NCBI RefSeq assembly: GCF_030389965.1
Contig: NZ_CP128400.1
Span: 1,054,001-1,118,000 of the forward strand
DNA length: 64,000 bases
Source: Candidatus Chlorohelix allophototropha
GTDB taxonomy: Bacteria; Chloroflexota; Chloroflexia; Chloroheliales; Chloroheliaceae
Reading direction: 5' to 3'
The notes under the pieces are model-generated. The model was not told where the DNA came from, ran no database searches, and was given only the letters and a program-made list of their open reading frames with translations. Of this stretch, positions 1 through 64,000 are shown in pieces; the stretch's first letter is position 1, and the number at the start of each line of letters is the position of its first letter. A program made the position numbers and the translations under genes.

Positions 1-790
1 TCAGGCGCGCCGAAACCGAACCTACATTCCCGAAGCCCTGTACCACCACTCTTGTCCCGGCAAGTGGAAGATCGATTGTCTTCGCCGCTTCTCGCGCCGA
101 TACGCTAACCCCTCGCCCGGTCGCTTCCACGCGCCCTAGCGAACCACCTGTATTAATCGGTTTACCGGTAACCACTCCGGTAATACCTTTGCCTCGGTGC
201 ATCGAGTAGGTATCCATAATCCATGCCATCGTTTGCGGGTTTGTTGCCACATCGGGAGCAGGAATATCGGTTTCAGGTCCGATTAATATAGAGATTTCGG
301 TTGTAAAACGGCGAGTTAATCTTTCCAGTTCACGCTGTGAATATTGGGTAGCATCTATCACCACCCCGCCCTTTGCCCCACCGTAAGGTATATTTACCAC
401 CGCACATTTCCACGTCATCCACATTGCAAGTGCGCGCACTTCGTCCATTGAAACGTTGGGGTGGTAGCGAATCCCGCCCTTAACCGGCCCACGCGCATTA
501 TTATGATGCACCCGATAGCCGGTAAGCACTTTGATACGCCCATCATCCAAACGTACCGGGAAATTAACTTTCAATTCACGTTGCGGTACTGACAATATTT
601 CCCGCAAGCCATCATCCAAACACAATTTATCTGCCGCATAAAAAAACTGTTCTTGCGCTATCTCATAAGGTGAGCGTGCTATAACAGTTTCTTTTACCTT
701 ATTTATTTCATTTGAATACGATGGTATTGTCTCCTTAGCAGGCGACAGTGCCGCTGCCTCACCATTGAGGCGGTTTGCTGCGAGAGTCAT
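1..790 (-). CDS. gdhA: Glutamate dehydrogenase (Glu/Leu/Phe/Val family), partial, C-terminus beyond window
   Basis: Reverse-strand frame opening with ATG at 790 and running off the left edge, about 263 residues present. It should interconvert glutamate and 2-oxoglutarate in the cytoplasm. Seen: [11 protein letters not shown] followed by [18 protein letters not shown] (about residues 120-141, the substrate and catalytic lysine region) and a Rossmann motif [10 protein letters not shown] near residue 248. The N-terminal 35 residues are low-complexity. A strong Shine-Dalgarno (GGAGG) lies 7 bases before the start, with a good promoter upstream. It is divergent from an ACT-domain malic enzyme, which suggests a carbon/nitrogen node. 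Coenzyme preference cannot be read. A leucine or phenylalanine dehydrogenase is possible but less likely given the glutamate dehydrogenase-like motifs. Confidence 0.93.
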
Positions 791-838
791 CAAATTTCCT
801 CCATCTTTATGTACATCTTGCACAAATATGCACCAATT

Positions 839-868
839 ATTTTAGCATATTGCCCAAGCTTAAATCAA
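839..868 (-). promoter_or_regulatory. Sigma70-type promoter of the glutamate dehydrogenase gene
   Basis: Reverse strand: -35 TTGATT (868-863), an 18-base spacer and -10 TAAAAT (844-839), preceded by TGC as an extended -10. The predicted transcript start near 832 gives a leader of about 40 bases that ends with the GGAGG ribosome site. Confidence 0.65.
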
Positions 869-932
869 GACGAAATAATCACGTTTACTTCATTTAAACT
901 TATATTTACTGCGCTCACACCTAGCTGCGGTA

Positions 933-941
933 TGTTATAAT
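933..941 (+). promoter_or_regulatory. Extended -10 promoter element for the malic enzyme gene
   Basis: TGTTATAAT (TG-n-TATAAT) lies about 70 bases before the malic enzyme start. No good -35 box is visible at the usual distance, as is common for extended -10 promoters. Confidence 0.5.
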
Positions 942-1009
942 CTTGATAATCCACGAAGAAGTGAAGAGAAGTCCCCATAACCTCATTATTCTTTTACAGG
1001 TGTGAAAAA

Positions 1010-2467
1010 ATGAATATCACCCCGAATGCCAGTTACAGTTTTACGCTGCGAATCGAAATCCCTAACCGGGTAGGGATGTTAAGCCAAATAATGGCTGCTA
1101 TCGCCAACTCCGGCGGAGACCTCGGTGCAATTGATATTGTACAGGCTAGCCGTGACAAAATGGTTCGTGATATTACGGTATCAGCCGGCTCTGAGCAACA
1201 TGCCGATGAAATTACTTCAAATGTTGCCGTTATTGAAGATGTGAATATTATCAATGTCAGCGACCGCACTTTCCTACTTCATTTGGGCGGAAAAATTTCG
1301 GTTAACTCCAAAATCCCGCTTAAAACCCGCGACCAGTTGAGCATGGCTTATACTCCCGGTGTCGCGCGTGTTTGCAACGCCATTGCTGAAGACAAGAGCA
1401 AGGTCTATTCTCTAACTATAAAGGGCAACACAGTTGCAGTTGTCACGGATGGAACGGCGGTTTTGGGACTTGGCAATATCGGACCGGAAGCAGCTATGCC
1501 AGTCATGGAAGGCAAAGCCATGCTCTTCAAAGAGTTCGGACAGGTAGACGCTTTCCCGATTTGCCTCTCAACGCAGAATACCGAAGAGATAATTCAGACT
1601 GTAAAAGCCATAGCGCCTACTTTTGGAGGCATTAACCTAGAAGATATTTCTGCCCCGCGTTGCTTCGAAATTGAGAAAAGGCTGATTGAGGAACTCGATA
1701 TTCCGGTAATGCACGATGACCAGCATGGTACGGCGGTAGTGGTGTTAGCCGCTCTTTTAAACGCCCTCAAAGTGGTCAACAAAAATATCGGCGAAATAAA
1801 AGTGGTGGTAAATGGGATTGGTGCTGCCGGAGTAGCTTGCAGCAAAATCCTGATGGCAGCAGGGGTACAGCATATCATTGGTTGTGACCGACGCGGCGCA
1901 GTTTATAAAGGGCGTGTCGAAGATATGAACGTTGCCAAAGAATGGTACGCCGAACACACCAATTTTGAAGGCGAACGCGGCACTTTGGTGAATGCGATGA
2001 AAGATGCGGATGTGTTCTTGGGCTTAAGCGGTCCCAATACTTGTACCGTCAAACATCTCAAGCAAATGGCACGCGACCCGATTGTGTTCGCCCTCGCCAA
2101 CCCCACTCCGGAAATCCAGCCTGAGGATGCCGCGCCCTATGTGGCAGTTATGGCGACCGGACGTAGCGACTATCCCAATCAAATTAACAACGTGCTGTGT
2201 TTCCCCGGTATCTTTCGCGGTGCGCTAGATTGCCGAGCCACCAAGATTAATGACCAGATGAAATTGGCGGCAGCCCGCGCTATCCAGTCTATCATTTCCG
2301 AGGATGAATTGAGTGCAGACTATATCATACCCAGTGTGTTTGATCGCCGGGTGGGTGTAAGTGTAGCTAAAGCGGTAATGGATGCTGCTTACGAAACAGG
2401 CGTGGCACGCCGCGAACGCAAATCCAGTTCCGGTAATACAGTTGCGCCGTTGCCCACTTCCGTATAA
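1010..2467 (+). CDS. NAD(P)-dependent malic enzyme with N-terminal ACT domain
   Basis: Oxidative decarboxylation of malate to pyruvate, cytoplasmic. 485 residues. Residues about 8-85 form an ACT-type domain (RIEIPNRVGMLSQIM), a ligand-binding regulatory module. The malic enzyme core follows: YTPGVARVCNAI with catalytic Tyr114, GNIGPEAAMPVMEGKA with Lys169, INLEDISAPRC (metal ligands Glu211/Asp212), MHDDQHGTA (Asp236/Asp237) and the nucleotide motif VVNGIGAAGVA at 267-277. The ACT domain suggests allosteric control, perhaps by an amino acid, which fits the divergent glutamate dehydrogenase. The ribosome site is modest (CAGG). The cofactor cannot be decided by eye. A hairpin follows the stop. 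Confidence 0.95.
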   Translation: MNITPNASYSFTLRIEIPNRVGMLSQIMAAIANSGGDLGAIDIVQASRDKMVRDITVSAGSEQHADEITSNVAVIEDVNIINVSDRTFLLHLGGKISVNSKIPLKTRDQLSMAYTPGVARVCNAIAEDKSKVYSLTIKGNTVAVVTDGTAVLGLGNIGPEAAMPVMEGKAMLFKEFGQVDAFPICLSTQNTEEIIQTVKAIAPTFGGINLEDISAPRCFEIEKRLIEELDIPVMHDDQHGTAVVVLAALLNALKVVNKNIGEIKVVVNGIGAAGVACSKILMAAGVQHIIGCDRRGAVYKGRVEDMNVAKEWYAEHTNFEGERGTLVNAMKDADVFLGLSGPNTCTVKHLKQMARDPIVFALANPTPEIQPEDAAPYVAVMATGRSDYPNQINNVLCFPGIFRGALDCRATKINDQMKLAAARAIQSIISEDELSADYIIPSVFDRRVGVSVAKAVMDAAYETGVARRERKSSSGNTVAPLPTSV

Positions 2468-2482
2468 ATCGCTTTTCTTATT

Positions 2483-2515
2483 GCTCAAAGTCGGAAATAT
2501 TTGCCCGACTTTGAG
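2483..2515 (+). terminator. Perfect 12-bp hairpin after the malic enzyme gene
   Basis: GCTCAAAGTCGG (2483-2494) pairs perfectly with CCGACTTTGAGC (2504-2515) across a 9-base loop, 16 bases after the stop codon. The U-tract is poor (GTTCCTC), so it is either a weak intrinsic terminator or an mRNA-end stabiliser. Confidence 0.55.
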
Positions 2516-2612
2516 CGTTCCTCAAATCCCAATTGGCTTTCGCTCGTTTGCGCCCTGCTACTTAAAATGCTAAGATACTCCATCTGTTAACCTTACAACA
2601 GGAAAGAATCTT

Positions 2613-2927
2613 ATGGCAAAATCAGTTAATGTAGATAAAAAGACTCTGGCAACCGGGCAGAAAGCTATCAAAACACTTGATAAGCAAGCTGCCAAGACTC
2701 AAAGTGAGCGGGAAGCCGCTGCTAAAAAACCGCAAACATCGCTGGCTTTTGCCCGTTACAGCTTTCGCCAGCGTGATAAACTCAGCCAAATGCCAAACCT
2801 GCTAAAAGTGGTGGTGGTTCTGTTGGCAATGCGTTGGTTTCTTGGTCGCCGTGACGAAGCCAAAGGGGAAAGCGAAATTGCGGAAGCTATAAAGTTCCTG
2901 CGCGAGAGCCGAGGCTTCCAGCCATAG
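2613..2927 (+). CDS. Small conserved-looking protein with one hydrophobic segment, unknown function
   Basis: 104 residues, not recognised. It has a Lys/Ala/Gln-rich, probably helical N-terminal half (to about residue 45), then one hydrophobic stretch at about 63-77 (LLKVVVVLLAMRWFL), then a charged C-terminal tail. This could be a single membrane-anchored protein with a positively charged cytoplasmic N-terminus. A good ribosome site (AGGAAAG) precedes ATG. Its stop is one base before the GTG of the next gene, so the two are almost certainly co-translated. The context (flippase fusion downstream) hints at an envelope role, but nothing more can be said. Confidence 0.7.
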   Translation: MAKSVNVDKKTLATGQKAIKTLDKQAAKTQSEREAAAKKPQTSLAFARYSFRQRDKLSQMPNLLKVVVVLLAMRWFLGRRDEAKGESEIAEAIKFLRESRGFQP

Positions 2928-2928
2928 G

Positions 2929-5583
2929 GTGCAAACTCACACTCCACCCGGCAAGAATAATTTAGCGCCCGTCCCTACGCGCCAGCGTTTTCGGCAAAAT
3001 TTATTGCTAGGGTTGGCGCTTTTAATATTCGCCTGCCTCGCTTGCTTGCCCGGTCTAGTCACTTCCCAAAATACCCTGAGTGTTTCTATAATCTCTACAC
3101 AGCCGATAAATGACTCTTTACGATACGATTGGGATGCCGCCCGTGACCTCTTGCTTGATCGCCAACCCCCGCTCTGGCACGCCAATAGCCCCTTGCTAGC
3201 ATCTAGTCCTGTTCCAGCGCTATATCCCTTCTCAATATTATATTATGTAAACTTAAATATATTCCTATTCGCCGCTTTTCATCTATGGGTCGCGTTGATA
3301 GGAATCGGGCTACTGGCGAAACGATTACAAAACAAAGCATGGCGCATCAGCGGAATATTAGCCGGATTCGCCCTGGTTCTAGTGGGATTACCAGCCTTAC
3401 GCCCCGATCATATGGCGGCATTGGCATGGCTACCGCTGGCTATTTGGTTGCCCCTCTCCTCTCGCCGTTATGTGAAAATGCTAGGGCTGGCGTTGGCGCT
3501 TGGCTTCATAGCGCTGGCGGTAGAAACTACTTTCGCCCTTACGCTGCTAGGTGGCGTAAGCTTGTGGCTAATATTGGTAGAAGCTAAGGCAGGCAAATGG
3601 AAAAGCAAAGCGGTTTTTGGCAGCATGCTGTGGGCGATAATCGTGCTGGCGTTGGCTTTGGGGCTGGCAGGTCCACAACTATTTCCGCGCCTTTCTTACC
3701 AACCCATCAACTACAGCACTCCCGCCACCCTAGAACCGCAAATAAACGGCGCAACTCTACTCGGAATCAGACAAATCAACGAAACGGACTTGCGCTATAC
3801 CCTGCAAATAGACTCCTCCAGCACATCCCACAACATCGAAATGGTAGTGCCGGAGCGTTACGATAGCGGTTGGCAAGCGCAATATAGCCTGCCCGATGAG
3901 CCAAACAAATTCAGCGAGGCGAAGTTGGTAAGCACTCCAGAGGGCTGGCGCAAAATTAGCCTCGAATCAACCCCCGGAACGAATGTATTAACCGTGCGCC
4001 TGCGTTACAATCCCATCTCCTTTACGCTGGGTCTGTACGCTACCTTCCTTTCGGTTGCCAGCATGGCAATGATTCTGCTGGTACTTGGTTGGATACGCTT
4101 CTATCGCGAAGATGAACGCGATCATCCTTTGCGGCGTATCGTGAAAAACAGCGTTACACCGATGTTCGCGCAACTGGCGGGCAAAGTAATCGATTTCGGT
4201 TTCGCCTTTATCTCCCTTCGCTTGCTTGGTCCTGAAGGCAACGGGCGTTATACTTTCGCCGTAACCACTTGGCTCTTCTTCAATACGCTGGCAGATTTTG
4301 GTCTGGAAACGTTGGTTACACGCGAAGTAGCCCGTGACCGCAGCCACGCTAACACCAACCGCTATTTCAGTACCATGCTGGTAACACGCTTGAGCTTCTC
4401 CGCCTTGTCGCTGCCCATCGCTATGCTATGGGTGGGCGGCTTCAGCCTCACCGGAGAAATGACGGGGGATGTGGCGCTGGCGGTTGCCTTGCTAATGGTA
4501 GGCATGATGCCTAGTGCGGTTTCCGGCACACTGTCGGCGGTCTTTCGGGGTCACGAAAAATTCGAATATCTGGCAGCGAACCAAATTCTAGGCTCCATCA
4601 TTAAAGTCCCACTGGGGCTAGGCGCATTGCTCATCGGGTGGGGTGTGGCAGGTCTTGCCGCCACTTCCATTGCAGTGAACCTGATAGCGATGTCCTCACT
4701 ATGGACTATTTTTACACGCGAAGTAATCAAGCCCGATATTCGCAAGGGCTTCGAGCGTGCGCTTGTACCTGCAATGCTAAAAAGCGCCTTCCCTTTGATG
4801 CTGAATGGCTTCCTCATCAGCATAATGTTCAAGAGTGATGTATTCTTGCTCTTTCCCTTCAGGGGCGATATTGAGGTAGGCTTGTATAATTCTGGCTACA
4901 AGTTTATAGACGCGCTACTGATTTTTCCCTCTGCTATCACGCTGGCATTGTTCCCCCTTTTCAGCACCTACAGCCGCGACTCGCGCGAAAACTTGATGCG
5001 AGCCTATTCGGAAGCCCTGCGCCTATTGATTATCATCGGTTTGCCCATTTCAGCCGGAACTCTCTTTATAGCAAACGACCTGATTGGCGCAGCGTTCGGC
5101 GACAAATTCTTACCGGGTGGTGCAATCGCTCTGCAAATTCTGATCTGGTTCCTGCCCTTCAGCTACATAAACGGTGTCACCCAATACGTGCTGATTGCGC
5201 TAGACAAGCAACGCTATATTACAATAGCAGTGTTGATTACCGCCGGAGTAAACATTGGGGGAAATCTGATTTTCATTCCCTTCTTCGGCTATATCGCTGC
5301 TAGCGCCATGACCATCGCCACCGAAGTAATATTGCTGATAATCTACAGTATCCTGATGCGCCGAATGTTTGCGCCCATCCCATTTTTTAAAACGATGGCG
5401 CGTCCTGTTGTGGCTACGCTAGTAATGATGGCGGTTTTGACGTTGATTACAGTAGTCTTCGGCTTCAACAATTTCTTTGTCACAATTATTGTAGGAGTAG
5501 CAGTATTCCTAGGTGGATTGGTGCTGTTTGGCGGAGTTACCGGGGAAGATATGCGCTACCTACGTAAAATAGTTCGGAAATAG
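2929..5583 (+). CDS. Membrane fusion protein: YfhO-like N-terminal half plus Wzx-type oligosaccharide flippase
   Basis: 884 residues starting with GTG one base after the previous stop. Residues about 24-250 contain several membrane spans with the layout of the YfhO-type glycosyltransferase-like family (DWDAARDLLLDRQPPLWHA, then LYPFSILYY). About 270-365 is an extracytoplasmic beta-like region (ERYDSGWQAQY ... TVRLRYNP), followed by one more span. From about residue 405 to the end there are about 12-14 spans of a polysaccharide flippase (MATE/MOP superfamily), opening with TPMFAQLAGKVIDFGFAF and RLLGPEGNGRYTF. Likely role: moving lipid-linked glycans across the membrane. The YfhO half is much shorter than a complete protein of that family, so it is probably a reduced domain. 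A HAD hydrolase follows after 2 bases. Confidence 0.82.
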   Translation: MQTHTPPGKNNLAPVPTRQRFRQNLLLGLALLIFACLACLPGLVTSQNTLSVSIISTQPINDSLRYDWDAARDLLLDRQPPLWHANSPLLASSPVPALYPFSILYYVNLNIFLFAAFHLWVALIGIGLLAKRLQNKAWRISGILAGFALVLVGLPALRPDHMAALAWLPLAIWLPLSSRRYVKMLGLALALGFIALAVETTFALTLLGGVSLWLILVEAKAGKWKSKAVFGSMLWAIIVLALALGLAGPQLFPRLSYQPINYSTPATLEPQINGATLLGIRQINETDLRYTLQIDSSSTSHNIEMVVPERYDSGWQAQYSLPDEPNKFSEAKLVSTPEGWRKISLESTPGTNVLTVRLRYNPISFTLGLYATFLSVASMAMILLVLGWIRFYREDERDHPLRRIVKNSVTPMFAQLAGKVIDFGFAFISLRLLGPEGNGRYTFAVTTWLFFNTLADFGLETLVTREVARDRSHANTNRYFSTMLVTRLSFSALSLPIAMLWVGGFSLTGEMTGDVALAVALLMVGMMPSAVSGTLSAVFRGHEKFEYLAANQILGSIIKVPLGLGALLIGWGVAGLAATSIAVNLIAMSSLWTIFTREVIKPDIRKGFERALVPAMLKSAFPLMLNGFLISIMFKSDVFLLFPFRGDIEVGLYNSGYKFIDALLIFPSAITLALFPLFSTYSRDSRENLMRAYSEALRLLIIIGLPISAGTLFIANDLIGAAFGDKFLPGGAIALQILIWFLPFSYINGVTQYVLIALDKQRYITIAVLITAGVNIGGNLIFIPFFGYIAASAMTIATEVILLIIYSILMRRMFAPIPFFKTMARPVVATLVMMAVLTLITVVFGFNNFFVTIIVGVAVFLGGLVLFGGVTGEDMRYLRKIVRK

Positions 5584-5585
5584 AT

Positions 5586-6062
5586 ATGGATAAAATTGCT
5601 TTTATAGATTTGGATGGAGTAGTGGCAAATAGCGTGCTCCGCTTTGAAAAAGCCACCAAAAACGGCAAAATCAATTGGGGATTGGTTTTCCATCCACCCA
5701 TGCTCGGCCTGGACACGTTGATTCCGGGCGCAGATGCAATAATTGCACGGCTGGAAGAAGCTAATTGGACAGTTATCTACCTCTCTTCGCGCCCCGAACG
5801 GATTCTCGAACCTTCTAAAAAATGGCTGGAAAAGCACGGACTGGACGGACACGAAATAATCCTACGCCCTGCCAAAAAAGACGGCTTGAAAACCCCGCAG
5901 TGGAAAGCCTCAGTGGTGTGCAGAAAGGGCGCACCCGATGGTGAAACGCTCTTTGTAGATGACGAACCGGAGAATACTGCCGCCGCGCTTGAGTTATGGC
6001 AAGAAAAGTTCGGCAACAACGGCTTACGTGTGGCAAGTACGCTATCGGAAATCTCCCTGTAA
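5586..6062 (+). CDS. HAD-superfamily hydrolase (small, capless phosphatase-like)
   Basis: 158 residues. HAD motif I is IDLDGVV (nucleophile Asp8, acid Asp10), motif II is YLSSRP (Ser67/68), a basic region KKDG (98-101) supplies the motif III lysine, and motif IV is FVDDE (Asp125/Asp126). All catalytic residues are present, so a phosphatase or phosphotransferase is likely. The substrate is unknown; the N-terminal DLDGVVANS style resembles small nucleotidase-like or polynucleotide-phosphatase-like HADs. It starts 2 bases after the flippase stop, so it is in the same operon and may act on a phosphorylated sugar or lipid intermediate (inference). Confidence 0.85.
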   Translation: MDKIAFIDLDGVVANSVLRFEKATKNGKINWGLVFHPPMLGLDTLIPGADAIIARLEEANWTVIYLSSRPERILEPSKKWLEKHGLDGHEIILRPAKKDGLKTPQWKASVVCRKGAPDGETLFVDDEPENTAAALELWQEKFGNNGLRVASTLSEISL

Positions 6063-6151
6063 CAAGTCTTGCCGCTAAACCCTATAGCCGTTATACTGTT
6101 ACTGCCAAAAGCAATATGATAAGCTTATAATTAATTTTGGGAAAAGGCGAA

Positions 6152-7213
6152 ATGGAAAGTAAAATCAAAGTTTCGATAGTGGGCGTAACAGGTTATACCG
6201 GCAGCGAACTAGTACGTTTGCTAGTACGTCACCCGCAGGTGGAATTACTGGAACTGGAAGGGCGTAGCGCCGCCGGACAACCGCTCGGCAATGTCTTCCC
6301 ACACCTAGCCCCACTGGGCTTGAGCGTCAAGGAAAAACTCGAACGCCCTGCCGAAGCCGATTTTATCTTTCTGGGTTTGCCCCATCACGCCTCCGCCGAA
6401 CGCGCCGCCGAAATATTCGAGCAAGCGCCGAATACCCGTATTATAGATTTATCGGCAGATTTTCGCCTACGCGACCGCACCACCTACGAAAAATGGTATG
6501 GCGAACATCACGCTCCCTACCTATTGCCCGAAGCTCTCTACGGCTTGCCGGAACTTTATCGCAAGCAAGTAACCGCTAACACCCGCCTTGTAGCTAACCC
6601 CGGTTGTTACCCTACTTGCAGTAGCCTTGCACTTGCGCCTGCATTGTCTGAAAAAATCATCGAACCGTATGTGGTCATAAACGCACTCTCCGGCACGAGC
6701 GGGGCAGGACGCGGTTTGAAGCAAAACCTACACTACAGCGAAATGCACGATAGCGCCAGCGCGTATGGTCTGGAGGGTCACCGCCACGCCCCTGAGATTA
6801 CCCAGATTCTAACCGATGTAAACCAACAAGCTAAGGTTACAGTGTCCTTCACCCCACACTTGATGCCGCTCGCACGTGGTATGCTGGCAACCTGCTCGGC
6901 GCGCCTCTCACCCGAATGGCTGGCGCAATACTCCGCCAACCCCAACGCCGCAATTCGCACCCTATACAGCAATTTCTACGCCGGAGAACAGTTCGTAAGA
7001 ATAGTCACGACCCCACCGACCACCAAAGAGGTCTTTGGCTCAAACTATTGCTTCCTCTACCCCACCGTTGATATTGAAGCAGGGCGGTTAGTGGTAATCT
7101 CGGTGATCGACAATCTGGTCAAGGGTGCGGCAGGACAGGCAATTCAGAACATGAACTTGTTGTCGGGACTGCCGGAATCTCTCGGATTGGAAGCGTTGGG
7201 CATATACCCCTAG
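6152..7213 (+). CDS. argC: N-acetyl-gamma-glutamyl-phosphate reductase
   Basis: Third step of arginine biosynthesis: NADPH-dependent reduction of N-acetylglutamyl phosphate to the semialdehyde. Seen in a 353-residue protein: GVTGYTGSE nucleotide motif (11-19), LPHHAS, DLSADFRL, NPGCYPT with catalytic Cys152, LSGTSGAGRG, EGHRHAPEI with the active-site His, PHLMPLARGM and the C-terminal signature IDNLVKGAAGQA. The start is ATG at 6152 because GGGAAAAGGCG sits just upstream; an in-frame TTG at 6137 would bury that ribosome site. No other arg gene is in the window, so argC is separated from the rest of its pathway here. Confidence 0.97.
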   Translation: MESKIKVSIVGVTGYTGSELVRLLVRHPQVELLELEGRSAAGQPLGNVFPHLAPLGLSVKEKLERPAEADFIFLGLPHHASAERAAEIFEQAPNTRIIDLSADFRLRDRTTYEKWYGEHHAPYLLPEALYGLPELYRKQVTANTRLVANPGCYPTCSSLALAPALSEKIIEPYVVINALSGTSGAGRGLKQNLHYSEMHDSASAYGLEGHRHAPEITQILTDVNQQAKVTVSFTPHLMPLARGMLATCSARLSPEWLAQYSANPNAAIRTLYSNFYAGEQFVRIVTTPPTTKEVFGSNYCFLYPTVDIEAGRLVVISVIDNLVKGAAGQAIQNMNLLSGLPESLGLEALGIYP

Positions 7214-7240
7214 AACCCCTCGCTTTTATTTTGTATCAGC

Positions 7241-7747
7241 TTAGAAGGAAAGCCTGATTCCGGGTTGGCGTGGACTACCTGTCAGGGCAATTATGTGTTT
7301 ATTATCCCAAGAGCCTCCATTAAAATTGGGCAAAGCAAAATTTTCATTGTCGTCCCCGCCGTAGGTAGTGCCGATGCAGGCATACAAATCGGGGTATTGA
7401 GAGATTGGCAACATAGACCCGTCACATAAAGCCCAACCGTTCGGTGCGTCCATATCATTAAACAACCTGATGTCACCGACGTAAGGAGCAAGTGAACGTG
7501 ACGGGTAAATACCGGACAGCGCAATATAGAATTGTAGGTCCGGGGATGCGTTTTCGTTAAAATTGGGTATCCTAAAGTTAACTACGCCATCTCCACCATA
7601 CATAGTACCAATAAGGCTAAACATGGCGGTGTTATTAGAGATTTGCAATGTTTGCCCACTGCATAAAATCCAGCCTCGATGTTCGTCTGTCCCCTCAAAG
7701 AGTCTGATGTCACCCATAAAAGGGTCTGAATTGTCGGATGCTGACAT
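7241..7747 (-). CDS. Phage tail-collar / microcystin-dependent-protein-like protein with two collar domains
   Basis: 168 residues. Two copies of one module are visible: GDIRLF...GWILCSGQTL...IGTMYGGDG...FRIPNF (about 12-63) and GDIRLF...GWALCDGSML...IGTTYGGDD...FALPNF (about 92-143). This is the tail-collar fold found in phage fibres and in the MdpB-like protein family of bacteria. No signal peptide is seen. Ribosome site AAAGGA is 9 bases before ATG. Such proteins often occur singly or in clusters outside phages, and no other phage genes are nearby, so a prophage is not implied. The function is unknown, perhaps extracellular binding. Confidence 0.85.
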   Translation of the reverse strand: MSASDNSDPFMGDIRLFEGTDEHRGWILCSGQTLQISNNTAMFSLIGTMYGGDGVVNFRIPNFNENASPDLQFYIALSGIYPSRSLAPYVGDIRLFNDMDAPNGWALCDGSMLPISQYPDLYACIGTTYGGDDNENFALPNFNGGSWDNKHIIALTGSPRQPGIRLSF

Positions 7748-7826
7748 AGCTTTTTCCTTTCTAAAACTAACCTGAAAGGTAACATAAGTATTTTAATGCA
7801 AGTGGTGTCATTATCGCCTTTGTGGT

Positions 7827-9002
7827 TTAAATCGAGTCGTCGGTTTCAGGTTCGGATTGTTCCTGTGCTTGAGATTCTGCACGCGCTTTAGCCCGTGCTT
7901 TTACAGCGCGGCGCCCTGCCAAACCACCCGCCTGTGAACGGCTGCGATGTTGGCGCACCAGATCAAATTCGGCTTGAAGCGTTTCTAACTGGCGAGCAAG
8001 GCGCGTCTCTTCCAATTGGTACAACTCAAAAACCTCGCTATCCTCTACCTGCTTAACCTGCTCTATACGGACTTGTAACTCTAGTATAGTCTTATCAAGA
8101 GTGCGTAAGCGTTCATCCAGCGTAACAAAACGTGTCTGGGTACTCTCGTTATTACCGGCGATAACCTGATTCACATTGAAAAACTGACCCTCAAGTTGCT
8201 GGCGGATTTCCTCAAGACGACCCTGACCAACGGCGATGCGCTCATTAAACAGACGCTCCACCCTCACTATATTGCTCATTACGCGCTCATCTTCTTTACG
8301 CAAAACGTCCAGTACCGGCGCTATCTCATCAATGCGAACAGTATCTTGGCGCTGCAAATCTTCGAGGCGTGTGATGCGATTTGCGAAAAGCTGCACCTCT
8401 GCCCGCAAATCAACGACTTGTTGGTTAAATTCTTCGGTTGCGCGGCGCACACTCTGCTCGTTATTATGGATAATATCCAATACCCGATCCAGTTCGCGCT
8501 GGTAAAACTCCTGCGCATTGGCAGTAATTTTGATAGCTTCGCGCAAATCACGAATAGCACCGTCCAATCGAGTAATCTGGCTTTGCCCATCTCGCACTGT
8601 CATAAGGAGTTTATCAAGCTGAAGCCGATCCAAACCGAGTTGCTCGTTTTCCTTGCGGCGCGTTTCGACTATATCGGTAAACTGTGAACGCAACTCTCGT
8701 ACCGCTTTAGCCGGTTCGCCAGCCCGAAACTGTAACTCTGCTAACTCCTGCTTAATACGCTGCTCGTCCATATTACGCACCTGCGTTGCTTGCGTAACCT
8801 CTGCCACGAAACGATCCATTTGCTCACGTATTTGGATTACACGCAGCTCGCTCTGTTTCCAGTTATCCTCAACGGAGTGCTGGCGCGCCATTTGTTCACG
8901 CACCAAACGTCGTACTTCATCCACCTGCTGCTGTAGCTGGTAAAGTTGCGCTTCGCCCTTCTTGAGAGAATCATCATCGCGGTAGTTGCGGGTTAAATCC
9001 AT
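7827..9002 (-). CDS. Long coiled-coil protein, unknown function
   Basis: 391 residues, almost entirely predicted coiled coil: long runs rich in Glu, Gln, Arg and Leu with heptad-like spacing from about residue 15 to 350, then a basic Arg/Ala/Lys-rich segment (about 352-375) and an acidic tail. No signal peptide, membrane span or catalytic motif is seen. It looks like a structural, cytoskeleton-like or scaffold protein, and the basic patch could bind nucleic acid or lipid headgroups (inference). Strong ribosome site AAGGAAGG precedes ATG. It lies 108 bases downstream of enolase on the same strand, with hairpins between, so co-transcription is possible but probably attenuated. Confidence 0.75.
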   Translation of the reverse strand: MDLTRNYRDDDSLKKGEAQLYQLQQQVDEVRRLVREQMARQHSVEDNWKQSELRVIQIREQMDRFVAEVTQATQVRNMDEQRIKQELAELQFRAGEPAKAVRELRSQFTDIVETRRKENEQLGLDRLQLDKLLMTVRDGQSQITRLDGAIRDLREAIKITANAQEFYQRELDRVLDIIHNNEQSVRRATEEFNQQVVDLRAEVQLFANRITRLEDLQRQDTVRIDEIAPVLDVLRKEDERVMSNIVRVERLFNERIAVGQGRLEEIRQQLEGQFFNVNQVIAGNNESTQTRFVTLDERLRTLDKTILELQVRIEQVKQVEDSEVFELYQLEETRLARQLETLQAEFDLVRQHRSRSQAGGLAGRRAVKARAKARAESQAQEQSEPETDDSI

Positions 9003-9050
9003 CGAAAACCTTCCTTATTACTTGAAGAGAGATGTTGGGCAAACCTGAAA

Positions 9051-9095
9051 CGGGTTAAACCCCTTGCCCGCTACACCAGAAAGGAGCAGCGGGCA
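9051..9095 (-). terminator. Hairpins between enolase and the coiled-coil gene
   Basis: TGCCCGCT (9065-9072) pairs with AGCGGGCA (9088-9095), starting 16 bases after the enolase stop. A GGGTTTAACCC palindrome follows near 9052-9063. No clean U-run is present, so this may be a weak terminator or an mRNA processing and stability structure. Confidence 0.4.
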
Positions 9096-9110
9096 GGAAT
9101 TAGAACGGGA

Positions 9111-10418
<1,308 letters not shown>

Positions 10419-10453
10419 TTAATTATTTTCTGTTTCAACTCAATACTAAAAAT

Positions 10454-10491
10454 ACCTTTGCCATGATACACGAATCAGTAAAGAATCACAA
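10454..10491 (-). promoter_or_regulatory. Candidate promoter of eno, overlapping a shared sequence block
   Basis: Reverse strand: TTGTGA, 17-base spacer, TATCAT, placing a transcript start about 50 bases before the eno start codon. The TTGTGA lies inside a block (10481-10508) that recurs at 11209-11237 upstream of the next minus-strand gene. Confidence 0.4.
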
Positions 10492-10508
10492 TTTAGCGGA
10501 ACAAAAAG
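10481..10508 (-). repeat. Direct repeat copy 1 (about 28 bases) upstream of eno
   Basis: AAGAATCACAATTTA followed by three variable bases and GAACAAAAA. The same block occurs at 11209-11237 in the same orientation, upstream of the isochorismatase-type gene. It could be a shared promoter or operator block or a duplication boundary. Confidence 0.6.
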
Positions 10509-10511
10509 ATG

Positions 10512-10630
10512 AACTGTCCGTTACTGCGCTTTTTTGGGAAATTATTAGCTTCATAGGATTCGGTAACGGTTTAGAGTCAGGGTGCTATGCCTGCAGACAA
10601 TTCCCAAGTATCGCGCAGTAACGGACAGTT
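10512..10630. repeat. 119-bp element with perfect 18-bp terminal inverted repeats (MITE-like)
   Basis: AACTGTCCGTTACTGCGC at 10512-10529 is the exact reverse complement of 10613-10630. After one mismatch the arms continue with TTGGGAA / TTCCCAA. The interior (about 60 bases) has no ORF. No target-site duplication is visible. On the minus strand the structure follows the isochorismatase-type gene and is trailed by TTTTTG, so it could also act as a terminator. Confidence 0.6.
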
Positions 10631-10662
10631 GGTACTGACTGAGTTTACTTTTGCTGGTGGAT

Positions 10663-11187
10663 TCAAAATCCTACCTGGCTCGTAGTGAGAAGTTTGCCTA
10701 ATTTGCCAAATGCTACATTGTGCTGGTCAATAATCTGAGAAGCAGATAAGTTAGAACTGTCAAAGGTACTGTGGGCATCACTTACCAAGATTACTTCATA
10801 ACCCAGTGCAACAGCCCCACGGGTGGTGGCATTCACACAAAAGTCGGTTTGCATTCCGGCAATAACCAATCTTTTTACAGCTAGCTCGTCTAATTTCTGC
10901 TTCAGAGAGGTTTGGTAAAAAGCGTTCTCGGTAGTTTTTTGGATTAGGTTGTCGTTATTACTTGGAGCAAGAGCGGGGTGAATTAGCCAACCGGGCGTAC
11001 TCGGTTCGTCCGGTTCGTTTACGCCACCGTTATTCTGCACAAAGAAAACAGGAATAGCCGCCTTCGAAGCTTTTGATATGAGAGTTTGTAGGTTTTGAAG
11101 AAGCCCTTCAGCCTTGTAAATTGGATGGTTCTCGTCAAACATATTCAGTTGCGCATCAATAATTAACAAAGCGGTAGTTTGGCTCAT
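10663..11187 (-). CDS. Isochorismatase-family cysteine hydrolase
   Basis: 174 residues. The catalytic triad of the family is visible: Asp11 in LLIIDAQLNMF, Lys84 in QKTTENAFYQT, and Cys117 in GMQTDFCVNATTRGA. The cis-peptide region before the cysteine also fits. Members hydrolyse isochorismate, nicotinamide or other amides; the substrate here is unknown, and single stand-alone members are often general amidohydrolases. The start is ATG at 11187, preceded by GGAGGAA; the in-frame TTG at 11202 would place the ribosome site inside the gene. It lies between two copies of a short direct repeat and next to the 119-bp inverted-repeat element. Confidence 0.92.
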   Translation of the reverse strand: MSQTTALLIIDAQLNMFDENHPIYKAEGLLQNLQTLISKASKAAIPVFFVQNNGGVNEPDEPSTPGWLIHPALAPSNNDNLIQKTTENAFYQTSLKQKLDELAVKRLVIAGMQTDFCVNATTRGAVALGYEVILVSDAHSTFDSSNLSASQIIDQHNVAFGKLGKLLTTSQVGF

Positions 11188-11208
11188 ATATTGTTCCTCC
11201 AATCATAA

Positions 11209-11237
11209 AAGAATCACAATTTAACTGAACAAAAAAG
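11209..11237 (-). repeat. Direct repeat copy 2 (about 28 bases) upstream of the isochorismatase-type gene
   Basis: AAGAATCACAATTTA, three variable bases, then GAACAAAAA, matching 10481-10508. It ends about 20 bases before the gene start, closer than the eno copy. Confidence 0.6.
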
Positions 11238-11286
11238 CGTTTGATAAAAGCAAGCAGCAGGTATAAGGTCGTTTGCCTGCCAAATA

Positions 11287-11928
11287 TTAATCTTTTGTAG
11301 TTTTAATTTCCGAGCGGGAAAAAGCGAAGAAAAAAGCCAGACCTACTACCAGCAAAAGGCTGGCAGCCACACTGTATAACGCCAGAATCCCGCTTAGAAG
11401 GTAGAGCGGGGGACCAAAATAATAAGAAAAGGTGATTGCTTTAACCAGTTCTGTATCACTACGCGGGTCGAGCAGGCGCTTTTTGTAGGCAGCACTCCAC
11501 CACAGCAGGTTAAAGCTAACCGCTATAAAGAAATAGGTTATGCTATTAAAAATGGCAGCAGCGGTCTGGTCTGGCTTATCAATGTAGGCAGCTAATACTG
11601 CCGTAGGGAATGGTATAAAAGTGATAAACATCAGCAGGATTCCGTTCGACACCAATAACATCGTATTCGTACGTTTGATTACCTTGAACAGGCGATGATG
11701 ATTGATCCACATAATCAGGATGGTCAGAAAACTGACCACAAAAGCAGCGTAGGAAGTCCACAAACCAATTAGGGCATCGGCGAGGCTTTTGTCTTCTCCA
11801 AGATTTTGTGGCACTTTTATTTCCAATACCAGCAAGGTTATGGCAATCGCGAACACGCCATCACTAAATGCCTCTAATCGGTTAGTATCCTTTTCTTCTG
11901 CTTCTCTAATACGGTTTTCACTCGACAT
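11287..11928 (-). CDS. TMEM175/DUF1211-family potassium channel-like membrane protein
   Basis: 213 residues with about six membrane spans. The hallmark of the family, R-x-x-x-F-S-D, is present as RLEAFSD (17-23), followed by GVFAIAITLLVLEIKVP in the first span. Bacterial TMEM175 homologues form potassium-selective channels, so a potassium leak or channel role in the membrane is the best guess. Other spans are at about 50-70, 85-105, 115-135, 155-175 and 180-203. GAGGAG lies a little far (about 13 bases) from ATG. It is probably a single-gene unit. Confidence 0.88.
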   Translation of the reverse strand: MSSENRIREAEEKDTNRLEAFSDGVFAIAITLLVLEIKVPQNLGEDKSLADALIGLWTSYAAFVVSFLTILIMWINHHRLFKVIKRTNTMLLVSNGILLMFITFIPFPTAVLAAYIDKPDQTAAAIFNSITYFFIAVSFNLLWWSAAYKKRLLDPRSDTELVKAITFSYYFGPPLYLLSGILALYSVAASLLLVVGLAFFFAFSRSEIKTTKD

Positions 11929-12142
11929 ATCTATGGAAACTCCTCGATTATATATTTCTTAAAAGTTTCGATACAGGGTAAATGATTAATAGCAGATTAA
12001 CAAGCGCTTCAAGCGATATATTAGAAAATTCTAAATGAGTTTTGTATTAGAACTCAGGAACTTTTAATCTTGGTTTTTCGTATGAAAGTTAGATACACCT
12101 TTATAAATAAGTTCCTATAAGAAAAAAGTGTGGAGAACCTAT

Positions 12143-12574
12143 ATGCCAAAAGCATATCAACGGAATTTTATCGTAAAGTTTGTTAACACGCTGGTCACTT
12201 TTCTCACCAAATTGGGGATTGCGCCAAAAAACCAGTATATTCTGGAAGTGAAAGGGCGCAAAAGTGGAAAGATTTATACTACCCCGGTAATCTTGGTAGT
12301 AGAAAATACCCGGCGGTGGCTAGTTTCACCTTACGGGGAAGTGCAATGGGTAAAAAATGCGCGTGCGGTTGGTCAGGTTACGCTAAAACGAAAAGGTTTA
12401 ACCGAAACTGTAACAATTACTGAAATTGATGGTACAGAACGTGGCGAGATTCTCAAAAAATATCTCAAACTAGCCTCGATAACTCAACCCTATTTTAATG
12501 TTTCCGTCGATGCTACTTTGGAAGCCTTTGAGGCGGAAGGCAAACTCCATCCGGTATTTTCGATTAGCGTTTAA
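12143..12574 (+). CDS. Deazaflavin (F420)-dependent nitroreductase/quinone reductase-family protein (DUF385)
   Basis: 143 residues. The family pattern is clear: ILEVKGRKSGKIYTTPV, RRWLVSPYGEVQWVKNARAVG, then VTLKRKGL. Relatives (Ddn-like) bind cofactor F420 and reduce nitro compounds or quinones; some bind other cofactors or none. Its presence suggests, but does not prove, that the cell makes F420, as some Chloroflexota do. The start is ATG at 12143, with GGAGA just upstream; an in-frame GTG at 12128 lies before that ribosome site. Its stop directly abuts the stop of the convergent ABC ATPase gene, leaving no room for a terminator. Confidence 0.9.
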   Translation: MPKAYQRNFIVKFVNTLVTFLTKLGIAPKNQYILEVKGRKSGKIYTTPVILVVENTRRWLVSPYGEVQWVKNARAVGQVTLKRKGLTETVTITEIDGTERGEILKKYLKLASITQPYFNVSVDATLEAFEAEGKLHPVFSISV

Positions 12575-13378
12575 TCAGTTTTTTCGAAGGTTGGGGAGGA
12601 TAAAGGTGGTCGGCTGTTGATTAACCGGATGCGGTGCAACCATCACGCTTGCTCCGTAAGCTCGCAGGATATTATCAGCAGTAATTACCTCGGCAGGCGT
12701 ACCCGTAACCAACATTTCGCCTTTGGACATGAGCGCGAGACGATCGCAATATTGGGCTGCCAGATTCAATTCGTGGAAAACTGCCAGCACCCCGCGTTTT
12801 TGCCCTGCCTTGCCCTCCGCTTTCCAGCCCATCACAATTTCCATCACTTCGATCTGGTAATTGATGTCGAGGAAGGTAGTCGGCTCATCCAGCAGTAAAA
12901 AGCTCGGCTCTTGCGCTAATGCCATCGCCAGCAAAACACGCTGGCGCTCTCCACCGCTCAGTTCGCCCACGTAACGTTCCGCCAGTTGCCAGCAATCGGT
13001 AGAGCGCATCGCTTTTTCCACCGCTTTCCAATCTTCCAGCGATTCGTTTTGCAGCAGATGCTGGTAGGGGGTGCGCCCGAACATTACCACCTCAACGGCG
13101 GTGAAGGTTTCGGGTAGGTTGGGGCTTTGCGGCACGACCCCAATGAGACGCGCACGTTCGGCATGTTTTAGAGTAGCGAGCGTATGTCCTGCCAAACGAA
13201 CCTTGCCCGAAGCGGGTTTGAGCAAACCGCTTACCGCTTTGATGAGAGTAGATTTGCCGCAGCCGTTGGGTCCGATAATGCCCACCAGTTCGCCTGCTTC
13301 CACCGCCAACGAAACATTCCTAACCACTTCCCGCGAACCGTAACCCACTCGTAGGGAATCTACTTCTAGCAACGGCAT
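12575..13378 (-). CDS. ABC transporter ATP-binding protein, iron-siderophore/cobalamin/heme type
   Basis: 267 residues with all ATPase motifs: Walker A GPNGCGKST (36-44), Q-loop VVPQSPNLP, signature LSGGERQRV (140-148), Walker B FLLLDE (160-165), D-loop TFLD and H-loop VFHELNLA. It belongs to the FecE/BtuD/HmuV group and powers import through the permease encoded just upstream. Its ATG overlaps the permease stop by one base (TAATG), so the two are translationally coupled. The ligand (ferric siderophore, heme or corrinoid) cannot be read because no substrate-binding protein is adjacent. Confidence 0.95.
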   Translation of the reverse strand: MPLLEVDSLRVGYGSREVVRNVSLAVEAGELVGIIGPNGCGKSTLIKAVSGLLKPASGKVRLAGHTLATLKHAERARLIGVVPQSPNLPETFTAVEVVMFGRTPYQHLLQNESLEDWKAVEKAMRSTDCWQLAERYVGELSGGERQRVLLAMALAQEPSFLLLDEPTTFLDINYQIEVMEIVMGWKAEGKAGQKRGVLAVFHELNLAAQYCDRLALMSKGEMLVTGTPAEVITADNILRAYGASVMVAPHPVNQQPTTFILPNLRKN

Positions 13379-14520
13379 TAAAAAACCATCCGTTTCTTGC
13401 GCCTGAGCAGATAGATAAAGAAGGGTGCGCCCGCAAAAGCGGTGATAATCCCTACCGGAACTTCGCTCTGGGTAAGGGTACGCGCCAACATATCCGCTAG
13501 CACCATAAAAGTTGCGCCGAAGATAGCCGAGAGCGGCAACAACAAGCGATGGTCGTTTCCGGTCAAAAGGCGCACAGTGTGGGGTGCAACCAAACCAACA
13601 AAGCCGATTATTCCACTCACTGAAACCGCCGCCGCCGTCATGAGGGTTGCCGCCAACACCAGCACCAATTTCAACGCTTCAACATTTAAGCCGAGATTGG
13701 AAGCTTGTTCTTCGCCCAGTTGCAGCACGTTTAGCCTTCGCCCATACAGGTTCACGAGGGTAAGCCCTACTATTATATAGGGCAGGGTTTGCAGCAATTT
13801 ATCCCAACTAGACAGGTTGAATCCACCTAGCAGCCAGCTATAAACAGTTACCAGTTTATCGGCGTTAAGGTAGGTAAGCAAGGAGGTGAACGCTGTTGCC
13901 AGCGAACCAATCGCGATACCCGCCAGCAATAGGGTAGTGGTAGGAACGCGCCCACCCACTCGCGCCAATCCATAAACCGCTGTAACGGTGACAGCCGCAG
14001 CTGCAAACGCCATCCATTGTACTGCTCCCGCGCTATACAAAAAGAGCGGTAGCGGTAACACCAACGCCACCACTGCGCCAACCGCTGCCCCTTGCGCCAC
14101 TCCTACCAGATAGGGTTCTGCCAACGGGTTGCGGAAAAGCCCTTGATAGGTCGCTCCGGCAGAGGCGAGGCTTGCACCCACCACTCCCGCCAGCAACACT
14201 CTCGGCACGCGCACATCCCAGATTATAGAGTCGTGACCTTGCGAATAAGTTTCGGAGAAAGGCGGGAAAATCTTACCAAGCGTGTGATTCCAGATAATAC
14301 TGAGCGCATCGCCAAGTGGCACCGACACTGCCCCGATTGTGCTGCACCACAGCAATACCAGCGCCAACGTCACCAACCCGCCCGTGACCAATACGGCACG
14401 TCTTTTCCAACTACGGTATAGTGGTGAACCCGCTAATCGAATGCCGGAGGGGCGGCGTTGTTCCGCTCGATTAAGTTCTAACGGGGTGCTTTCTGATTCT
14501 CCCTTTGCATCGAGGCGCAT
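13378..14520 (-). CDS. FecCD/BtuC-family ABC transporter permease
   Basis: 380 residues, about ten membrane spans after a 45-residue cytoplasmic lead. Family signatures: DVRVPRVLLAGVVGASLA, GATYQGLFRNPLAEPYLVG, then GIIGFVGLVAPHTVRLL (the ATPase-contacting loop) and ADMLARTL...EVPVGIITAFAGAPFF near the end. It forms a homodimeric channel for iron-siderophore, heme or vitamin B12 import. It is coupled to the ATPase gene downstream. No periplasmic binding protein gene lies in this operon, which is unusual; the partner must be elsewhere. No riboswitch was noticed in the 260 bases upstream, which hold the end of the methyltransferase gene. Confidence 0.95.
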   Translation of the reverse strand: MRLDAKGESESTPLELNRAEQRRPSGIRLAGSPLYRSWKRRAVLVTGGLVTLALVLLWCSTIGAVSVPLGDALSIIWNHTLGKIFPPFSETYSQGHDSIIWDVRVPRVLLAGVVGASLASAGATYQGLFRNPLAEPYLVGVAQGAAVGAVVALVLPLPLFLYSAGAVQWMAFAAAAVTVTAVYGLARVGGRVPTTTLLLAGIAIGSLATAFTSLLTYLNADKLVTVYSWLLGGFNLSSWDKLLQTLPYIIVGLTLVNLYGRRLNVLQLGEEQASNLGLNVEALKLVLVLAATLMTAAAVSVSGIIGFVGLVAPHTVRLLTGNDHRLLLPLSAIFGATFMVLADMLARTLTQSEVPVGIITAFAGAPFFIYLLRRKKRMVF

Positions 14521-14611
14521 AATTCCCTTTCTGTTTGCTGCAAATAACCCTCATATTTTAGCATAAATCGAAATGAGGGTTGTAGCGACATATACAGCCG
14601 AATGGGCTATT

Positions 14612-15781
14612 TCACCTCCCGCGCAATTTGCTAACTAAAGTGGAGAGGCGCGCGCGCAAGCTTTGTTGATTCAGGCGCGTTTCGAGCGCATCAATGCGAC
14701 GGTTTTTCGCGTTCCATTCTTGTTCAAGATCGCGGGTATAGCTCTGTAATTTGAAAAATTCGAGGCGCAAACGCTCGGCTTCGCTCTGCCAGTAATCTTT
14801 CGCATCCACCAATTTACCGGAGAGTTGTGCCAACGTTACCACTGTTCGATCGGGACTATCTTCAAGTTGTTTGAGCAAACTGCCAAGCTCTTGCCCCACC
14901 GCTATCTCAGTATAGGCGCTTTGCTGCGAAGGATGCGCAATGTCCGGCAATTGGCGCGGGTAGAACTGTTCGGGCGTATCGTTGAGCAAAGGGGTAGTTT
15001 GCAGATGCAAAGGCTTGCCCTTCATAGCAACCAGCGTCACCCGATCGCGGTATCGCTCGATCCGCACCGGATAATGGCATTCATAAACGGAAGTGAAGCC
15101 TGAACGCGCCAACAAATTATTGAGCGAAAGTAAAGTGAGCCAGAAACTACTGGAATTATCCAGCGATGCCAGCAGATTTTTCTCAATTTCTTCAGCAGTT
15201 GCGCCGGGAACATGCTCACGATAGGAGCGTCCCCAGTAAGTTTCGCCCTTGTACTCGCGCTTTTCATTCGGGGTAAAACTGATATGCCCGTCCACAATGG
15301 TCAATCCGGTGCAAACCTCGCCGATTTTCTCGATAAAGCCGAACACATCTGGCGTGTCAAGATGATAGACAATACCTGAGCAAATTACCACATCGAATAA
15401 CCCGTATTTCTCGCGACTCAGGTTGCGTACGTCATCCACTACCAGTTCGATGTTATCCAGACCGAGCGTATCTTTGGCGAATTGAGCTTTAACCAGATTC
15501 GCCTCGCGTCCCTCGATTCCCACTACTTGCGCCCCGTGCATGGCAAATTCCAGCCCGTATATGCCGTTCAGACACGCCAAGTCCAACACCCGCAAGGTGT
15601 TCAGCGGCTTGCCCGCCAAGTCGGAAACGATTCGCAGGAAAAGCTTTACCCGGTAATCGGCATGCTCAAGACCATCTGACAAAGTGTAAAAGCCTTCGCC
15701 CAAATAAATATTATGAGTCCATGGACCGTACTTCTCGACAATAGCAACGTTGCGTTGTGCTAGTTCTTCAAGCGTGAGCAT
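14612..15781 (-). CDS. Class I SAM-dependent methyltransferase with C-terminal coiled coil
   Basis: 389 residues. Residues about 45-190 form the SAM domain: motif I VLDLACLNGIYG (65-76), acidic end of strand 2 in VGIEGRE (87-93), motif II VVDDVRNL, motif IV DVVICSGIVYHL. Residues about 190-290 are an accessory region. From about 305 to 385 the sequence is heptad-like coiled coil with a basic end (RARLSTLVSKLRGR). Related proteins occur near glycan genes and can methylate sugars or tRNA; the target here is unknown. The motif I Gly-x-Gly is changed to CLNG, as in some wobble-uridine or sugar methyltransferases. It is probably transcribed alone. Confidence 0.85.
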   Translation of the reverse strand: MLTLEELAQRNVAIVEKYGPWTHNIYLGEGFYTLSDGLEHADYRVKLFLRIVSDLAGKPLNTLRVLDLACLNGIYGLEFAMHGAQVVGIEGREANLVKAQFAKDTLGLDNIELVVDDVRNLSREKYGLFDVVICSGIVYHLDTPDVFGFIEKIGEVCTGLTIVDGHISFTPNEKREYKGETYWGRSYREHVPGATAEEIEKNLLASLDNSSSFWLTLLSLNNLLARSGFTSVYECHYPVRIERYRDRVTLVAMKGKPLHLQTTPLLNDTPEQFYPRQLPDIAHPSQQSAYTEIAVGQELGSLLKQLEDSPDRTVVTLAQLSGKLVDAKDYWQSEAERLRLEFFKLQSYTRDLEQEWNAKNRRIDALETRLNQQSLRARLSTLVSKLRGR

Positions 15782-15888
15782 TTCAAGCTTCTCCGGGTAT
15801 TATGTAAAGTAATATGATTTTTGTCAGCATAATCGGAACTATTATAACAGGTTTAAAAAGGGGGATTCTTATGAGATGGAGTGCAAAA

Positions 15889-15910
15889 CAGGCGCATTTA
15901 ACTGCGCCTG
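15889..15910 (-). terminator. Intrinsic terminator on the minus strand
   Basis: CAGGCGCA (15889-15896) pairs with TGCGCCTG (15903-15910), followed on the minus strand by TTTTG. No large gene ends here on that strand, so it supports the small peptide gene at 15937-16032. Confidence 0.55.
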
Positions 15911-15936
15911 CATAGAGGAAATCAGGACGAGATGTA

Positions 15937-16032
15937 TCAGCCGATTCTGGAAGGTTTTGTATTCCCGATTGACATCCTTTTGTCGTTGTAGCAAGAATTA
16001 GTTAGGTGCCTTGGATTAGATACATAACTCAT
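15937..16032 (-). CDS. Possible small peptide gene (31 residues), unknown
   Basis: Reverse-strand ORF starting MSYVSNPRHL and ending TKPSRIG, 31 residues, basic, with one Cys and no membrane span. It is too short for routine calling, but it has an AAGGA ribosome site about 9 bases before ATG and an intrinsic terminator (15889-15910) about 27 bases after the stop. A small hairpin (CCACA/TGTGG, 16050-16063) lies just upstream of the ribosome site. It sits in an otherwise empty 540-base gap. No recognisable leader or toxin motif. A chance ORF beside a small RNA is the main alternative. Confidence 0.35.
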   Translation of the reverse strand: MSYVSNPRHLTNSCYNDKRMSIGNTKPSRIG

Positions 16033-16039
16033 AACACTT

Positions 16040-16237
16040 TTTCCTTTCCCCACAGTTTTGTGGTGAGAAGTTACAAATCATATTGGTTTTCCTATGTATT
16101 TCATATTTAAAAATGTATTAGACAGCATATTAAAATATTAATACATTAAATATATACAGCATATACGATGATTCAAATACAGTTTCTTTGCTTGCAATTT
16201 TAACTACATTCATGCTAAGTGGCATTGACAGTTTTAT
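16040..16237. other. AT-rich intergenic stretch without visible genes
   Basis: Very AT-rich (ATTAAAATATTAATACATT-like runs near 16120-16150). Apart from the small hairpin at 16050-16063, no ORF, RNA gene or clear promoter was seen. It leads into the nested inverted repeat upstream of the RCC1-repeat gene. Confidence 0.4.
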
Positions 16238-16309
16238 CCATTTACAGATGGGTTTTATTTATATGAAGCAATATACAAATTTGTATGCTTCAAAATGGTC
16301 TGTAAATGG
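16238..16309 (+). promoter_or_regulatory. Nested inverted repeat just upstream of the RCC1-repeat gene
   Basis: Outer arms CCATTTACAG (16238-16247) and CTGTAAATGG (16300-16309) are perfect complements. Inside, GAAGC (16265-16269) and GCTTC (16287-16291) flank a 14-bp palindrome ATACAAATTTGTAT (16273-16286). The structure ends 4 bases before the Shine-Dalgarno, so it could be an operator or a translation-control stem-loop. Confidence 0.5.
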
Positions 16310-16326
16310 TCATGAAAGGAGTAGTT

Positions 16327-18012
16327 ATGATACTAAGGTTTAGTCGGAATGCAGTAATGTTACTGGTAATTCTTCTTCTAGTTTCCTTATTCTCCCCCCT
16401 TAATTCCATAGCTGCTATAAACTCAGCAGTTTATGGATGGGGCGCTAATTGGTACGGGCAGATAAACCCGCCTACGGGCTTGAGTGACGCTGTGGCTATT
16501 TCTGCCGGAGGAAATTATAGCCTAGCCCTCAAAAGCGATGGTACTGTGATTGGCTGGGGTTATAATGGGTTTGGGCAATTGAACATCCCACAGGGACTGA
16601 CTAATGTCACTGCCATTTCAGCCGGGTATTATCATAGTTTGGCACTCAAAGGCGATGGTACTGTAGTGGCTTGGGGTTGTGGCTCATATGGTAATTCAGG
16701 ACAATGTAATGTGCCGTCAAACTTGAGTGACGTTACTGCAATCGCCGCAGGGATGAACATGAGTCTAGCTCTACTAACGAACAAAACGGTGATTGCTTGG
16801 GGAGGCAACTGGTCTGGACAGTTAAATATTCCGACAGGTCTCACTGACGTTGTAGCAATTGCTGCCGGTGGAGACCACAGCCTGGCTCTTAAAAGTGATG
16901 GTACTGTGGTTGGCTGGGGCTATAATGGATCAGGACAAATAACTATTCCGACCGGATTGAGTAATGTAATTGCTATTTCTGCCAATTACAATAATAGCCT
17001 AGCTCTTAAGGACAACGGCACCGTATATGGTTGGGGCAGTTATGGTATAGGCTATCTTAATATGAATGGCATTTCAAGTAATGTTAAAGCCATTTCCGCT
17101 GGTTCCAGCCATAGTATGTTTCTTAAGAATGATGGAACAATTGAGTGCCAAGTGTCAATTTATATAAATTATGGGCAGTGCTCTGTACCGACCAATATTA
17201 CGGGCTTTAAAGCTATTGCTGCCGGAAGCAATCACAGCCTAGGGCTAGTGATATTGGATAGCACGCCACCGGTTACAATTGCCAGTGCAACACCTAATGC
17301 CAACGTCGAAGGCTGGAATAACACCGATGTGACCGTAACCTTAAACGCTTCGGATGATGCGGGTGGTAGCGGTGTAGCTTCTGTTAGCTACAGCACGGAT
17401 GGCATCAATTTCACCACCTTACTCGGTAGCACTGCCTCCGTAACTATCAACCTAGAAGGTATTACTACCTTATCATATTACGGCACCGACAAAAGTGGGA
17501 ACCAAGAAGCCTTCAAAACCCTGATAGTCAAAATTGACAAGACTGCCCCAACGATAAGCTATTCGGGTAATGCAAATACGTATACTGTTGACCAGATTGT
17601 CAATATTACTTGTAGCACCAGTGATGATCTTTCCGGCTTAGCTTCCAGCGCTTGTGCTAATATAAATGGTGCGGCTTACACTTTCGCTCTTGGGACAAAC
17701 AACTTCTCCACAAGCGCCAATGACAAAGCCGGAAATGTCGGCAACGGCGCAATCAACTTCACGCTCAACGTTGATTACCACAGCCTTTGCACTCTCAGCA
17801 AGAGCTTCTCCACCAAGTGGGCGATTGATACCGGATTGTGCGGAACCCTTGCACTGTCACAGACAGCGGAGGAACACGGTAAAACAAAAGTAAGAAATGA
17901 ATTGCTCAATGTTTACAAAACCATTGTGCAGGCTGGGGAGAAGAGCAGGGCGCTAACGGCGCAACAAGCTGCCAAGCTAACGCAATTCGCTAACTGGCTT
18001 CAAACTCATTAA
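16327..18012 (+). CDS. Secreted RCC1-repeat beta-propeller protein with Ig-like domain
   Basis: 561 residues. Signal peptide at about 1-29 (basic start, then VMLLVILLLVSLFS). Residues about 30-315 hold seven RCC1-type repeats of about 40 residues, each around VxGWGxNxxGQ...AISAGxxHSLALKxDGTV; the seventh is degenerate. Next comes an Ig-like bacterial domain (TPPVTIAS...DDAGGSGVASVSYSTDG...DKSGNQE), a second beta segment with paired Cys, and a helical C-terminal region of about 75 residues that may be a FIMAH-like domain (tentative). It is probably surface-exposed or secreted, role unknown. The start is ATG at 16327 because AAAGGAG lies 7 bases before it; two earlier in-frame ATGs (16306, 16312) lack a ribosome site. 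Confidence 0.88.
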   Translation: MILRFSRNAVMLLVILLLVSLFSPLNSIAAINSAVYGWGANWYGQINPPTGLSDAVAISAGGNYSLALKSDGTVIGWGYNGFGQLNIPQGLTNVTAISAGYYHSLALKGDGTVVAWGCGSYGNSGQCNVPSNLSDVTAIAAGMNMSLALLTNKTVIAWGGNWSGQLNIPTGLTDVVAIAAGGDHSLALKSDGTVVGWGYNGSGQITIPTGLSNVIAISANYNNSLALKDNGTVYGWGSYGIGYLNMNGISSNVKAISAGSSHSMFLKNDGTIECQVSIYINYGQCSVPTNITGFKAIAAGSNHSLGLVILDSTPPVTIASATPNANVEGWNNTDVTVTLNASDDAGGSGVASVSYSTDGINFTTLLGSTASVTINLEGITTLSYYGTDKSGNQEAFKTLIVKIDKTAPTISYSGNANTYTVDQIVNITCSTSDDLSGLASSACANINGAAYTFALGTNNFSTSANDKAGNVGNGAINFTLNVDYHSLCTLSKSFSTKWAIDTGLCGTLALSQTAEEHGKTKVRNELLNVYKTIVQAGEKSRALTAQQAAKLTQFANWLQTH

Positions 18013-18210
18013 CCCAATATTTGTTACTTTTCAGGCTCACTATGTGAATTTTGCAAGGGGGCAAGCTACAATATTTAGTATTAGACTTCAAACTCTTTGA
18101 AGTTAAAGCAAACCCTGAATATTTGCTCTTTTACAAATGATTTTGTAGCTCTAACTCTTAAGAATCTACATGTGGACCTGAATTGGTACTTTTTAATGTA
18201 AGCCCTAGCT

Positions 18211-18258
18211 AGGCGGTTCGTGCCATATCCTGAGCACAGACAAACCGACGAACCGCCT
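18211..18258. repeat. 11-bp perfect inverted repeat between the RCC1 gene and ribH
   Basis: AGGCGGTTCGT (18211-18221) and ACGAACCGCCT (18248-18258) with a 26-base loop, about 50 bases beyond the ribH stop and about 200 bases beyond the RCC1-gene stop. No U-run on either side, so its role (factor-assisted terminator, small mobile remnant) is open. The rest of 18013-18308 shows nothing. Confidence 0.5.
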
Positions 18259-18308
18259 CTATCGTGGGGATGAAATTTTACAAATCTGGTTCAGAAAGGC
18301 ATGTCGGG

Positions 18309-18800
18309 TTAGCCGATTAGTTGCTTACTAGCTACGGGTTCGATACTTCTAAGCAAATTCGCCATTTCTAAAGCTGAAGCCGCGGCATCGCAGCCTTTGT
18401 TACCAGCCTTTGTTCCGGCGCGTTCCACCGCTTGCTCAATCGTATTGGTGGTAAGCACGCCAAAGATACAAGGTACTCCGGTTTGCAGGGATGTTTGCGC
18501 CAAACCGCTCGCCACATTGCCTGCCACATAATCAAAATGGGGGGTTGCGCCTTTTATCACCACCCCAAGCCCGATAACAGCAGCGTATCGTCCACTTTCC
18601 GCCATTTTCTTTGCCACCATCGGGATTTCAAATGCACCCGGCACGTAAGCTGTATCAATATTGCTCTCGGCTACGCCATGCCGCCGCAACGTATCTTTTG
18701 CGCCCTCCAGAAGATTTTGCCCGATAGCGTAGTTAAAGCGAGCAATAATTATCCCAAAGCGCATGTCGCGCCCATCCATTGTGCCCTCGTAAATCGCCAT
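18309..18800 (-). CDS. ribH: 6,7-dimethyl-8-ribityllumazine synthase
   Basis: Penultimate riboflavin step: condenses 5-amino-6-ribitylaminouracil with 3,4-dihydroxy-2-butanone 4-phosphate. 163 residues. Motifs: IIIARFN (phosphate/substrate binding), [22 protein letters not shown] with the catalytic His, and [20 protein letters not shown] near the end. It should form the usual 60-mer or pentamer. The ribosome site is AGAGGAAGG. It is the last gene of the FMN-controlled operon, 22 bases after ribBA. Confidence 0.97.
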
Positions 18801-18822
18801 TTACCTTCCTCTTTAAATAAAA

Positions 18823-20103
18823 TTAGTTTGCAACGCTCACTGTCAGTTGTCGTAAGTCAAGCTCATGCCCCATCTTTTCACGCTTAGTCTGAAGATATAC
18901 CAGATTTTCGGGAGTAGGCGCTATCTCCAACGGTACGCGCTCAATAATAGAAATGCCGTGTTGCTGTAACTCGCTGATTTTGTGCGGGTTGTTGGTCAAT
19001 AACCGAATTGAAAGAGCGTTGAGATCGCGTAGAATTGCCGCCGCCGCCGAATAATCGCGCATATCCGGCGAGAAACCCAGTTTCAGATTCGCCTCGATGG
19101 TGTCCAACCCTTGTTCTTGCAAGGCATAGGCAGCAATTTTACTGGCAAGCCCAATCCCGCGCCCTTCCTGCGGCAAGTACAGCACCAAGCCGTTGCCATC
19201 CTGTGCGACCAATTGCAAAGAGCGTTCTAGTTGCGGTCCGCAATCGCAGCGCAAGCTCCCGAAAACATCCCCGGTGAGACATTCGCTGTGTACTCTCACC
19301 AAGGGATTTCCATTACGCGGGTCAAATTTTGCGCCGATAAGCGCCATGATTTGTGCCCCGCTACTCTCCTCGCGATAAATAACCGAGCGGAACACTCCGG
19401 CGGAAGTGGGCAATTTAGCTTCGGCTACTTTGGTGACAAGGGAAGTTTTAACCGCCTGCACCAGATGGAGGCGTGTTTCCTTTTCGAGACGATAGGCTAT
19501 CAGGTCGGCTATGCTGATTATACGCAGCCCATGACGTTGGGCAAATCGCTTCAGATAGGGCAAACGCGCCATTGTACCGTCCGGCTTCATAATTTCACAG
19601 ATAACCCCGGCAGGAGTCAAACCCGCCAGCAACGCCATATCTACCACCGCTTCGGTATGCCCGTTGCGGGCTAGCACGCCGCCTTCCTGAGCGCGCAAGG
19701 GGAAAATATGACCGGGACGCACGATTTCTTGTGGTTTCGTGGCAGGGTCAATTGCCTTTTTGATGGTAACAGCACGATCAGCCGCCGAAATTCCGGTGGT
19801 TACACCGTCACGCGCTTCAATCGAGACAGTGAAAGCAGTAGCATGTGATGCGCCGTTGGCTTCTGGCGCAACCATGAGCGGAATGCCAAGCTGATCTAGC
19901 CGTTTCCCGGTCATGGAAAGACAAATTAAGCCGCGCCCGAAACGCGCCATAAAATTAATAGCTTCAGGTGTAACCATTTCCGCCGCAAGGCACAAATCGC
20001 CTTCATTTTCGCGGTCGTAATCGTCCACCACCACCACCATTTTCCCGGCTTTGAAATCATCCAGTGCCGCTTCAATTTCTGCTTCCCAATTGCGTTTTGT
20101 CAT
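18823..20103 (-). CDS. ribBA: Bifunctional 3,4-dihydroxy-2-butanone 4-phosphate synthase / GTP cyclohydrolase II
   Basis: 426 residues. RibB half (about 1-205): [12 protein letters not shown] metal/substrate loop, [21 protein letters not shown], and [14 protein letters not shown] with HTEAVVDMA. RibA half (about 210-426): [18 protein letters not shown] with the three zinc cysteines, [12 protein letters not shown], and [12 protein letters not shown]. All key residues of both activities are present, so one polypeptide opens both branches of riboflavin synthesis (from ribulose 5-phosphate and GTP). GGGGGAA precedes the ATG. Order ribD-ribE-ribBA-ribH is the common Gram-positive-like arrangement. 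Confidence 0.97.
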
Positions 20104-20163
20104 GCCGCATTTCCCCCATACTTGTGAATTTATGATAAACCGATTAAGGTTGAATATTCGTAG

Positions 20164-20802
20164 TTATGTTAACTTGCGCTCTAATTCGGCGATTCTCGCC
20201 TCCAGCGCAGCAATACGCGCCCCCGCGATATTCTCAAGATATTTACCCATCACATCCACCTCAAGGTTGGCGCGATAGCCGACCTGCACATTTCCCATCA
20301 CCAGCATTTTCTGGGAATGGGGAATTAGCGTCAGGCTGAAGGTATCCGGTGTAGTGGTTACCACCGTCAGGCTCGCCCCATCCAGCGCCACAAAACCTTT
20401 TGGCACGATATAGGGCATAAACTCCGGTGCAACCTTGAAGTAAAAGTTCAATGCCTCGCCTTCCGGCTCGATACGGGTTACAGTGGCGATACCGTCCACA
20501 TGCCCCTGCAAATAATGACCGCCCACCGGCGCACCTGCTCTGGCAGAACGCTCAAGGTTTACCGGGCTACCGACCGTTAAATTGCCCAAGTTGGTGCGGC
20601 GCAGCGTTTCCGGCACAGCTTCAATCGTAAAACTGTTTTGGTCAAAACTAATAACCGTCAGGCACACACCGTTTACCGCAATGCTATGCCCGATTTCGAT
20701 GCCACCCAACGCTAGTTTGCCACCCAAAGTAAAGCAGGTTGCGCCCTCGCGTTTTTCCAACACCACTACTTCGCCCAGTTCTTCGACAATTCCGGTGAAC
20801 AA
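20164..20802 (-). CDS. ribE: Riboflavin synthase, alpha chain
   Basis: Final step: dismutation of two lumazine molecules to riboflavin. 212 residues with the family's internal duplication: MFTGIVEELG...GHSIAVNGVCLTV and HYLQGHVDGIA...GFVALDGASLTV. The start is TTG at 20802, supported by AAGGAGAGG a few bases upstream and by the universally conserved FTGIVEE start. The C-terminal end (ARIAALEARIAELERKLT) is a short coiled-coil extension that probably mediates trimerisation. It lies 12 bases after ribD. Called ribC in some organisms. Confidence 0.96.
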   Translation of the reverse strand: MFTGIVEELGEVVVLEKREGATCFTLGGKLALGGIEIGHSIAVNGVCLTVISFDQNSFTIEAVPETLRRTNLGNLTVGSPVNLERSARAGAPVGGHYLQGHVDGIATVTRIEPEGEALNFYFKVAPEFMPYIVPKGFVALDGASLTVVTTTPDTFSLTLIPHSQKMLVMGNVQVGYRANLEVDVMGKYLENIAGARIAALEARIAELERKLT

Positions 20803-20814
20803 ACTTTCCTCTCC

Positions 20815-21951
20815 TTATTCCTCCGGCAACCACGCTTCAACCAGCAAATCAACGCCGGATTGACGGTATGCTACTTTCCCAAATTGCAAAGCTTCACGCA
20901 TAAAGTTAACCCCCACGCCTCCCATCGGACCGGGCGCAACCAACCCGCCCGCCACTTTCGGCGCAATAAATGCCCACACTTTGTTTATCAGCGGACGCGG
21001 TGGGGAAAAGAAAAAGCTGGACATCAACTCGCCCCCACCCTCTAATAGCGAAAGCAAATGACCCCTGCGCCCAAGCTCTTCGAGAAGTGCCAATAGATCA
21101 ACCCTTACGGAACTATCTTGCTCTAACAACAGGGTTTCCATACCTTTAGCCTCAAAAGCCTTGCGCAATTCTGGATTTATTTGAGCGGTAGTGACGAGTA
21201 TTGCGCCGGGACGTACTACTTTTGCGGTAATGGGGATGCGTCCTCTACTGTCCAGCACCACCGGAACAGGTTGGTGTGGGAGCCTACCCTCCATATATGA
21301 AGCGGGTAAGCGCGCCGTCAGCAAAGGGTCGTCCGCCAGTACAGTGCCGGCACCAACGATAATAGAATCACACTCGTCCCGCAATTTGTACACTTCCTGT
21401 CGTGATGCTTCGCACGACACCCAACGGCTATCGCCCGTAACGGTAGCTATCTTGCCATCCAAAGTCATGGCGTACTTGGCGATAACATAAGGACGGCGCG
21501 TTTTTAGCCAATGAAAGAAAGGAGCGTGCGCTTCGATAGCTTCTTCCTGAAGTAAACCAAAATATACATCGATTCCGGCATTATGCAGCACCTCAGCCCC
21601 CCCTTGCATCTTGGGATTTGGATCAGCCGCCGCATAAAAGACGCGCTTGATACCCGCCTTTATAATCGCTTCCGTACAAGGCGGAGTTCGTCCGTAGGAA
21701 GCACACGGCTCTAAAGTTACATAGAGCGTGCCGCCTCTTGCCCGTTCACCCGCCATACCCAAAGCTACGACTTCGGCGTGTGCCTGTCCCGGTGGCATAG
21801 TAAAGCCTTCACCCACCCTATTTCCGGCTTCATCCACTATAACCGCACCCACCGCCGGGTTGGGAGAACTACGCCCACGCCCCATTTGCCCCAACTCAAG
21901 GGCACGTTTCATATGTGTTATATCAACTTCGGTAAAGCTATCGCTCATCAT
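20815..21951 (-). CDS. ribD: Bifunctional diaminohydroxyphosphoribosylaminopyrimidine deaminase / 5-amino-6-(5-phosphoribosylamino)uracil reductase
   Basis: 378 residues from ATG at 21951. Deaminase domain (about 8-150): zinc site HAE (58-60) with EPCASYGRTPPC (Cys83, Cys92). Reductase domain (about 155-378): YVIAKYAMTLDGKIAT, DSIIVGAGTVLADDPLLTAR and LLEGGGELMSSF. It performs steps two and three of riboflavin synthesis. Upstream in-frame codons (to 21999) lie inside the terminator hairpin of the riboswitch, so they are rejected as start. The ribosome site is GGTGA directly after the terminator U-run, and ATG at 21948 is an equally possible start. Confidence 0.96.
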   Translation of the reverse strand: MMSDSFTEVDITHMKRALELGQMGRGRSSPNPAVGAVIVDEAGNRVGEGFTMPPGQAHAEVVALGMAGERARGGTLYVTLEPCASYGRTPPCTEAIIKAGIKRVFYAAADPNPKMQGGAEVLHNAGIDVYFGLLQEEAIEAHAPFFHWLKTRRPYVIAKYAMTLDGKIATVTGDSRWVSCEASRQEVYKLRDECDSIIVGAGTVLADDPLLTARLPASYMEGRLPHQPVPVVLDSRGRIPITAKVVRPGAILVTTAQINPELRKAFEAKGMETLLLEQDSSVRVDLLALLEELGRRGHLLSLLEGGGELMSSFFFSPPRPLINKVWAFIAPKVAGGLVAPGPMGGVGVNFMREALQFGKVAYRQSGVDLLVEAWLPEE

Positions 21952-21963
21952 GAGTTTTTCACC

Positions 21964-22004
21964 AAAATAAAAAGGACGTGAAGGTTGGCAAGCCTTCACG
22001 CCCC
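21964..22004 (-). terminator. Riboswitch-linked intrinsic terminator before ribD
   Basis: On the minus strand GGGCGTGAAGG pairs with CCTTCACGTCC (22003-21993 with 21984-21974; one G-T pair), followed by TTTTTATTTT. It ends 12 bases before the ribD start. This is the expression platform: FMN binding should favour this hairpin and stop transcription. Confidence 0.8.
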
Positions 22005-22021
22005 AAAAATAGCTCTAAGTA

Positions 22022-22049
22022 GTTGCGCCGAAATATAAAAAGGCGCAAC
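22022..22049 (-). other. Second hairpin in the rib leader
   Basis: GTTGCGCC (minus strand 22049-22042) pairs with GGCGCAAC (22029-22022), loop UUUUUAUAUUUC. It lies between aptamer and terminator and may be part of the antiterminator switching or a pausing hairpin. Confidence 0.5.
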
Positions 22050-22081
22050 CCCATAAACCAGTTACAGGCATGTCAGGCGCC

Positions 22082-22234
22082 GAACCTTCTTTCATCCGGA
22101 CTATACCGTCGGCATCGGAGTCTCTCCGATTCATGCTTTCACGCTAACGCGCTACAGGCTCGCGGGCTATACCGCCGATCAGGAATTGGTAGGACAAAAC
22201 CTACCGCACCATGCCCTGAAGGTCAGGGCGCAAC
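22082..22234 (-). ncRNA. FMN riboswitch (RFN element)
   Basis: On the minus strand the conserved RFN cores are visible in order: GATCGGCGGTATAGCCCGCGAGC, then GAATCGG...CCGATGCCGACGGTATAGTCCGGATGAAAGAAGG (long stretches, cited here by position 22175-22155 and 22131-22084), with the 5' stem GCCCTGACCTTCAGGGC near 22230-22214. This aptamer senses flavin mononucleotide and controls the rib operon that follows. Together with the terminator at 21964-22004 it indicates transcriptional control. Confidence 0.93.
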
Positions 22235-22262
22235 ATGGTATTCATTTGTTGTTTTCGTCACA

Positions 22263-22292
22263 ATTATATGCCTGTTTCTCGCCACAAGTCAA
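22263..22292 (-). promoter_or_regulatory. Sigma70-type promoter of the rib operon
   Basis: Reverse strand: TTGACT (22292-22287), 18-base spacer, perfect TATAAT (22268-22263). Predicted transcript start near 22256, about 20 bases before the riboswitch. Confidence 0.8.
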
Positions 22293-22352
22293 GACCTGTG
22301 CAATGCTCAATCCGTTAATAACGGGTTAGAAAACAGGCTTTGATAATAATTC

Positions 22353-23930
22353 TCAAGGCAGTATCTTGAAAGTTACCCGCGCATAGCGATTTACATCGGC
22401 TAGAGCATTCACCGTATAAGTATAATCCCCCGGTACAATTTCAGAGGTAGGATGAATATCATCAAGAGGTCTTATGGTATCCAAGTACGAACCTTGAGCA
22501 TTTGTAAAAGGTTTGTAATAAGCAGTACCGCCAATGTTTTTAGGGGTTTTGAGGGTAAAGTTTAGCTGTTCATCTGGCTTAAATCCCACAATAATAAACC
22601 AGAAAATTGTATCCGTTTTGCCAGCCGTATTGATTTGGAGAATGGTTGGTTTTGTTGCGGGGGGATCTAGCCAAATGTAGGCGTTGCCGGTTTTACCACT
22701 AGATGAGGTGAGCTTGTAAGTCCACATTCCGCTTTTATAAGCCAGTTTCGTTTCAAGAGTAGTGTTTACATCTCCGTTAGCGGTTGCAGTAAGGTTAATA
22801 GCAGTTCCGGCATTACCATCAGGGTCAATCGGAGTAACCGTTACTTTGTCATTAGCATTGGCTTTCCAGCCCAACAGCAAGTACATTCCGGCAGGACCGC
22901 ATTTGGGCAGCAAGGAAGCATCGCTGGAGGGAAGGTTATTACAACTGCTGGTAGTGCCCGATGTAGGCGTAGGTGTGGGAGTAGTATCCACCACCGGAAT
23001 GTCGTATTTCGGGCTGTAGCGCCAGTTAAAATAGTGCCGCCCCACATTGCCCATTTCTACCTGAAAGCCGGAAGGATTTGAGGACGTGTAAGTAAGCACT
23101 CGTCTCTCAAAAGCCTGCACCAGCACATCCTTTACCTGCCCTGCCAACGTTACGCTTGTCCAATAGGCATCGGTTATAGGTAATCCCGTGGCATCCAGCC
23201 ATGGCGCGAGTGGGTTATCGCCTAACACAGGCTGATTATCCACCAGCTTGCCGTTGATATAAACATTACCCTTCTGATTCAGAAAATTCCAGAAAACATC
23301 GGGAATGTTGTGTTTTAGCCCGGTGCCGTCAAAATATACGTATTTCGCCAGTTTTCCAAGCGTGGTGTTTGCACCAACGTTGCCGCTTTTATCAAGGGTA
23401 TCGCTGGCGGCTTGCCCGGTGCGGTCGCGGGAGGGATTGTCATTGTTGAGGCTGGCAAGATTGGCAAAGCTGGCGTAAGTTGGCGCATTATTGTTCGCCT
23501 GATCTCCCGCTATCGGTATATCATCTGCTGCCTGCCGCTGAATATAAACAGCGTCTCCGATTGCCAACTTTCCTGAAATCAACTCTCGTACCAACAAGCC
23601 ATTAGTAACCTGACCGTTAGCAAGGTTATTAATCTCCATGCGGGCTTTATCAAAATAAAGCACCTGACGATTTCCGCCGGGACTTTGAGCATAAGCCTCA
23701 GTCACGCCGTTTGAGGGTTGGAAAGATTCTGGTCCCCACAGCCAACTACGGGTGGGCTTGGCAGTAATATCACTCACAGGTTTGTCGGCGCGTTGCCATT
23801 TGCTCTTGAAGGGATCATTGGGGAAGGTGGGTTCTGCTTTTGCTACCTGTGGCGCAACCAAAGAAAAAAGCAGAAACAGGCAAATTGAAAGTTGCACAGG
23901 GATTACAAGTCCCTTTCGTACCATACGCAT
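22353..23930 (-). CDS. Secreted protein with Chloroflexota-type repeat signature, unknown function
   Basis: 525 residues. Signal peptide at about 1-32 (LVIPVQLSICLFLLFSLVAPQ, cleavage near AKAEP). Residues about 33-310 carry a pattern (TRSWLWGP at the start; FERRVLTYTSSNPSGF then VEMGNVGRHYFNWRY at the end) that I associate with secreted proteins of Chloroflexota; the domain has no function known to me. A Thr/Pro linker (TPTPTPTS, near 320) leads to a C-terminal region (about 330-525) of two beta-sandwich-like parts with one Cys pair. It has no catalytic motif I can recognise and is probably surface or extracellular. GAGAGGAG precedes the ATG. It lies upstream of the rib promoter but is its own unit. 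Confidence 0.75.
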   Translation of the reverse strand: MRMVRKGLVIPVQLSICLFLLFSLVAPQVAKAEPTFPNDPFKSKWQRADKPVSDITAKPTRSWLWGPESFQPSNGVTEAYAQSPGGNRQVLYFDKARMEINNLANGQVTNGLLVRELISGKLAIGDAVYIQRQAADDIPIAGDQANNNAPTYASFANLASLNNDNPSRDRTGQAASDTLDKSGNVGANTTLGKLAKYVYFDGTGLKHNIPDVFWNFLNQKGNVYINGKLVDNQPVLGDNPLAPWLDATGLPITDAYWTSVTLAGQVKDVLVQAFERRVLTYTSSNPSGFQVEMGNVGRHYFNWRYSPKYDIPVVDTTPTPTPTSGTTSSCNNLPSSDASLLPKCGPAGMYLLLGWKANANDKVTVTPIDPDGNAGTAINLTATANGDVNTTLETKLAYKSGMWTYKLTSSSGKTGNAYIWLDPPATKPTILQINTAGKTDTIFWFIIVGFKPDEQLNFTLKTPKNIGGTAYYKPFTNAQGSYLDTIRPLDDIHPTSEIVPGDYTYTVNALADVNRYARVTFKILP

Positions 23931-24065
23931 TGAACAGAATCTCCTCTCTGCGGTGGATAATACAAGTCTAATTGCGTGATAATTGGGGACCCGTGCAGAT
24001 TTTATCTCTTATCAAGCAAATGTTCAACCTACCGATCACAAAATTACAAACTGTGGTATACAAAA

Positions 24066-24089
24066 GCGACTCTCTACCAAGAGAGTCGC
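24066..24089 (-). terminator. Intrinsic terminator of the large repeat-protein gene (bidirectional-looking)
   Basis: GCGACTCTC (24066-24074) and GAGAGTCGC (24081-24089) form a perfect 9-bp stem with a 6-base loop. On the minus strand TTTTG follows; on the plus strand CTTTGATTTT follows. It is about 45 bases after the stop of the 24133-26724 gene. Confidence 0.8.
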
Positions 24090-24132
24090 CTTTGATTTTG
24101 GTCTAAACCTGACTAACTATTACGAAACTAGT

Positions 24133-26724
24133 CTAGAAGGCAAAGGTCACATTTGGGTTAGTATTAACGTTCTGACCTAACTCTTTCCGAACGTTATTAT
24201 AAGTAGCGCTAAAGCTGTAGCCGACGGGCAACAACTCCATGCTAACTTTACCATTAGTATCGGTTGTACCAAGATTCTTCCAACCATTCGCATAATATTG
24301 GACTGGAACAGTCTGAGCCGGATTCCCACCTGCAGCAGTTACTGAAACAGCCACATTCGCGGTTTGGAAGGTAACGGTTTGAGTGAGAGGAGTAAGGCTA
24401 ATTGCTTGACCCTTCTCCTGTCGTGCTCCAACATAGTTCATCGCGAAGCTGTAGCCGACTGGCAACAATTCCTTGTTAGCTACACCATTGCTGATAGCGC
24501 CAAAGGTTTTCCAGCCATTCGCATAATATTCAACTGTTCCAGCATCACTATGCAAACCATTGCTGCTATCCCGTAACTCCACCTGCACATTTGCGGTTTG
24601 GAAGGTAACGGTTTGAGTGAGAGGAGTAAGGCTAATTGCTTGACCCTTCTCCTGACGCGCTCCAACATAGTTCATCGCGAAGCTGTAGCCGACTGGCAAC
24701 AATTCCTTGTTAGCTACACCATTGCTGATAGCGCCAAAGGTTTTCCAGCCATTCGCATAATATTCAACTGTTCCAGCGTCACTATGCAAACCATTGCTGC
24801 TATCCCGTAACTCCACCTGCACATTCGTGGTTTGGAAGGTAACGGTTTGAGTGAGAGGAGTAAGGCTAATTGCTTGACCCTTCTCCTGTCGTGCTCCAAC
24901 ATAGTTCATCGCGAAGCTGTAGCCGACTGGCAACAATTCTTTGTTAGCTACACCATTGCTGATAGCGCCAAAGGTTTTCCAGCCATTCGCATAATATTCA
25001 ACTGTTCCAGCATCACTATGCAAACCATTGCTGCTATCCCGTAACTCCACCTGCACATTTGCGGTTTGGAAGGTAACGGTTTGAGTGAGAGGAGTAAGGC
25101 TAATTGCTTGACCCTTCTCCTGTCGTGCTCCAACATAATTCATCGCGAAGCTATAGCCGACTGGCAACAATTCCATACTGATTTTACCGCCGATGGTTGT
25201 TCCAGTCCCAAAGGTTTTCCAACCATTGGCATAATATTGCACTGTTCCAGCAGCATCGGTGAGCCACTTATTAGCGCTATCTTTTAACTCCACAGTTACT
25301 AGACTAGTCTTGAACGTCACAATCGGGTTAGTTGCGATATTCTGTGAGATCTCCTGCCTTGCCCCCGCGTAATTCATCGCGAAGGAAAGGTTAGGACTTA
25401 CCAAGCCGTCAATACCATAAACCAGTACGCCATTTGAAGTAGTAGTACCTGCTATATTCTTCCAGCCGTTGAGATAATACTGGGCAGTACCACTGGCAAG
25501 ACCATAATAACCGCCATGGTCAACTAGTTTTACAACCAACATGGTTTGAGTAATTGCAGCGCTACCAACAGTAATTTGTACTTGATTGTTATCGAACTGG
25601 AAGTAGTAGTTGCCCGGCAACAGATTCATTGTTGGTTTACTAAAGGGAGCCCAACCTAACTGATAGTATTTGATACTACCACTGTACTGGTATGTAACCG
25701 CAGTGGTGGTAAATACTACAGGAAGAGCATTTGCCTTACTAATATCATAATTAGCGAAGGTTTGCCGACCGTTGTTGTAGGTCATCTCGAAGTAGTAACT
25801 ACCCGGTAGCAATTCCTGAGTAGTGTTGGCAGGACCAAAATTCGCCCAGCCTAGCTGATAGTAACGCACTGTGCCAGTATTTGCATCAGCCAGCGCTGTT
25901 CCATCCGCTTTTGTCAAACTTACCGTAGTCGCTACGGTCTTGAAAACAACGGTTTCAGTGGTTGCATTTTCAGTTGTAGGTATCTTGTAATTGGCGAAGG
26001 TTTGCCGACCGTTGTTGTAGGTCATCTCGAAGTAGTAACTACCCGGTAGCAGTTCCTGAGTAGTGTTGGCAGCCCCAAAATCCTTCCACCCTAGCTGGTA
26101 GTAGCGTACTGTGCCACCGCTAAGCTCGACTCCTCCTGCCGTTGCCAATTGCACTTTCGTGGCTACTGTTTGGAACTTGACTACATTATCCGTTGCCGAA
26201 ATAGTGTAATTGGCGAAGGTCTGGCGACCGTTGTTGTAGGTCATTTCGAAGTAGTAGCTACCCGGTAGCAATTCCTGAGTAGTGTTGGCAGGACCAAAAT
26301 TCGCCCAGCCTAGCTGATAGTAACGCACTGTGCCATCCCCAGAATCCGGAGTTATTGGCGTATTCTTCGAATCTACCAGACTAACTGTTGTAGCAACTGT
26401 CTGAAATATTACAGTTTTTTCGGTAACAGAAACATTAGGCTTTGTTTGCCGACCATTGTTGTAGGTCATTTCATAGTAAAGGCTGTTAGCGCTAGTATAG
26501 ACCATCCAAGAGTTGGTAGCGCTATCAAATGTTGCATCTTTCCAGTTTCCATCATAATAGCGGAGACTCGCCCCGCTGGTAATCTCGTTACCTTTACTAT
26601 CCTGCAACTTAACAGTGACAGTAGTCTGTGGAGCAGCCTGAATTACTACAGTACCTGCTGCTATAAAAAGCAGCGCCAAAAACGCTGCTCCGGCAATAGC
26701 CAACGACCTTCTCAACCTAAACAT
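24133..26724 (-). CDS. Large secreted tandem-repeat protein (about 10 beta-type repeats), unknown function
   Basis: 863 residues. Signal peptide at about 1-31 (RLRRSLAIAGAAFLALLFIA). The rest is tandem repeats of about 75-80 residues following the scheme V-x-L-x-D-S-x-x, GTVxYYxxGWKxFG, ELLPxxYxFxMxYxxxRQ, VxFxT. Two subtypes occur: N-terminal repeats with YYQLGWANFGPANTTQELL and NNGRQTFANY, and C-terminal repeats with YYANGWKTFG and VGARQEKGQAI; three of the latter are nearly identical at DNA level (24364-25065). It is probably a cell-surface or matrix protein, possibly with carbohydrate or adhesion binding. The start is ATG at 26724, with AAAGGAG 5 bases before it; earlier in-frame codons lack a ribosome site and a signal peptide. 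Confidence 0.82.
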   Translation of the reverse strand: MFRLRRSLAIAGAAFLALLFIAAGTVVIQAAPQTTVTVKLQDSKGNEITSGASLRYYDGNWKDATFDSATNSWMVYTSANSLYYEMTYNNGRQTKPNVSVTEKTVIFQTVATTVSLVDSKNTPITPDSGDGTVRYYQLGWANFGPANTTQELLPGSYYFEMTYNNGRQTFANYTISATDNVVKFQTVATKVQLATAGGVELSGGTVRYYQLGWKDFGAANTTQELLPGSYYFEMTYNNGRQTFANYKIPTTENATTETVVFKTVATTVSLTKADGTALADANTGTVRYYQLGWANFGPANTTQELLPGSYYFEMTYNNGRQTFANYDISKANALPVVFTTTAVTYQYSGSIKYYQLGWAPFSKPTMNLLPGNYYFQFDNNQVQITVGSAAITQTMLVVKLVDHGGYYGLASGTAQYYLNGWKNIAGTTTSNGVLVYGIDGLVSPNLSFAMNYAGARQEISQNIATNPIVTFKTSLVTVELKDSANKWLTDAAGTVQYYANGWKTFGTGTTIGGKISMELLPVGYSFAMNYVGARQEKGQAISLTPLTQTVTFQTANVQVELRDSSNGLHSDAGTVEYYANGWKTFGAISNGVANKELLPVGYSFAMNYVGARQEKGQAISLTPLTQTVTFQTTNVQVELRDSSNGLHSDAGTVEYYANGWKTFGAISNGVANKELLPVGYSFAMNYVGARQEKGQAISLTPLTQTVTFQTANVQVELRDSSNGLHSDAGTVEYYANGWKTFGAISNGVANKELLPVGYSFAMNYVGARQEKGQAISLTPLTQTVTFQTANVAVSVTAAGGNPAQTVPVQYYANGWKNLGTTDTNGKVSMELLPVGYSFSATYNNVRKELGQNVNTNPNVTFAF
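24364..25065 (-). repeat. Three near-identical 234-bp tandem repeats inside a secreted-protein gene
   Basis: Units start at 24364, 24598 and 24832, with a diverging fourth from 25066. They differ by only a few scattered bases (for example GTCGTGCTCC versus GACGCGCTCC). Each encodes 78 residues of the protein's repeat domain. Such identity suggests recent duplication or gene conversion. Confidence 0.9.
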
Positions 26725-27515
26725 AATGGCTCCTTTCAATGGGGTCAAAATAATGCTACCTAATTGTCTTTGCTTGTGCTGTATTCCCAACTAAAAGTAA
26801 AGATATATCTTCTTCGGTTTTAGACTGAGCTTAAAAATTAAACCATTTCAATCGGATACTTGAATGAAACGATTAGATTTAACGCACATGTCTAAAACTC
26901 GGTTATGTATGATTCACAACCAGCCATTGTCCACAGTTCTATTATTTTTTGCTTATTATTAGGAAAGAAATGATGTGATTTTAAATAATAAATAGCTAAT
27001 GTAAATTTGTTTACATAATTACTTATTCTTTTTTTCTTGGTGATTATTAATATTTGATTAAATGATTGTAGTACAAAGCGACAAAATACCTTGATTTCTG
27101 CTCAAATGGCAAACTGAGCAAAGCTATCTAATAAACCCCCATAGCCCGATTTTGTAATCATTTCATAATGATTTAAATATTTTCATAAAAATGATATGTG
27201 AGACGTTAAGCATATATTGTAGCATGAGCTACAACCCACATTGATTTAATAAATTGTAACCTGATTATTTATCTCAAGTAAACACTTGGTGAAAGAATGT
27301 TTACTAATATATGAGGAGTCATAAGTCGTTCAAGAAGTAAACGTCTAATTCAATTACAAGCAATTAATTGTCGTAATTAATTATTACTAAAAGGGGATTT
27401 ATTAATTTTGGCTTTGAACAGTTTTCATTTATATTCAAATCGCAATTAATACGAATTGGACTGATACATCTGCTAAAATAACTAAATTGGAAATAGTTAA
27501 AGCAACGGGAGCAAA
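26725..27515. other. Long AT-rich intergenic region, no gene seen
   Basis: About 790 bases, strongly AT-rich, with no ORF of convincing length. Visible structure: perfect hairpins AATCATT-TCAT-AATGATT (27156-27173) and TTGTAGC-ATGA-GCTACAA (27217-27234), and an extended -10 TGCTAAAAT (27471-27479) that probably drives the GNAT gene. It may hold regulatory sites for the secreted-protein gene on one side and the GNAT gene on the other. Confidence 0.45.
27471..27479 (+). promoter_or_regulatory. Extended -10 element of the GNAT gene
   Basis: TGCTAAAAT, the same extended -10 form seen at the glutamate dehydrogenase promoter, 37 bases before the start codon. No good -35 box. Confidence 0.4.
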
Positions 27516-28046
27516 ATGGAAAATCAACCAATCATAACAACCTATTTGCAAATGCTAAAAGCGGAAGAATTTATTCCCGCCTTCATAAAAGACTCCCAGT
27601 TATCAATTGTGCAAGCTTGTGAGCCTTTGCCCGCCTTCTACCGCTTCCTGTATGGCACGGTTGGGCGCGATTACCAATGGATTGACCGCTTGAGTTGGAC
27701 AGACCACCAATTGAATGAGTACCTTGCATCACCCAATATCGCCATTTGGGTGGCATATTACCGTGGCACACCTGCCGGATATATCGAATTGGCAAGCGAA
27801 GCAAGCGAACCGGGCACTGAAATCGTCTATTTTGGGCTAATCCCTCAATTTCACGGGTATGGCATCGGCAAACACCTTTTGAGCTTTGGCGTACAACGCG
27901 CGTGGGAAGCACAACCCGAACGAGTATGGCTACATACCTGCACGCTGGATGGTAAATATGCGCTCAATAACTACCTCAAACGAGGGTTTAACATTTATAA
28001 AGAAGTGCTGGAACCACCCACTAATCCCAAAGTCAGCATAAATTAA
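27516..28046 (+). CDS. GNAT-family N-acetyltransferase
   Basis: 176 residues. GNAT motif A is seen as IVYFGLIPQFHGYGIGKHLL (about 103-122), with the Q/R-x-x-G-x-G/A acetyl-CoA loop as FHGYGIG; motif B follows with LHTCTLDGKYALNNYLKRGF. Acceptor unknown (amine of a small molecule, peptide or protein). Ribosome site GGGAG. It is probably a single gene; the next gene has its own promoter. Confidence 0.88.
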   Translation: MENQPIITTYLQMLKAEEFIPAFIKDSQLSIVQACEPLPAFYRFLYGTVGRDYQWIDRLSWTDHQLNEYLASPNIAIWVAYYRGTPAGYIELASEASEPGTEIVYFGLIPQFHGYGIGKHLLSFGVQRAWEAQPERVWLHTCTLDGKYALNNYLKRGFNIYKEVLEPPTNPKVSIN

Positions 28047-28068
28047 CAAAAATCTAACAGTTTTCTAC

Positions 28069-28097
28069 TTGACATTATTAACTTACTTTTGTATAGT
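28069..28097 (+). promoter_or_regulatory. Strong sigma70-type promoter of the YceI gene
   Basis: TTGACA (28069-28074), 17-base spacer, TATAGT (28092-28097). Close to consensus. An inverted repeat overlaps its -10 and start region. Confidence 0.8.
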
Positions 28098-28116
28098 TAC
28101 TATGTAATAGTAAGTT
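28080..28116 (+). promoter_or_regulatory. Palindromic operator overlapping the YceI promoter
   Basis: Outer arms AACTTAC (28080-28086) and GTAAGTT (28110-28116), inner perfect arms TTACTA (28097-28102) and TAGTAA (28108-28113). The form resembles operators of HxlR/MarR-type redox or electrophile regulators (established for YodB-like proteins; applied here by inference). Its position over the -10 suggests repression. Confidence 0.5.
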
Positions 28117-28180
28117 GTTCTGCTGAGTAAGCAGTCCACATCATAAAATCTTATAAATATAACCAAGGAGACGAGATACA

Positions 28181-28717
28181 ATGACCTGGGCAATTGATAC
28201 TTCACATACTAATGCTGCATTTGCTGTAAAACACTTAATGATTTCCACCGTGCGCGGACGTTTCGGCGCGGTAGCCGGTACGATTGAATTTGATCCCGCC
28301 AACCCTACGGCTGCTACCGTAGAAGCCACCGCCGATGTTACCAGCATTGATACCCGCGATGAAAAGCGCGATGGTCACTTGAAATCCCCCGATTTCTTTG
28401 ATGTAGAAAACTACCCGACCATCACCCTCAAGAGCAAAAAGGTTGATGTAGCCGGTGAGAATGAGTTTAAAGTAACCTCCGATCTGACTATTCACGGGAT
28501 TACTAAAGAAGTAGTGTTCGATGTAGAATTTCTAGGTACCGCTAACGGACCATGGGGCGATCATCGGGCTGCTTTTACTGCTAAAACCAGCGTTAGCCGC
28601 AAGGATTTTGGCTTAAATTGGAACGTGGCGCTCGAAACCGGTGGTGTACTAGTAGGCGATAAGGTCACTATTGAGCTTGAAGTAGAGGCTTTAAAACTGG
28701 CGCCAGCCGCTGCCTAA
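28181..28717 (+). CDS. YceI-family protein (lipid/isoprenoid-binding lipocalin-like)
   Basis: 178 residues. The whole family pattern is present: MTWAIDTSHTNAAFAVKHLMIS, RFGAVAGTIEFD, SIDTRDEKRDGHLKSPDFFD, YPTITLKS, LTIHGITKEVVFDVEF and FGLNWNVALETGGVLVGDKV. YceI proteins form a beta-barrel that binds long isoprenoid or quinone-like lipids and are often stress-induced. There is no signal peptide, so it is cytoplasmic here, unlike the periplasmic E. coli protein. AAGGAGA precedes ATG. A strong promoter with a palindromic operator and a clean terminator bracket it. Confidence 0.95.
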   Translation: MTWAIDTSHTNAAFAVKHLMISTVRGRFGAVAGTIEFDPANPTAATVEATADVTSIDTRDEKRDGHLKSPDFFDVENYPTITLKSKKVDVAGENEFKVTSDLTIHGITKEVVFDVEFLGTANGPWGDHRAAFTAKTSVSRKDFGLNWNVALETGGVLVGDKVTIELEVEALKLAPAAA

Positions 28718-28756
28718 GCGTTTCTCTATAAAATAAAATACCGGGAAATTGATAGG

Positions 28757-28784
28757 AGCGACCCGGTTTGGGTCGCTCTTTCTT
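28757..28784 (+). terminator. Intrinsic terminator after the YceI gene
   Basis: AGCGACCC (28757-28764) pairs with GGGTCGCT (28770-28777), loop GGTTT, followed by CTTTCTT. Confidence 0.85.
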
Positions 28785-28844
28785 ATTGAAAACTAAGAAA
28801 TAACAATAAATTATAGAACCCAATATAATAAAAAGGAGTAGAAA

Positions 28845-29543
28845 ATGATAACGCTGCGCAAAGCAGATGAACGAGGACATATGAATTATGGCTGGCTAGA
28901 TACCCGACACACCTTCTCATTTTCCGAATATTATGACCCACAACATATGGGCTTTCGGCAATTACGAGTCATAAACCAAGATCGGGTAAAGCCCGCTATG
29001 GGATTCCCAACCCACCCGCACCGTGATATGGAAATAATTTCCTATGTGCTGGACGGCGCGTTAGAACATAAAGATAGTATGGGCAACGGCTCGGTTATTC
29101 GTCCCGGCGATGTGCAACGGATGAGCGCGGGTTCCGGCATAACTCACAGCGAATATAACCATTCTAAGGATGATTTAGTACATTTCCTGCAAATCTGGCT
29201 TATACCGGAACGCAAGGGTATAACTCCCGGATACGAGCAGAAGTATTTTACAGAGAGTGACAAACGCGGCAAACTACGGTTGGTAGCCTCTCCGAATGGT
29301 CAGGACGATTCGGTATCCATCAACCAAGATGTAAGCCTTTACGCCGCACTGCTTGAAAGCGGGGAGTATTTGGAGTACAAAACACCGGATAATCGCTATA
29401 CATGGGTACAAGTAGCGCGAGGCGAGCTTATGTTGAATGAGCATTTTCTTAAAGAAGGCGATGGCGTAGCCGCATCCCCCGGTGAATTGCTCAAATTGGT
29501 AGGCGAGGAAAAAGCCGAAATTCTATTATTTGATCTGTTCTAA
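28845..29543 (+). CDS. Pirin-family protein (YhhW-like, possible quercetin dioxygenase)
   Basis: 232 residues, bicupin. Motifs: MNYGWLDTRHTFSFSEYYDP, FPTHPHRDMEIISYVLDG (metal-binding His-Pro-His...Glu), VQRMSAGSGITHSE (further His) and FLQIWLIPE. Relatives cleave flavonols or act as redox sensors; iron is the usual metal. Together with YceI and a VOC protein it forms a set typical of electrophile or quinone stress responses (inference). AAAGGAG precedes ATG. Confidence 0.93.
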   Translation: MITLRKADERGHMNYGWLDTRHTFSFSEYYDPQHMGFRQLRVINQDRVKPAMGFPTHPHRDMEIISYVLDGALEHKDSMGNGSVIRPGDVQRMSAGSGITHSEYNHSKDDLVHFLQIWLIPERKGITPGYEQKYFTESDKRGKLRLVASPNGQDDSVSINQDVSLYAALLESGEYLEYKTPDNRYTWVQVARGELMLNEHFLKEGDGVAASPGELLKLVGEEKAEILLFDLF

Positions 29544-29597
29544 ATACTAACTGCGACAGTGTTAAGCTATACGCCAAAAATGATTGAGGATAAAGCT

Positions 29598-30044
29598 ATG
29601 CAAGTTAAAGAACTCGGACATGTGGTGCTGTTCGTGCGCAACCTTGAAAAATCGGTGCGTTTCTATGGGGAGATTTTAGGCTTTCCCCAAATAAAAATCG
29701 AGATGCCCCAAGCAGCAATGTTTACTACCGGACGCACCCACCATGAATTATTGCTAATCGAAGTAGGCGCACAAGTTCCGGCGGCAGCACGGGGTTATCG
29801 CGCCGGTTTGTATCATATAGGCTTGAAAGTGGGCGACACCCTCGAAGAATTGAAGGCTGCCAAACAGGATTTGGAAAAAGCGGGTGTGAGAATTGTAGGA
29901 ATGAGTGATCACTACGTCACCAAGAGCATTTATCTGCTAGACCCGGATGACAACGAAATAGAAATATACGTTGACTCTGATCCTGAACTCTGGCGAAAAG
30001 ACCCTACTGCCGTAGCCGCCCCCACCAGACCGCTCTATTTATGA
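29598..30044 (+). CDS. VOC-family (glyoxalase/dioxygenase superfamily) protein
   Basis: 148 residues with two beta-alpha-beta-beta-beta halves: LGHVVLFVRNLEKSVRFYGEILGF at the N-terminus and LYHIGLKVGDTLEELKAAKQ near 75, ending in IYLLDPDDNEIEIYVD. Metal ligand candidates are His6, Glu (LLLIEVG), His77 and Glu (NEIEIY), all in the right places, so a metal-dependent dioxygenase or glyoxalase-type enzyme is likely; substrate unknown. The start is ATG at 29598, with GAGGA 7 bases before; upstream GTG and ATG codons have no ribosome site. Probably co-transcribed with the pirin gene. Confidence 0.88.
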   Translation: MQVKELGHVVLFVRNLEKSVRFYGEILGFPQIKIEMPQAAMFTTGRTHHELLLIEVGAQVPAAARGYRAGLYHIGLKVGDTLEELKAAKQDLEKAGVRIVGMSDHYVTKSIYLLDPDDNEIEIYVDSDPELWRKDPTAVAAPTRPLYL

Positions 30045-30057
30045 ATTTCAGCGTTAG

Positions 30058-30085
30058 CCGGAACCGCTATTCTACCCGGTTCCGG
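30058..30085. terminator. Inverted repeat at the convergent gene ends
   Basis: CCGGAACCG (30058-30066) pairs with CGGTTCCGG (30077-30085). It overlaps the last codons of the minus-strand gene and follows the VOC stop by 14 bases. It could terminate both strands but lacks U-runs. Confidence 0.45.
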
Positions 30086-30447
30086 TTGCGCCGCAACGAC
30101 AAAAAGCCGCTTACTAAAAACAAGGTTGCGCCAAGGGTTGCCAAGGAAGCTTCCAGCAAACCGTCTTTCTTCTCAAAAATAATATAGAGTTGCGCCTGCG
30201 ACCAAAAATAAGCTCCCGGCAAGCCCAATAGAACCTGCACAAAACCGCCTAGTACCGGCTTTTTTATAGAACGCCACACGCCCCAAGTACCTAATAAGGC
30301 GGGTAAAGCGATAAAAATTGCGCCCTGTCCGAAATTAGCTACTACAGGAGTAGGGCTTGGACTGGCGCTAAGACCGATCAGCGCCCATACTACCAGCAAA
30401 ATAAAGCCTCCGAAAAAGCCCGGAAAATAGATTTTTATTCTTTCCAT
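30067..30447 (-). CDS. Small four-span membrane protein, unknown function
   Basis: 126 residues with hydrophobic spans at about 8-28, 40-57, 66-86 and 97-116. The C-terminus is strongly basic (LRRNRNRVE). The ribosome site is weak. Not recognised; the pattern resembles small integral proteins of the DoxX/DUF-type size class, but no signature residues are seen. It is convergent with the VOC gene and divergent from the alpha-hydroxy-acid oxidase gene. Confidence 0.65.
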   Translation of the reverse strand: MERIKIYFPGFFGGFILLVVWALIGLSASPSPTPVVANFGQGAIFIALPALLGTWGVWRSIKKPVLGGFVQVLLGLPGAYFWSQAQLYIIFEKKDGLLEASLATLGATLFLVSGFLSLRRNRNRVE

Positions 30448-30646
30448 TTTTACACTTTAAGCTAGAATTTTTACAGATTCCATCTTACCATGTCACTGTA
30501 TGAAGTTGGTGCAGTTAAGTCTCGATTTACAAAAAACCTTCCTTCTCCCACCGAATAAATGATATTTGGGCGGATTTGGGCTAAAATACTGTTATGTTTC
30601 GGAATAGTCCCGGCAGTATTATTTGAAAACAGAAGGAGTTTACCTC

Positions 30647-31858
30647 ATGACTACCCGACGCTTACCGCGCTGGTCAGAATTGAAAACACTTATACGCCCC
30701 CAGCCTATCCAGCTTAACCCGGTAACACGGCGTTTGTCGAAAGCAGTCACCATTAATGATTTGCGGCAGATAGCGCGTCGACAAGTTCCAAAAGCCGTTT
30801 TCGACTATGTAGATGGCGCTGCCGAGGAAGAAATCAGTTTGCAACGAGCGCGAGAAGCTTTTCGCCGAGTTGAGTTTCTGCCCTCCATTTTGCAAGATGT
30901 TTCCAAAGTGGATACCTCAACCACCATCCTCGGTAAACGTAGCGAATTGCCCCTGATTTTTGCGCCTACCGGCTTCACCCGTATGATGAATCACGAAGGC
31001 GAAATTGCAGTCGGCAAGGTAGCCAACCGCGCGGGCATACCCTATGCCATTTCCACAATGGGTACAACCTCGCTAGAAGTGTTGGCTGAAACTGTGCCAA
31101 ATGCGCGGCGTTGGTTCCAGCTTTATCTTTGGAAAGACCGTGCCGCCAGCCGAGATTTGATTGCACGGGCAGCGGCAGCCGGATACGAAGCGCTTGTCCT
31201 CACGGTAGATACGCCCATCGCCGGTTCAAGGCAACGTGATGTCCGCAACGGCTTGACCATACCACCCGCGCTCACCCTTAAAACCATGTTCGATAGCGCA
31301 CTGCATCCGGAATGGTGGATTAATATGTTCACCACCGAACCGCTCAGTTTCGCCTCGTTGAACTCATGGAACGGGACAGTGGCGGAATTGGTAGCGGTGA
31401 TGTTCGATCCCTCTGCCAGTTTTGCAGACTTAGAATGGCTGAGAAACGAGTGGAAAGGATCGTTGGTAGTTAAGGGAATCCAGAATATCGCTGACGCAAA
31501 AAAGACAACCGAGTTGGGCGCAGATGCCATAGTAGTCTCCAATCACGGCGGGAGGCAACTGGATCGCGCTCCCACTCCGCTGGAACAATTGCCGCGTATA
31601 GTAGAGGCAGTCGGAGATAAAACCGAAATCTATCTGGATGGCGGAATATTGAGCGGCGCAGATATTCTGGCAGCGGTAGGACTGGGGGCACGTGCCTGTA
31701 TGGTGGGACGTGCTTATCTGTACGGCTTGATGGCAGGCGGTGAGCGGGGCGTACAACGTGCCACCGATATTCTGAGCATCGAAATGCACAAAACTTTGCA
31801 ACTTCTGGGAATCAAATCTATTTCTGAACTAAACGCCGAGCGGGTAAGAATCAAGTAG
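30647..31858 (+). CDS. FMN-dependent alpha-hydroxy-acid oxidase/dehydrogenase (lactate/glycolate type)
   Basis: 403 residues, TIM-barrel. Family motifs: FDYVDGAAEEEISL, PLIFAPTGFTRMMNHEGE, LTVDTPIAGSRQRDVRNG, LVVKGI (FMN/catalytic Lys), and VSNHGGRQLDRAPTPLEQLP, which contains the catalytic His and the substrate Arg; then EIYLDGGILSGADI and GRAYLYG for FMN phosphate binding. It oxidises an L-2-hydroxy acid such as lactate or glycolate; the electron acceptor (oxygen, quinone or another carrier) is unknown. The start is ATG at 30647, with AGAAGGAG upstream; an earlier TTG (30623) precedes the ribosome site. An intrinsic terminator follows. Confidence 0.95.
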   Translation: MTTRRLPRWSELKTLIRPQPIQLNPVTRRLSKAVTINDLRQIARRQVPKAVFDYVDGAAEEEISLQRAREAFRRVEFLPSILQDVSKVDTSTTILGKRSELPLIFAPTGFTRMMNHEGEIAVGKVANRAGIPYAISTMGTTSLEVLAETVPNARRWFQLYLWKDRAASRDLIARAAAAGYEALVLTVDTPIAGSRQRDVRNGLTIPPALTLKTMFDSALHPEWWINMFTTEPLSFASLNSWNGTVAELVAVMFDPSASFADLEWLRNEWKGSLVVKGIQNIADAKKTTELGADAIVVSNHGGRQLDRAPTPLEQLPRIVEAVGDKTEIYLDGGILSGADILAAVGLGARACMVGRAYLYGLMAGGERGVQRATDILSIEMHKTLQLLGIKSISELNAERVRIK

Positions 31859-31911
31859 GATAGATATAATTGCCCGCAAAAACCAAAACCCATAAGATTC
31901 GATTTGAAAGG

Positions 31912-31937
31912 GGCGGTTCTCAAACCGCCTTTTGTTT
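31912..31937 (+). terminator. Intrinsic terminator of the alpha-hydroxy-acid oxidase gene
   Basis: GGCGGTT (31912-31918) pairs with AACCGCC (31923-31929), loop CTCA, followed by TTTTGTTTG. Confidence 0.85.
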
Positions 31938-32026
31938 GCTGCCCTATCCTCCGGTTTATAGCATCCCCACGAGAGTGCGTCTAGTTGTGTTCGTGTGAAC
32001 ACCCTCACGCCTTTTTACTAATCCCC

Positions 32027-32055
32027 TTGCAATAACCTTTTAGCATTGTTACAAT
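32027..32055 (+). promoter_or_regulatory. Sigma70-type promoter of the glycosyltransferase operon
   Basis: TTGCAA (32027-32032), 17-base spacer, TACAAT (32050-32055). The leader to the first gene is about 130-140 bases. A small perfect hairpin (GTGTTC/GAACAC, 31987-32002) lies just upstream. Confidence 0.7.
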
Positions 32056-32202
32056 CGAACATAGCGGTGCAGCGTAGCTTTGTGCGGCATCGCTGATACT
32101 GTAACAGCATTTCGTAGCAGCTTGTATCGTCAGTGGCGCGGGAAAGCAGAAAACGCCCTTTAGCCCCTCGCCTGTTACGCCTAAAGTTAAGGAGTGATGG
32201 TC

Positions 32203-33498
32203 TTGACCGTCAAAGTTCTGGAAGTAGATGTAGCTCAACCTCTACCCTCTTTCACTGATCACGATATTGAACGCTATCCCTTTGTGCAAATACTGGTGCG
32301 AAAACATGGGCAGCCAGTTGGTTATACTTGGATACATGCCCGCAGTCAACACTTTTTGCGAGAAGAGTTTATCCGGATCGAAATTGAAAGACAACTATAC
32401 GACAGCTTCAACCGTATAGAACTGGAACGACAGCTTGGAACGCAACCGATTGGCGTGTGGAAAGATACACCTTACAACTGGCCCAGCGTCACAGTAGGTT
32501 TATGTACACGAGGACGACCGGAGAGCCTCGAACGTGCCCTCAAATCGCTGCTGCTGCTGGATTATCCCACCGACAAGCTTGAAGTGCTGGTGGTAGATAA
32601 CGCTCCACCCGATGATGCTACCGAAAAAGTGGTGGCGCACTTCCCCCAATTCAGCTATGTGGTAGAGCCACGACCGGGGCTAGATTGGGCACGTAATCGC
32701 GCTATCAAAGAAGCGCAGGGTGAAATTATCGCCTACACCGATGATGATGTGGCAGTTGACAGCCTTTGGCTCAAAGCCATCGTCCGCCCCTTTGAAGAAC
32801 CTAATGTAATGTGTGTTACCGGGTTGGTTGCACCTGCCGAACGTGACACCGACGCGCAGAACTGGTTCGAGGAATACAACGGCTTTGGCAAAGGCTTCGA
32901 GAAACGTTACTACGTGCCAGGTATGCGGCGAAATTGGGCTTTCTTCCCACTTGGCTCTGGTGGTTTTGGTACTGGCGCAAACATGGCATACCGCAAAAGT
33001 CTGTTTGAGCGTGTGGGCGGCTTCGATGAGGCGCTAGATGTTGGTACTCCCACGCATGGGGCAGGTGATCTTGAAATGTATTACCGCACCCTACATAATG
33101 GCTTCACCCTAGTATATGAACCACAAGCGCTAATCTGGCATTATCATCGCCGCGATTACAAAGTGCTGAAAGGGCAAATTCGGGATTGGGGGCGAGGTGT
33201 TTACGCCTTTTGGACTAAAGTTTTTCTTACAGACCCGGATATGCGCTGGTTGGCATTGTGGTTTGGAATAGTGTGGTACTGGCGCGGTTTCCTCAAACGC
33301 CTAATCAAACGGGGTGGTTCTCATCGCAACCTCCGTATTGGTGAAGCAATTGGCGCACTGCAAGGTCCGACTGCTTATATACTTGCCCGCCGTAAAGCGA
33401 ATCGCATCGCCGCTGCAACATGGCCCGAAACCACAGTGCGACGGGGCGTACCGACTACCCATTCCTCCGATATTATACTAAAAGTGCATGGCAACTAA
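32203..33498 (+). CDS. Family 2 glycosyltransferase with unusual N-terminal module (paralogue 1 of 4)
   Basis: About 431 residues. Residues about 1-85 form a module shared by four neighbours (KVLEVDV...VQILVRKHGQPVGYTWI). The GT-A domain starts near residue 90: VTVGLCTRGRPESLERAL, LEVLVVDNAPPDD, WARNRAI and AYTDDDVAVD (nucleotide-sugar/metal motif), then GGFDEALDVGTPTHGAGDLEMYYR and an aromatic acceptor region IWHYHR. Likely transfers a sugar to a surface glycan. Start: TTG at 32203 fits AAGGAG at 8 bases and aligns with the MATK/MSTK starts of the paralogues; GTG at 32194 and ATG at 32197 are alternatives too close to the ribosome site. Confidence 0.88.
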   Translation: MTVKVLEVDVAQPLPSFTDHDIERYPFVQILVRKHGQPVGYTWIHARSQHFLREEFIRIEIERQLYDSFNRIELERQLGTQPIGVWKDTPYNWPSVTVGLCTRGRPESLERALKSLLLLDYPTDKLEVLVVDNAPPDDATEKVVAHFPQFSYVVEPRPGLDWARNRAIKEAQGEIIAYTDDDVAVDSLWLKAIVRPFEEPNVMCVTGLVAPAERDTDAQNWFEEYNGFGKGFEKRYYVPGMRRNWAFFPLGSGGFGTGANMAYRKSLFERVGGFDEALDVGTPTHGAGDLEMYYRTLHNGFTLVYEPQALIWHYHRRDYKVLKGQIRDWGRGVYAFWTKVFLTDPDMRWLALWFGIVWYWRGFLKRLIKRGGSHRNLRIGEAIGALQGPTAYILARRKANRIAAATWPETTVRRGVPTTHSSDIILKVHGN

Positions 33499-34735
33499 AG
33501 TCGTTGAAATTGAACTGAATAAATTCGCTACACTAAACCTAGCAGAACTAGATTTATCCAAATACGGTGCGTTGCAAATATTAGTACGGCAGGCAGGCAA
33601 ACCGCTCGGTTACTGCTGGATTAAGCTAACGGAAACTGCCACTCCTCCACCACCTGACGAAATAGCCTTGCAAACCGCTTACCAGTTAAACACTCCAATT
33701 ATGCTGGATATGTTACGCAAGGATTTATTAAGCCACAATGGTTTGCCCCAACCCTACTTACCGCACGTCACCGTTGCAATCTGCACACGCGGGCGCAAAG
33801 ATAGCCTTTTCAGAACACTGGAATCGCTTGCCAAGCTCGATTATCCTGCCGACAAATTGGAAATTCTGATAGTCGAAAACGCGCCGGAAGGAGAGGCTAC
33901 CCGCCGTCAGGTTGAAGCCATGACGGGAGTACGCTATACCACAGAACCGCGCCCCGGTCTTAGCTGGGCACGCAACCGAGCCGCGCTAGAAGCTCGGCAC
34001 GAAATCGTGGCATTTATTGATGATGACGTGGAAATAGATTCCGGGTGGCTCAAAGCCATCGTGCACCCCTTCGCCGAACCTAGCGTAATGTGCGTTACCG
34101 GGCTGGTTGCGCCCGCGCGCCAGGATACGCCCTCGCAAGAACTTTTTGAGGCTTTTGGCGGTCTGGGAAAAGGCTTTATGTATAAGCATATAAATATGGC
34201 ATGGCAGCGCACCGCTACATTTTTTCCGCTGGGAACAGGCAACTTTGGCGCAGGCGCAAATATGGCATTCCGCACCGCTGTTATCAAAGAGTTGGGCGGT
34301 TTCGATGTAGCATTCGGAAATGGCGTTCCAAATAACGGTCACAACGATAACGAACTATTTTACAGGCTGATAAGAGCCGGATACGGGCTTGTGTACAACC
34401 CCGATGCGCTGGTTTGGCACTACCACCGCGAGGACATGAAAAGCCTCTACTACCAGATAAACGGCTATGGACACGGCACGGCTTCCTTTTTGCTAAAAAC
34501 CTTTATTTCCGATCCTCCAATGCGCCGTGACACGCTGGTTTTCTGGCTATACTATCGCTTGCTTAACGCCCATCTGCTGAAAGTATTAAAAGCGCGAGGG
34601 CTAGAGCGCAAAATGCGTCTGGTTTATTTTCAAGGCTTTTTGACAGGTCCTTTCAAGTATTATCAATCCTTGCAAATCAAGAAAAAAACTATCGCCCGCT
34701 ATGGCAAGGCTGGCTGGGAAAGCAAATCAGATTGA
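33488..34735 (+). CDS. Family 2 glycosyltransferase with shared N-terminal module (paralogue 2 of 4)
   Basis: 415 residues. N-terminal module about 1-85 (KVVEIEL...LQILVRQAGKPLGYCWI), then GT-A: VTVAICTRGRKDSLFRTLESL, LEILIVENAPEGE, WARNRAALEA, AFIDDDVEID, MCVTGLVAPA, GGFDVAFGNGVPNNGHNDNEL and VWHYHRED. The asparagine-rich NGVPNNGHNDNE loop replaces the Asp/Gly version of paralogue 1 and may change acceptor choice. It overlaps the previous gene by 11 bases and the next by 4 bases (TTGA), so the operon is translationally coupled. Confidence 0.9.
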   Translation: MATKVVEIELNKFATLNLAELDLSKYGALQILVRQAGKPLGYCWIKLTETATPPPPDEIALQTAYQLNTPIMLDMLRKDLLSHNGLPQPYLPHVTVAICTRGRKDSLFRTLESLAKLDYPADKLEILIVENAPEGEATRRQVEAMTGVRYTTEPRPGLSWARNRAALEARHEIVAFIDDDVEIDSGWLKAIVHPFAEPSVMCVTGLVAPARQDTPSQELFEAFGGLGKGFMYKHINMAWQRTATFFPLGTGNFGAGANMAFRTAVIKELGGFDVAFGNGVPNNGHNDNELFYRLIRAGYGLVYNPDALVWHYHREDMKSLYYQINGYGHGTASFLLKTFISDPPMRRDTLVFWLYYRLLNAHLLKVLKARGLERKMRLVYFQGFLTGPFKYYQSLQIKKKTIARYGKAGWESKSD

Positions 34736-36117
34736 AAACCCTAGAACTAACCAAGATACGCTCGATTAAAGTATTCGAGGTAGAGCTATCCAAACCGCTT
34801 GCGCCCCTCACCGACCTACAGGGCAGCGAAGCAGTCTGGTTGCTGGTCACATTACACGGCTTGCCGGTAGGCGACGTTAAATTTTCTAATATTATACCCC
34901 GCCTTGAGCCGGATTTCCTAGTGGAGAAAATCGTAACCGAACTGGGCTGGAATATTCTGCTGCATTTGCTGGAAGATAGCCTACTGGCGCAATCCGGCTA
35001 CTCAGCCCACTTTATCCCGGAAGTTACGGCAGGCGAAAAACCAGAACGCGAACGTCTTGTCAGCCTGCTGGCGAACCTGCAAACTCAAGAAGGAATTGAG
35101 CCACCTTGTATCGCTTGGAGACGCTCAAAAGCTACTTGGTCGGTCACGGTGGGCGTATGCACCCGCAACGGCGCAGCGCAGTTGGGAACTTGCCTCGATG
35201 CGCTGGAAAAAGTGGATTATCCCAACTTTGAAATTTTGGTAATAGACAATGCGCCCGAAGATGATTCCACTTGGCGAGTGGTAGAACGCTACAATTCCCC
35301 GAAAATTCGCTACCTAATTGAGCCGCGTCCGGGTGTAAGCTGGGCGCGAAATCGGGCTATCAAAGAAGCGCATGGCGATATAATTGCCTTTGCCGATGAT
35401 GATGCCCGCCCTGATTCGCTCTGGCTACTCTCGCTGGTCGCAGCCTTGCAACGTCCCGCCACTAGCTTGGTGGTAGGCGCAGCGTATCCGCAGGAGATAA
35501 AAAATGAAGCGCAGGTACATTGCGCGCACAATTGGGGTCATGACAAAGGCTTTGTACGCCGCGAATATTCGCGCCGAGTGGAGGGTTTTCCGGCAAATCC
35601 TTTCAATACCAACACCTACGGTGGAGCATATAATCTGGCGGCGTGGAAGGGCGTGCTGGAAAAATTCGGGGGCTTTGATGTGACGTTGGGACGCGGCACG
35701 CTATCAGGCAGCGCGTCCGACACCGACCTTTTCTACCGCATGGTACGCGAGTACGAAGCAATTGTGTACGAACCTACTGCGCTGGTAAAAATCAGCTATC
35801 CCGATGATTTCCAATATCTGATAAAACATGATAATTTGGGAGCAAGCGGCTATTTCGCATTCCTTACAAAGTGTTTTATCAAAGAACCCAAGAACCGATT
35901 AGCCGCTCTGAAAATGGGGGTCAATGGATTTTTCGGTTGGTATTTACATCGCCTTACCAAAGAATTTAGCCTTGCCGAACTGCCCATGCTGGCGTTGCGC
36001 CTGAAGAAACTTTCGCCAGAGCAACGGATTTTACTCTCCTCAATTAAAGGTTCGCTATCTGGCCCACGTAATTATTTTAGAGCAGTAAAACGGGCAAAAG
36101 AAATTGCAAATACGTAA
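34732..36117 (+). CDS. Family 2 glycosyltransferase with divergent N-terminal module (paralogue 3 of 4)
   Basis: 461 residues, starting with TTG inside the previous stop (TTGA overlap). N-terminal module about 12-100 (KVFEVELSKPLAPLT...VWLLVTLHGLPVGDV) is followed by an extra 40 residues. GT-A: VTVGVCTRNGAAQLGTCL, FEILVIDNAPEDD, WARNRAIKEAHGD, AFADDDARPD, GGFDVTLGRGTLSGSASDTDLFYR. The DDD motif has DDDA instead of DDDV. The acceptor-side WHYH motif of the others is lost (VKISYPDD), so the acceptor probably differs. Role: surface glycan assembly (inference). Confidence 0.88.
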   Translation: MKTLELTKIRSIKVFEVELSKPLAPLTDLQGSEAVWLLVTLHGLPVGDVKFSNIIPRLEPDFLVEKIVTELGWNILLHLLEDSLLAQSGYSAHFIPEVTAGEKPERERLVSLLANLQTQEGIEPPCIAWRRSKATWSVTVGVCTRNGAAQLGTCLDALEKVDYPNFEILVIDNAPEDDSTWRVVERYNSPKIRYLIEPRPGVSWARNRAIKEAHGDIIAFADDDARPDSLWLLSLVAALQRPATSLVVGAAYPQEIKNEAQVHCAHNWGHDKGFVRREYSRRVEGFPANPFNTNTYGGAYNLAAWKGVLEKFGGFDVTLGRGTLSGSASDTDLFYRMVREYEAIVYEPTALVKISYPDDFQYLIKHDNLGASGYFAFLTKCFIKEPKNRLAALKMGVNGFFGWYLHRLTKEFSLAELPMLALRLKKLSPEQRILLSSIKGSLSGPRNYFRAVKRAKEIANT

Positions 36118-36131
36118 ATATAAAGGGATTT

Positions 36132-37316
36132 ATGCTGATTGGTTATAAATACACCGGTTACCAAGAACAAAGAAACATCATCGGAAAAATCGACGCAGTA
36201 GAATATGCTCAAGTAAGCGATTTTTTTCAGATTATAACTAATCCTTCTCTCAGTCTGAATCAGAAGGCGCACCGGGAAATAATAACTCGACTACATTTAA
36301 TTACTCGATTCTATGATTTCAATTTAAACCGGGTTGATCTTATACACCTTTACAACGCAATAAGCTACGGACGCACCCCATGGGTTACAACTTTTGAAAC
36401 CTGCCTTCCAAGATTTAAAAACACTCTCAATTGCCACCATGGTAATAAACCGGGTTACACTGCTTTAAAAAATGACCGGAAAATTAAAAAGGCTTTGCAG
36501 CACCTCTCTGGAACAGCCTGTAAAAAAATTATTGCTATATCCGAATGTGCCGCTAACATTCAGAGAGAATTACTAAGGGAATTCCCCGATTATGCCGCTA
36601 ATATCGAAAACAAGATGGTGGTTCTGCAACCTCCCCAGCCCTTGTTGGTTTCCAGATTTTCAGACAAATCGATAAGCCTTGAAGGAAAAATAAAATTTAT
36701 CTTTGTTGGTATTTCGTTTTTTCAAAAGGGGGGAATTGAGGTTGTAGAAACTTTAAAACAACTAAAAGAACAATATGGTTACAAAATTGAACTAATCTTG
36801 ATTAGCGCATTAAAATTTGATAATTACGCTACTAAAAAGAGTCCCGAAGATGTCGCCAAAGCAGAGTGTTTTATCAAACAAAATCTGGATTGGATAACCT
36901 ACTACCCTTCCTTGCCCAATCACGAAGTGCTCGAATTAATGAAGAAAGCACATGTGGGTTTATTGCCAACCTATGCCGATACCTATGGATATGTGGTGCT
37001 AGAATTCCAAGCTGCTGGATGTCCAGTTATTACTACCAATATCAGGGCATTGCCGGAAATTAACGATAACAGTAAGGGTTGGATAATACCGGTGCCAAAA
37101 AACCGTCTTGGGGAAGCAATCTATACTACCGAGGGAGACCGGCTAAAGATTAGCAGCGCTATCCGAAATGGTATTGAACAGGCGGTACATCAAATCTTCG
37201 CCGATAAATCTTTGCTCATAGCAAAGGCGGAGAAAGCAATAACCGGAATAAAAGAAAGCCATCATCCCCTTATTTTTGCTGAAAAGATGCATAAGATTTA
37301 TCTCTCAGCAGTATAG
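36132..37316 (+). CDS. GT-B glycosyltransferase (family 4-like)
   Basis: 394 residues. C-terminal GT-B donor-binding half: KFIFVGISFFQKGGIEVVETL, then HVGLLPTYADTYGYVVLEFQAAGCPVITTN (E-x7-E type signature) and ALPEINDNSKGW. The N-terminal acceptor half (about 1-190) is diverged. It is clearly more AT-rich and Lys/Asn/Ile-rich than the GT2 genes on both sides, which suggests a separate origin or insertion into the operon. AAAGGGA precedes ATG, 15 bases after the previous stop. Probably retaining-type sugar transfer in the same glycan pathway. Confidence 0.88.
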   Translation: MLIGYKYTGYQEQRNIIGKIDAVEYAQVSDFFQIITNPSLSLNQKAHREIITRLHLITRFYDFNLNRVDLIHLYNAISYGRTPWVTTFETCLPRFKNTLNCHHGNKPGYTALKNDRKIKKALQHLSGTACKKIIAISECAANIQRELLREFPDYAANIENKMVVLQPPQPLLVSRFSDKSISLEGKIKFIFVGISFFQKGGIEVVETLKQLKEQYGYKIELILISALKFDNYATKKSPEDVAKAECFIKQNLDWITYYPSLPNHEVLELMKKAHVGLLPTYADTYGYVVLEFQAAGCPVITTNIRALPEINDNSKGWIIPVPKNRLGEAIYTTEGDRLKISSAIRNGIEQAVHQIFADKSLLIAKAEKAITGIKESHHPLIFAEKMHKIYLSAV

Positions 37317-37375
37317 TATTAATAAAGTAAAATGATATATTTGTAGACTAAATAATCTAGGAGTTCTAAGCATAA

Positions 37376-38692
37376 ATGTCCACCAAACTTGTGACTGTAG
37401 AATTGAGTAACCCTTTACCGGATAAAGTTGAAGGCGCAGAAAAATACGATTCTGTCTGGGCAATCGTTATGCGGGAGGATGTGCCCCTAGGAGTAGTGGG
37501 TATTGATAACGGGCATGTTCCTGTTTCACAAGAATTTTTACGCAACGAAATAATACGTCAGATGAACTGGAAGTTGACCGGGGGTAAAGATTTCCGGGAT
37601 AGAGCGGAGTTTGAAAAAGCGCTAGGGCTAAGGCAAAGCGCTATACCGCCCGAATTTGTGAAAGAACCGGAACTTTCAGAGTTGTTGCCCGACTTGAAAC
37701 CCATTTCCGGGCAAACTCATTTTTTGAGTATCGTTATTTGCACCTATGATCGCCCGGAGGATTTGCGCCGCTGCCTGCAAAACCTCGTTAAACTAGAAGC
37801 GGGAAGGCATCGCTTTGAGTTGATCGTGGTTGATAACCACCCTGCCTCCGATAAAATTGAACGATTGGTTAAAGAGTTCGAAGGGGTACGCTATGAACCA
37901 GAGCCAAGACCGGGCGTATCGTATGCCCGCAACAAAGGTTTGCGAGCTGCTAAAGGTGACATCGTAGCTTATATTGATGATGATGTGGTTGTGCCTTCTG
38001 GCTGGTTGCGCCGAATCCTCGCCCCTTTCAGTGACGAACGGGTGATGTGTGTCAGTGGGTTAGTATTGCCGCTGGAACTAGAAACTGATAGTCAAGAGAT
38101 GTTCGAGAAATACGGGGGCTTGGGACGCGGCTATGCTCCGCGAGTCTTCGGCGAGGAATTTTTCAATACCAAACATTCGGTACAAAGCTGGACATTAGGT
38201 GGTACAGCCAATGTGGCAATCCGCAAGAGTGTTATCCGACAAAGCGGGATGTTCGACGAAACGCTGGGTCCTGGCTACCCTACCGGAGTCGGCGAGGACA
38301 TTTATATGTTTTATCGTATCCTCAAGTTCGGGCATTTATGCTACTACGAACCTGCCGCCTATGTTTGGCACAAGCACCGCAATAGTATGAAAGCACTACG
38401 CAAACAATTATACAGTTATCACAAAGGGCAGGTAAGTTATCAGTTGCGCTGCCTTGTAAGTGACGGCGATATGAGAGTATTACGCCAGCTTTTCTACGAC
38501 CTGCCCTGGTGGTATGCCAAACGTATTTATCGAATCTTGCGAGGGCGTGAAAAATACCCCATGGGGTTGGTACTGATTGAAATGGCAGGGTTAGCAATGG
38601 GTGCTAGTGCCTTTATAAAATCCAACCGCATACACCGCGAGTTGAATGGGGCAGGTACTAACCCGATTCGCCCCGAACTAGTTGATATTTAA
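37376..38692 (+). CDS. Family 2 glycosyltransferase with shared N-terminal module (paralogue 4 of 4)
   Basis: 438 residues. N-terminal module about 1-90 (KLVTVELSNPLPDKVEG...VWAIVMREDVPLGVVGI), then GT-A: LSIVICTYDRPEDLRRCL, FELIVVDNHPASD, YARNKGLRAAKGD, AYIDDDVVVP, GMFDETLGPGYPTGVGEDIYMFYR and VWHKHRNS. It differs from paralogues 1-3 in using CTYDRP instead of CTRG/CTRN. AGGAG lies 12 bases before ATG. It is separated from the GT-B gene by 59 bases and is the last gene of the run; the next gene is convergent. Confidence 0.9.
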   Translation: MSTKLVTVELSNPLPDKVEGAEKYDSVWAIVMREDVPLGVVGIDNGHVPVSQEFLRNEIIRQMNWKLTGGKDFRDRAEFEKALGLRQSAIPPEFVKEPELSELLPDLKPISGQTHFLSIVICTYDRPEDLRRCLQNLVKLEAGRHRFELIVVDNHPASDKIERLVKEFEGVRYEPEPRPGVSYARNKGLRAAKGDIVAYIDDDVVVPSGWLRRILAPFSDERVMCVSGLVLPLELETDSQEMFEKYGGLGRGYAPRVFGEEFFNTKHSVQSWTLGGTANVAIRKSVIRQSGMFDETLGPGYPTGVGEDIYMFYRILKFGHLCYYEPAAYVWHKHRNSMKALRKQLYSYHKGQVSYQLRCLVSDGDMRVLRQLFYDLPWWYAKRIYRILRGREKYPMGLVLIEMAGLAMGASAFIKSNRIHRELNGAGTNPIRPELVDI

Positions 38693-38710
38693 CCTATCTT
38701 TCGCCCCTTG

Positions 38711-39547
38711 TTAGGGAGTAGAATAGAGTTGGGTTACAATATTCTTCAGCGAGGTCATTTCAGCGCTCGTGATTTCGCCCTGATACTGCACCTTTTGGAG
38801 AGAAGTGCGATACACCTCTGAAAAGATTTCCAAAGCCGCCAGATATGAACCTACCGGGTTCGGATGTGAACCATCCTTATCATGCAACAAAAGCGGGTGG
38901 GCAGAGTGATAATTGATTTGCCAGAGATCGCCTACCCGCGCAATGCTTATCGGTTCGCCGATGGCAGCCGACATAGCGTTCGCCGCTTCCTCATACCATG
39001 ACCGCAAGCGCGTTTGCATCTCATCGGCGTTTGCGCCAACCCCCTCGGTACTTACGGCATTTGTGCGCCAAAGTCGGGCATCTCGCGCCCATGTTTCAAA
39101 AAGAATAATCCGAGCATGCGGGTTGGATTGCTTGATAAGTTGGGCTAAACCCACCGCAGCGGTAATTGACGAGCGTTGCAGGGTGGAGTTTACGCTTGAA
39201 TAAGCCGGAATCTCGCTTTGCTCTTGCAAAATAACGACTTCCCACTGTTTCTCGCCGGATTTTATTAACGCTTGTGCCGTAGGGTCTGCCAGAAAAAGAT
39301 TGAAGCTGTAACCGCCGGGCGTATAGGCGCTGACCGCCGGACGGTCATAACCGGCGCTATCCGCAATATTCTGAAAAAGAGTAGGCAGTGAATTGTTAGA
39401 AGTATAACTATTACCTAAAAATAATATTGCCAGTCCGGTTTCTTTGGGAACATACTTATACCAAAACGAGAGTCCCAGTAACGGAATAGCAAAAAATATA
39501 ACCAGCGCCACCAATATTGATTGTCGTGTAAAACTACCTGATTTCAT
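38711..39547 (-). CDS. Membrane-anchored SGNH/GDSL-like hydrolase
   Basis: 278 residues. An N-terminal membrane anchor or uncleaved signal (about 10-32) is followed by ILFLGNSYTSNNSLP, the block I of SGNH-type esterases in its GNSYT form, VILQEQSEIP in the position of the Asn/oxyanion block, and DGSHPNPVGSYLAAL, the block V Asp-x-x-His. A catalytic Ser-Asp-His set is therefore visible. Such enzymes deacylate or deacetylate carbohydrates and lipids; the converging glycosyltransferase operon suggests a polysaccharide substrate (inference). The ribosome site is weak. Confidence 0.8.
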   Translation of the reverse strand: MKSGSFTRQSILVALVIFFAIPLLGLSFWYKYVPKETGLAILFLGNSYTSNNSLPTLFQNIADSAGYDRPAVSAYTPGGYSFNLFLADPTAQALIKSGEKQWEVVILQEQSEIPAYSSVNSTLQRSSITAAVGLAQLIKQSNPHARIILFETWARDARLWRTNAVSTEGVGANADEMQTRLRSWYEEAANAMSAAIGEPISIARVGDLWQINYHSAHPLLLHDKDGSHPNPVGSYLAALEIFSEVYRTSLQKVQYQGEITSAEMTSLKNIVTQLYSTP

Positions 39548-39703
39548 CTTTAGGCTTCAAACCTCGTCTTATTTTTCAAGTATCCTTAATTTTCCCAAAT
39601 AAACATTACAGGAAACCTAACAGAAATAGTAATCGTAACAATTCGCCCCTAAGATTCAGCTATTACCAGTGTTCTCTGCCTCTCGTTTGTTTTGTACCTA
39701 ATC

Positions 39704-39745
39704 CAACAAAAACCCCCTTCTCGGCTATTGTCGGGAAGGGGGTTG
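39704..39745 (-). terminator. Intrinsic terminator of secreted paralogue A
   Basis: On the minus strand AACCCCCTTCCCGA pairs with CCGAGAAGGGGGTT (39744-39731 with 39724-39711), then TTTTTGTTG. The same type of terminator follows paralogue B. Confidence 0.85.
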
Positions 39746-39761
39746 GAATTGTACAAACTGT

Positions 39762-40928
39762 TTATTTTACGGTTAGGATGGTACGACCTGTAATTTCTGA
39801 ATCATGCCCGTAGATAGCAATCACATAAGAGCCTGCCGCCAATCCGGTAGTATCTACCGTCAAGCTGCCTACGCCATTGGCATCAGCACGACCACCTGCC
39901 AGAGCCACACTCTGACCGTTAGGAGCAGTAATCCACGCGCTGAAGAGTTCACCCGCTATGAACATGTCCCCTGCTACTGTCACTTGAGTCCCGGCGGTTA
40001 CAGCAGTTTCGCCGGGGGTCATCGGCATTACCTTGCCCACCGTCTCATCGCGATTACCGTCTGTAAAGCTCACCTTCACGGTATTGCTATAGCAAGTACC
40101 TGTGACTGTAGATTCTTCGCGGAAAAGCAGAATGCTAGAGGAATCCCAAGCAATATCTCTTGCTGGCAGCGCATTGGTAGAGTAGAGCACATAGTAGTTG
40201 AAGCTCAGTTCTTTACCCGCTACTGGCATATTCTCAGGGTTCAGGCGGAAGAAAACTGTCCCACTAAAGGTTGCACCTGCGCCAAGCGATGGCAACGCGA
40301 TTTTCAACTTTCCACCCTCAGACGAACTAACCCACATTCCGGGGTCAGAGAAGGAAGTATAGGCTGGTATGAGGGTAGCATCAAAAGGCATTTCAAGATA
40401 TTGGTCAAAGCTGCCACTGATACCCTGATTCTTTACCTTGAAAGTTGCCCCTACCACTGTTTCGGTGGCAACCTTCAGCGAGCGGTCGGGTGAAACAGAC
40501 GCAGCGCAAACTAGTGACGCGCCAATACTACCTTTTCCAAATAAATAGATCTGCGCATTCTGCTCAGTTTCGTTCAAATAACTAAATTGAAGAATAGCAG
40601 AGAAATATCCAGAAAAAGGCGGCGTAAAACTTACCACTACGTTACAGGAGCCGTCTCCGCTAAACCCGGTACAGCCATCGGAAACAATCGAAAAGGCATA
40701 GCCAAATTGGTCAAGTGTGGTAACTGAGGTTGAAATGGAAGCTGCAACAGTAAAGGTAAAAGTAGCTTGGCTGGAAGAACCCGGCTTTAAATTACCATAA
40801 TTATAAGAGTCGAAACCAGCTTTCGCCGCTTGCTGGGGCATTGCCGCAGCGCTAAATGCCAGTGATAGCAGCATGAGCATAGCCAACCCGCTGCGTCTCA
40901 GAGTAAAGTAGAATTGTCTGCACTTCAT
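39762..40928 (-). CDS. Secreted beta-domain protein, paralogue A of a tandem pair
   Basis: 388 residues. Signal peptide about 1-35 (AMLMLLSLAFSAAAMPQQAAKA). Residues 40-130 are an ASH/choice-of-anchor-like beta domain (YNYGNLKPGSSSQATFTF ... CNVVVSFTPPFSGYF ... LFGKGSIGASL). About 135-290 is a second beta domain, and about 290-388 a C-terminal Ig-like domain ending GSYVIAIYGHDSEITGRTIL. Paralogue B (41244-42434) has the same layout, with near-identical C-terminal 100 residues. Function unknown, probably cell-surface. AAAGGATG precedes the ATG. Leader and terminator are also conserved with paralogue B. Confidence 0.78.
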   Translation of the reverse strand: MKCRQFYFTLRRSGLAMLMLLSLAFSAAAMPQQAAKAGFDSYNYGNLKPGSSSQATFTFTVAASISTSVTTLDQFGYAFSIVSDGCTGFSGDGSCNVVVSFTPPFSGYFSAILQFSYLNETEQNAQIYLFGKGSIGASLVCAASVSPDRSLKVATETVVGATFKVKNQGISGSFDQYLEMPFDATLIPAYTSFSDPGMWVSSSEGGKLKIALPSLGAGATFSGTVFFRLNPENMPVAGKELSFNYYVLYSTNALPARDIAWDSSSILLFREESTVTGTCYSNTVKVSFTDGNRDETVGKVMPMTPGETAVTAGTQVTVAGDMFIAGELFSAWITAPNGQSVALAGGRADANGVGSLTVDTTGLAAGSYVIAIYGHDSEITGRTILTVK

Positions 40929-41188
40929 ACTTAAAACATCCTTTCCATCGAGTAACTGTCGCGTGGGGGTATAAATTTTTAACCTCCAACGTTGGGCAGA
41001 TGTAAGTTAATGAAGTAAAACCTAAAATTATTTAACCCTTAACCCACCTTGTAGATTTTTGTAGATCGGTGGGTGTAGATTTTATAATTGTAAGCTATAG
41101 TATATTTAGTATGAATTTTCTCACATGAACATTACAATAAACGTAAAAATCTTATTAAACTTTATTTATATTCAAAATATTAAGTGCA
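40929..41188. other. Intergenic leader of secreted paralogue A, AT-rich
   Basis: The first 90 bases upstream of the start (CTTAAAACATCCTTTC and onward, GGGCAGATGTAAGTTAATG) resemble the same stretch upstream of paralogue B. No gene seen in the remaining AT-rich part. Confidence 0.45.
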
Positions 41189-41227
41189 ACAAAAAACCCC
41201 TTCCCGACAATAATCGAGAAGGAGTTG
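41189..41227 (-). terminator. Intrinsic terminator of secreted paralogue B
   Basis: On the minus strand AACTCCTTCTCG pairs imperfectly with CGGGAAGGGGTT (41226-41215 with 41206-41195), followed by TTTTTTGTTG. It resembles the terminator at 39704-39745, so the duplication included the 3' end. Confidence 0.8.
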
Positions 41228-41243
41228 GAAATGTGCAATCAGG

Positions 41244-42434
41244 TTATTTTACGGTGAGGATGGTACGACCTGTTATTTCTGAATCATGTCCATAGATTGC
41301 GATTACATAAGAGCCTGCCACCAGTCCGGTGGTATCTACCGTAAGGCTGAACGCGCCAGCAGCATCGGCACGACCTCCTGCCAGAGCAGTGCTTTGACCG
41401 TTAGGGGTGGTAATCCACGTGCTGAGAAGTTCACCCGCTATGAACATGTCCCCTGTTACCGTTACCTTAGTTCCGGCTACCGCTTCGGCTGCGCCGGGGG
41501 TCATCGGCATTACCTTGCCCACCGTCTCATCGCGATTACCGTCTGTAAAGCTCACCTTCACGGTATTGCTAGTGCAAATACCTGTGACTGTGGTTACGGC
41601 GACACGCTTCTGGAAACCGTTTAATATTCCAGGATTATAGTTGTTCTTAGGTCTGTACGGATTGAGTTGGTCGGTAGAGTATAACACCGAATAGTTGAAG
41701 CTCAGTTCCTTACCGACAACTGGCATATTGTCAGGATTGAGATGGAAGAAAACCGTCCCGCTCAAAGTTTCATTTGGCGCGAGGTCAGGCAGTTCGATTT
41801 TTACCTTGCCTCCCTCAGACGGGCTAACCCACATGCTAGGGTCAGAGAAGGAAGTGTGGCTTGGAACTAACGTAGCATCGAAAGGCATTTCAAGAACCTG
41901 TTGATAGCTGCTACTTACGCCCTGATTCTTCACCTTGAATGATACCGCGATATCGGTTTCGCTATCGACCTTCAGCGAACGGTCGGGCGAAACAGACACA
42001 GCGCAAATCGGCAACGCACCAGTCAAACCAGTGCCAACCAAGTAATAAGTTCGCGAATGATACTCTTCATTATCGTAGTAGCTAAAGCCAATAGGGCTAA
42101 GGAAATATCCGGGAGTGGGTGGCGCAAACCGTATCGTTACTTGGCAAGTGCCAGAATTATTAAAGTTGGTGCAAGTATCAGAAACAATGGAAAAGGCGTT
42201 ATCAATTGATTCAAAGGTAACTTTGGTTTCCGTAATTGTACCACCTGATGGAGTGGAGAAGGGAAAAGTTACTTGGACGTAAGAACCTACCTTTACACCT
42301 CCAAAATCATATTCGAGAGTGGAAGCATTCGCGGCCTGTTGTGGCATTACAAACGCGCTCAGCGACAGCGATAACATCATGAATAGAGCCAGCCCAAGGT
42401 GTTTCAGGGCAAAATGGGATCGCCTGCACTTCAT
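41244..42434 (-). CDS. Secreted beta-domain protein, paralogue B of a tandem pair
   Basis: 396 residues with the layout of paralogue A: signal peptide (LGLALFMMLSLSLSAFVMPQ), ASH-like domain (LEYDFGGVKVGSYVQVTFPF), a middle beta domain with SVSPDRSLKV, and a C-terminal Ig-like domain (TPGAAEAVAGTKVTVTGDMF, GSYVIAIYGHDSEI). The start is ATG at 42434, with AAAGGATG upstream and alignment to paralogue A; the 60 codons further upstream in frame are not a signal peptide and lie in the duplicated leader. Function unknown, probably surface-exposed. Confidence 0.78.
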   Translation of the reverse strand: MKCRRSHFALKHLGLALFMMLSLSLSAFVMPQQAANASTLEYDFGGVKVGSYVQVTFPFSTPSGGTITETKVTFESIDNAFSIVSDTCTNFNNSGTCQVTIRFAPPTPGYFLSPIGFSYYDNEEYHSRTYYLVGTGLTGALPICAVSVSPDRSLKVDSETDIAVSFKVKNQGVSSSYQQVLEMPFDATLVPSHTSFSDPSMWVSPSEGGKVKIELPDLAPNETLSGTVFFHLNPDNMPVVGKELSFNYSVLYSTDQLNPYRPKNNYNPGILNGFQKRVAVTTVTGICTSNTVKVSFTDGNRDETVGKVMPMTPGAAEAVAGTKVTVTGDMFIAGELLSTWITTPNGQSTALAGGRADAAGAFSLTVDTTGLVAGSYVIAIYGHDSEITGRTILTVK

Positions 42435-42735
42435 ACTCAAAACATCCTTTCTGAAACGATCGTCTGTCGCGTAGTGGTAGAAAGCAGCCGCTGACGGAGG
42501 GCAGATGTAAATTTTAATGGAGCAAAACCCAACAAATTGCAATGATTCTAGAACATTCAACCGTACTGCATAATCTGGTAAGTGAGAGATTTGTAAAATG
42601 TAGCAGTCATTCACTATAAGTTAATAGTGGCATATAAACATTACAATAAGTCTAACAATGCTATTAATCTTTTTTTACAAAAAATTTAACTCGGTTTAAT
42701 TTTGTTTATTGCTAAATATTGTGTGATCGAAAGAA
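42435..42735. other. Intergenic region upstream of secreted paralogue B
   Basis: Holds the leader shared with paralogue A (to about 42530), then an AT-rich stretch. No gene or RNA seen. Confidence 0.4.
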
Positions 42736-42771
42736 TTAAAAACCCCCCTGCCCGGTGAGGGGCAAGGGGGT
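42736..42771 (-). terminator. Strong intrinsic terminator of the truncated Ig-like gene
   Basis: On the minus strand CCCCCTTGCCC (42770-42760) pairs with GGGCAGGGGGG (42753-42743), then TTTTTAATTC. Confidence 0.88.
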
Positions 42772-42794
42772 CGAAAGGGGATCTCTATGAGGTG

Positions 42795-44066
42795 TTATTC
42801 TAGACCGATGGTCATTGTGAATATCTGCCCATCGTCCATCTTTATACCTACCTGCCAGTATCCGACCATATCTTTGGTGGTGTTCCAGTCATAGACCAAA
42901 ACCTGCGCACCTTCATCCCAAGTTACTGAGTGCCCGCTGCCTTGAGATACTGAGCTGCCTTTTACCGGCACCAGCCACTCAACTATAGGTTGCTGCACGC
43001 CGTTTACTTCCTTCGAAGTGTAGCGCACCGGCACTACCGTACCATCAGTTTTGCGTACTTGGAACTTCACGGTCAGGATACCACCCGCTTTGTAAACCGG
43101 CACGCGGTTTTCATCATATCGACCCGGCAAACCGGAGGCTTCCACAAAACTCCCAAAGTCGTAAACTATCTTGAAGTGAGCATCGATGCGAGCGTTGTTA
43201 CCGGCAACATCGCTTGCCACTGCACGGATGGTTATCGAACCAACTTGGTTTGGAGAACCCCCGTAAAGATACTCGACCTTGCAGTTACCTTGAACTCCCG
43301 AAAGGTTATCGGTAGCGGCGCAGCTAAATGCTGGTACTGAACCGATTGAGTAAGTAGCGTTTTCCTCAACACCATTGATTGAGACGATTGGAGCAGTTTT
43401 GTCCAAGTTCAGTTTTACCGATGCGGTGGCGCTCAAACCAGCGTTGTTAATCGCAGTACCGGTAACAACGTTGTCGGTGCGTTCGGTATCTATCAGCGTA
43501 TCTTCAGGGCAGGAAGCAATTCCTGAAATCTCGTCGGTGCAAATCCAGTGTACGAGCACTTCATTGCGATACCAAGCCACGTTGCCACTCATTCCGTCGG
43601 GAGTACGATCCGGCACACCCTTAATGGAAGGTTTACCGTTATTAAGCTTAATGGTGACGTTGCCTGCTGCTTCTTCGTTACCGGCTTTATCCACGCTGTA
43701 GAAGGACAGGGAATGTGTACCGTTGGTTTCAAAGACCAGTGCGCCGGTATACAACGAGTATTCATCACCGTCGAACTTGTACCAAGTCTTGTCCACTCCG
43801 GACAAATTATCAGTAGCTCCAAGAGTGATATTCACCGAACTGCTGTACCAACCATTGGCATTAGCCTGTGGTAAATTGGCGTTGGTTTTCGGCGCAGTTC
43901 TATCAATCTTGATGTTACCAAGTGTACCAGTAGACTCGTTACCAACTATGTCTTTAAAGGTGTCGCTGGTTGCAGTCAAGCTAGAACCTTCACCTGTTAC
44001 GGTAGTGTCAGAAGGGCAAGCCGTTTCTGAAAGACCAGAGTCACTGTCAGTACAAGTCCTTTGAAC
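42795..44066 (-). pseudogene. 5'-truncated gene for a multi-Ig-like secreted protein
   Basis: Open frame of 424 codons back to a stop at 44067-44069. It contains repeated bacterial Ig-like modules: CTDSDSGLSETACPSDTTV, then DRTAPKTNANLPQANANGWY..ATDNLSGV, DEISGIASCPEDT, DKTAPIVSINGVEENATYS..CAATDNLSGVQGNC, and a C-terminal domain found at the ends of such proteins (GHSVTWDEGAQVLVYDWNTTKDMVGYWQ). It begins in the middle of a module, with no signal peptide, no ribosome site and only a TTG (43979) as internal start. The intact 3' end and terminator show this is a real gene that lost its front. The kindred module in the RCC1-repeat protein suggests a common family. Confidence 0.7.
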
Positions 44067-44344
44067 CTAACAATACCTCAAAAGTACACGCTTACAATGT
44101 TTTTATATGCCATAGGATTGGCAACGTCCGCATTCACGGCTATACAAATGACCTCTCCCTAGGATTTGTACTCGCTTATTTATAAAACCGCCTTTTTTAA
44201 CTTGGGCTATACCCACAAATACCTGCCTTTTTACCTCAGTCGGTTAAAATATTTTTACTAACATTTCGTACAAGTACTTTAACTTCTTTCAAGCGTGTAT
44301 CGATTTAGAAAGCGTCATACTACACCAAGTAAGGAGGTACTCAG
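44067..44344. other. Intergenic region with no clear feature
   Basis: Between the broken Ig-like gene and the 711-residue protein gene. Divergent arrangement; I see no convincing promoter boxes. The truncation point of the Ig-like gene lies at its left end. Confidence 0.35.
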
Positions 44345-46480
44345 ATGAAACCGAAAGTTGGTCGTTTTGCTCTCTTCGTTGCACTTCTTTTCTGCGCCAG
44401 CCTTATTATCGCAGCAACGCTTCCCACCGAAGCTTACGCCGAAGGTGGAACTTTTCCTGCCGAACCGTTTAATGGGCTTCAAATCAATTACAGCGTTTCA
44501 GGAGCAAGGCTCACCTCTCCTATTGATAGCTACAGCTTTACCAACGGACGAGATTACCGCGGGGTATTGACCGAATCGACCCTTAAAATCTCGGGTAGCG
44601 TCTCTGCCACAAGCGGTTGGGGTGCAAACCTAGCAGTAAACGTTTCAGTAGGTAAAGAAACAAAAAATTTCAAAGCCGAATCATTTCCGCCTAACGGACT
44701 AAGTCCGGCAGGGGGCTGGAAGCAAAATTTCGAGGTGTCGGTAACAGTCGAGAAATTCAGCGAGGTTTCAAGCGCCAGCTTCAGCATTAACCTAAACGGT
44801 TCGTACAATGCGGGTGGTCGTTCAGTAGTAGTATCTGGCACTGTGCGAGGACCTCTGGTAGATTTGTGCGAGGAGGCAAAGCTATTCTTTAACGATGAGG
44901 AACTTTCTCACGCCAACGTCAGTTCCAGCACAGCCTTTAAATCCTTCAAAATGAAAATGAGCTATGACGAAATGCGCTACGATTTGCAGGGGGGTTGGAA
45001 CAAGTACAATGGCGAATTTGAAAAAATGGGCTTGCCGAAACCCTATGTACCTTACAATGTAGGTGGGGCAGTTCCCGCGCTAACGTGGTTGTTCGCCGAA
45101 GGAGGGGTGTCCGACTCCATCTCCAAACAATACGTATTTAATAAAGACGGGCTTGACCCGCTAATGCGTAATTACTCGGTTAAGCATGGCACCGAACCGG
45201 CATTGAAAGAAGCAATGCAGCTAAAAGCAACCCGCGAAGGAAGACCGCTTACTCCCGGCGATGTCTTCTATCTGGCAATGATACAGGCGGACGGGAGCGT
45301 GCGGAACGCCATGCTGCTGGCGCATAACACCTTGCGTTCGTTGGCACGGGCGGGGGATGCCGCCTACACCGGAGTAAGCCAAGACCCGGCTTTCTACAAT
45401 GCTAACGCCCAAAATAGCGCGGCAGTTCCGCCCTATCTGGTGACAATTCGTGAGGGCGATAACGCCGGTCCGTGGTATCACCTGTTCGGCACTGCCTTCT
45501 TTGAACTGGAGAGTCAGGGACAGTGGGGCCCGCTGGCAAGTATTAAAGATATGCTCACATGGGAAAATGCTAAAGGTTTGTTGAGTGGCAACCTCTATAC
45601 ACCCGCCAAAGATGACGCGCAAAGCACCAGTTCCGAACTCGCCAACCTAGCCGAGCAATATTATCGGCAATTACTCGGCAACCGCAACCCCGATATTGAG
45701 AAATTCTGCTTCAATGTGTGGGGCGGGCAACTGGGTGCATGGCTCTGGAATATTGCCCCTAAATCGGGCGTGGATATATCGGGCGCAAAAGGCGTGGCAG
45801 ATTGGGTGAAGGGCTACACTTGGGATCCAGCTGTGGGATTGGCAAGCTATGTTAAAAATTATGTGACCGGTGGTACTACCGCCACGAAAACTCAACCGAC
45901 TGTTTCAATATTCGGGGCTAAAAATGCCAAACCAAAGCCCAAACTTGTAATGACAGGTTCGCCTATTAATATGACTTGGGAGGGGCAGAACCTAAAGATG
46001 GCAATTGACCAGAATACGGGCGCACTTTACGGTTATATGCCCTTCTCCATTTGGCCCGTTCAAGAAAAAGACGGTACATGGGCGATGTTGTGGAGTGCGC
46101 CACCCGACCTGAATTATAAAGTGACGTTGGAAGGTTCAGGCGGAGGCAACGTACATTTAGTGGCAATTGACCCTGAATCCTCGCAAATAGCCACCTATAC
46201 CAGCCCGGTCAGTACCGGCGAGAAAATGACAATGGACGTAAGTGCCAAAAACAGTCTGCCCAGTCTTAGTCGCGCCAGCGGTGAGGTAATAAAACCTGCT
46301 GTCAGAACCGCAAATTTAAGCCCCATCTCTTCGGACGTGCAAGCTACGGCTACGGATGCGGGAATACCGGGTTGGGTAGTGCCTGCGCTTATCGGTGTTA
46401 TAGCGGCGGCAGCATTATTAATAATAGTAACGCTTGTACTTCTGCTTGGACACAAACGAACCAAAACGATACGCCATTAA
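44345..46480 (+). CDS. Large exported, membrane-anchored protein, unknown function
   Basis: 711 residues. Signal peptide about 1-33 (FALFVALLFCASLIIAAT, AYAEGG). Residues 35-180 look like a beta-domain (INYSVSGARLTS...SGTVRGPLVDL). About 180-540 is mixed, with many aromatic residues. About 540-680 is a further beta-rich part (SPINMTWEGQNLKMAIDQNTG). A C-terminal span (about 683-703, VVPALIGVIAAAALLIIVTLVLLL) and basic tail anchor it, leaving the body outside. Not recognised. A near-perfect ribosome site TAAGGAGGT precedes ATG. It is followed by a propeller protein gene 20 bases away, so they may work together at the surface. Confidence 0.78.
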   Translation: MKPKVGRFALFVALLFCASLIIAATLPTEAYAEGGTFPAEPFNGLQINYSVSGARLTSPIDSYSFTNGRDYRGVLTESTLKISGSVSATSGWGANLAVNVSVGKETKNFKAESFPPNGLSPAGGWKQNFEVSVTVEKFSEVSSASFSINLNGSYNAGGRSVVVSGTVRGPLVDLCEEAKLFFNDEELSHANVSSSTAFKSFKMKMSYDEMRYDLQGGWNKYNGEFEKMGLPKPYVPYNVGGAVPALTWLFAEGGVSDSISKQYVFNKDGLDPLMRNYSVKHGTEPALKEAMQLKATREGRPLTPGDVFYLAMIQADGSVRNAMLLAHNTLRSLARAGDAAYTGVSQDPAFYNANAQNSAAVPPYLVTIREGDNAGPWYHLFGTAFFELESQGQWGPLASIKDMLTWENAKGLLSGNLYTPAKDDAQSTSSELANLAEQYYRQLLGNRNPDIEKFCFNVWGGQLGAWLWNIAPKSGVDISGAKGVADWVKGYTWDPAVGLASYVKNYVTGGTTATKTQPTVSIFGAKNAKPKPKLVMTGSPINMTWEGQNLKMAIDQNTGALYGYMPFSIWPVQEKDGTWAMLWSAPPDLNYKVTLEGSGGGNVHLVAIDPESSQIATYTSPVSTGEKMTMDVSAKNSLPSLSRASGEVIKPAVRTANLSPISSDVQATATDAGIPGWVVPALIGVIAAAALLIIVTLVLLLGHKRTKTIRH

Positions 46481-46499
46481 CCCGGAAAGGAACAAAGCA

Positions 46500-48389
46500 G
46501 TGGTTACACCCCAACAAGCATACGAATATGCGCTTAATCAGGAAAGAGCGGGCAACCCACAGGCAGCCTTTGAAACTTTGGTTGACTTGAACCGTCAATA
46601 TCCCCACTTTGCAGATGTAGAGGCGCGGCTGGCAAATTTCTCCCGCCAGAATTTCCGCTATTATGGACAGCTAAGTTTCTTTGCCATGACTCCACCACCG
46701 CCCGCTTATCCGGTAATGCAGCAAGGCGCAATACCGCCTAGCTCTCCTAAAAAGGGCAAAGGCGGTTTGATTGCCTTACTGATAAGCGGACTGGTGCTGT
46801 TAATTGCGGCAAGCGGGGCATTATTGTATTTAATGGTGTTCAGTAAAAATAGTACACCATCCACCACCCTTACGGTCGCCGCCGACCCACTTGCGCCAAC
46901 CCTGACCGCCATCTCGAAAATTAGCGTTGCGCCACAGGCTACCACACCAGCAAGCACAACTGCTACCGACAGCAGTACCGCCAAAGCAACGACTGTGGCT
47001 ACTACGCCCACTATCGCCGCCACCACCATTGCGCCTACGCCCACCGCTAAACCCACTACGCCCCCTGCCACTACCAGCGCAAGCGGATTCAAACCTCTTA
47101 CCTCGGTATCCGGTATAAAGGAAGTGCCACTTGACACGCAAATCATGAAAGAAACCACCGCCTCTATGTCGAAGATTCCGGATTTTAGTATGAAAATGTA
47201 TGTTTCCACCGAGATACCGGAATCGTTGGCTAAAAACCTGCATAGCTCATTCATTACCGCCAAGTATACTTTTGCTGGATTAGGAGAGAGTGAACCATTT
47301 GCAGCGGATAATGTAATCATAGGTGCATACGCTCAAAATGATACGCCTGACTTAGTTTTTACGGTCTACTTGCTAACCGCCAACCGCGATGATAATAAAA
47401 CTATTCTGGCAGATATTCCGGGAATGACTCTCGAAAGTGAAACCAAAATTCTCGACCAGATGAAAGGTTATTCGAGCTTTGTTATAGCAATGTCCGGCAC
47501 AGGCTTGAATATCATGCTCTTCAGCGGAGGTTCCACTCCCACTCCTACTGCTACCCCTATAGTTCTCGGCAACCCGACCTATAATCGAAAAGTGGTTTAT
47601 ACCTCCACCCGCAACGGCAAAAACGCGGTGTATCTGTACGATTTTGCCAAACGGGCTGAAATTGCCCTCTCCGAACCGAGTTTCGCCTGTAGCGAGGCGG
47701 TTTGGTCATTGCTCGGTAGTGAAATCTACCTGACTTGCCGCGATTCAATTTACGTAGTCAGCCCTGACGGTAGCGGCTTCCGCAAAATTGAGGACGGAAC
47801 ACAGCCCCATCCTTCGCCGTTAAAAGGCTTTGTTTTCGTGAACGTGATAAAGGATGATTGCAATGGGGTCGAGCAAATCTATTTTCGCCACTTCAACGGA
47901 CCGAACGAACGCTTGACTTGTAATAGCAACGCCAAGTTAGCGCCACGTGTTTCGCCAGATGGCGCGCAGATTGTGTATTCCGAACTTATAGGCGGAAAAT
48001 GGCAATTGGTTATCATTGACGTGGCAGGAGGCGAAAATCGGCACGTTATCAACCCAAACGTAGATAATGCCCGCTATCCCACTTGGTCACCGGACGGCAC
48101 GAAACTCGCCTTTAGCACCGGCGATGGCAAAGGTATTAACGCCCAAATTTACGTGTTGAACCTTAAAGATAATAGCCTAACCCAGCTTACTACGGAAGGC
48201 TTTAACGGAAGACCGCGCTGGATGAAACAGGGTTATATCATCTTTCATTCCAACCGTGATTTTGCCAGCAATCGCAATGATGACGGCACGCCCGATCAAG
48301 CGCTTTACCTGATGCTGGATGATGGCAACCATCAGGAGCGAATGCCCCTTACCAGTTCAGAGGATAACTGGGCGCCCGACATCTATTAG
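46500..48389 (+). CDS. Membrane protein: TPR-like N-terminus, one span, exported WD40/TolB-like propeller
   Basis: 629 residues from GTG at 46500, with AAAGGA 8 bases upstream; an ATG at 46434 lies inside the preceding gene. N-terminal about 1-60: QAAYEYAL-type helical region like a short TPR (QERAGNPQAAFETLVDLNRQYP), cytoplasmic. Pro-rich stretch, then a membrane span about 83-105 (GGLIALLISGLVLLIAASGALLYLMV). A Thr/Ala/Pro-rich linker (about 110-185). C-terminal about 360-629: TolB/PD40-type propeller (YTSTRNGKNAVYLYD, PRVSPDGAQIVYSE, PTWSPDGTKLAFST), outside. The layout mirrors the kinase-WD40 protein at 60394. It may sense or bind an extracellular ligand (inference). Confidence 0.85.
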   Translation: MVTPQQAYEYALNQERAGNPQAAFETLVDLNRQYPHFADVEARLANFSRQNFRYYGQLSFFAMTPPPPAYPVMQQGAIPPSSPKKGKGGLIALLISGLVLLIAASGALLYLMVFSKNSTPSTTLTVAADPLAPTLTAISKISVAPQATTPASTTATDSSTAKATTVATTPTIAATTIAPTPTAKPTTPPATTSASGFKPLTSVSGIKEVPLDTQIMKETTASMSKIPDFSMKMYVSTEIPESLAKNLHSSFITAKYTFAGLGESEPFAADNVIIGAYAQNDTPDLVFTVYLLTANRDDNKTILADIPGMTLESETKILDQMKGYSSFVIAMSGTGLNIMLFSGGSTPTPTATPIVLGNPTYNRKVVYTSTRNGKNAVYLYDFAKRAEIALSEPSFACSEAVWSLLGSEIYLTCRDSIYVVSPDGSGFRKIEDGTQPHPSPLKGFVFVNVIKDDCNGVEQIYFRHFNGPNERLTCNSNAKLAPRVSPDGAQIVYSELIGGKWQLVIIDVAGGENRHVINPNVDNARYPTWSPDGTKLAFSTGDGKGINAQIYVLNLKDNSLTQLTTEGFNGRPRWMKQGYIIFHSNRDFASNRNDDGTPDQALYLMLDDGNHQERMPLTSSEDNWAPDIY

Positions 48390-48409
48390 GCTTTTACAAT
48401 TGTTTCAGG

Positions 48410-48434
48410 CAGGGGGTTTATACCCCCTGTTTTA
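48410..48434 (+). terminator. Intrinsic terminator after the propeller protein gene
   Basis: CAGGGGG (48410-48416) pairs with CCCCCTG (48423-48429), loop TTTATA, followed by TTTTAAT. It ends the 44345-48389 unit. Confidence 0.9.
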
Positions 48435-48837
48435 ATGTAACGAATAATCCGGTTGTTCTATCCTTAACCCAATTCTTTCAAAACTGAGAATAAGCTTAGA
48501 GTCTGCTGATAAATTCGGTGATTTCCCCTCCTTAAAACCTCTCAGCCAAGCTGATATCAACGTTCCTGAACTCAAATTGTTCCTTTATTGTCAGAAACCT
48601 AGCAACAATTGGGGCAATAATCTCAGAAAATACTCAGATATCTTTCAGTGAGAATTCAGGCAAGTTAGTTATGCTGGTTCTATGAACGGAAGCGAGAAGC
48701 TAAAGACCTGAACTGAAGCCTCCGCACCGAGCATACAAACTATATAGATTGCTGTCTCGCGACAGCGCCAATAATTAAAAGCGAATCGTGATAACGTAAG
48801 TCAGATTCAGCAAAGAAAGGTTTCGGTAAAGAAAGAA
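48435..48837. other. Intergenic region between two surface-protein units
   Basis: About 400 bases. A perfect hairpin GCTGTC-TCGC-GACAGC (48751-48766) is the only clear structure. No gene, RNA family or convincing promoter recognised. Confidence 0.4.
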
Positions 48838-50124
48838 ATGAAACGCAAAGAAAACGGCACAATAGCGAAACAAGGTAAAAACAAGCGGTTTGCTAAAATG
48901 TTTGGTGGGGCGGCGCTGGTGGCAACCCTCGCTTTCGGGGGTGGTAGTATCCTTAATTCTAATACCACTCTAACTTATGCACAGACCGCCCCGGCAGCTA
49001 CGCCAAGTAGCAGCGATATCACCGTAGCGCCCACAACTGATCAATCTACTCAAGTGCAACATGGCATGAAGGATAGGCAAGGTGGGCGAGGGCAAAACCC
49101 TGATAGAGCCGGGGAATTAGAAGGGGCTATAACCAGTATTAGTGGTAACACTATCACCCTAAAAAGTAACGATGCTACTATTATCACTGCGACAGTGGAT
49201 AGCACCACAACCTATACTGAAGCAGGTAAAACAATTACTTTGGCAGGTTTGAAAGTTGGAGAAAGGGTTCACCTTAAGCAAACCGGCAGCAGCAATGGCA
49301 TCTATACCGTTTCAGCCGTAGAGGTGGAGCTAAACCACGATCAGGGTACAGTTACAGCCGTTAGCAGCGACAGTTTGACCATTACTCGCGCGGATAATTC
49401 TACCTTAAAAGTAGTTTTAAATTCGAACACTACCTATACCGACCTTGGTAAAACTATCAACCAGAGCGACCTTAAAAGTGGGGTAAAGGTTGAAGTTGAA
49501 GGAAATCTTAACAGCGACGGTAATTTGGAAGCTTCTGTGATAGAAGTCGAGCATGACCGATTAGGTGGCACAGTTACGGCTATCAATGGCAACTCAATTA
49601 CAATCCAAGTTGATGGTAGGGACGCACCGGGCGGTGGTAGAAAAGGTCAAGACCATAATAAGCCTAATGCCGCTAATAATGGGACTGTGACAACCAGTAC
49701 CGCTACCACTAAAACCATCACAGTTGATAGCAGCACTACTTACAGCGCAGCCGGACAAAGCGTACAGTTGTCTGCTATAGCAGTCGGCAGTCGGGTGGAT
49801 GCTGAAGGCACGTTGAGCAGTGACAGCAACAGCCTAACCGCTTTACAGGTCAACATTCAAATGCCGGAATATCGAGGGCAGGTTACGGCAGTAGATGGTT
49901 CGACCATTACCCTGCAAGACCGAAATGGCACACGTACCATTGAGATAAATAGCAGCACCAAATACCTGAATGGAACGACCGCTGCAACCCTAAGCGATGT
50001 CAAAGTTGGAACCAATCTTGAAGCGGAGGGACAAGTGGACAGTTCTGGAAAAATGACTGCGAGCCTCATACAACTCGGACAGCCACAGCAAGGACCGGGA
50101 GGGGGTCATGGTCACGGGCGTTAA
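48838..50124 (+). CDS. Secreted DUF5666-repeat protein
   Basis: 428 residues. Signal peptide about 1-48 (long basic start, then MFGGAALVATLAFGGGSIL). Four DUF5666-type modules are visible, each opening GxVTAIxGxxITL and closing with VGxxVxxEGxxxSDGxLxAxxIxxx (about 93-175, 170-240, 240-345, 350-415); one contains a Gly/Asp/His-rich insert (DGRDAPGGGRKGQDH). The C-terminus is Gly/His-rich (GGGHGHGR), possibly metal-binding. Function unknown; probably an exported beta-strand protein. The ribosome site is weak. An intrinsic terminator follows. Confidence 0.82.
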   Translation: MKRKENGTIAKQGKNKRFAKMFGGAALVATLAFGGGSILNSNTTLTYAQTAPAATPSSSDITVAPTTDQSTQVQHGMKDRQGGRGQNPDRAGELEGAITSISGNTITLKSNDATIITATVDSTTTYTEAGKTITLAGLKVGERVHLKQTGSSNGIYTVSAVEVELNHDQGTVTAVSSDSLTITRADNSTLKVVLNSNTTYTDLGKTINQSDLKSGVKVEVEGNLNSDGNLEASVIEVEHDRLGGTVTAINGNSITIQVDGRDAPGGGRKGQDHNKPNAANNGTVTTSTATTKTITVDSSTTYSAAGQSVQLSAIAVGSRVDAEGTLSSDSNSLTALQVNIQMPEYRGQVTAVDGSTITLQDRNGTRTIEINSSTKYLNGTTAATLSDVKVGTNLEAEGQVDSSGKMTASLIQLGQPQQGPGGGHGHGR

Positions 50125-50169
50125 TAGCCCTTCCAAGCTCAAATAAGTTAGTTTGAGTTCCAAAAAGAG

Positions 50170-50206
50170 CGGGGATTATCCGAATTGAAAGGGTAATTCC
50201 CGTTTT
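50170..50206 (+). terminator. Intrinsic terminator of the DUF5666 gene
   Basis: CGGGGATTATCC (50170-50181) pairs over 12 positions with GGGTAATTCCCG (50191-50202, with a few G-T pairs), followed by TTTTGTT. Confidence 0.85.
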
Positions 50207-50286
50207 GTTATGTAAAGTATATGAGGGCATCTGCCCTATTATCCTTATTATGTTCTCGCAATCTTCCACAAAAAATCGTCAATCTC

Positions 50287-50316
50287 TTGCATATAACGCA
50301 GAAAAGCCAGTATAAT
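50287..50316 (+). promoter_or_regulatory. Sigma70-type promoter of the SDR gene
   Basis: TTGCAT (50287-50292), 18-base spacer, perfect TATAAT (50311-50316). Confidence 0.7.
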
Positions 50317-50382
50317 AGTACAAATTACATCTATGTGCAACCCTTAAATGTTGACAATTCTTAGTGAAAGCAGGTTCGAGCA

Positions 50383-51129
50383 ATGGCACGCTTGCAGGGC
50401 AAAGTAGCTCTCATTACCGGGGCAGCAGGTGGCATTGGCCTTGCTACTGCCCGGCGATTCGCGCAGGAAGGCGCGATTGTGGCAGTTAACGATATGAACG
50501 AGGCAGCGGGAATTAAGGAAGTTGAAGAAATTTGCGCGGCAGGCGGAAGAGCCGAGTTTTATCATGGTAGTGTTACCGATGCCGACTTTGTGAAAAACAT
50601 GATGAAAGATGTAGTGCATCGTTTCGGAAAATTGGATATTCTGATCAATAACGCCGGAGTGTTGCGCGATGCGATGTCCCACCGAATGACTGAGGAACAG
50701 TGGGATACCATCATGAACATTCACCTGAAAGGTACGTTCTTTTGCTCCCGAACAGCCTTTGAACACATGAAGCACCAAAATAACGGACGTATTATCAATA
50801 CCAGTTCAACCTCATCTCAGGGCAATATCGGACAAGCAAACTATGCTGCCGCCAAAGCCGGTATTATCGGCTTGACCAAGACATTGGCGCTGGAATATGC
50901 CCGGTATCATATAACGGTAAATGCGGTTGCGCCCGGTTTTATTACCACTTCGATGACTGCCGCGATCCCAACTCATGTCCATGAGGCAGTAGTAAATCGG
51001 ATTCCGCTCAAGCGCAAAGGCGAACCGGAAGAAGTTGCGAATTTGCACCTTTTCCTCGCCAGCGACGAATCTTCATATATTACCGGACAAGTGATTTTTA
51101 TTGACGGTGGCGGAACCGTCGGCATGTAA
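50383..51129 (+). CDS. Short-chain dehydrogenase/reductase (3-oxoacyl-ACP reductase-like)
   Basis: 248 residues, the classical SDR length. Cofactor motif TGAAGGIG (13-20), LINNAGVLRD, catalytic Asn, Ser in NTSSTSSQG, Tyr-x-x-x-Lys in NYAAAKAG, then NAVAPGFITTSM and GQVIFIDGGG. It most resembles FabG-type reductases or acetoacetyl-CoA reductases; the acidic residue after the second strand (VNDMNE) suggests NAD preference, which is atypical for FabG. Substrate unknown. It is a single-gene unit with its own promoter and terminator. Confidence 0.92.
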   Translation: MARLQGKVALITGAAGGIGLATARRFAQEGAIVAVNDMNEAAGIKEVEEICAAGGRAEFYHGSVTDADFVKNMMKDVVHRFGKLDILINNAGVLRDAMSHRMTEEQWDTIMNIHLKGTFFCSRTAFEHMKHQNNGRIINTSSTSSQGNIGQANYAAAKAGIIGLTKTLALEYARYHITVNAVAPGFITTSMTAAIPTHVHEAVVNRIPLKRKGEPEEVANLHLFLASDESSYITGQVIFIDGGGTVGM

Positions 51130-51151
51130 GCTTGTTTGTAACAATAGCCTT

Positions 51152-51180
51152 AACGCCGGAGAACCTTCCGGCGTTTTTTT
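51152..51180 (+). terminator. Intrinsic terminator of the SDR gene
   Basis: AACGCCGGA (51152-51160) pairs with TCCGGCGTT (51167-51175), loop GAACCT, followed by a run of T. It also separates the convergent 51187-51561 gene. Confidence 0.92.
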
Positions 51181-51186
51181 CATTTC

Positions 51187-51561
51187 TCAGCCAAGCTCAA
51201 AATAAACCGCAGTTGCCCACCAATAAGAGCCACCACCCAAAGGAGGGCGATCTTCGCCACTGGCAAAGAAAATTTGCTGTTGGTAAAGCGACTGGATATT
51301 CTTGATATTAATGTTTCGGGTTTGCAGCCATGTCTGGAAGGTCTGCTCAAGGTTATCAATCGAGGGGGTGCGCCCCGCCCCAATAGTAAGCGCGCTACTC
51401 TTTTTTTCTACCTGATCGAAAAGGCTTCTGAAGGTGGAACTAGAGTTGCGAAGCTGCTGGCTGCCCACTGAAAAAACCCGCTTTGCCAGTTGCTGGTCGA
51501 GTGGAGTGGTAGCCGCTACAAAAAAATAAGCGTGCTTGACTCGTTTTGATCCAAATGCCAT
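51187..51561 (-). CDS. Unknown protein encoded downstream of a GG-leader peptide gene
   Basis: 124 residues, not recognised. It starts MAFGSKRVKHAYFFVAATTP, has a basic N-terminus, a helical-looking middle with Gln/Ser and Lys (about 20-100), and a Gly/aromatic-rich C-terminus (LGGGSYWWATAVYFELG). No signal peptide, membrane span or Cys. Ribosome site AAGGGAAG precedes ATG. It lies 148 bases downstream of the GG-leader peptide gene on the same strand, with no terminator between, so the two are probably one transcript. It might be an immunity, chaperone or second secreted protein (inference). Confidence 0.6.
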   Translation of the reverse strand: MAFGSKRVKHAYFFVAATTPLDQQLAKRVFSVGSQQLRNSSSTFRSLFDQVEKKSSALTIGAGRTPSIDNLEQTFQTWLQTRNINIKNIQSLYQQQIFFASGEDRPPLGGGSYWWATAVYFELG

Positions 51562-51709
51562 GCCAACACTTCCCTTTTTTCATGAAGTTTTATATTTCGC
51601 TTGGGGCAAGAAGCCTATGAAAGTTATCAAATAAAGCCGTGTATAGGTGAGTAGTCGAAGAGCAAATCGCCCAGTTGCCATAACTGATAAACGCTCCCGT
51701 CACTACACG

Positions 51710-51910
51710 CTACATGATATTGCTTATCGAGTTTTTCACGGTATCGTGTTTAGTTTTCATAATGTTACTGATCATTTCCACTTGGGAATTGAGGTCGAGG
51801 ATTGCTTGCCCGCCAGTTCCCGTACCGCCGCTTACATTCTCCAGAGCTTCATCCGCTAGTTCACCTTCTACGATAGGCAATGCGGTTTGTTCCTCTTTTT
51901 TCTCCTGCAT
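51710..51910 (-). CDS. Double-glycine-leader peptide, RiPP/bacteriocin-like precursor
   Basis: 66 residues. The leader has the pattern of C39-peptidase substrates: ELADEALENVSGG (17-29), acidic, with Leu/Val at the usual positions and the Gly-Gly at 28-29. The expected core is 37 residues (about 30-66): a Gly/Thr-rich start, then helical DLNSQVEMISNIMKTKHDTV. The core has no Cys, so lanthionines or disulfides are excluded. Ribosome site AGGAG is 7 bases before ATG, and a near-perfect promoter lies upstream. No peptidase/ABC exporter or modification enzyme is adjacent. Alternatives: a GG-leader signalling peptide or small secreted filament subunit. Confidence 0.75.
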   Translation of the reverse strand: MQEKKEEQTALPIVEGELADEALENVSGGTGTGGQAILDLNSQVEMISNIMKTKHDTVKNSISNIM

Positions 51911-52003
51911 AGATTTTCTCCTATTTAATATTTTTCGGATCTATTCAGTTCAAAAGCTTAGGAAAATCGGATTGGTCGGCGTTGTGTTAGTTCCTACTCA
52001 AAT

Positions 52004-52033
52004 GTTATACAGTTAGTCTATCAGCCTTGTCAA
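52004..52033 (-). promoter_or_regulatory. Sigma70-type promoter of the GG-leader peptide gene
   Basis: Reverse strand: TTGACA (52033-52028), 18-base spacer, TATAAC (52009-52004). The predicted leader is about 85 bases. It lies close to the promoter of the divergent GNAT gene. Confidence 0.75.
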
Positions 52034-52118
52034 CTGAAACTGTCTGAATTGTTTAAGTCTTAAAAATGAGCTAATTGTTACATTTAATTTAACTTTTTTA
52101 AGATTAGCAATCAAGCGA

Positions 52119-52146
52119 TTGACGATATTTTCATTTGGGTTACAAT
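52119..52146 (+). promoter_or_regulatory. Promoter of the GNAT gene at 52187
   Basis: TTGACG (52119-52124), 16-base spacer, TACAAT (52141-52146). The transcript start would be about 35 bases before the start codon. Confidence 0.6.
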
Positions 52147-52186
52147 TAAGCCAGTAAATTATTTTCTGGCTGGCAGGGGATTATTT

Positions 52187-53206
52187 ATGCTCTTCAAGCA
52201 AAAAACCGATACGCGAAATCCACTTCAAGAGATTTCGGCTACAACGACACAAATAAAGGAAACGCCACCTGACCTCAAGATTACCCGCTTATCTTTCTGG
52301 GAACACTGGATCACGGTAGGGTTAATGTACCGCAATTATCGGGATTCTGACCCTGTTTTTGAGCGTATTATGGGGACAGGTTGGCGTAAGCCCTTTTCGC
52401 GTTTCGTGCGAGGTCCCTTGTATTATTGGTTACTTAACCGGGGCTATGGCTTACGTGCCGGAAAGAAACTTGCCGGGCAGCTTTATTTGCAACACCGCAA
52501 ATTCCTAACCCATGTGAACGATCTCGAAATTAACGTGGGTTTCAGAGGCAATCATTACGGTTATCTGCTTATGGATTTTGCCGAACAGGAAGCGCGCAAA
52601 CGCGGTTATCGCTTCCTCACCCTAGGCGTAACCAATTCCAATATTCGCGCTATAAATCTCTATCGTAAATTAAATTACCTAGACCAACATCACGAGCATT
52701 TTTTCTTGTCGCGCCCCCACTATCGCCTGCCGCCCGATATAACACCGCCACCGCCCGGTATCGGCAAAATCAGCATGCGCCCGATGCGCAGACGCGAAGC
52801 TGCCAAAAGCCTGAAACACTTTTTTGAAATCGAGCAGCGCGCCTCCAATCCTGAAACTGCACGGGTCTGGGAAAAATATTATCGCCCCTTGTTGCCAGAT
52901 ACCGCCAAAGGCTATAGCTTCAGCATAACTATCGCGGGTTCTACCACACCAGTAGCCCACGCCGATTTTTTCGACTGGGGCGCACGCGGCGGTCGGTGGC
53001 GTTTTTTCTTAAAACCCGAACTGTGGGGTACGTCTGAAGAAAAAGCCCTGCTTGAAAACCTAATCCACCATACCCGCAGTTATACGCAGTTGTGGTTGAG
53101 CTTCGGGTCAGCCCTACACCACCGCAGGGCAGAGACATTGGCGCGTAATCTCGGCATGGTTGAACGAGATGGGGAACGTATGCTGATGGTCAAGCTTTTG
53201 CAATAA
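52187..53206 (+). CDS. GNAT-family acetyltransferase, two-part protein
   Basis: 339 residues. The first half carries a GNAT domain (about 80-180): INVGFRGNHYGYLLMDFAEQEARKRGY (acetyl-CoA loop FRGNHYGY, with R-G-x-x-x-G) and NSNIRAINLYRKLNYL. The second half (about 190-339) is unrecognised and may be a degenerate second GNAT domain, with LKHFFEIEQ and a C-terminal IHHTRSYTQLWLSFGS. AGGGGA precedes ATG. Acceptor unknown. It is divergent from the GG-leader peptide gene; acetylation of that peptide is speculative. Confidence 0.82.
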   Translation: MLFKQKTDTRNPLQEISATTTQIKETPPDLKITRLSFWEHWITVGLMYRNYRDSDPVFERIMGTGWRKPFSRFVRGPLYYWLLNRGYGLRAGKKLAGQLYLQHRKFLTHVNDLEINVGFRGNHYGYLLMDFAEQEARKRGYRFLTLGVTNSNIRAINLYRKLNYLDQHHEHFFLSRPHYRLPPDITPPPPGIGKISMRPMRRREAAKSLKHFFEIEQRASNPETARVWEKYYRPLLPDTAKGYSFSITIAGSTTPVAHADFFDWGARGGRWRFFLKPELWGTSEEKALLENLIHHTRSYTQLWLSFGSALHHRRAETLARNLGMVERDGERMLMVKLLQ

Positions 53207-53234
53207 AAAACCCCTTCTCAGCGAAGGGGCTTTT
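53205..53234. terminator. Bidirectional intrinsic terminator
   Basis: CCCCTTC (53211-53217) pairs with GAAGGGG (53223-53229), loop TCAGC. CTTTT follows on the plus strand and a run of T on the minus strand, so it ends both converging genes. Confidence 0.88.
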
Positions 53235-53252
53235 CAAGATACTACGTGTTTA

Positions 53253-54647
53253 CTACTTGGTAGTAATATTCATCTCCTTAGGCTTTACACCTTTCTCCAC
53301 CCAATTCTTCAACTCGTTCCAGGCGAAAACCATCTGGGACGGCTTGAAGTCGCAGTGCTTCGGACTCCAAGTGTTGGGGTCAACGTAGGGATTGAACGAG
53401 AATGCGCCGGGATCAACATTCTGCACCACAAAGCGCGAACTGTTATGTTGAGCCTGTACTTTGGCTTTCAGAGTAAGTTCGTGGCTATAAGGAACCAGTG
53501 GGTCAACCGTATTATGCACGCTCAGTACCTTCGCTTCAAAATCGCCTTTGGGGGTGTACCAGTTGTTCAAATAGGTAACCGCTTTCGGGTTATCCACTGC
53601 CAACTGATAAATGCCGCTGTTGATTGGGACACCAAACAGGTTAGGACCACCCGCATAGGTAGCTTTAGTATTACTATAGCCAATACCGCCTGCCGTCTGG
53701 ATTAGATCTGCAAACCCGGTAGTGGCACCCATCAATGCGGTAATAAAAGAGACAGGCTCAGGGGTTATACCGGCAGCAACACTGACTTGCTGGATAATAT
53801 ACTGAGCAGGGATATAAACCGATGGGTCTGGATATGCAGCCGCACCAAATAGAGTTGCTACTTGAGTTACTGCCTCTTGTGGAAGGACAGGTTTTCGGGG
53901 GTCTCCTAATGTGCCATCGAACGCTTTCAACTGGAAGGGAGTATTCAGCGTGTAGAAATCATACACCATCCTAAAATCTGCCAGATAGCGTACCTGCTCG
54001 TACCAACCAGACACCACGCCGCAGAAGGGCAACGCGCCGACATAATCATCCTCGTATTTTTCAATCAGCGCCATCACAACGTTGCCGCCCATCGAGTCGC
54101 CGATTATATACGCGCGGTGATTTCCAATCCGGTCAACCAGCTTTTTAAGCGATTGGGTGTTCTTCACCCCGTTCTCTACCGCATAGCCGTCTTTGCTATA
54201 TGCAGAGTAACCATAGGCAAAGCCCTGACCAAACGCCGTGTTCAGCACAGCCTTAATATTATCACCAACAGCCCACGGAGCGTTAAAATCCTGAGTTCCG
54301 GGATTGGCATAGCCGTGCGCATATAATACTACTTGATGATTCCAGTTAAACGGAATCTTGAGCAAGAATAACGCGCCATCCAGTTTGCCCGTAGCGGTTA
54401 TGGAACGCTCGGTGTTATTCGTTGTAACCTTCAGGTCAGTCACCCTATCAAACTTATTAGGAATAAGCTGATGTTCCCTATCAAACAAAATGGACGACTG
54501 AGCATTAACCGATTCAAAAGCCTGCTCGACCGTCGCCGCCGAAATCACAGTCTCATCGTAAGCCCATGCTTGGGGGATCGTGGTGAACATCAAAGCCATA
54601 AGAACTAACATACTCCAGAACAAATGCTGCAACTTGCGTTTTCTCAT
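53253..54647 (-). CDS. Secreted alpha/beta-hydrolase (esterase/lipase-like)
   Basis: 464 residues. Signal peptide about 1-29 (LFWSMLVLMALMFTTIPQAWA). HG oxyanion motif YAHGYANPG (about 110), nucleophile elbow GDSMGG (about 185-190), an Asp in SVHNTVDPLVP and a His in SPKHCDF near the C-terminus complete the Ser-Asp-His triad. Between them a large cap with Ile/Val-rich helices (about 250-350). Probably a secreted carboxylesterase; the substrate cannot be read. Ribosome site TGGAGG. There is no neighbour in the same transcript. Confidence 0.85.
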   Translation of the reverse strand: MRKRKLQHLFWSMLVLMALMFTTIPQAWAYDETVISAATVEQAFESVNAQSSILFDREHQLIPNKFDRVTDLKVTTNNTERSITATGKLDGALFLLKIPFNWNHQVVLYAHGYANPGTQDFNAPWAVGDNIKAVLNTAFGQGFAYGYSAYSKDGYAVENGVKNTQSLKKLVDRIGNHRAYIIGDSMGGNVVMALIEKYEDDYVGALPFCGVVSGWYEQVRYLADFRMVYDFYTLNTPFQLKAFDGTLGDPRKPVLPQEAVTQVATLFGAAAYPDPSVYIPAQYIIQQVSVAAGITPEPVSFITALMGATTGFADLIQTAGGIGYSNTKATYAGGPNLFGVPINSGIYQLAVDNPKAVTYLNNWYTPKGDFEAKVLSVHNTVDPLVPYSHELTLKAKVQAQHNSSRFVVQNVDPGAFSFNPYVDPNTWSPKHCDFKPSQMVFAWNELKNWVEKGVKPKEMNITTK

Positions 54648-55140
54648 TTTTCAACCTCCATACTGTAATTGTGAGTATCCCGCTAGCTAATACCTGCAAC
54701 TGGCGCAAACCAGAATTTTTTTCCACGTTTGCGGTGCGGGTAGTTTCCTTTGGTAGAGCGTGTTTCTCCGTTCCTTATCGGGGCGCAATTAATCGACCAG
54801 ACCGAAGGCTGGCTTTTTACGGCAACGTTGCACTAAGGGTTAATATGCTGCTACGATAAAAGCTGAAACGTTATTAGGGCAGGAACGGAGTTGTTTCGGT
54901 ATGTATTCAAGAAAGGGCAGTAGCTGACTTAAATGAGGGAGTAAAGCTAGCGCTGCTGCCACAAGAAATTAGGCAAAGGTTGATTTTGTAAACTATGTTA
55001 CGCTATTCACATTTTCATTATATCCCCATTTTACTGGCTTTTAAAGACTTAATTAGTGGATTTCTGTTGCTAAAAACTGTAAATTACTGTAAAAAATAAC
55101 AGTGATCGAGTAAGAATATTAATCTAAGATTAAACCGAAT
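54648..55140. other. Intergenic region, no gene seen
   Basis: About 490 bases between divergent genes. Only short, weak ORFs. Near the right end there are repeats of ACTGTAAA (about 55074-55095). No promoter good enough to call. Confidence 0.35.
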
Positions 55141-56025
55141 ATGAATAATTCAATTGAAATCAGCCAATACTTGAAACAGTTATGGGCTAATCCAGAGGCA
55201 CGCCAGAAACGGCATCTTGATCTTAGAACGGCACGTACCATCTCCTTAACCGACAATTACCCCGATACCGCAAGTTGGGCAGCGGCAAATATTGCTACCC
55301 AACTTCAGGAATCCACTAACTTCAAAGCCAACGGGTGTTTGCTAGATGTCGGGTGCGGCAGCGGTTTATATTTAAATTTGCTAGATGGTTCCTATAAATT
55401 CGCGGTAGGCATGGATAAATCTCCGGCAGCGCTGGCGCAATTTCCCGGCAATAGCGAAAAAGCACAGCCGCTACGAGGCGATATACTGAACCTCCCTTTT
55501 GCGCCGGAGACTTTTGGCGCAGCAATGGCAAACCGCATGCTAAATCTGACCGGGGCTATTCAGCGTGCCTTGAACGAAATCCGGCGAGTGTTGGTCACAC
55601 AAGGCTTGTTGTTCATTGTAACCGCCGAACGAGAAGAAGGCGCAACCTTGCGAAAAGCGCATGAAGCAGCACTGATAGAGAGCGGCTTTCCTGAACGCTT
55701 TTACACTCGTTCTAGTCCACCTGACCAGAGATTGGGACGCGAAAACGGCGAAAGGTGGTTGCGCGAAGCGGGATTTGAAGTGCGGCAAATACTGGATTAC
55801 GAGCGGGTAATTGCGCCTTTATCTTTAGCCGAAGCGCTGGAATTATATGCTACCGGATTGCTTTTCCAACGTTCGTTAGGCTTTGACGAACCCGGCATCG
55901 AACCTGAACGCTGGACAAAGCTTTATCAAGCAATGGAAGCAAGGTTGGCGGCTTTGCTAGAACTAGAGGGCAAACTGGAAATCCGCGATGGGGCAACCCT
56001 TTTTACTGCCTACAAATCGCTTTAA
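55141..56025 (+). CDS. Class I SAM-dependent methyltransferase
   Basis: 294 residues. Residues about 50-185 are a Methyltransf_11-type domain: CLLDVGCGSGLYLNLL (motif I, about 71-86), VGMDKSPAALAQF (motif II acidic Asp), GDILNLPFAPETFGAAMANRML (motif IV) and the post-motif RRVLVTQGLLFIV. The C-terminal about 100 residues are accessory. It resembles small-molecule methyltransferases; target unknown. No Shine-Dalgarno is seen before ATG, so the transcript may be leaderless or the start may be poorly translated. It is not in an obvious operon. Confidence 0.85.
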   Translation: MNNSIEISQYLKQLWANPEARQKRHLDLRTARTISLTDNYPDTASWAAANIATQLQESTNFKANGCLLDVGCGSGLYLNLLDGSYKFAVGMDKSPAALAQFPGNSEKAQPLRGDILNLPFAPETFGAAMANRMLNLTGAIQRALNEIRRVLVTQGLLFIVTAEREEGATLRKAHEAALIESGFPERFYTRSSPPDQRLGRENGERWLREAGFEVRQILDYERVIAPLSLAEALELYATGLLFQRSLGFDEPGIEPERWTKLYQAMEARLAALLELEGKLEIRDGATLFTAYKSL

Positions 56026-56424
56026 ATATGCCAGCAAAGGTATTCAGGCAAATTTGAACGAATGGCGCTTAAATTAGTTCAAATATTTGGCAAGGTTTAT
56101 TGTTTAGTGCAAACCTCGCGCAAAGATTTAAAGCAATTGTGTCAATTTAGAGGCTTGTCAGGGTCAAAGCAAGAAAATCACTGTTGGTAGCATAAACCCC
56201 GACTCTAACGGCAGGGTCTGTCCTATACTCCGTAAGTTGGTTATAATGTATTGAGGTTCTTTTGATTTTGATTCTAGTTTCAGAACCTAAATCTAACCAA
56301 AGGTAACCTTTTTTTTATTCGTAAATATTTGCCCTGCCAAACTCGTAAAAGTTGATTAATCGCTTTAAGAAAGGCTGTGGTAAAATGGATTTTATCGAAT
56401 TAGAGAGTCTTCCTTTGTTATGTA
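56026..56424. other. Intergenic region with a perfect 8-bp inverted repeat
   Basis: ATTTGAAC (56052-56059) pairs with GTTCAAAT (56077-56084) over a 17-base loop, 27 bases after the methyltransferase stop; it may be a weak terminator. The rest shows nothing. Confidence 0.4.
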
Positions 56425-56454
56425 TTGGTTAAATTAATGATACCAAAGTATAGT
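56425..56454 (+). promoter_or_regulatory. Candidate promoter of the FHA-ABC gene group
   Basis: TTGGTT (56425-56430), 18-base spacer, TATAGT (56449-56454), about 100 bases before the start codon. The -35 is weak. Confidence 0.4.
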
Positions 56455-56556
56455 GGCATTCTTCTATTTTCTACTATTATTTGTCCTTTTTTGTGTAGAA
56501 ATTTATTTCCAATTTTAGCCTGATTGTTAAATCTACTTTTAGCCGGGGAATATAGC

Positions 56557-59172
56557 GTGAGTGACACTAAAACAGGCGCAAGCCAGCGAACATCCTCTCA
56601 AATCTCTGCCAGACTCTTTATGTTGGCAGGAACACAACAAGGGCGCGAATATCCTTTGGTTGACCGTGTAACCACAATTGGACGCGGTATCAATAATGAT
56701 ATTGTAATTTCTGACCCTCAAACCAGCCGCCGCCATGTTGAAATCACTTTTGAGAATGGGGTTTATACCGCCATAGATCAGGGCAGCGCCAACGGTTTTT
56801 ACGTTAACGAACACCAAACCCAACGCGCCGTGTTGAAAGATGGAGATATTATTACCATTGGGCTGGTCAGGATGGCGTTCCGAACCACGCAAGGCGAGTT
56901 ACCCGCTCTTAATCTGCCCCCGGCTTCTACCGGGATTAATATTCCGCTGATCGAGCCTACCGCTATCCTGCAAAGCGCACCGCCGCCTGCTCAGGCAGTA
57001 CCACCCCCACCAACCGGAGTTGCGGTAGTGCCTACGCCGATAGATGAGCGCGGTTTGGAGCAAATTGACTTGCGCGTTCGACAACTCACCGCGATTGGGC
57101 GCGACCGCACTGCTAACGAGATTGTACTGGATAACCCCCAAGTTTCGCGCCGTCATGCCCAGATTATCAATCAAAACAATTCTATCACCTTGAACGACTT
57201 GCGCAGCACCAATGGAACCTTTATCAATGGAAACCGAATAAGCGAACCAACGATATTAAATGACGGTGATTTGGTAAATATCGGACCGTTTCGCTTTATG
57301 TTTTCGCAGGGTTTTCTGTATCGCAGCCAAGATGATGACAGCATACGTATTGATGTGTTGAGCCTGAGCAAGCAAGTCAACCCGAATACGACTCTTCTGC
57401 ACAACTGCACTTTTACAATTTTGCCGCGCGAATTTGTGGCGATTGTAGGCGGTAGCGGCACCGGAAAATCTACCCTCATGGATGCAATCAGCGGAGTACG
57501 AATTGCCAATAAAGGGTCGGTGCTGTACAACCGAGCCGAATATTACCCCCAAATGGAGGTATATCGTTCTGCCATTGGCTATGTCCCGCAGGATGATATT
57601 GTGCCAACCGAATTGACGGTGGAGAGCGCGTTGAGATATGCCGCGCGGCTGCGTTTGCCGGAGGATACCAGCGCAGAGGAATTCAAAGAACGGCTCGAAG
57701 ATGTAATGGACGATTTGAGCCTCACCCAAAGGCGCGATACTCCCATAAATCTATTGAGCGGCGGACAGCGCAAAAGAGTAAGCATAGCAGCAGAATTGAT
57801 CAGCAAACCAAGCCTGTTCTTTCTAGATGAACCTACCAGCGGGTTAGATCCCGGTCTAGAAGGGCGTATGATGCAACTGTTGCGCAAGTTAGCAGATCAG
57901 GGGCGCACCGTAGTGCTGATTACCCACGCTACTCAAAATGTGGAGCTTTGCGATAGGGTGCTGTTCCTAGCGCGAGGCGGGTTTGTGGCTTTCTACGGGA
58001 AACCAACAGACGCACTCACTTATTTTGGTGTTCAGAAATTCCCCGATATTTATACTAAGCTGGAACAAGAACGCAGCCCCGAAGAGTGGGCGCAGTTATT
58101 CCAGCAATCAGCCTATTACAACCGGAATGTGGTATCACGCTTGCGAGCAGTGGCAGGCGAGGCTAACAAATACGGCATCAACGTTGAGAATAGCGTTTCG
58201 GTATCCGGTTTGATCAACCAAGTCATGCAAACAATGCCCAAGGTTTTGTTCCGCCATGCCAAAGTGCGGGTTTCAGCCTTAACCCAATACCTGATTCTCA
58301 CCCGCCGCTATTTTGAAACGCTGCTGGCGGATCGCCGAAACCTAATAACCTTGCTGGTACAAGCGCCCATAATCGCTTTGCTGTTGGTGCTGGTCTTTAA
58401 CCGAAGCGATTGGGATTCCGACACCGGAGATTTCGGCAGCGCCAAGTCACTGGTATTTATGATGACCATCGTAGCGGTCTGGTTCGGAACAAACAACGCT
58501 GCCCGCGAAATCGTCAAGGAAAACAGCATCTACCGACGCGAAAGGCGTATCGGGTTAAAGCTCGCACCCTATATATTTTCTAAGCTAACGGTGCAATTCT
58601 TGCTGGTGTTGGTTCAGACCCTGCTAATGATGCTGATTTTATGGTTGGGAATAGGCTTAAACAAGCCCTCTCCCGAATACCTGTTTTATATATTCCTGAC
58701 GATGTTACTTACTGCCCTGAGTGGGGTTACGATGGGTTTACTAATTAGTGCGCTCAGCAAAAACAGCGATCGCGCTAATTACTTTGTACCATTAATCCTG
58801 ATTCCCCAGATCATTTTTAGCGGGGCAGTGGTGGCGCTTGATAAAATGGGGGCGATTGGTCACGTAATATCTTCTGTAATGGTGGCACGTTGGGGTTATG
58901 AAGCCACCGGTTCGTTAGTTGGTTTGGATAACCTGCCTTCACCCAAAATCAGGTTTTCAGGACCACCCCCTGAATTTGCCGCAGATTTGGAAAGACTTTT
59001 CCGAGGTAGCCTGAAATATGATGCACCTGATTGGTATTTGATTCCCAAGCGTAACCTAGAATTTGATGTAAGTGTTTATCTGCGTTGGGGCATTATCGGT
59101 CTTATAATAGTAGTAAGCATTACCCTGATATTTTTGTTTCAGTATCGTAAGGATAGGGATTACAGCAAGTAA
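56557..59172 (+). CDS. FHA-FHA-ABC transporter fusion (ABCG-type exporter)
   Basis: 871 residues from GTG at 56557; GGGGA upstream decides the start over an in-frame TTG at 56524. FHA 1 about 22-105 (TIGRGINNDIVISDPQTSRRH, GSANGFYVNEH) and FHA 2 about 160-255 (AIGRDRTANEIVLDNPQVSRRH, STNGTFINGNR): phosphothreonine-binding modules. ABC ATPase about 268-500: Walker A GGSGTGKST (298-306), signature LLSGGQRKRVS, Walker B LFFLDEPTSGLD. About six membrane spans from about 600 (LITLLVQAPIIALLLVLVF) to the end. It is a half-transporter of the White/ABCG group, probably a dimer. The FHA domains would bind partners phosphorylated by the kinase two genes downstream. Confidence 0.92.
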   Translation: MSDTKTGASQRTSSQISARLFMLAGTQQGREYPLVDRVTTIGRGINNDIVISDPQTSRRHVEITFENGVYTAIDQGSANGFYVNEHQTQRAVLKDGDIITIGLVRMAFRTTQGELPALNLPPASTGINIPLIEPTAILQSAPPPAQAVPPPPTGVAVVPTPIDERGLEQIDLRVRQLTAIGRDRTANEIVLDNPQVSRRHAQIINQNNSITLNDLRSTNGTFINGNRISEPTILNDGDLVNIGPFRFMFSQGFLYRSQDDDSIRIDVLSLSKQVNPNTTLLHNCTFTILPREFVAIVGGSGTGKSTLMDAISGVRIANKGSVLYNRAEYYPQMEVYRSAIGYVPQDDIVPTELTVESALRYAARLRLPEDTSAEEFKERLEDVMDDLSLTQRRDTPINLLSGGQRKRVSIAAELISKPSLFFLDEPTSGLDPGLEGRMMQLLRKLADQGRTVVLITHATQNVELCDRVLFLARGGFVAFYGKPTDALTYFGVQKFPDIYTKLEQERSPEEWAQLFQQSAYYNRNVVSRLRAVAGEANKYGINVENSVSVSGLINQVMQTMPKVLFRHAKVRVSALTQYLILTRRYFETLLADRRNLITLLVQAPIIALLLVLVFNRSDWDSDTGDFGSAKSLVFMMTIVAVWFGTNNAAREIVKENSIYRRERRIGLKLAPYIFSKLTVQFLLVLVQTLLMMLILWLGIGLNKPSPEYLFYIFLTMLLTALSGVTMGLLISALSKNSDRANYFVPLILIPQIIFSGAVVALDKMGAIGHVISSVMVARWGYEATGSLVGLDNLPSPKIRFSGPPPEFAADLERLFRGSLKYDAPDWYLIPKRNLEFDVSVYLRWGIIGLIIVVSITLIFLFQYRKDRDYSK

Positions 59173-59232
59173 GTTGTTTGTACTAACTTGTTAATACCGA
59201 TTTTGTTTAAATTTATTTTAGGGGGATAAGCG

Positions 59233-60375
59233 ATGCCAAAAGTAATCATTAACGGGAAGGCGTATCCGGCTGAAGTGGGCGAAACGCTTTTGGAAGTAGC
59301 TCGAAGAAACGGAGCGCATGTCGGTTTTATATGTGATGGACAAGGTATTTGTACTACCTGTGAATGTAAGGTTCTTGAGGGAAAAAGCTCTCTCAGCAAA
59401 CCTGAGGCGAGAGAAAAAGCTAGGATTCTCAATCGGTTACGTAAAAATTACCGATTGGCTTGCCAGACTCGGCTTGTAGATGAAGGTGAAGTTCAGGTAA
59501 TAAGCCGTGTCGAAATCCTGCGGCGACAATTCATCTATTCTTTCTTGCCGCCTTCAGGACAATCGCGCCTCAAAAACTCTTGGCAAATAGTTTCCAACAT
59601 AGCGGAAATCACTGCCGACACATTGAAACAAACACCAACCGGAATACCAAGCGTACTCAAGCAAGTCCCATCTTTGCGTTCAGAACTCTCGTTGCGTAAC
59701 CTGAAGAATTATCTGGGTGATACTGTCAAAGTAATTAATCATACTAATTCGGGGGCTGAGCTTGCTGCCCTTCCAGAACCCAAAGCGACTACCGTGAAAA
59801 ATTTGGTCGAAGCAGTAAAATCGGCAGAGTTGCCTGCGCCTGCTCCCGCTAAGGTCGCCCCTGCCCCTGCCCCTGCGCCAGTACAGGTCGCGCCTACTCC
59901 ACCACCACCGCCTGCTCCCGCGCCCGTACAGGTCGCACCCACTCTACCACCACCGCCAGCACCTGCGGTAAAAGTGGAAGCCCCTGCGCCCGTACAAGCC
60001 GCACCTACTACTCCTCCACCGCCAGCACCTGTGGTAAAAGTGGAAGCCCCTGCACCTGTGCAAGCGATACCCACTCCGCCACCTACTCCCGCTAAGGTAG
60101 TAGAAACACCCCCTACCGCCCCTAGATTCGAGCGGAATAACCTGCAAAAAATTGAGGGTATCGGTCCTAGAATTTCCAGCGTTTTGAATAAGTCAGGAAT
60201 TTACACTTACAAGCAGTTGGCGGAAACCCCGGTTATAGTGCTACAAGAAATATTGCTGGCAGAGGGGTTAAAGCTGAATGACCCTACTTCCTTCCCGACA
60301 CAGGCAAAACTGGCGCAGGAAGAAAAATGGGAAGAGTTGCAAGCTTTGCAAGATCGCCTGAAGGGCGGACGCTAA
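59233..60375 (+). CDS. 2Fe-2S ferredoxin domain fused to Pro-rich linker and C-terminal helix-hairpin-helix domain
   Basis: 380 residues. N-terminal 1-90: 2Fe-2S ferredoxin with Cys34, Cys40, Cys43 (C-x5-C-x2-C) and Cys77, in CDGQGICTTCEC and ACQTRL; the extra Cys45 is unusual. About 90-190: helical connector. About 195-300: Ala/Pro-rich repeats (PAPAPVQVAP, PPPAPAVKVEAPAPVQ), a flexible linker. About 305-380: DUF4332-like helix-hairpin-helix (KIEGIGPRISSVLNKSG). Not a normal electron carrier architecture. It has a good GGGG ribosome site, 60 bases after the ABC gene and 18 before the kinase gene, so it is probably one operon. Role in the signalling group is unknown. Confidence 0.85.
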   Translation: MPKVIINGKAYPAEVGETLLEVARRNGAHVGFICDGQGICTTCECKVLEGKSSLSKPEAREKARILNRLRKNYRLACQTRLVDEGEVQVISRVEILRRQFIYSFLPPSGQSRLKNSWQIVSNIAEITADTLKQTPTGIPSVLKQVPSLRSELSLRNLKNYLGDTVKVINHTNSGAELAALPEPKATTVKNLVEAVKSAELPAPAPAKVAPAPAPAPVQVAPTPPPPPAPAPVQVAPTLPPPPAPAVKVEAPAPVQAAPTTPPPPAPVVKVEAPAPVQAIPTPPPTPAKVVETPPTAPRFERNNLQKIEGIGPRISSVLNKSGIYTYKQLAETPVIVLQEILLAEGLKLNDPTSFPTQAKLAQEEKWEELQALQDRLKGGR

Positions 60376-60393
60376 CTTTAACGGGAGAACGGG

Positions 60394-62913
60394 ATGGCAA
60401 CGGGCGAAATCAAACAAATCGGACCTTACGAAGTAAGAGGAGTGCTAGGCAAAGGAGGCATGGCGATAGTGTATCGCTGCTACCAGCCAAACCTTAATCG
60501 TGAAGTTGCAATAAAAGTGATGTCTGCCCGTTTTATTGACGACGCTGCAACAGTTGAGCGTTTCAAGCGAGAAGCGTTTGCCATCGCCAGTTTGCACCAT
60601 CCCAATATCCTGACAGTGTTTGATACCGGGCAATTTGGAGATGTACCCTATATTGTAACCGAACTGTTGAGCGGCAAAACCTTGCGCGAAAGGCTCGGTA
60701 AGCCGCTTGATTTGAATTATGCTTCACGTATTTTGCTACAGGTCGCCAGCGCGCTGGATTATGCGCATGAGAACGGGATTGTACATCGCGATGTAAAACC
60801 CAGCAATGTGCTGCTTGACCAACGCGACCGAGCGGTATTGAGCGATTTCGGAATCGTAAAATTGCTCAACGACCGCGCTAATATGCATCTAACAGCTACC
60901 GGAATCGGCGTTGGAACCCCTGAATACATGAGTCCTGAACAGGGCATGGGCGAGCCGTTGGACGGTAGAAGCGATCAGTATTCGCTAGGTGTTATGCTCT
61001 ACGAAATGATAACGGGAGTGACACCCTTCCGCGCCGATACGCCCATCGCCATCCTAATGGCGCATGTAAATCGCCCATTGCCTGACCCACGCCAGCACAA
61101 TTCTGAGCTTCCACCGGAAGTGGTTGAAATTCTTTACAAGACTCTTTCCAAAAACCCGAATGACCGCTACAAAACTTGCACCGAGTTTGCGATGGCGTTT
61201 GAGCATGCCATTCAAAATCCGACCCTGAATGTACCGCTCAGATCAGTTTCACCCCAACCAGACCCAACCATCAGCGCGCGCAACCTCACAACGGGCGATG
61301 CTACTATGCCCGTTGATGTATTGAAGGAATTGAGGCAAAATACGCCTCCGCCTCCTTCCGAAAACCTTGATAGGCTTTCTACTCAGATTTCTATGCATGA
61401 TGTGTCAGTAGAACCTTCTAATAATGTCACGCGCGTAAGTGAAGCAACTATAACGCCCGGTGAAGCAACCACCCGTTTGGGTACACCGTCCGCGGGTACG
61501 CCAATTCCGCCGCCACCTTATGCAAACTATAACAACCCTCAAACTTTCCAGCCTTACCCAACACCGCCCGGCGGCACACCCGTTCCCCCACCTTATTTCC
61601 CGCCGCAACCCGCTAAAAAAGGCCGAGGAGGGGTGGTTGCATTGGTTGTAGGGATTGTGGCAGTAGTTATCATAGTCAGTGTGGTGGTAATTGTGCTGGT
61701 CGCGTCCAAAGGAATAGCAGGCAACGATACCCCCACAGCAGTTGCTATAACCACCAATTCGACTCAGACTACTGCTACAACGGAGATTACCCAAACTAGC
61801 GCAACAACTCTACCCACTACGACAACTCCAGAGGTCACTACCGCCACAACCTCTACCGGTATTACCGCTACAACAACCCAAGCGCCAGTTACTACCGCCG
61901 CCACTCCGCCTCCGGTCGCAACATTAGCAGCAACGGAGGCAGCCATATTGAGCGAGCATAGTAACTCCGTGCCAATAGCGGCATGGTCGCCCGATGGCAA
62001 AACGCTAGCGACCGGTTCGTGGGATAATACGGCGCGTTTGTGGAATTCGCAAGGCAAATCTTTTGCAACCCTCACCGGGCATACCGGCTGGGTAGTGATT
62101 GTGGCATGGTCGCCCGATGGCAAAATGCTAGCAACTGGTTCGCTGGACAGCACAATCAGGCTCTGGAAAGCGGACGGCACTTTCATAAGTGAATTAAAAG
62201 GACACAGCGCAGAAGTAACCAATATTGCGTGGTCGCCCGATGGCAAAACTTTAGCTTCCGGCTCGAAAGATTACAGTGTGCGCCTGTGGAGCGCGGATGG
62301 CAAGCCCGTAGCAACTTTGCAAGGACATACCAATACGGTAGTGTTAGTTACTTGGTCGCCCGATGGCAAAACATTGGCTTCCGGCTCATGGGATAAAACC
62401 GTCCATTTGTGGAGCGCAGAGGGCAAGCCGATAGCAACTTTGCAAGGGCATACTGGTGAAGTAAGTATGGTAGCGTGGTCGCCCGATGGTAAAGTGGTGG
62501 CATCCGCTTCAAAAGACAAAACTGTGCGCTTGTGGAGCGCCGAAGGGAAAGCCATTGCAACCCTCACCGGGCATAGTGATGAGGTTTATACGCTGGCGTG
62601 GTCGCCCGATAGTAAATATCTCGCTTCTAGTTCGGGTGATAAATCAATCCGGTTGTGGAATGAGGACGGAAAATACCTACTCAGCTTTAATGGACATCAA
62701 GGTCCGGTCTATACGCTAGCGTGGTCGCCTGATAGTAAATACCTCGCTTCCGGTTCAGGCGATAAAACCGCCCGTATCTGGAATCCTGAAGGCAAAGAAC
62801 TGGCAGTTTTGAACGGGCATACCGACCTGATCAGTACCGTTATCTGGTCGCCCGATGGCAAATCTCTGGTTACATGTTCTTACGATAAAACCGCGCGCAT
62901 CTGGAAAATTTAA
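60394..62913 (+). CDS. Membrane Ser/Thr protein kinase with extracellular WD40 propeller
   Basis: 839 residues. Kinase domain about 12-275: GKGGMAIVYR (Gly-rich loop), VAIKVM (Lys41), HRDVKPSN (Asp133), SDFGIVK (Asp151) and TPEYMSPEQ; Hanks type, PknB-like. Pro/Thr-rich linker, one membrane span about 413-437 (VVALVVGIVAVVIIVSVVVIV), then a Thr/Pro linker and eight WD40 repeats (about 517-839, each WSPDGKxLASGSxDKTxRLW). The kinase faces the cytoplasm and the propeller the outside, suggesting a sensor kinase. Eight repeats rather than seven is unusual. The FHA-ABC protein upstream is a likely phospho-partner. A second kinase gene with the same start follows at 63972. Confidence 0.93.
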   Translation: MATGEIKQIGPYEVRGVLGKGGMAIVYRCYQPNLNREVAIKVMSARFIDDAATVERFKREAFAIASLHHPNILTVFDTGQFGDVPYIVTELLSGKTLRERLGKPLDLNYASRILLQVASALDYAHENGIVHRDVKPSNVLLDQRDRAVLSDFGIVKLLNDRANMHLTATGIGVGTPEYMSPEQGMGEPLDGRSDQYSLGVMLYEMITGVTPFRADTPIAILMAHVNRPLPDPRQHNSELPPEVVEILYKTLSKNPNDRYKTCTEFAMAFEHAIQNPTLNVPLRSVSPQPDPTISARNLTTGDATMPVDVLKELRQNTPPPPSENLDRLSTQISMHDVSVEPSNNVTRVSEATITPGEATTRLGTPSAGTPIPPPPYANYNNPQTFQPYPTPPGGTPVPPPYFPPQPAKKGRGGVVALVVGIVAVVIIVSVVVIVLVASKGIAGNDTPTAVAITTNSTQTTATTEITQTSATTLPTTTTPEVTTATTSTGITATTTQAPVTTAATPPPVATLAATEAAILSEHSNSVPIAAWSPDGKTLATGSWDNTARLWNSQGKSFATLTGHTGWVVIVAWSPDGKMLATGSLDSTIRLWKADGTFISELKGHSAEVTNIAWSPDGKTLASGSKDYSVRLWSADGKPVATLQGHTNTVVLVTWSPDGKTLASGSWDKTVHLWSAEGKPIATLQGHTGEVSMVAWSPDGKVVASASKDKTVRLWSAEGKAIATLTGHSDEVYTLAWSPDSKYLASSSGDKSIRLWNEDGKYLLSFNGHQGPVYTLAWSPDSKYLASGSGDKTARIWNPEGKELAVLNGHTDLISTVIWSPDGKSLVTCSYDKTARIWKI
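61945..62913 (+). repeat. Eight WD40-coding tandem repeats (about 120-123 bp)
   Basis: TGGTCGCCCGATGGCAAA or close variants begin each repeat, eight times. The near-identical DNA suggests recent duplication or gene conversion within the kinase gene. Confidence 0.85.
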
Positions 62914-62991
62914 AGCGACCAAACTTTTAGAGCGGATTTACGTTATATGAACGTGAATATAAATAAGACTTTTGCTTAAGGGTATTTGTTG

Positions 62992-63843
62992 ATGACAACG
63001 TATTTACTAACTTGGAATCCAAATAAATGGAAATGGGAGGATTTGCAAGATTGTATAAACGAAATCAAGACAAAGGGTTTTTACAAAGATAGTTGGAGTT
63101 GTGGTGTAACAAAAAGAATTGTTACTGGCGATCGAGTATTTTTGATGAGATTAGGGGAAATTCCACGTGGTATCTTTGCTTCTGGTGTCGCCAGTTCTGC
63201 TGTATATCAAGCAACACATTGGAAAAGCCATGATTCAAATACTAATGAAACGGCATTATATATTGATGTTAAATTCGATACAATATTAGATCCTGAAATT
63301 GCAATACTGGAACGTCCCAACCATACCTCAAATATAACGGAAAGAATGAATTGGTACCCTCAGAGTTCAGGTATAACAATACCGCCAAGCATAGCACAAA
63401 AATTAGAAGAGGAATGGGAAGAATTACTCAAATCACTAAAAATTATACAATCACAAAATGTTAGTGTGCAAATTGCTGAGGAAATTGAGGAAGAAATAGA
63501 ATATCCCGAAGGGGTAATTCAAAAAATAACAGTAAATGGATATGAACGCAACCGAGCAGCTAGGAAAGCGTGCCTAAATTATTACGGTTTTAATTGTTCT
63601 ATTTGTGGGTTTAATTTCAAAAATAAGTATGGTGAAATGGGGGAATACTTTATACACGTGCATCATATTGTACCGCTATCAGAAATTAGACAAGAATACA
63701 TACTAAATGCAATAAAGGACTTAAGACCAGTTTGTCCAAATTGTCATGCGATGCTTCATACAAGAAATCCTATATTTACAATTGAAGAACTTAGAGAGAT
63801 TATAAGCAAAGTCGAAACCAAGGCTAATCATAAAGATAGTTAA
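62992..63843 (+). CDS. EVE-like/HNH endonuclease, likely modification-dependent nuclease
   Basis: 283 residues from ATG at 62992 (AAGGGT upstream; an in-frame TTG at 62986 is weaker). N-terminal about 1-130 is EVE/PUA-like: TTYLLTWNPNKWKW, SCGVTKRIVTGDRVFLMR, PRGIFASGVA; such domains read modified bases. C-terminal about 175-270 is an HNH domain: CSICGF (zinc Cys), HVHHIVPLSEI (catalytic His-His), RPVCPNCHAMLH (zinc Cys and final His). The gene is AT-richer and Lys/Ile/Asn-rich compared with its neighbours, consistent with horizontal transfer. It sits between two kinase genes of the same family. It probably cuts modified foreign DNA, but no partner nuclease or methylase is visible. Confidence 0.85.
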   Translation: MTTYLLTWNPNKWKWEDLQDCINEIKTKGFYKDSWSCGVTKRIVTGDRVFLMRLGEIPRGIFASGVASSAVYQATHWKSHDSNTNETALYIDVKFDTILDPEIAILERPNHTSNITERMNWYPQSSGITIPPSIAQKLEEEWEELLKSLKIIQSQNVSVQIAEEIEEEIEYPEGVIQKITVNGYERNRAARKACLNYYGFNCSICGFNFKNKYGEMGEYFIHVHHIVPLSEIRQEYILNAIKDLRPVCPNCHAMLHTRNPIFTIEELREIISKVETKANHKDS

Positions 63844-63971
63844 AAGATTTATAGGATTTGTTCTAAAATAGCTTACCACAGTATTTTTGAAAATTATTAA
63901 AGAGTTCTTGTAGTAGTGAGATAGGCTTAATTCTGAAAGTAGAAATTAGGAAGTAAACCGGGGCAAGTATT

Positions 63972-64000
63972 ATGGCAGCAGGTGAAATAAAGCAAATCGG
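63972..64000 (+). CDS. Start of a second Ser/Thr kinase paralogue, partial
   Basis: The last 29 bases encode MAAGEIKQIG, nearly identical to the first ten residues (MATGEIKQIG) of the kinase at 60394. GGGG lies about 8 bases upstream. The rest is beyond the window. Confidence 0.75.

Follow-up and report, generated by a model that had tools for sequence, protein, structure and literature searches.

Precursor peptides of the NHLP and Nif11 families (TIGR03793 and TIGR03798) carry an acidic leader ending in a double glycine (GG), with one NHLM exporter (TIGR03794, TIGR03796, and TIGR03797) serving many precursors. Precursor genes unlinked to the export genes are a known habit of these peptides (PMC2887384). 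In Synechococcus elongatus, the small secreted GG proteins EbfG1-4 have a role in biofilms and are released by the C39 exporter PteB (PMC4997328). In type III secretion systems (T3SS), the needle protein SctF has a C-terminal helix, present also in SctI, that lines the needle channel and accounts for most contacts between subunits (PMC4045390).

The locus described here belongs to a known kind of gene, the GG-leader precursors served by NHLM exporters. It resembles NHLP/Nif11 systems in its acidic GG leader, in the sharing of one exporter by many precursors, and in its distance from the export genes (PMC2887384), but its leader is short, without a nitrile-hydratase or Nif11 domain, and its core is a Cys-free needle-like helix. 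The likeness to EbfG/PteB (PMC4997328) lies in the GG motif and the C39 exporter and was drawn from features, not from sequence; ebfG1-4 are on one transcript, whereas the GG genes of Chloroheliales are scattered and mostly single. Its C-terminal helix may share with SctF (PF09392, including MxiH, PrgI, and YscF) and SctI an in-register SN..K...D.....I.N pattern, at scores under the curated cut-off. The peptide differs from these proteins in relying on a GG leader rather than on type III export, and the first needle helix is missing from the cores.

Precursor gene and its neighborhood

For "Ca. Chlorohelix allophototropha" L227-S17, replicons of 2.96, 2.45, 0.375, 0.241, and 0.055 Mb have been published (PMC10972752). 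The host genome used here (G000) has 6.09 Mb in five contigs, the largest being C1 (2.96 Mb) and C2 (2.45 Mb). The window, that is, the whole 64-kb stretch of DNA that was analyzed, corresponds to C2:1054001-1118000, and was compared with four genomes of the same family (G001 to G004). The relevant features, in window positions, are as follows.

52004..52033, minus strand: promoter TTGACA-18-TATAAC, 11/12 matches (site scan of the window and sequence)
51918..51922, minus strand: ribosome-binding site AGGAG, 7 nt 5' of the ATG (direct reading)
51710..51910, minus strand: gene for a GG-leader precursor peptide of 66 aa (direct reading and orthologs)
51824..51910, minus strand: 29-residue acidic leader ending in ELADEALENVSGG (leader profile; predicted cleavage after Gly29)
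51713..51823, minus strand: 37-residue Cys-free core, mostly predicted helical (AlphaFold2)
51713..51772, minus strand: conserved 20-codon needle-like helix ISNIMKTKHDTVKNSISNIM (sequence comparisons, codon comparison, and HMMs)
51187..51561, minus strand: 124-aa ORF, present as first described

The 66-aa ORF (leader/core, MQEKKEEQTALPIVEGELADEALENVSGG/TGTGGQAILDLNSQVEMISNIMKTKHDTVKNSISNIM) is almost certainly a real GG precursor. Direct reading bore out most of the original prediction: the ORF with its GG leader, the excellent ribosome-binding site, the Cys-free core, and the 124-residue gene downstream with no terminator-like site in between were all found. On the two strands of the window, just three sites reach at least 11 of 12 matches, and the promoter, described as near consensus, is among them; a simple promoter scanner did not call it because it requires a T at the last -10 base. 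The helical end of the core was also reproduced, with a helix predicted by AlphaFold2 at residues 34 to 65 (pLDDT of about 66 to 78; mean of the model, 65.8), and with modest confidence the core can be regarded as one long helix.

The leader matched our leader profile with an E value of 4.5e-8, a figure that includes the contribution of the window leader itself as one of the eight profile rows; E, L, G, and G are invariant in the eight-sequence leader alignment. Against the curated profiles, the peptide missed the cut-off of the NHLP leader TIGR03793 (12.6 bits versus 50.9) and had no match to the Nif11 leader TIGR03798, which other GG peptides of G000 do match. A leader with conserved E/L/L ending in GG, together with a C39 peptidase-exporter in the genome, marks it as a double-glycine precursor. 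There is no Cys in the core and no modification enzyme among the nearby ORFs, which were read by eye, so that it does not qualify as a Cys-based RiPP, in agreement with the suggestion that the core falls outside the classical RiPP classes.

The 124-aa gene was ruled out as a partner of the peptide. The sole clear relative of this gene was found in G002, a genome without the peptide, so the two genes do not form a unit, and the peptide orthologs of G001 and G004 have no 124-aa gene alongside. A Pfam match of its product to RNA_pol_Rpb5_N (E value of 0.015) was under the cut-off and was ignored. A strong terminator (AACGCCGGAGAACCTTCCGGCGTT followed by TTTTT) at window positions 51152 to 51175 serves a fabG-like gene on the plus strand.

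Conservation in the family

Orthologs of the peptide were found in three of the four same-family genomes: G001, G004, and, in a partial and frameshifted form, G003. Those of G004 (L018) and G001 (L019) adjoin lysS and are transcribed divergently from a gene for an acyl-CoA ligase; the G003 copy (L089) has the same acyl-CoA ligase neighbor, with its final residues out of frame. Among the orthologs the leader and spacer vary and the last 20 residues are constant. Between G000 and G004, 18 of the 20 residues of this C-terminal block are identical, and 8 of those 18 codons have changed synonymously; this segment (SNIMKTKHDTVKNSISNI-) is under purifying selection. The existence of orthologs and this conservation by synonymous change indicate that the locus is more than a chance ORF, and the outcome originally named as refuting the prediction, a peptide conserved in none of the relatives, did not occur. 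On a wider scale, a search with the core only (25 residues) in 400 evenly drawn genomes of the phylum gave matches in its own genome only, and a broader profile run phylum-wide added one further genome, G247.

An NHLM exporter probably acting in trans

The peptide was originally regarded as an orphan with no maturation or export genes. This is correct locally, as neither of the two C39 matches of G000 is inside the window and no LanM or radical SAM gene was seen among the ORFs near the peptide (read by eye), but not genome-wide. A complete NHLM exporter is found on the same replicon, 874 kb from the peptide, containing the only strong C39 match, and about 13 GG precursors besides that of the window are scattered over G000; the precursor is thus unlinked rather than orphan. 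The cassette is made up of an HlyD-type adaptor, an ABC protein with a C39 peptidase (ABC1), and a second one (ABC2) with a long N-terminal extension in which FHA domains were recognized by eye. All scores were well above the curated cut-offs (TIGR03796, 1134 bits versus 853; TIGR03797, 927 versus 709; TIGR03794, 234 versus 156), and ABC1 retains the Cys and His motifs of C39 (ECGAA and HFLVVEG). The cassette is at L005:3793-10938 (G000:C2, about 225.8 to 232.9 kb), with equivalents at L035 (G001) and L036 (G003). No GG precursor adjoins the exporter operon in G000, G001, or G003.

The census of GG peptides, which is based on the leader profile, gave 15 matches in G000, 14 in G001, 18 in G003, and 19 in G004, while G002 had two weak ones. 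In G000, 14 of the 15 were small ORFs of at most 124 aa, including that of the window, and the last was a 276-aa frame with an E value of 1.39. The retrieved ORFs fall into short-leader and Nif11-leader classes, two of them checked against NCBIfam. A strong C39 exporter, 14 to 19 leader matches, and the peptide co-occur in four of the five genomes, an association drawn from these five; G002 has none of the three (its only C39 match reached a weak 25 bits, with no NHLM exporter and no peptide). Judging from these sequence data, the peptide is probably exported via the NHLM system. The C39 domain of the single NHLM exporter would recognize and cut the acidic leader, releasing a 37-residue, mostly helical, and probably unmodified peptide.

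Other loci of these genomes also encode GG peptides or C39 proteins. G001, G003, and G004 encode another protein with a C39 domain, of about 910 aa, accompanied by a partner gene and by a small protein anchored in the membrane (L038:4762-10207, L039, and L040); this second C39 protein was not found in G000. Five Nif11-leader-type GG peptides are in tandem at L081:5427-7557 (G000:C1, about 2.008 Mb), some with cores that start with LNPQPLPP or INPQPLPP and end in IIIVSGRF; the same NPQPLPP and IIIVSGK pieces are found again in relatives, where they occur in short-leader peptides (L022, L096, and L114) with their order reversed. Mersacidin-type class II lanthipeptide precursors were detected at L024:7898-11432 (G003), L115 (G001), and L117 (G004), in G003 with a large LanM-like ORF overlapping or following the precursor.

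A needle-like helix

Divergent versions of the C-terminal helix were found in other GG peptides, namely L059 in G000, L020 and L021 in G004, and L110, L111, and L023 in G003. A third version, without a GG leader, forms the end (MDRQSKFMNALSNILKKIDSTQETIVQNLKG) of a 239-aa protein of the Chloroflexota genome G247 (L141:8387-9106). The best Pfam match of L021, L059, and the G247 protein was PF09392 (T3SS_needle_F), with E values of 7.4e-4, 0.0035, and 0.012, respectively, always at the C-terminal end of the profile. When PF09392 was run genome-wide, the top match was a GG peptide in both G000 and G004. All the needle matches were under the Pfam curated cut-off (20.1 bits for the best paralog versus 29.4), and the window peptide alone matched neither PF09392 nor a needle in the PDB. 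The likeness to SctF consists of repeated, in-register, subthreshold matches to which the window peptide is linked indirectly, via its paralogs.

A profile of all the helix versions (A4) retrieved from the PDB 7y6c_F, a 43-residue chain of a T3SS needle complex (E value of 0.0015), along with several PrgI entries; 7y6c_F is deposited under a co-chaperone name, and its sequence reads like a needle C terminus. With the GG cores alone (A5), seven of the nine PDB matches were chains of needle systems, all in register, and the reversed-alignment control gave zero matches. The five most divergent paralogs alone ranked a non-needle protein, Mx1, first. In leave-out HMMs, the profile of each group ranked almost all held-out sequences of the opposite group above any unrelated frame (19,206 frames), with the window peptide at an E value of 0.046 and the best reversed-frame matches at 1.2 to 1.9; these HMMs join the window-type and paralog-type cores. 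No match to FHIPEP (SctV/FlhA), the export gate of T3SS and flagella, was present in any of the five genomes examined.

The same C terminus was found by a plasmid search in a 138-aa protein (WP_231780188.1) of a Spirosoma sp. KNUC1025 plasmid, with an E value of 1e-8 against the G004 core. This protein has no evident GG leader and no match in the phage search, and its weak Pfam matches, PF11887/MCE among them, were taken as coiled-coil noise. A degenerate DNA pattern detected the motif in three IMG/VR contigs (L121 to L123), two of which (L121 and L123) represent the same locus. The carriers have roughly 160 aa and end in ...SNVMKTKHDTAKNAINNVR and similar sequences. The motif gene is followed by a weak match to PF17001 (T3SS inner rod YscI/HrpB; E values of 0.0048 in L121 and 7.6e-4 in L122), and in L121 a further version of the helix forms the end of the preceding gene. 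Adjoining needle-like and inner-rod-like genes are located at L138:7293-9005 (IMGVR_UViG_3300025133_009854) and L122:2367-3228, in apparent phage contigs. The Spirosoma and phage-contig proteins (L121 and L122) resemble the peptide in their C-terminal 20 to 33 residues and differ from it in their size (138 to 160 aa) and in having no recognizable GG leader. A further match in Isoptericola was discarded as due to chance, the frame crossing a cardiolipin-synthase-like ORF in GC-rich DNA.

We consider it reasonably probable, from these comparisons, that the helix family includes the needles by descent. The main alternative is that the needle likeness reflects convergence of short amphipathic helices and that we are dealing with a secreted GG-leader product of the ordinary kind. 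The short repeat unit (20 to 35 residues), which counts against our whole reading, makes such convergence possible, and the subthreshold needle scores and the missing direct match of the window peptide speak for it. Against it are the fact that several lineages have the helix at the C terminus and in one register, the reciprocal detection by HMMs, the zero matches of the reversed alignment, and the SctI-like neighbor gene in phage contigs, and we see it as somewhat unlikely.

Possible function of the peptide

A needle-type helix suggests that the exported peptide, alone or with its GG-peptide paralogs, may assemble into an extracellular fiber or matrix with a function comparable to that of EbfG/PteB, its C-terminal helix being a member of a group of "needle-type" assembly helices remotely similar to that of SctF. 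By analogy with the needles, assembly is a possible function of the peptide, which we advance tentatively. The complete reading, in which a C39-cut, NHLM-exported peptide with a needle-type helix self- or co-assembles outside the cell, is put forward with slightly less than even confidence. From the functions first proposed (pheromone, bacteriocin, or small secreted subunit), the subunit appears possible and the other two are rivals of lower probability; these two, a modified RiPP, and convergence are not all mutually exclusive.

An unmodified class II-type bacteriocin, an exported amphipathic helix that permeabilizes the membranes of competitors, would account for the GG leader and C39 exporter and for a helical hydrophobic moment higher than about 99% of shuffles, and paralogs do match bacteriocin profiles weakly, in the leader part only. 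This is nevertheless unlikely: the core has no net charge, neither the peptide nor its orthologs have an evident immunity gene beside them, and the best-conserved part is a motif common to larger leaderless proteins, superfluous for a simple membrane peptide.

Slightly less probable is a RiPP precursor modified before export by a distant enzyme, either a LanM or a B12 radical-SAM C-methyltransferase. The prochlorosins provide a precedent for a single promiscuous enzyme that modifies many precursors in trans (PMC10783134), and in G000 a TIGR03975 radical-SAM RiPP C-methyltransferase has a Nif11-type precursor beside it and a needle-like GG peptide (C1:1603427) some 2 kb away. Against this, the core is Cys-free, and its conserved block is part of the helix and resembles proteins that have no leader. 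The methyltransferase and Nif11-type precursor are at L082:8592-11231 and the needle-like peptide is at L059:1465-1674, within G000:C1, about 1.603 to 1.608 Mb.

A role as a pheromone or a signal of cell density, comparable to that of the competence peptide of streptococci, which is likewise encoded apart from its exporter, would fit a solo gene with a GG leader, a short helical core, and a weak ComC leader match in one paralog, but is improbable given the many diverse paralogs per genome and that no histidine kinase or regulator was seen adjoining the gene or its orthologs.

Significance

The core type appears to be new, judged by curated profiles, where it has no match above the cut-off, and by the literature searched; a full-text search with the motif strings gave no match. 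A needle-type assembling peptide would join two unrelated worlds, the GG peptides that peptidase-exporters release and the helix by which injectisome needles assemble. The strongest form of the idea, that a family of type I (NHLM)-exported peptides is the bare assembly helix of T3SS needles, with which T3SS-less bacteria build or disrupt needle-like filaments, is speculative and in our view rather unlikely. If true, the helix module that ends phage and plasmid proteins, in two phage contigs next to an inner-rod-like gene, would suggest that needle-type assemblies form a broader class, extending beyond T3SS. The link between the two worlds, if correct, would make the polymerizing helix a portable module common to needles, phage proteins, and free peptides. 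A first clue to function would then exist for the numerous GG peptides scattered over the genomes of Chloroheliales, an order known in culture from a lake phototroph of wide evolutionary interest.
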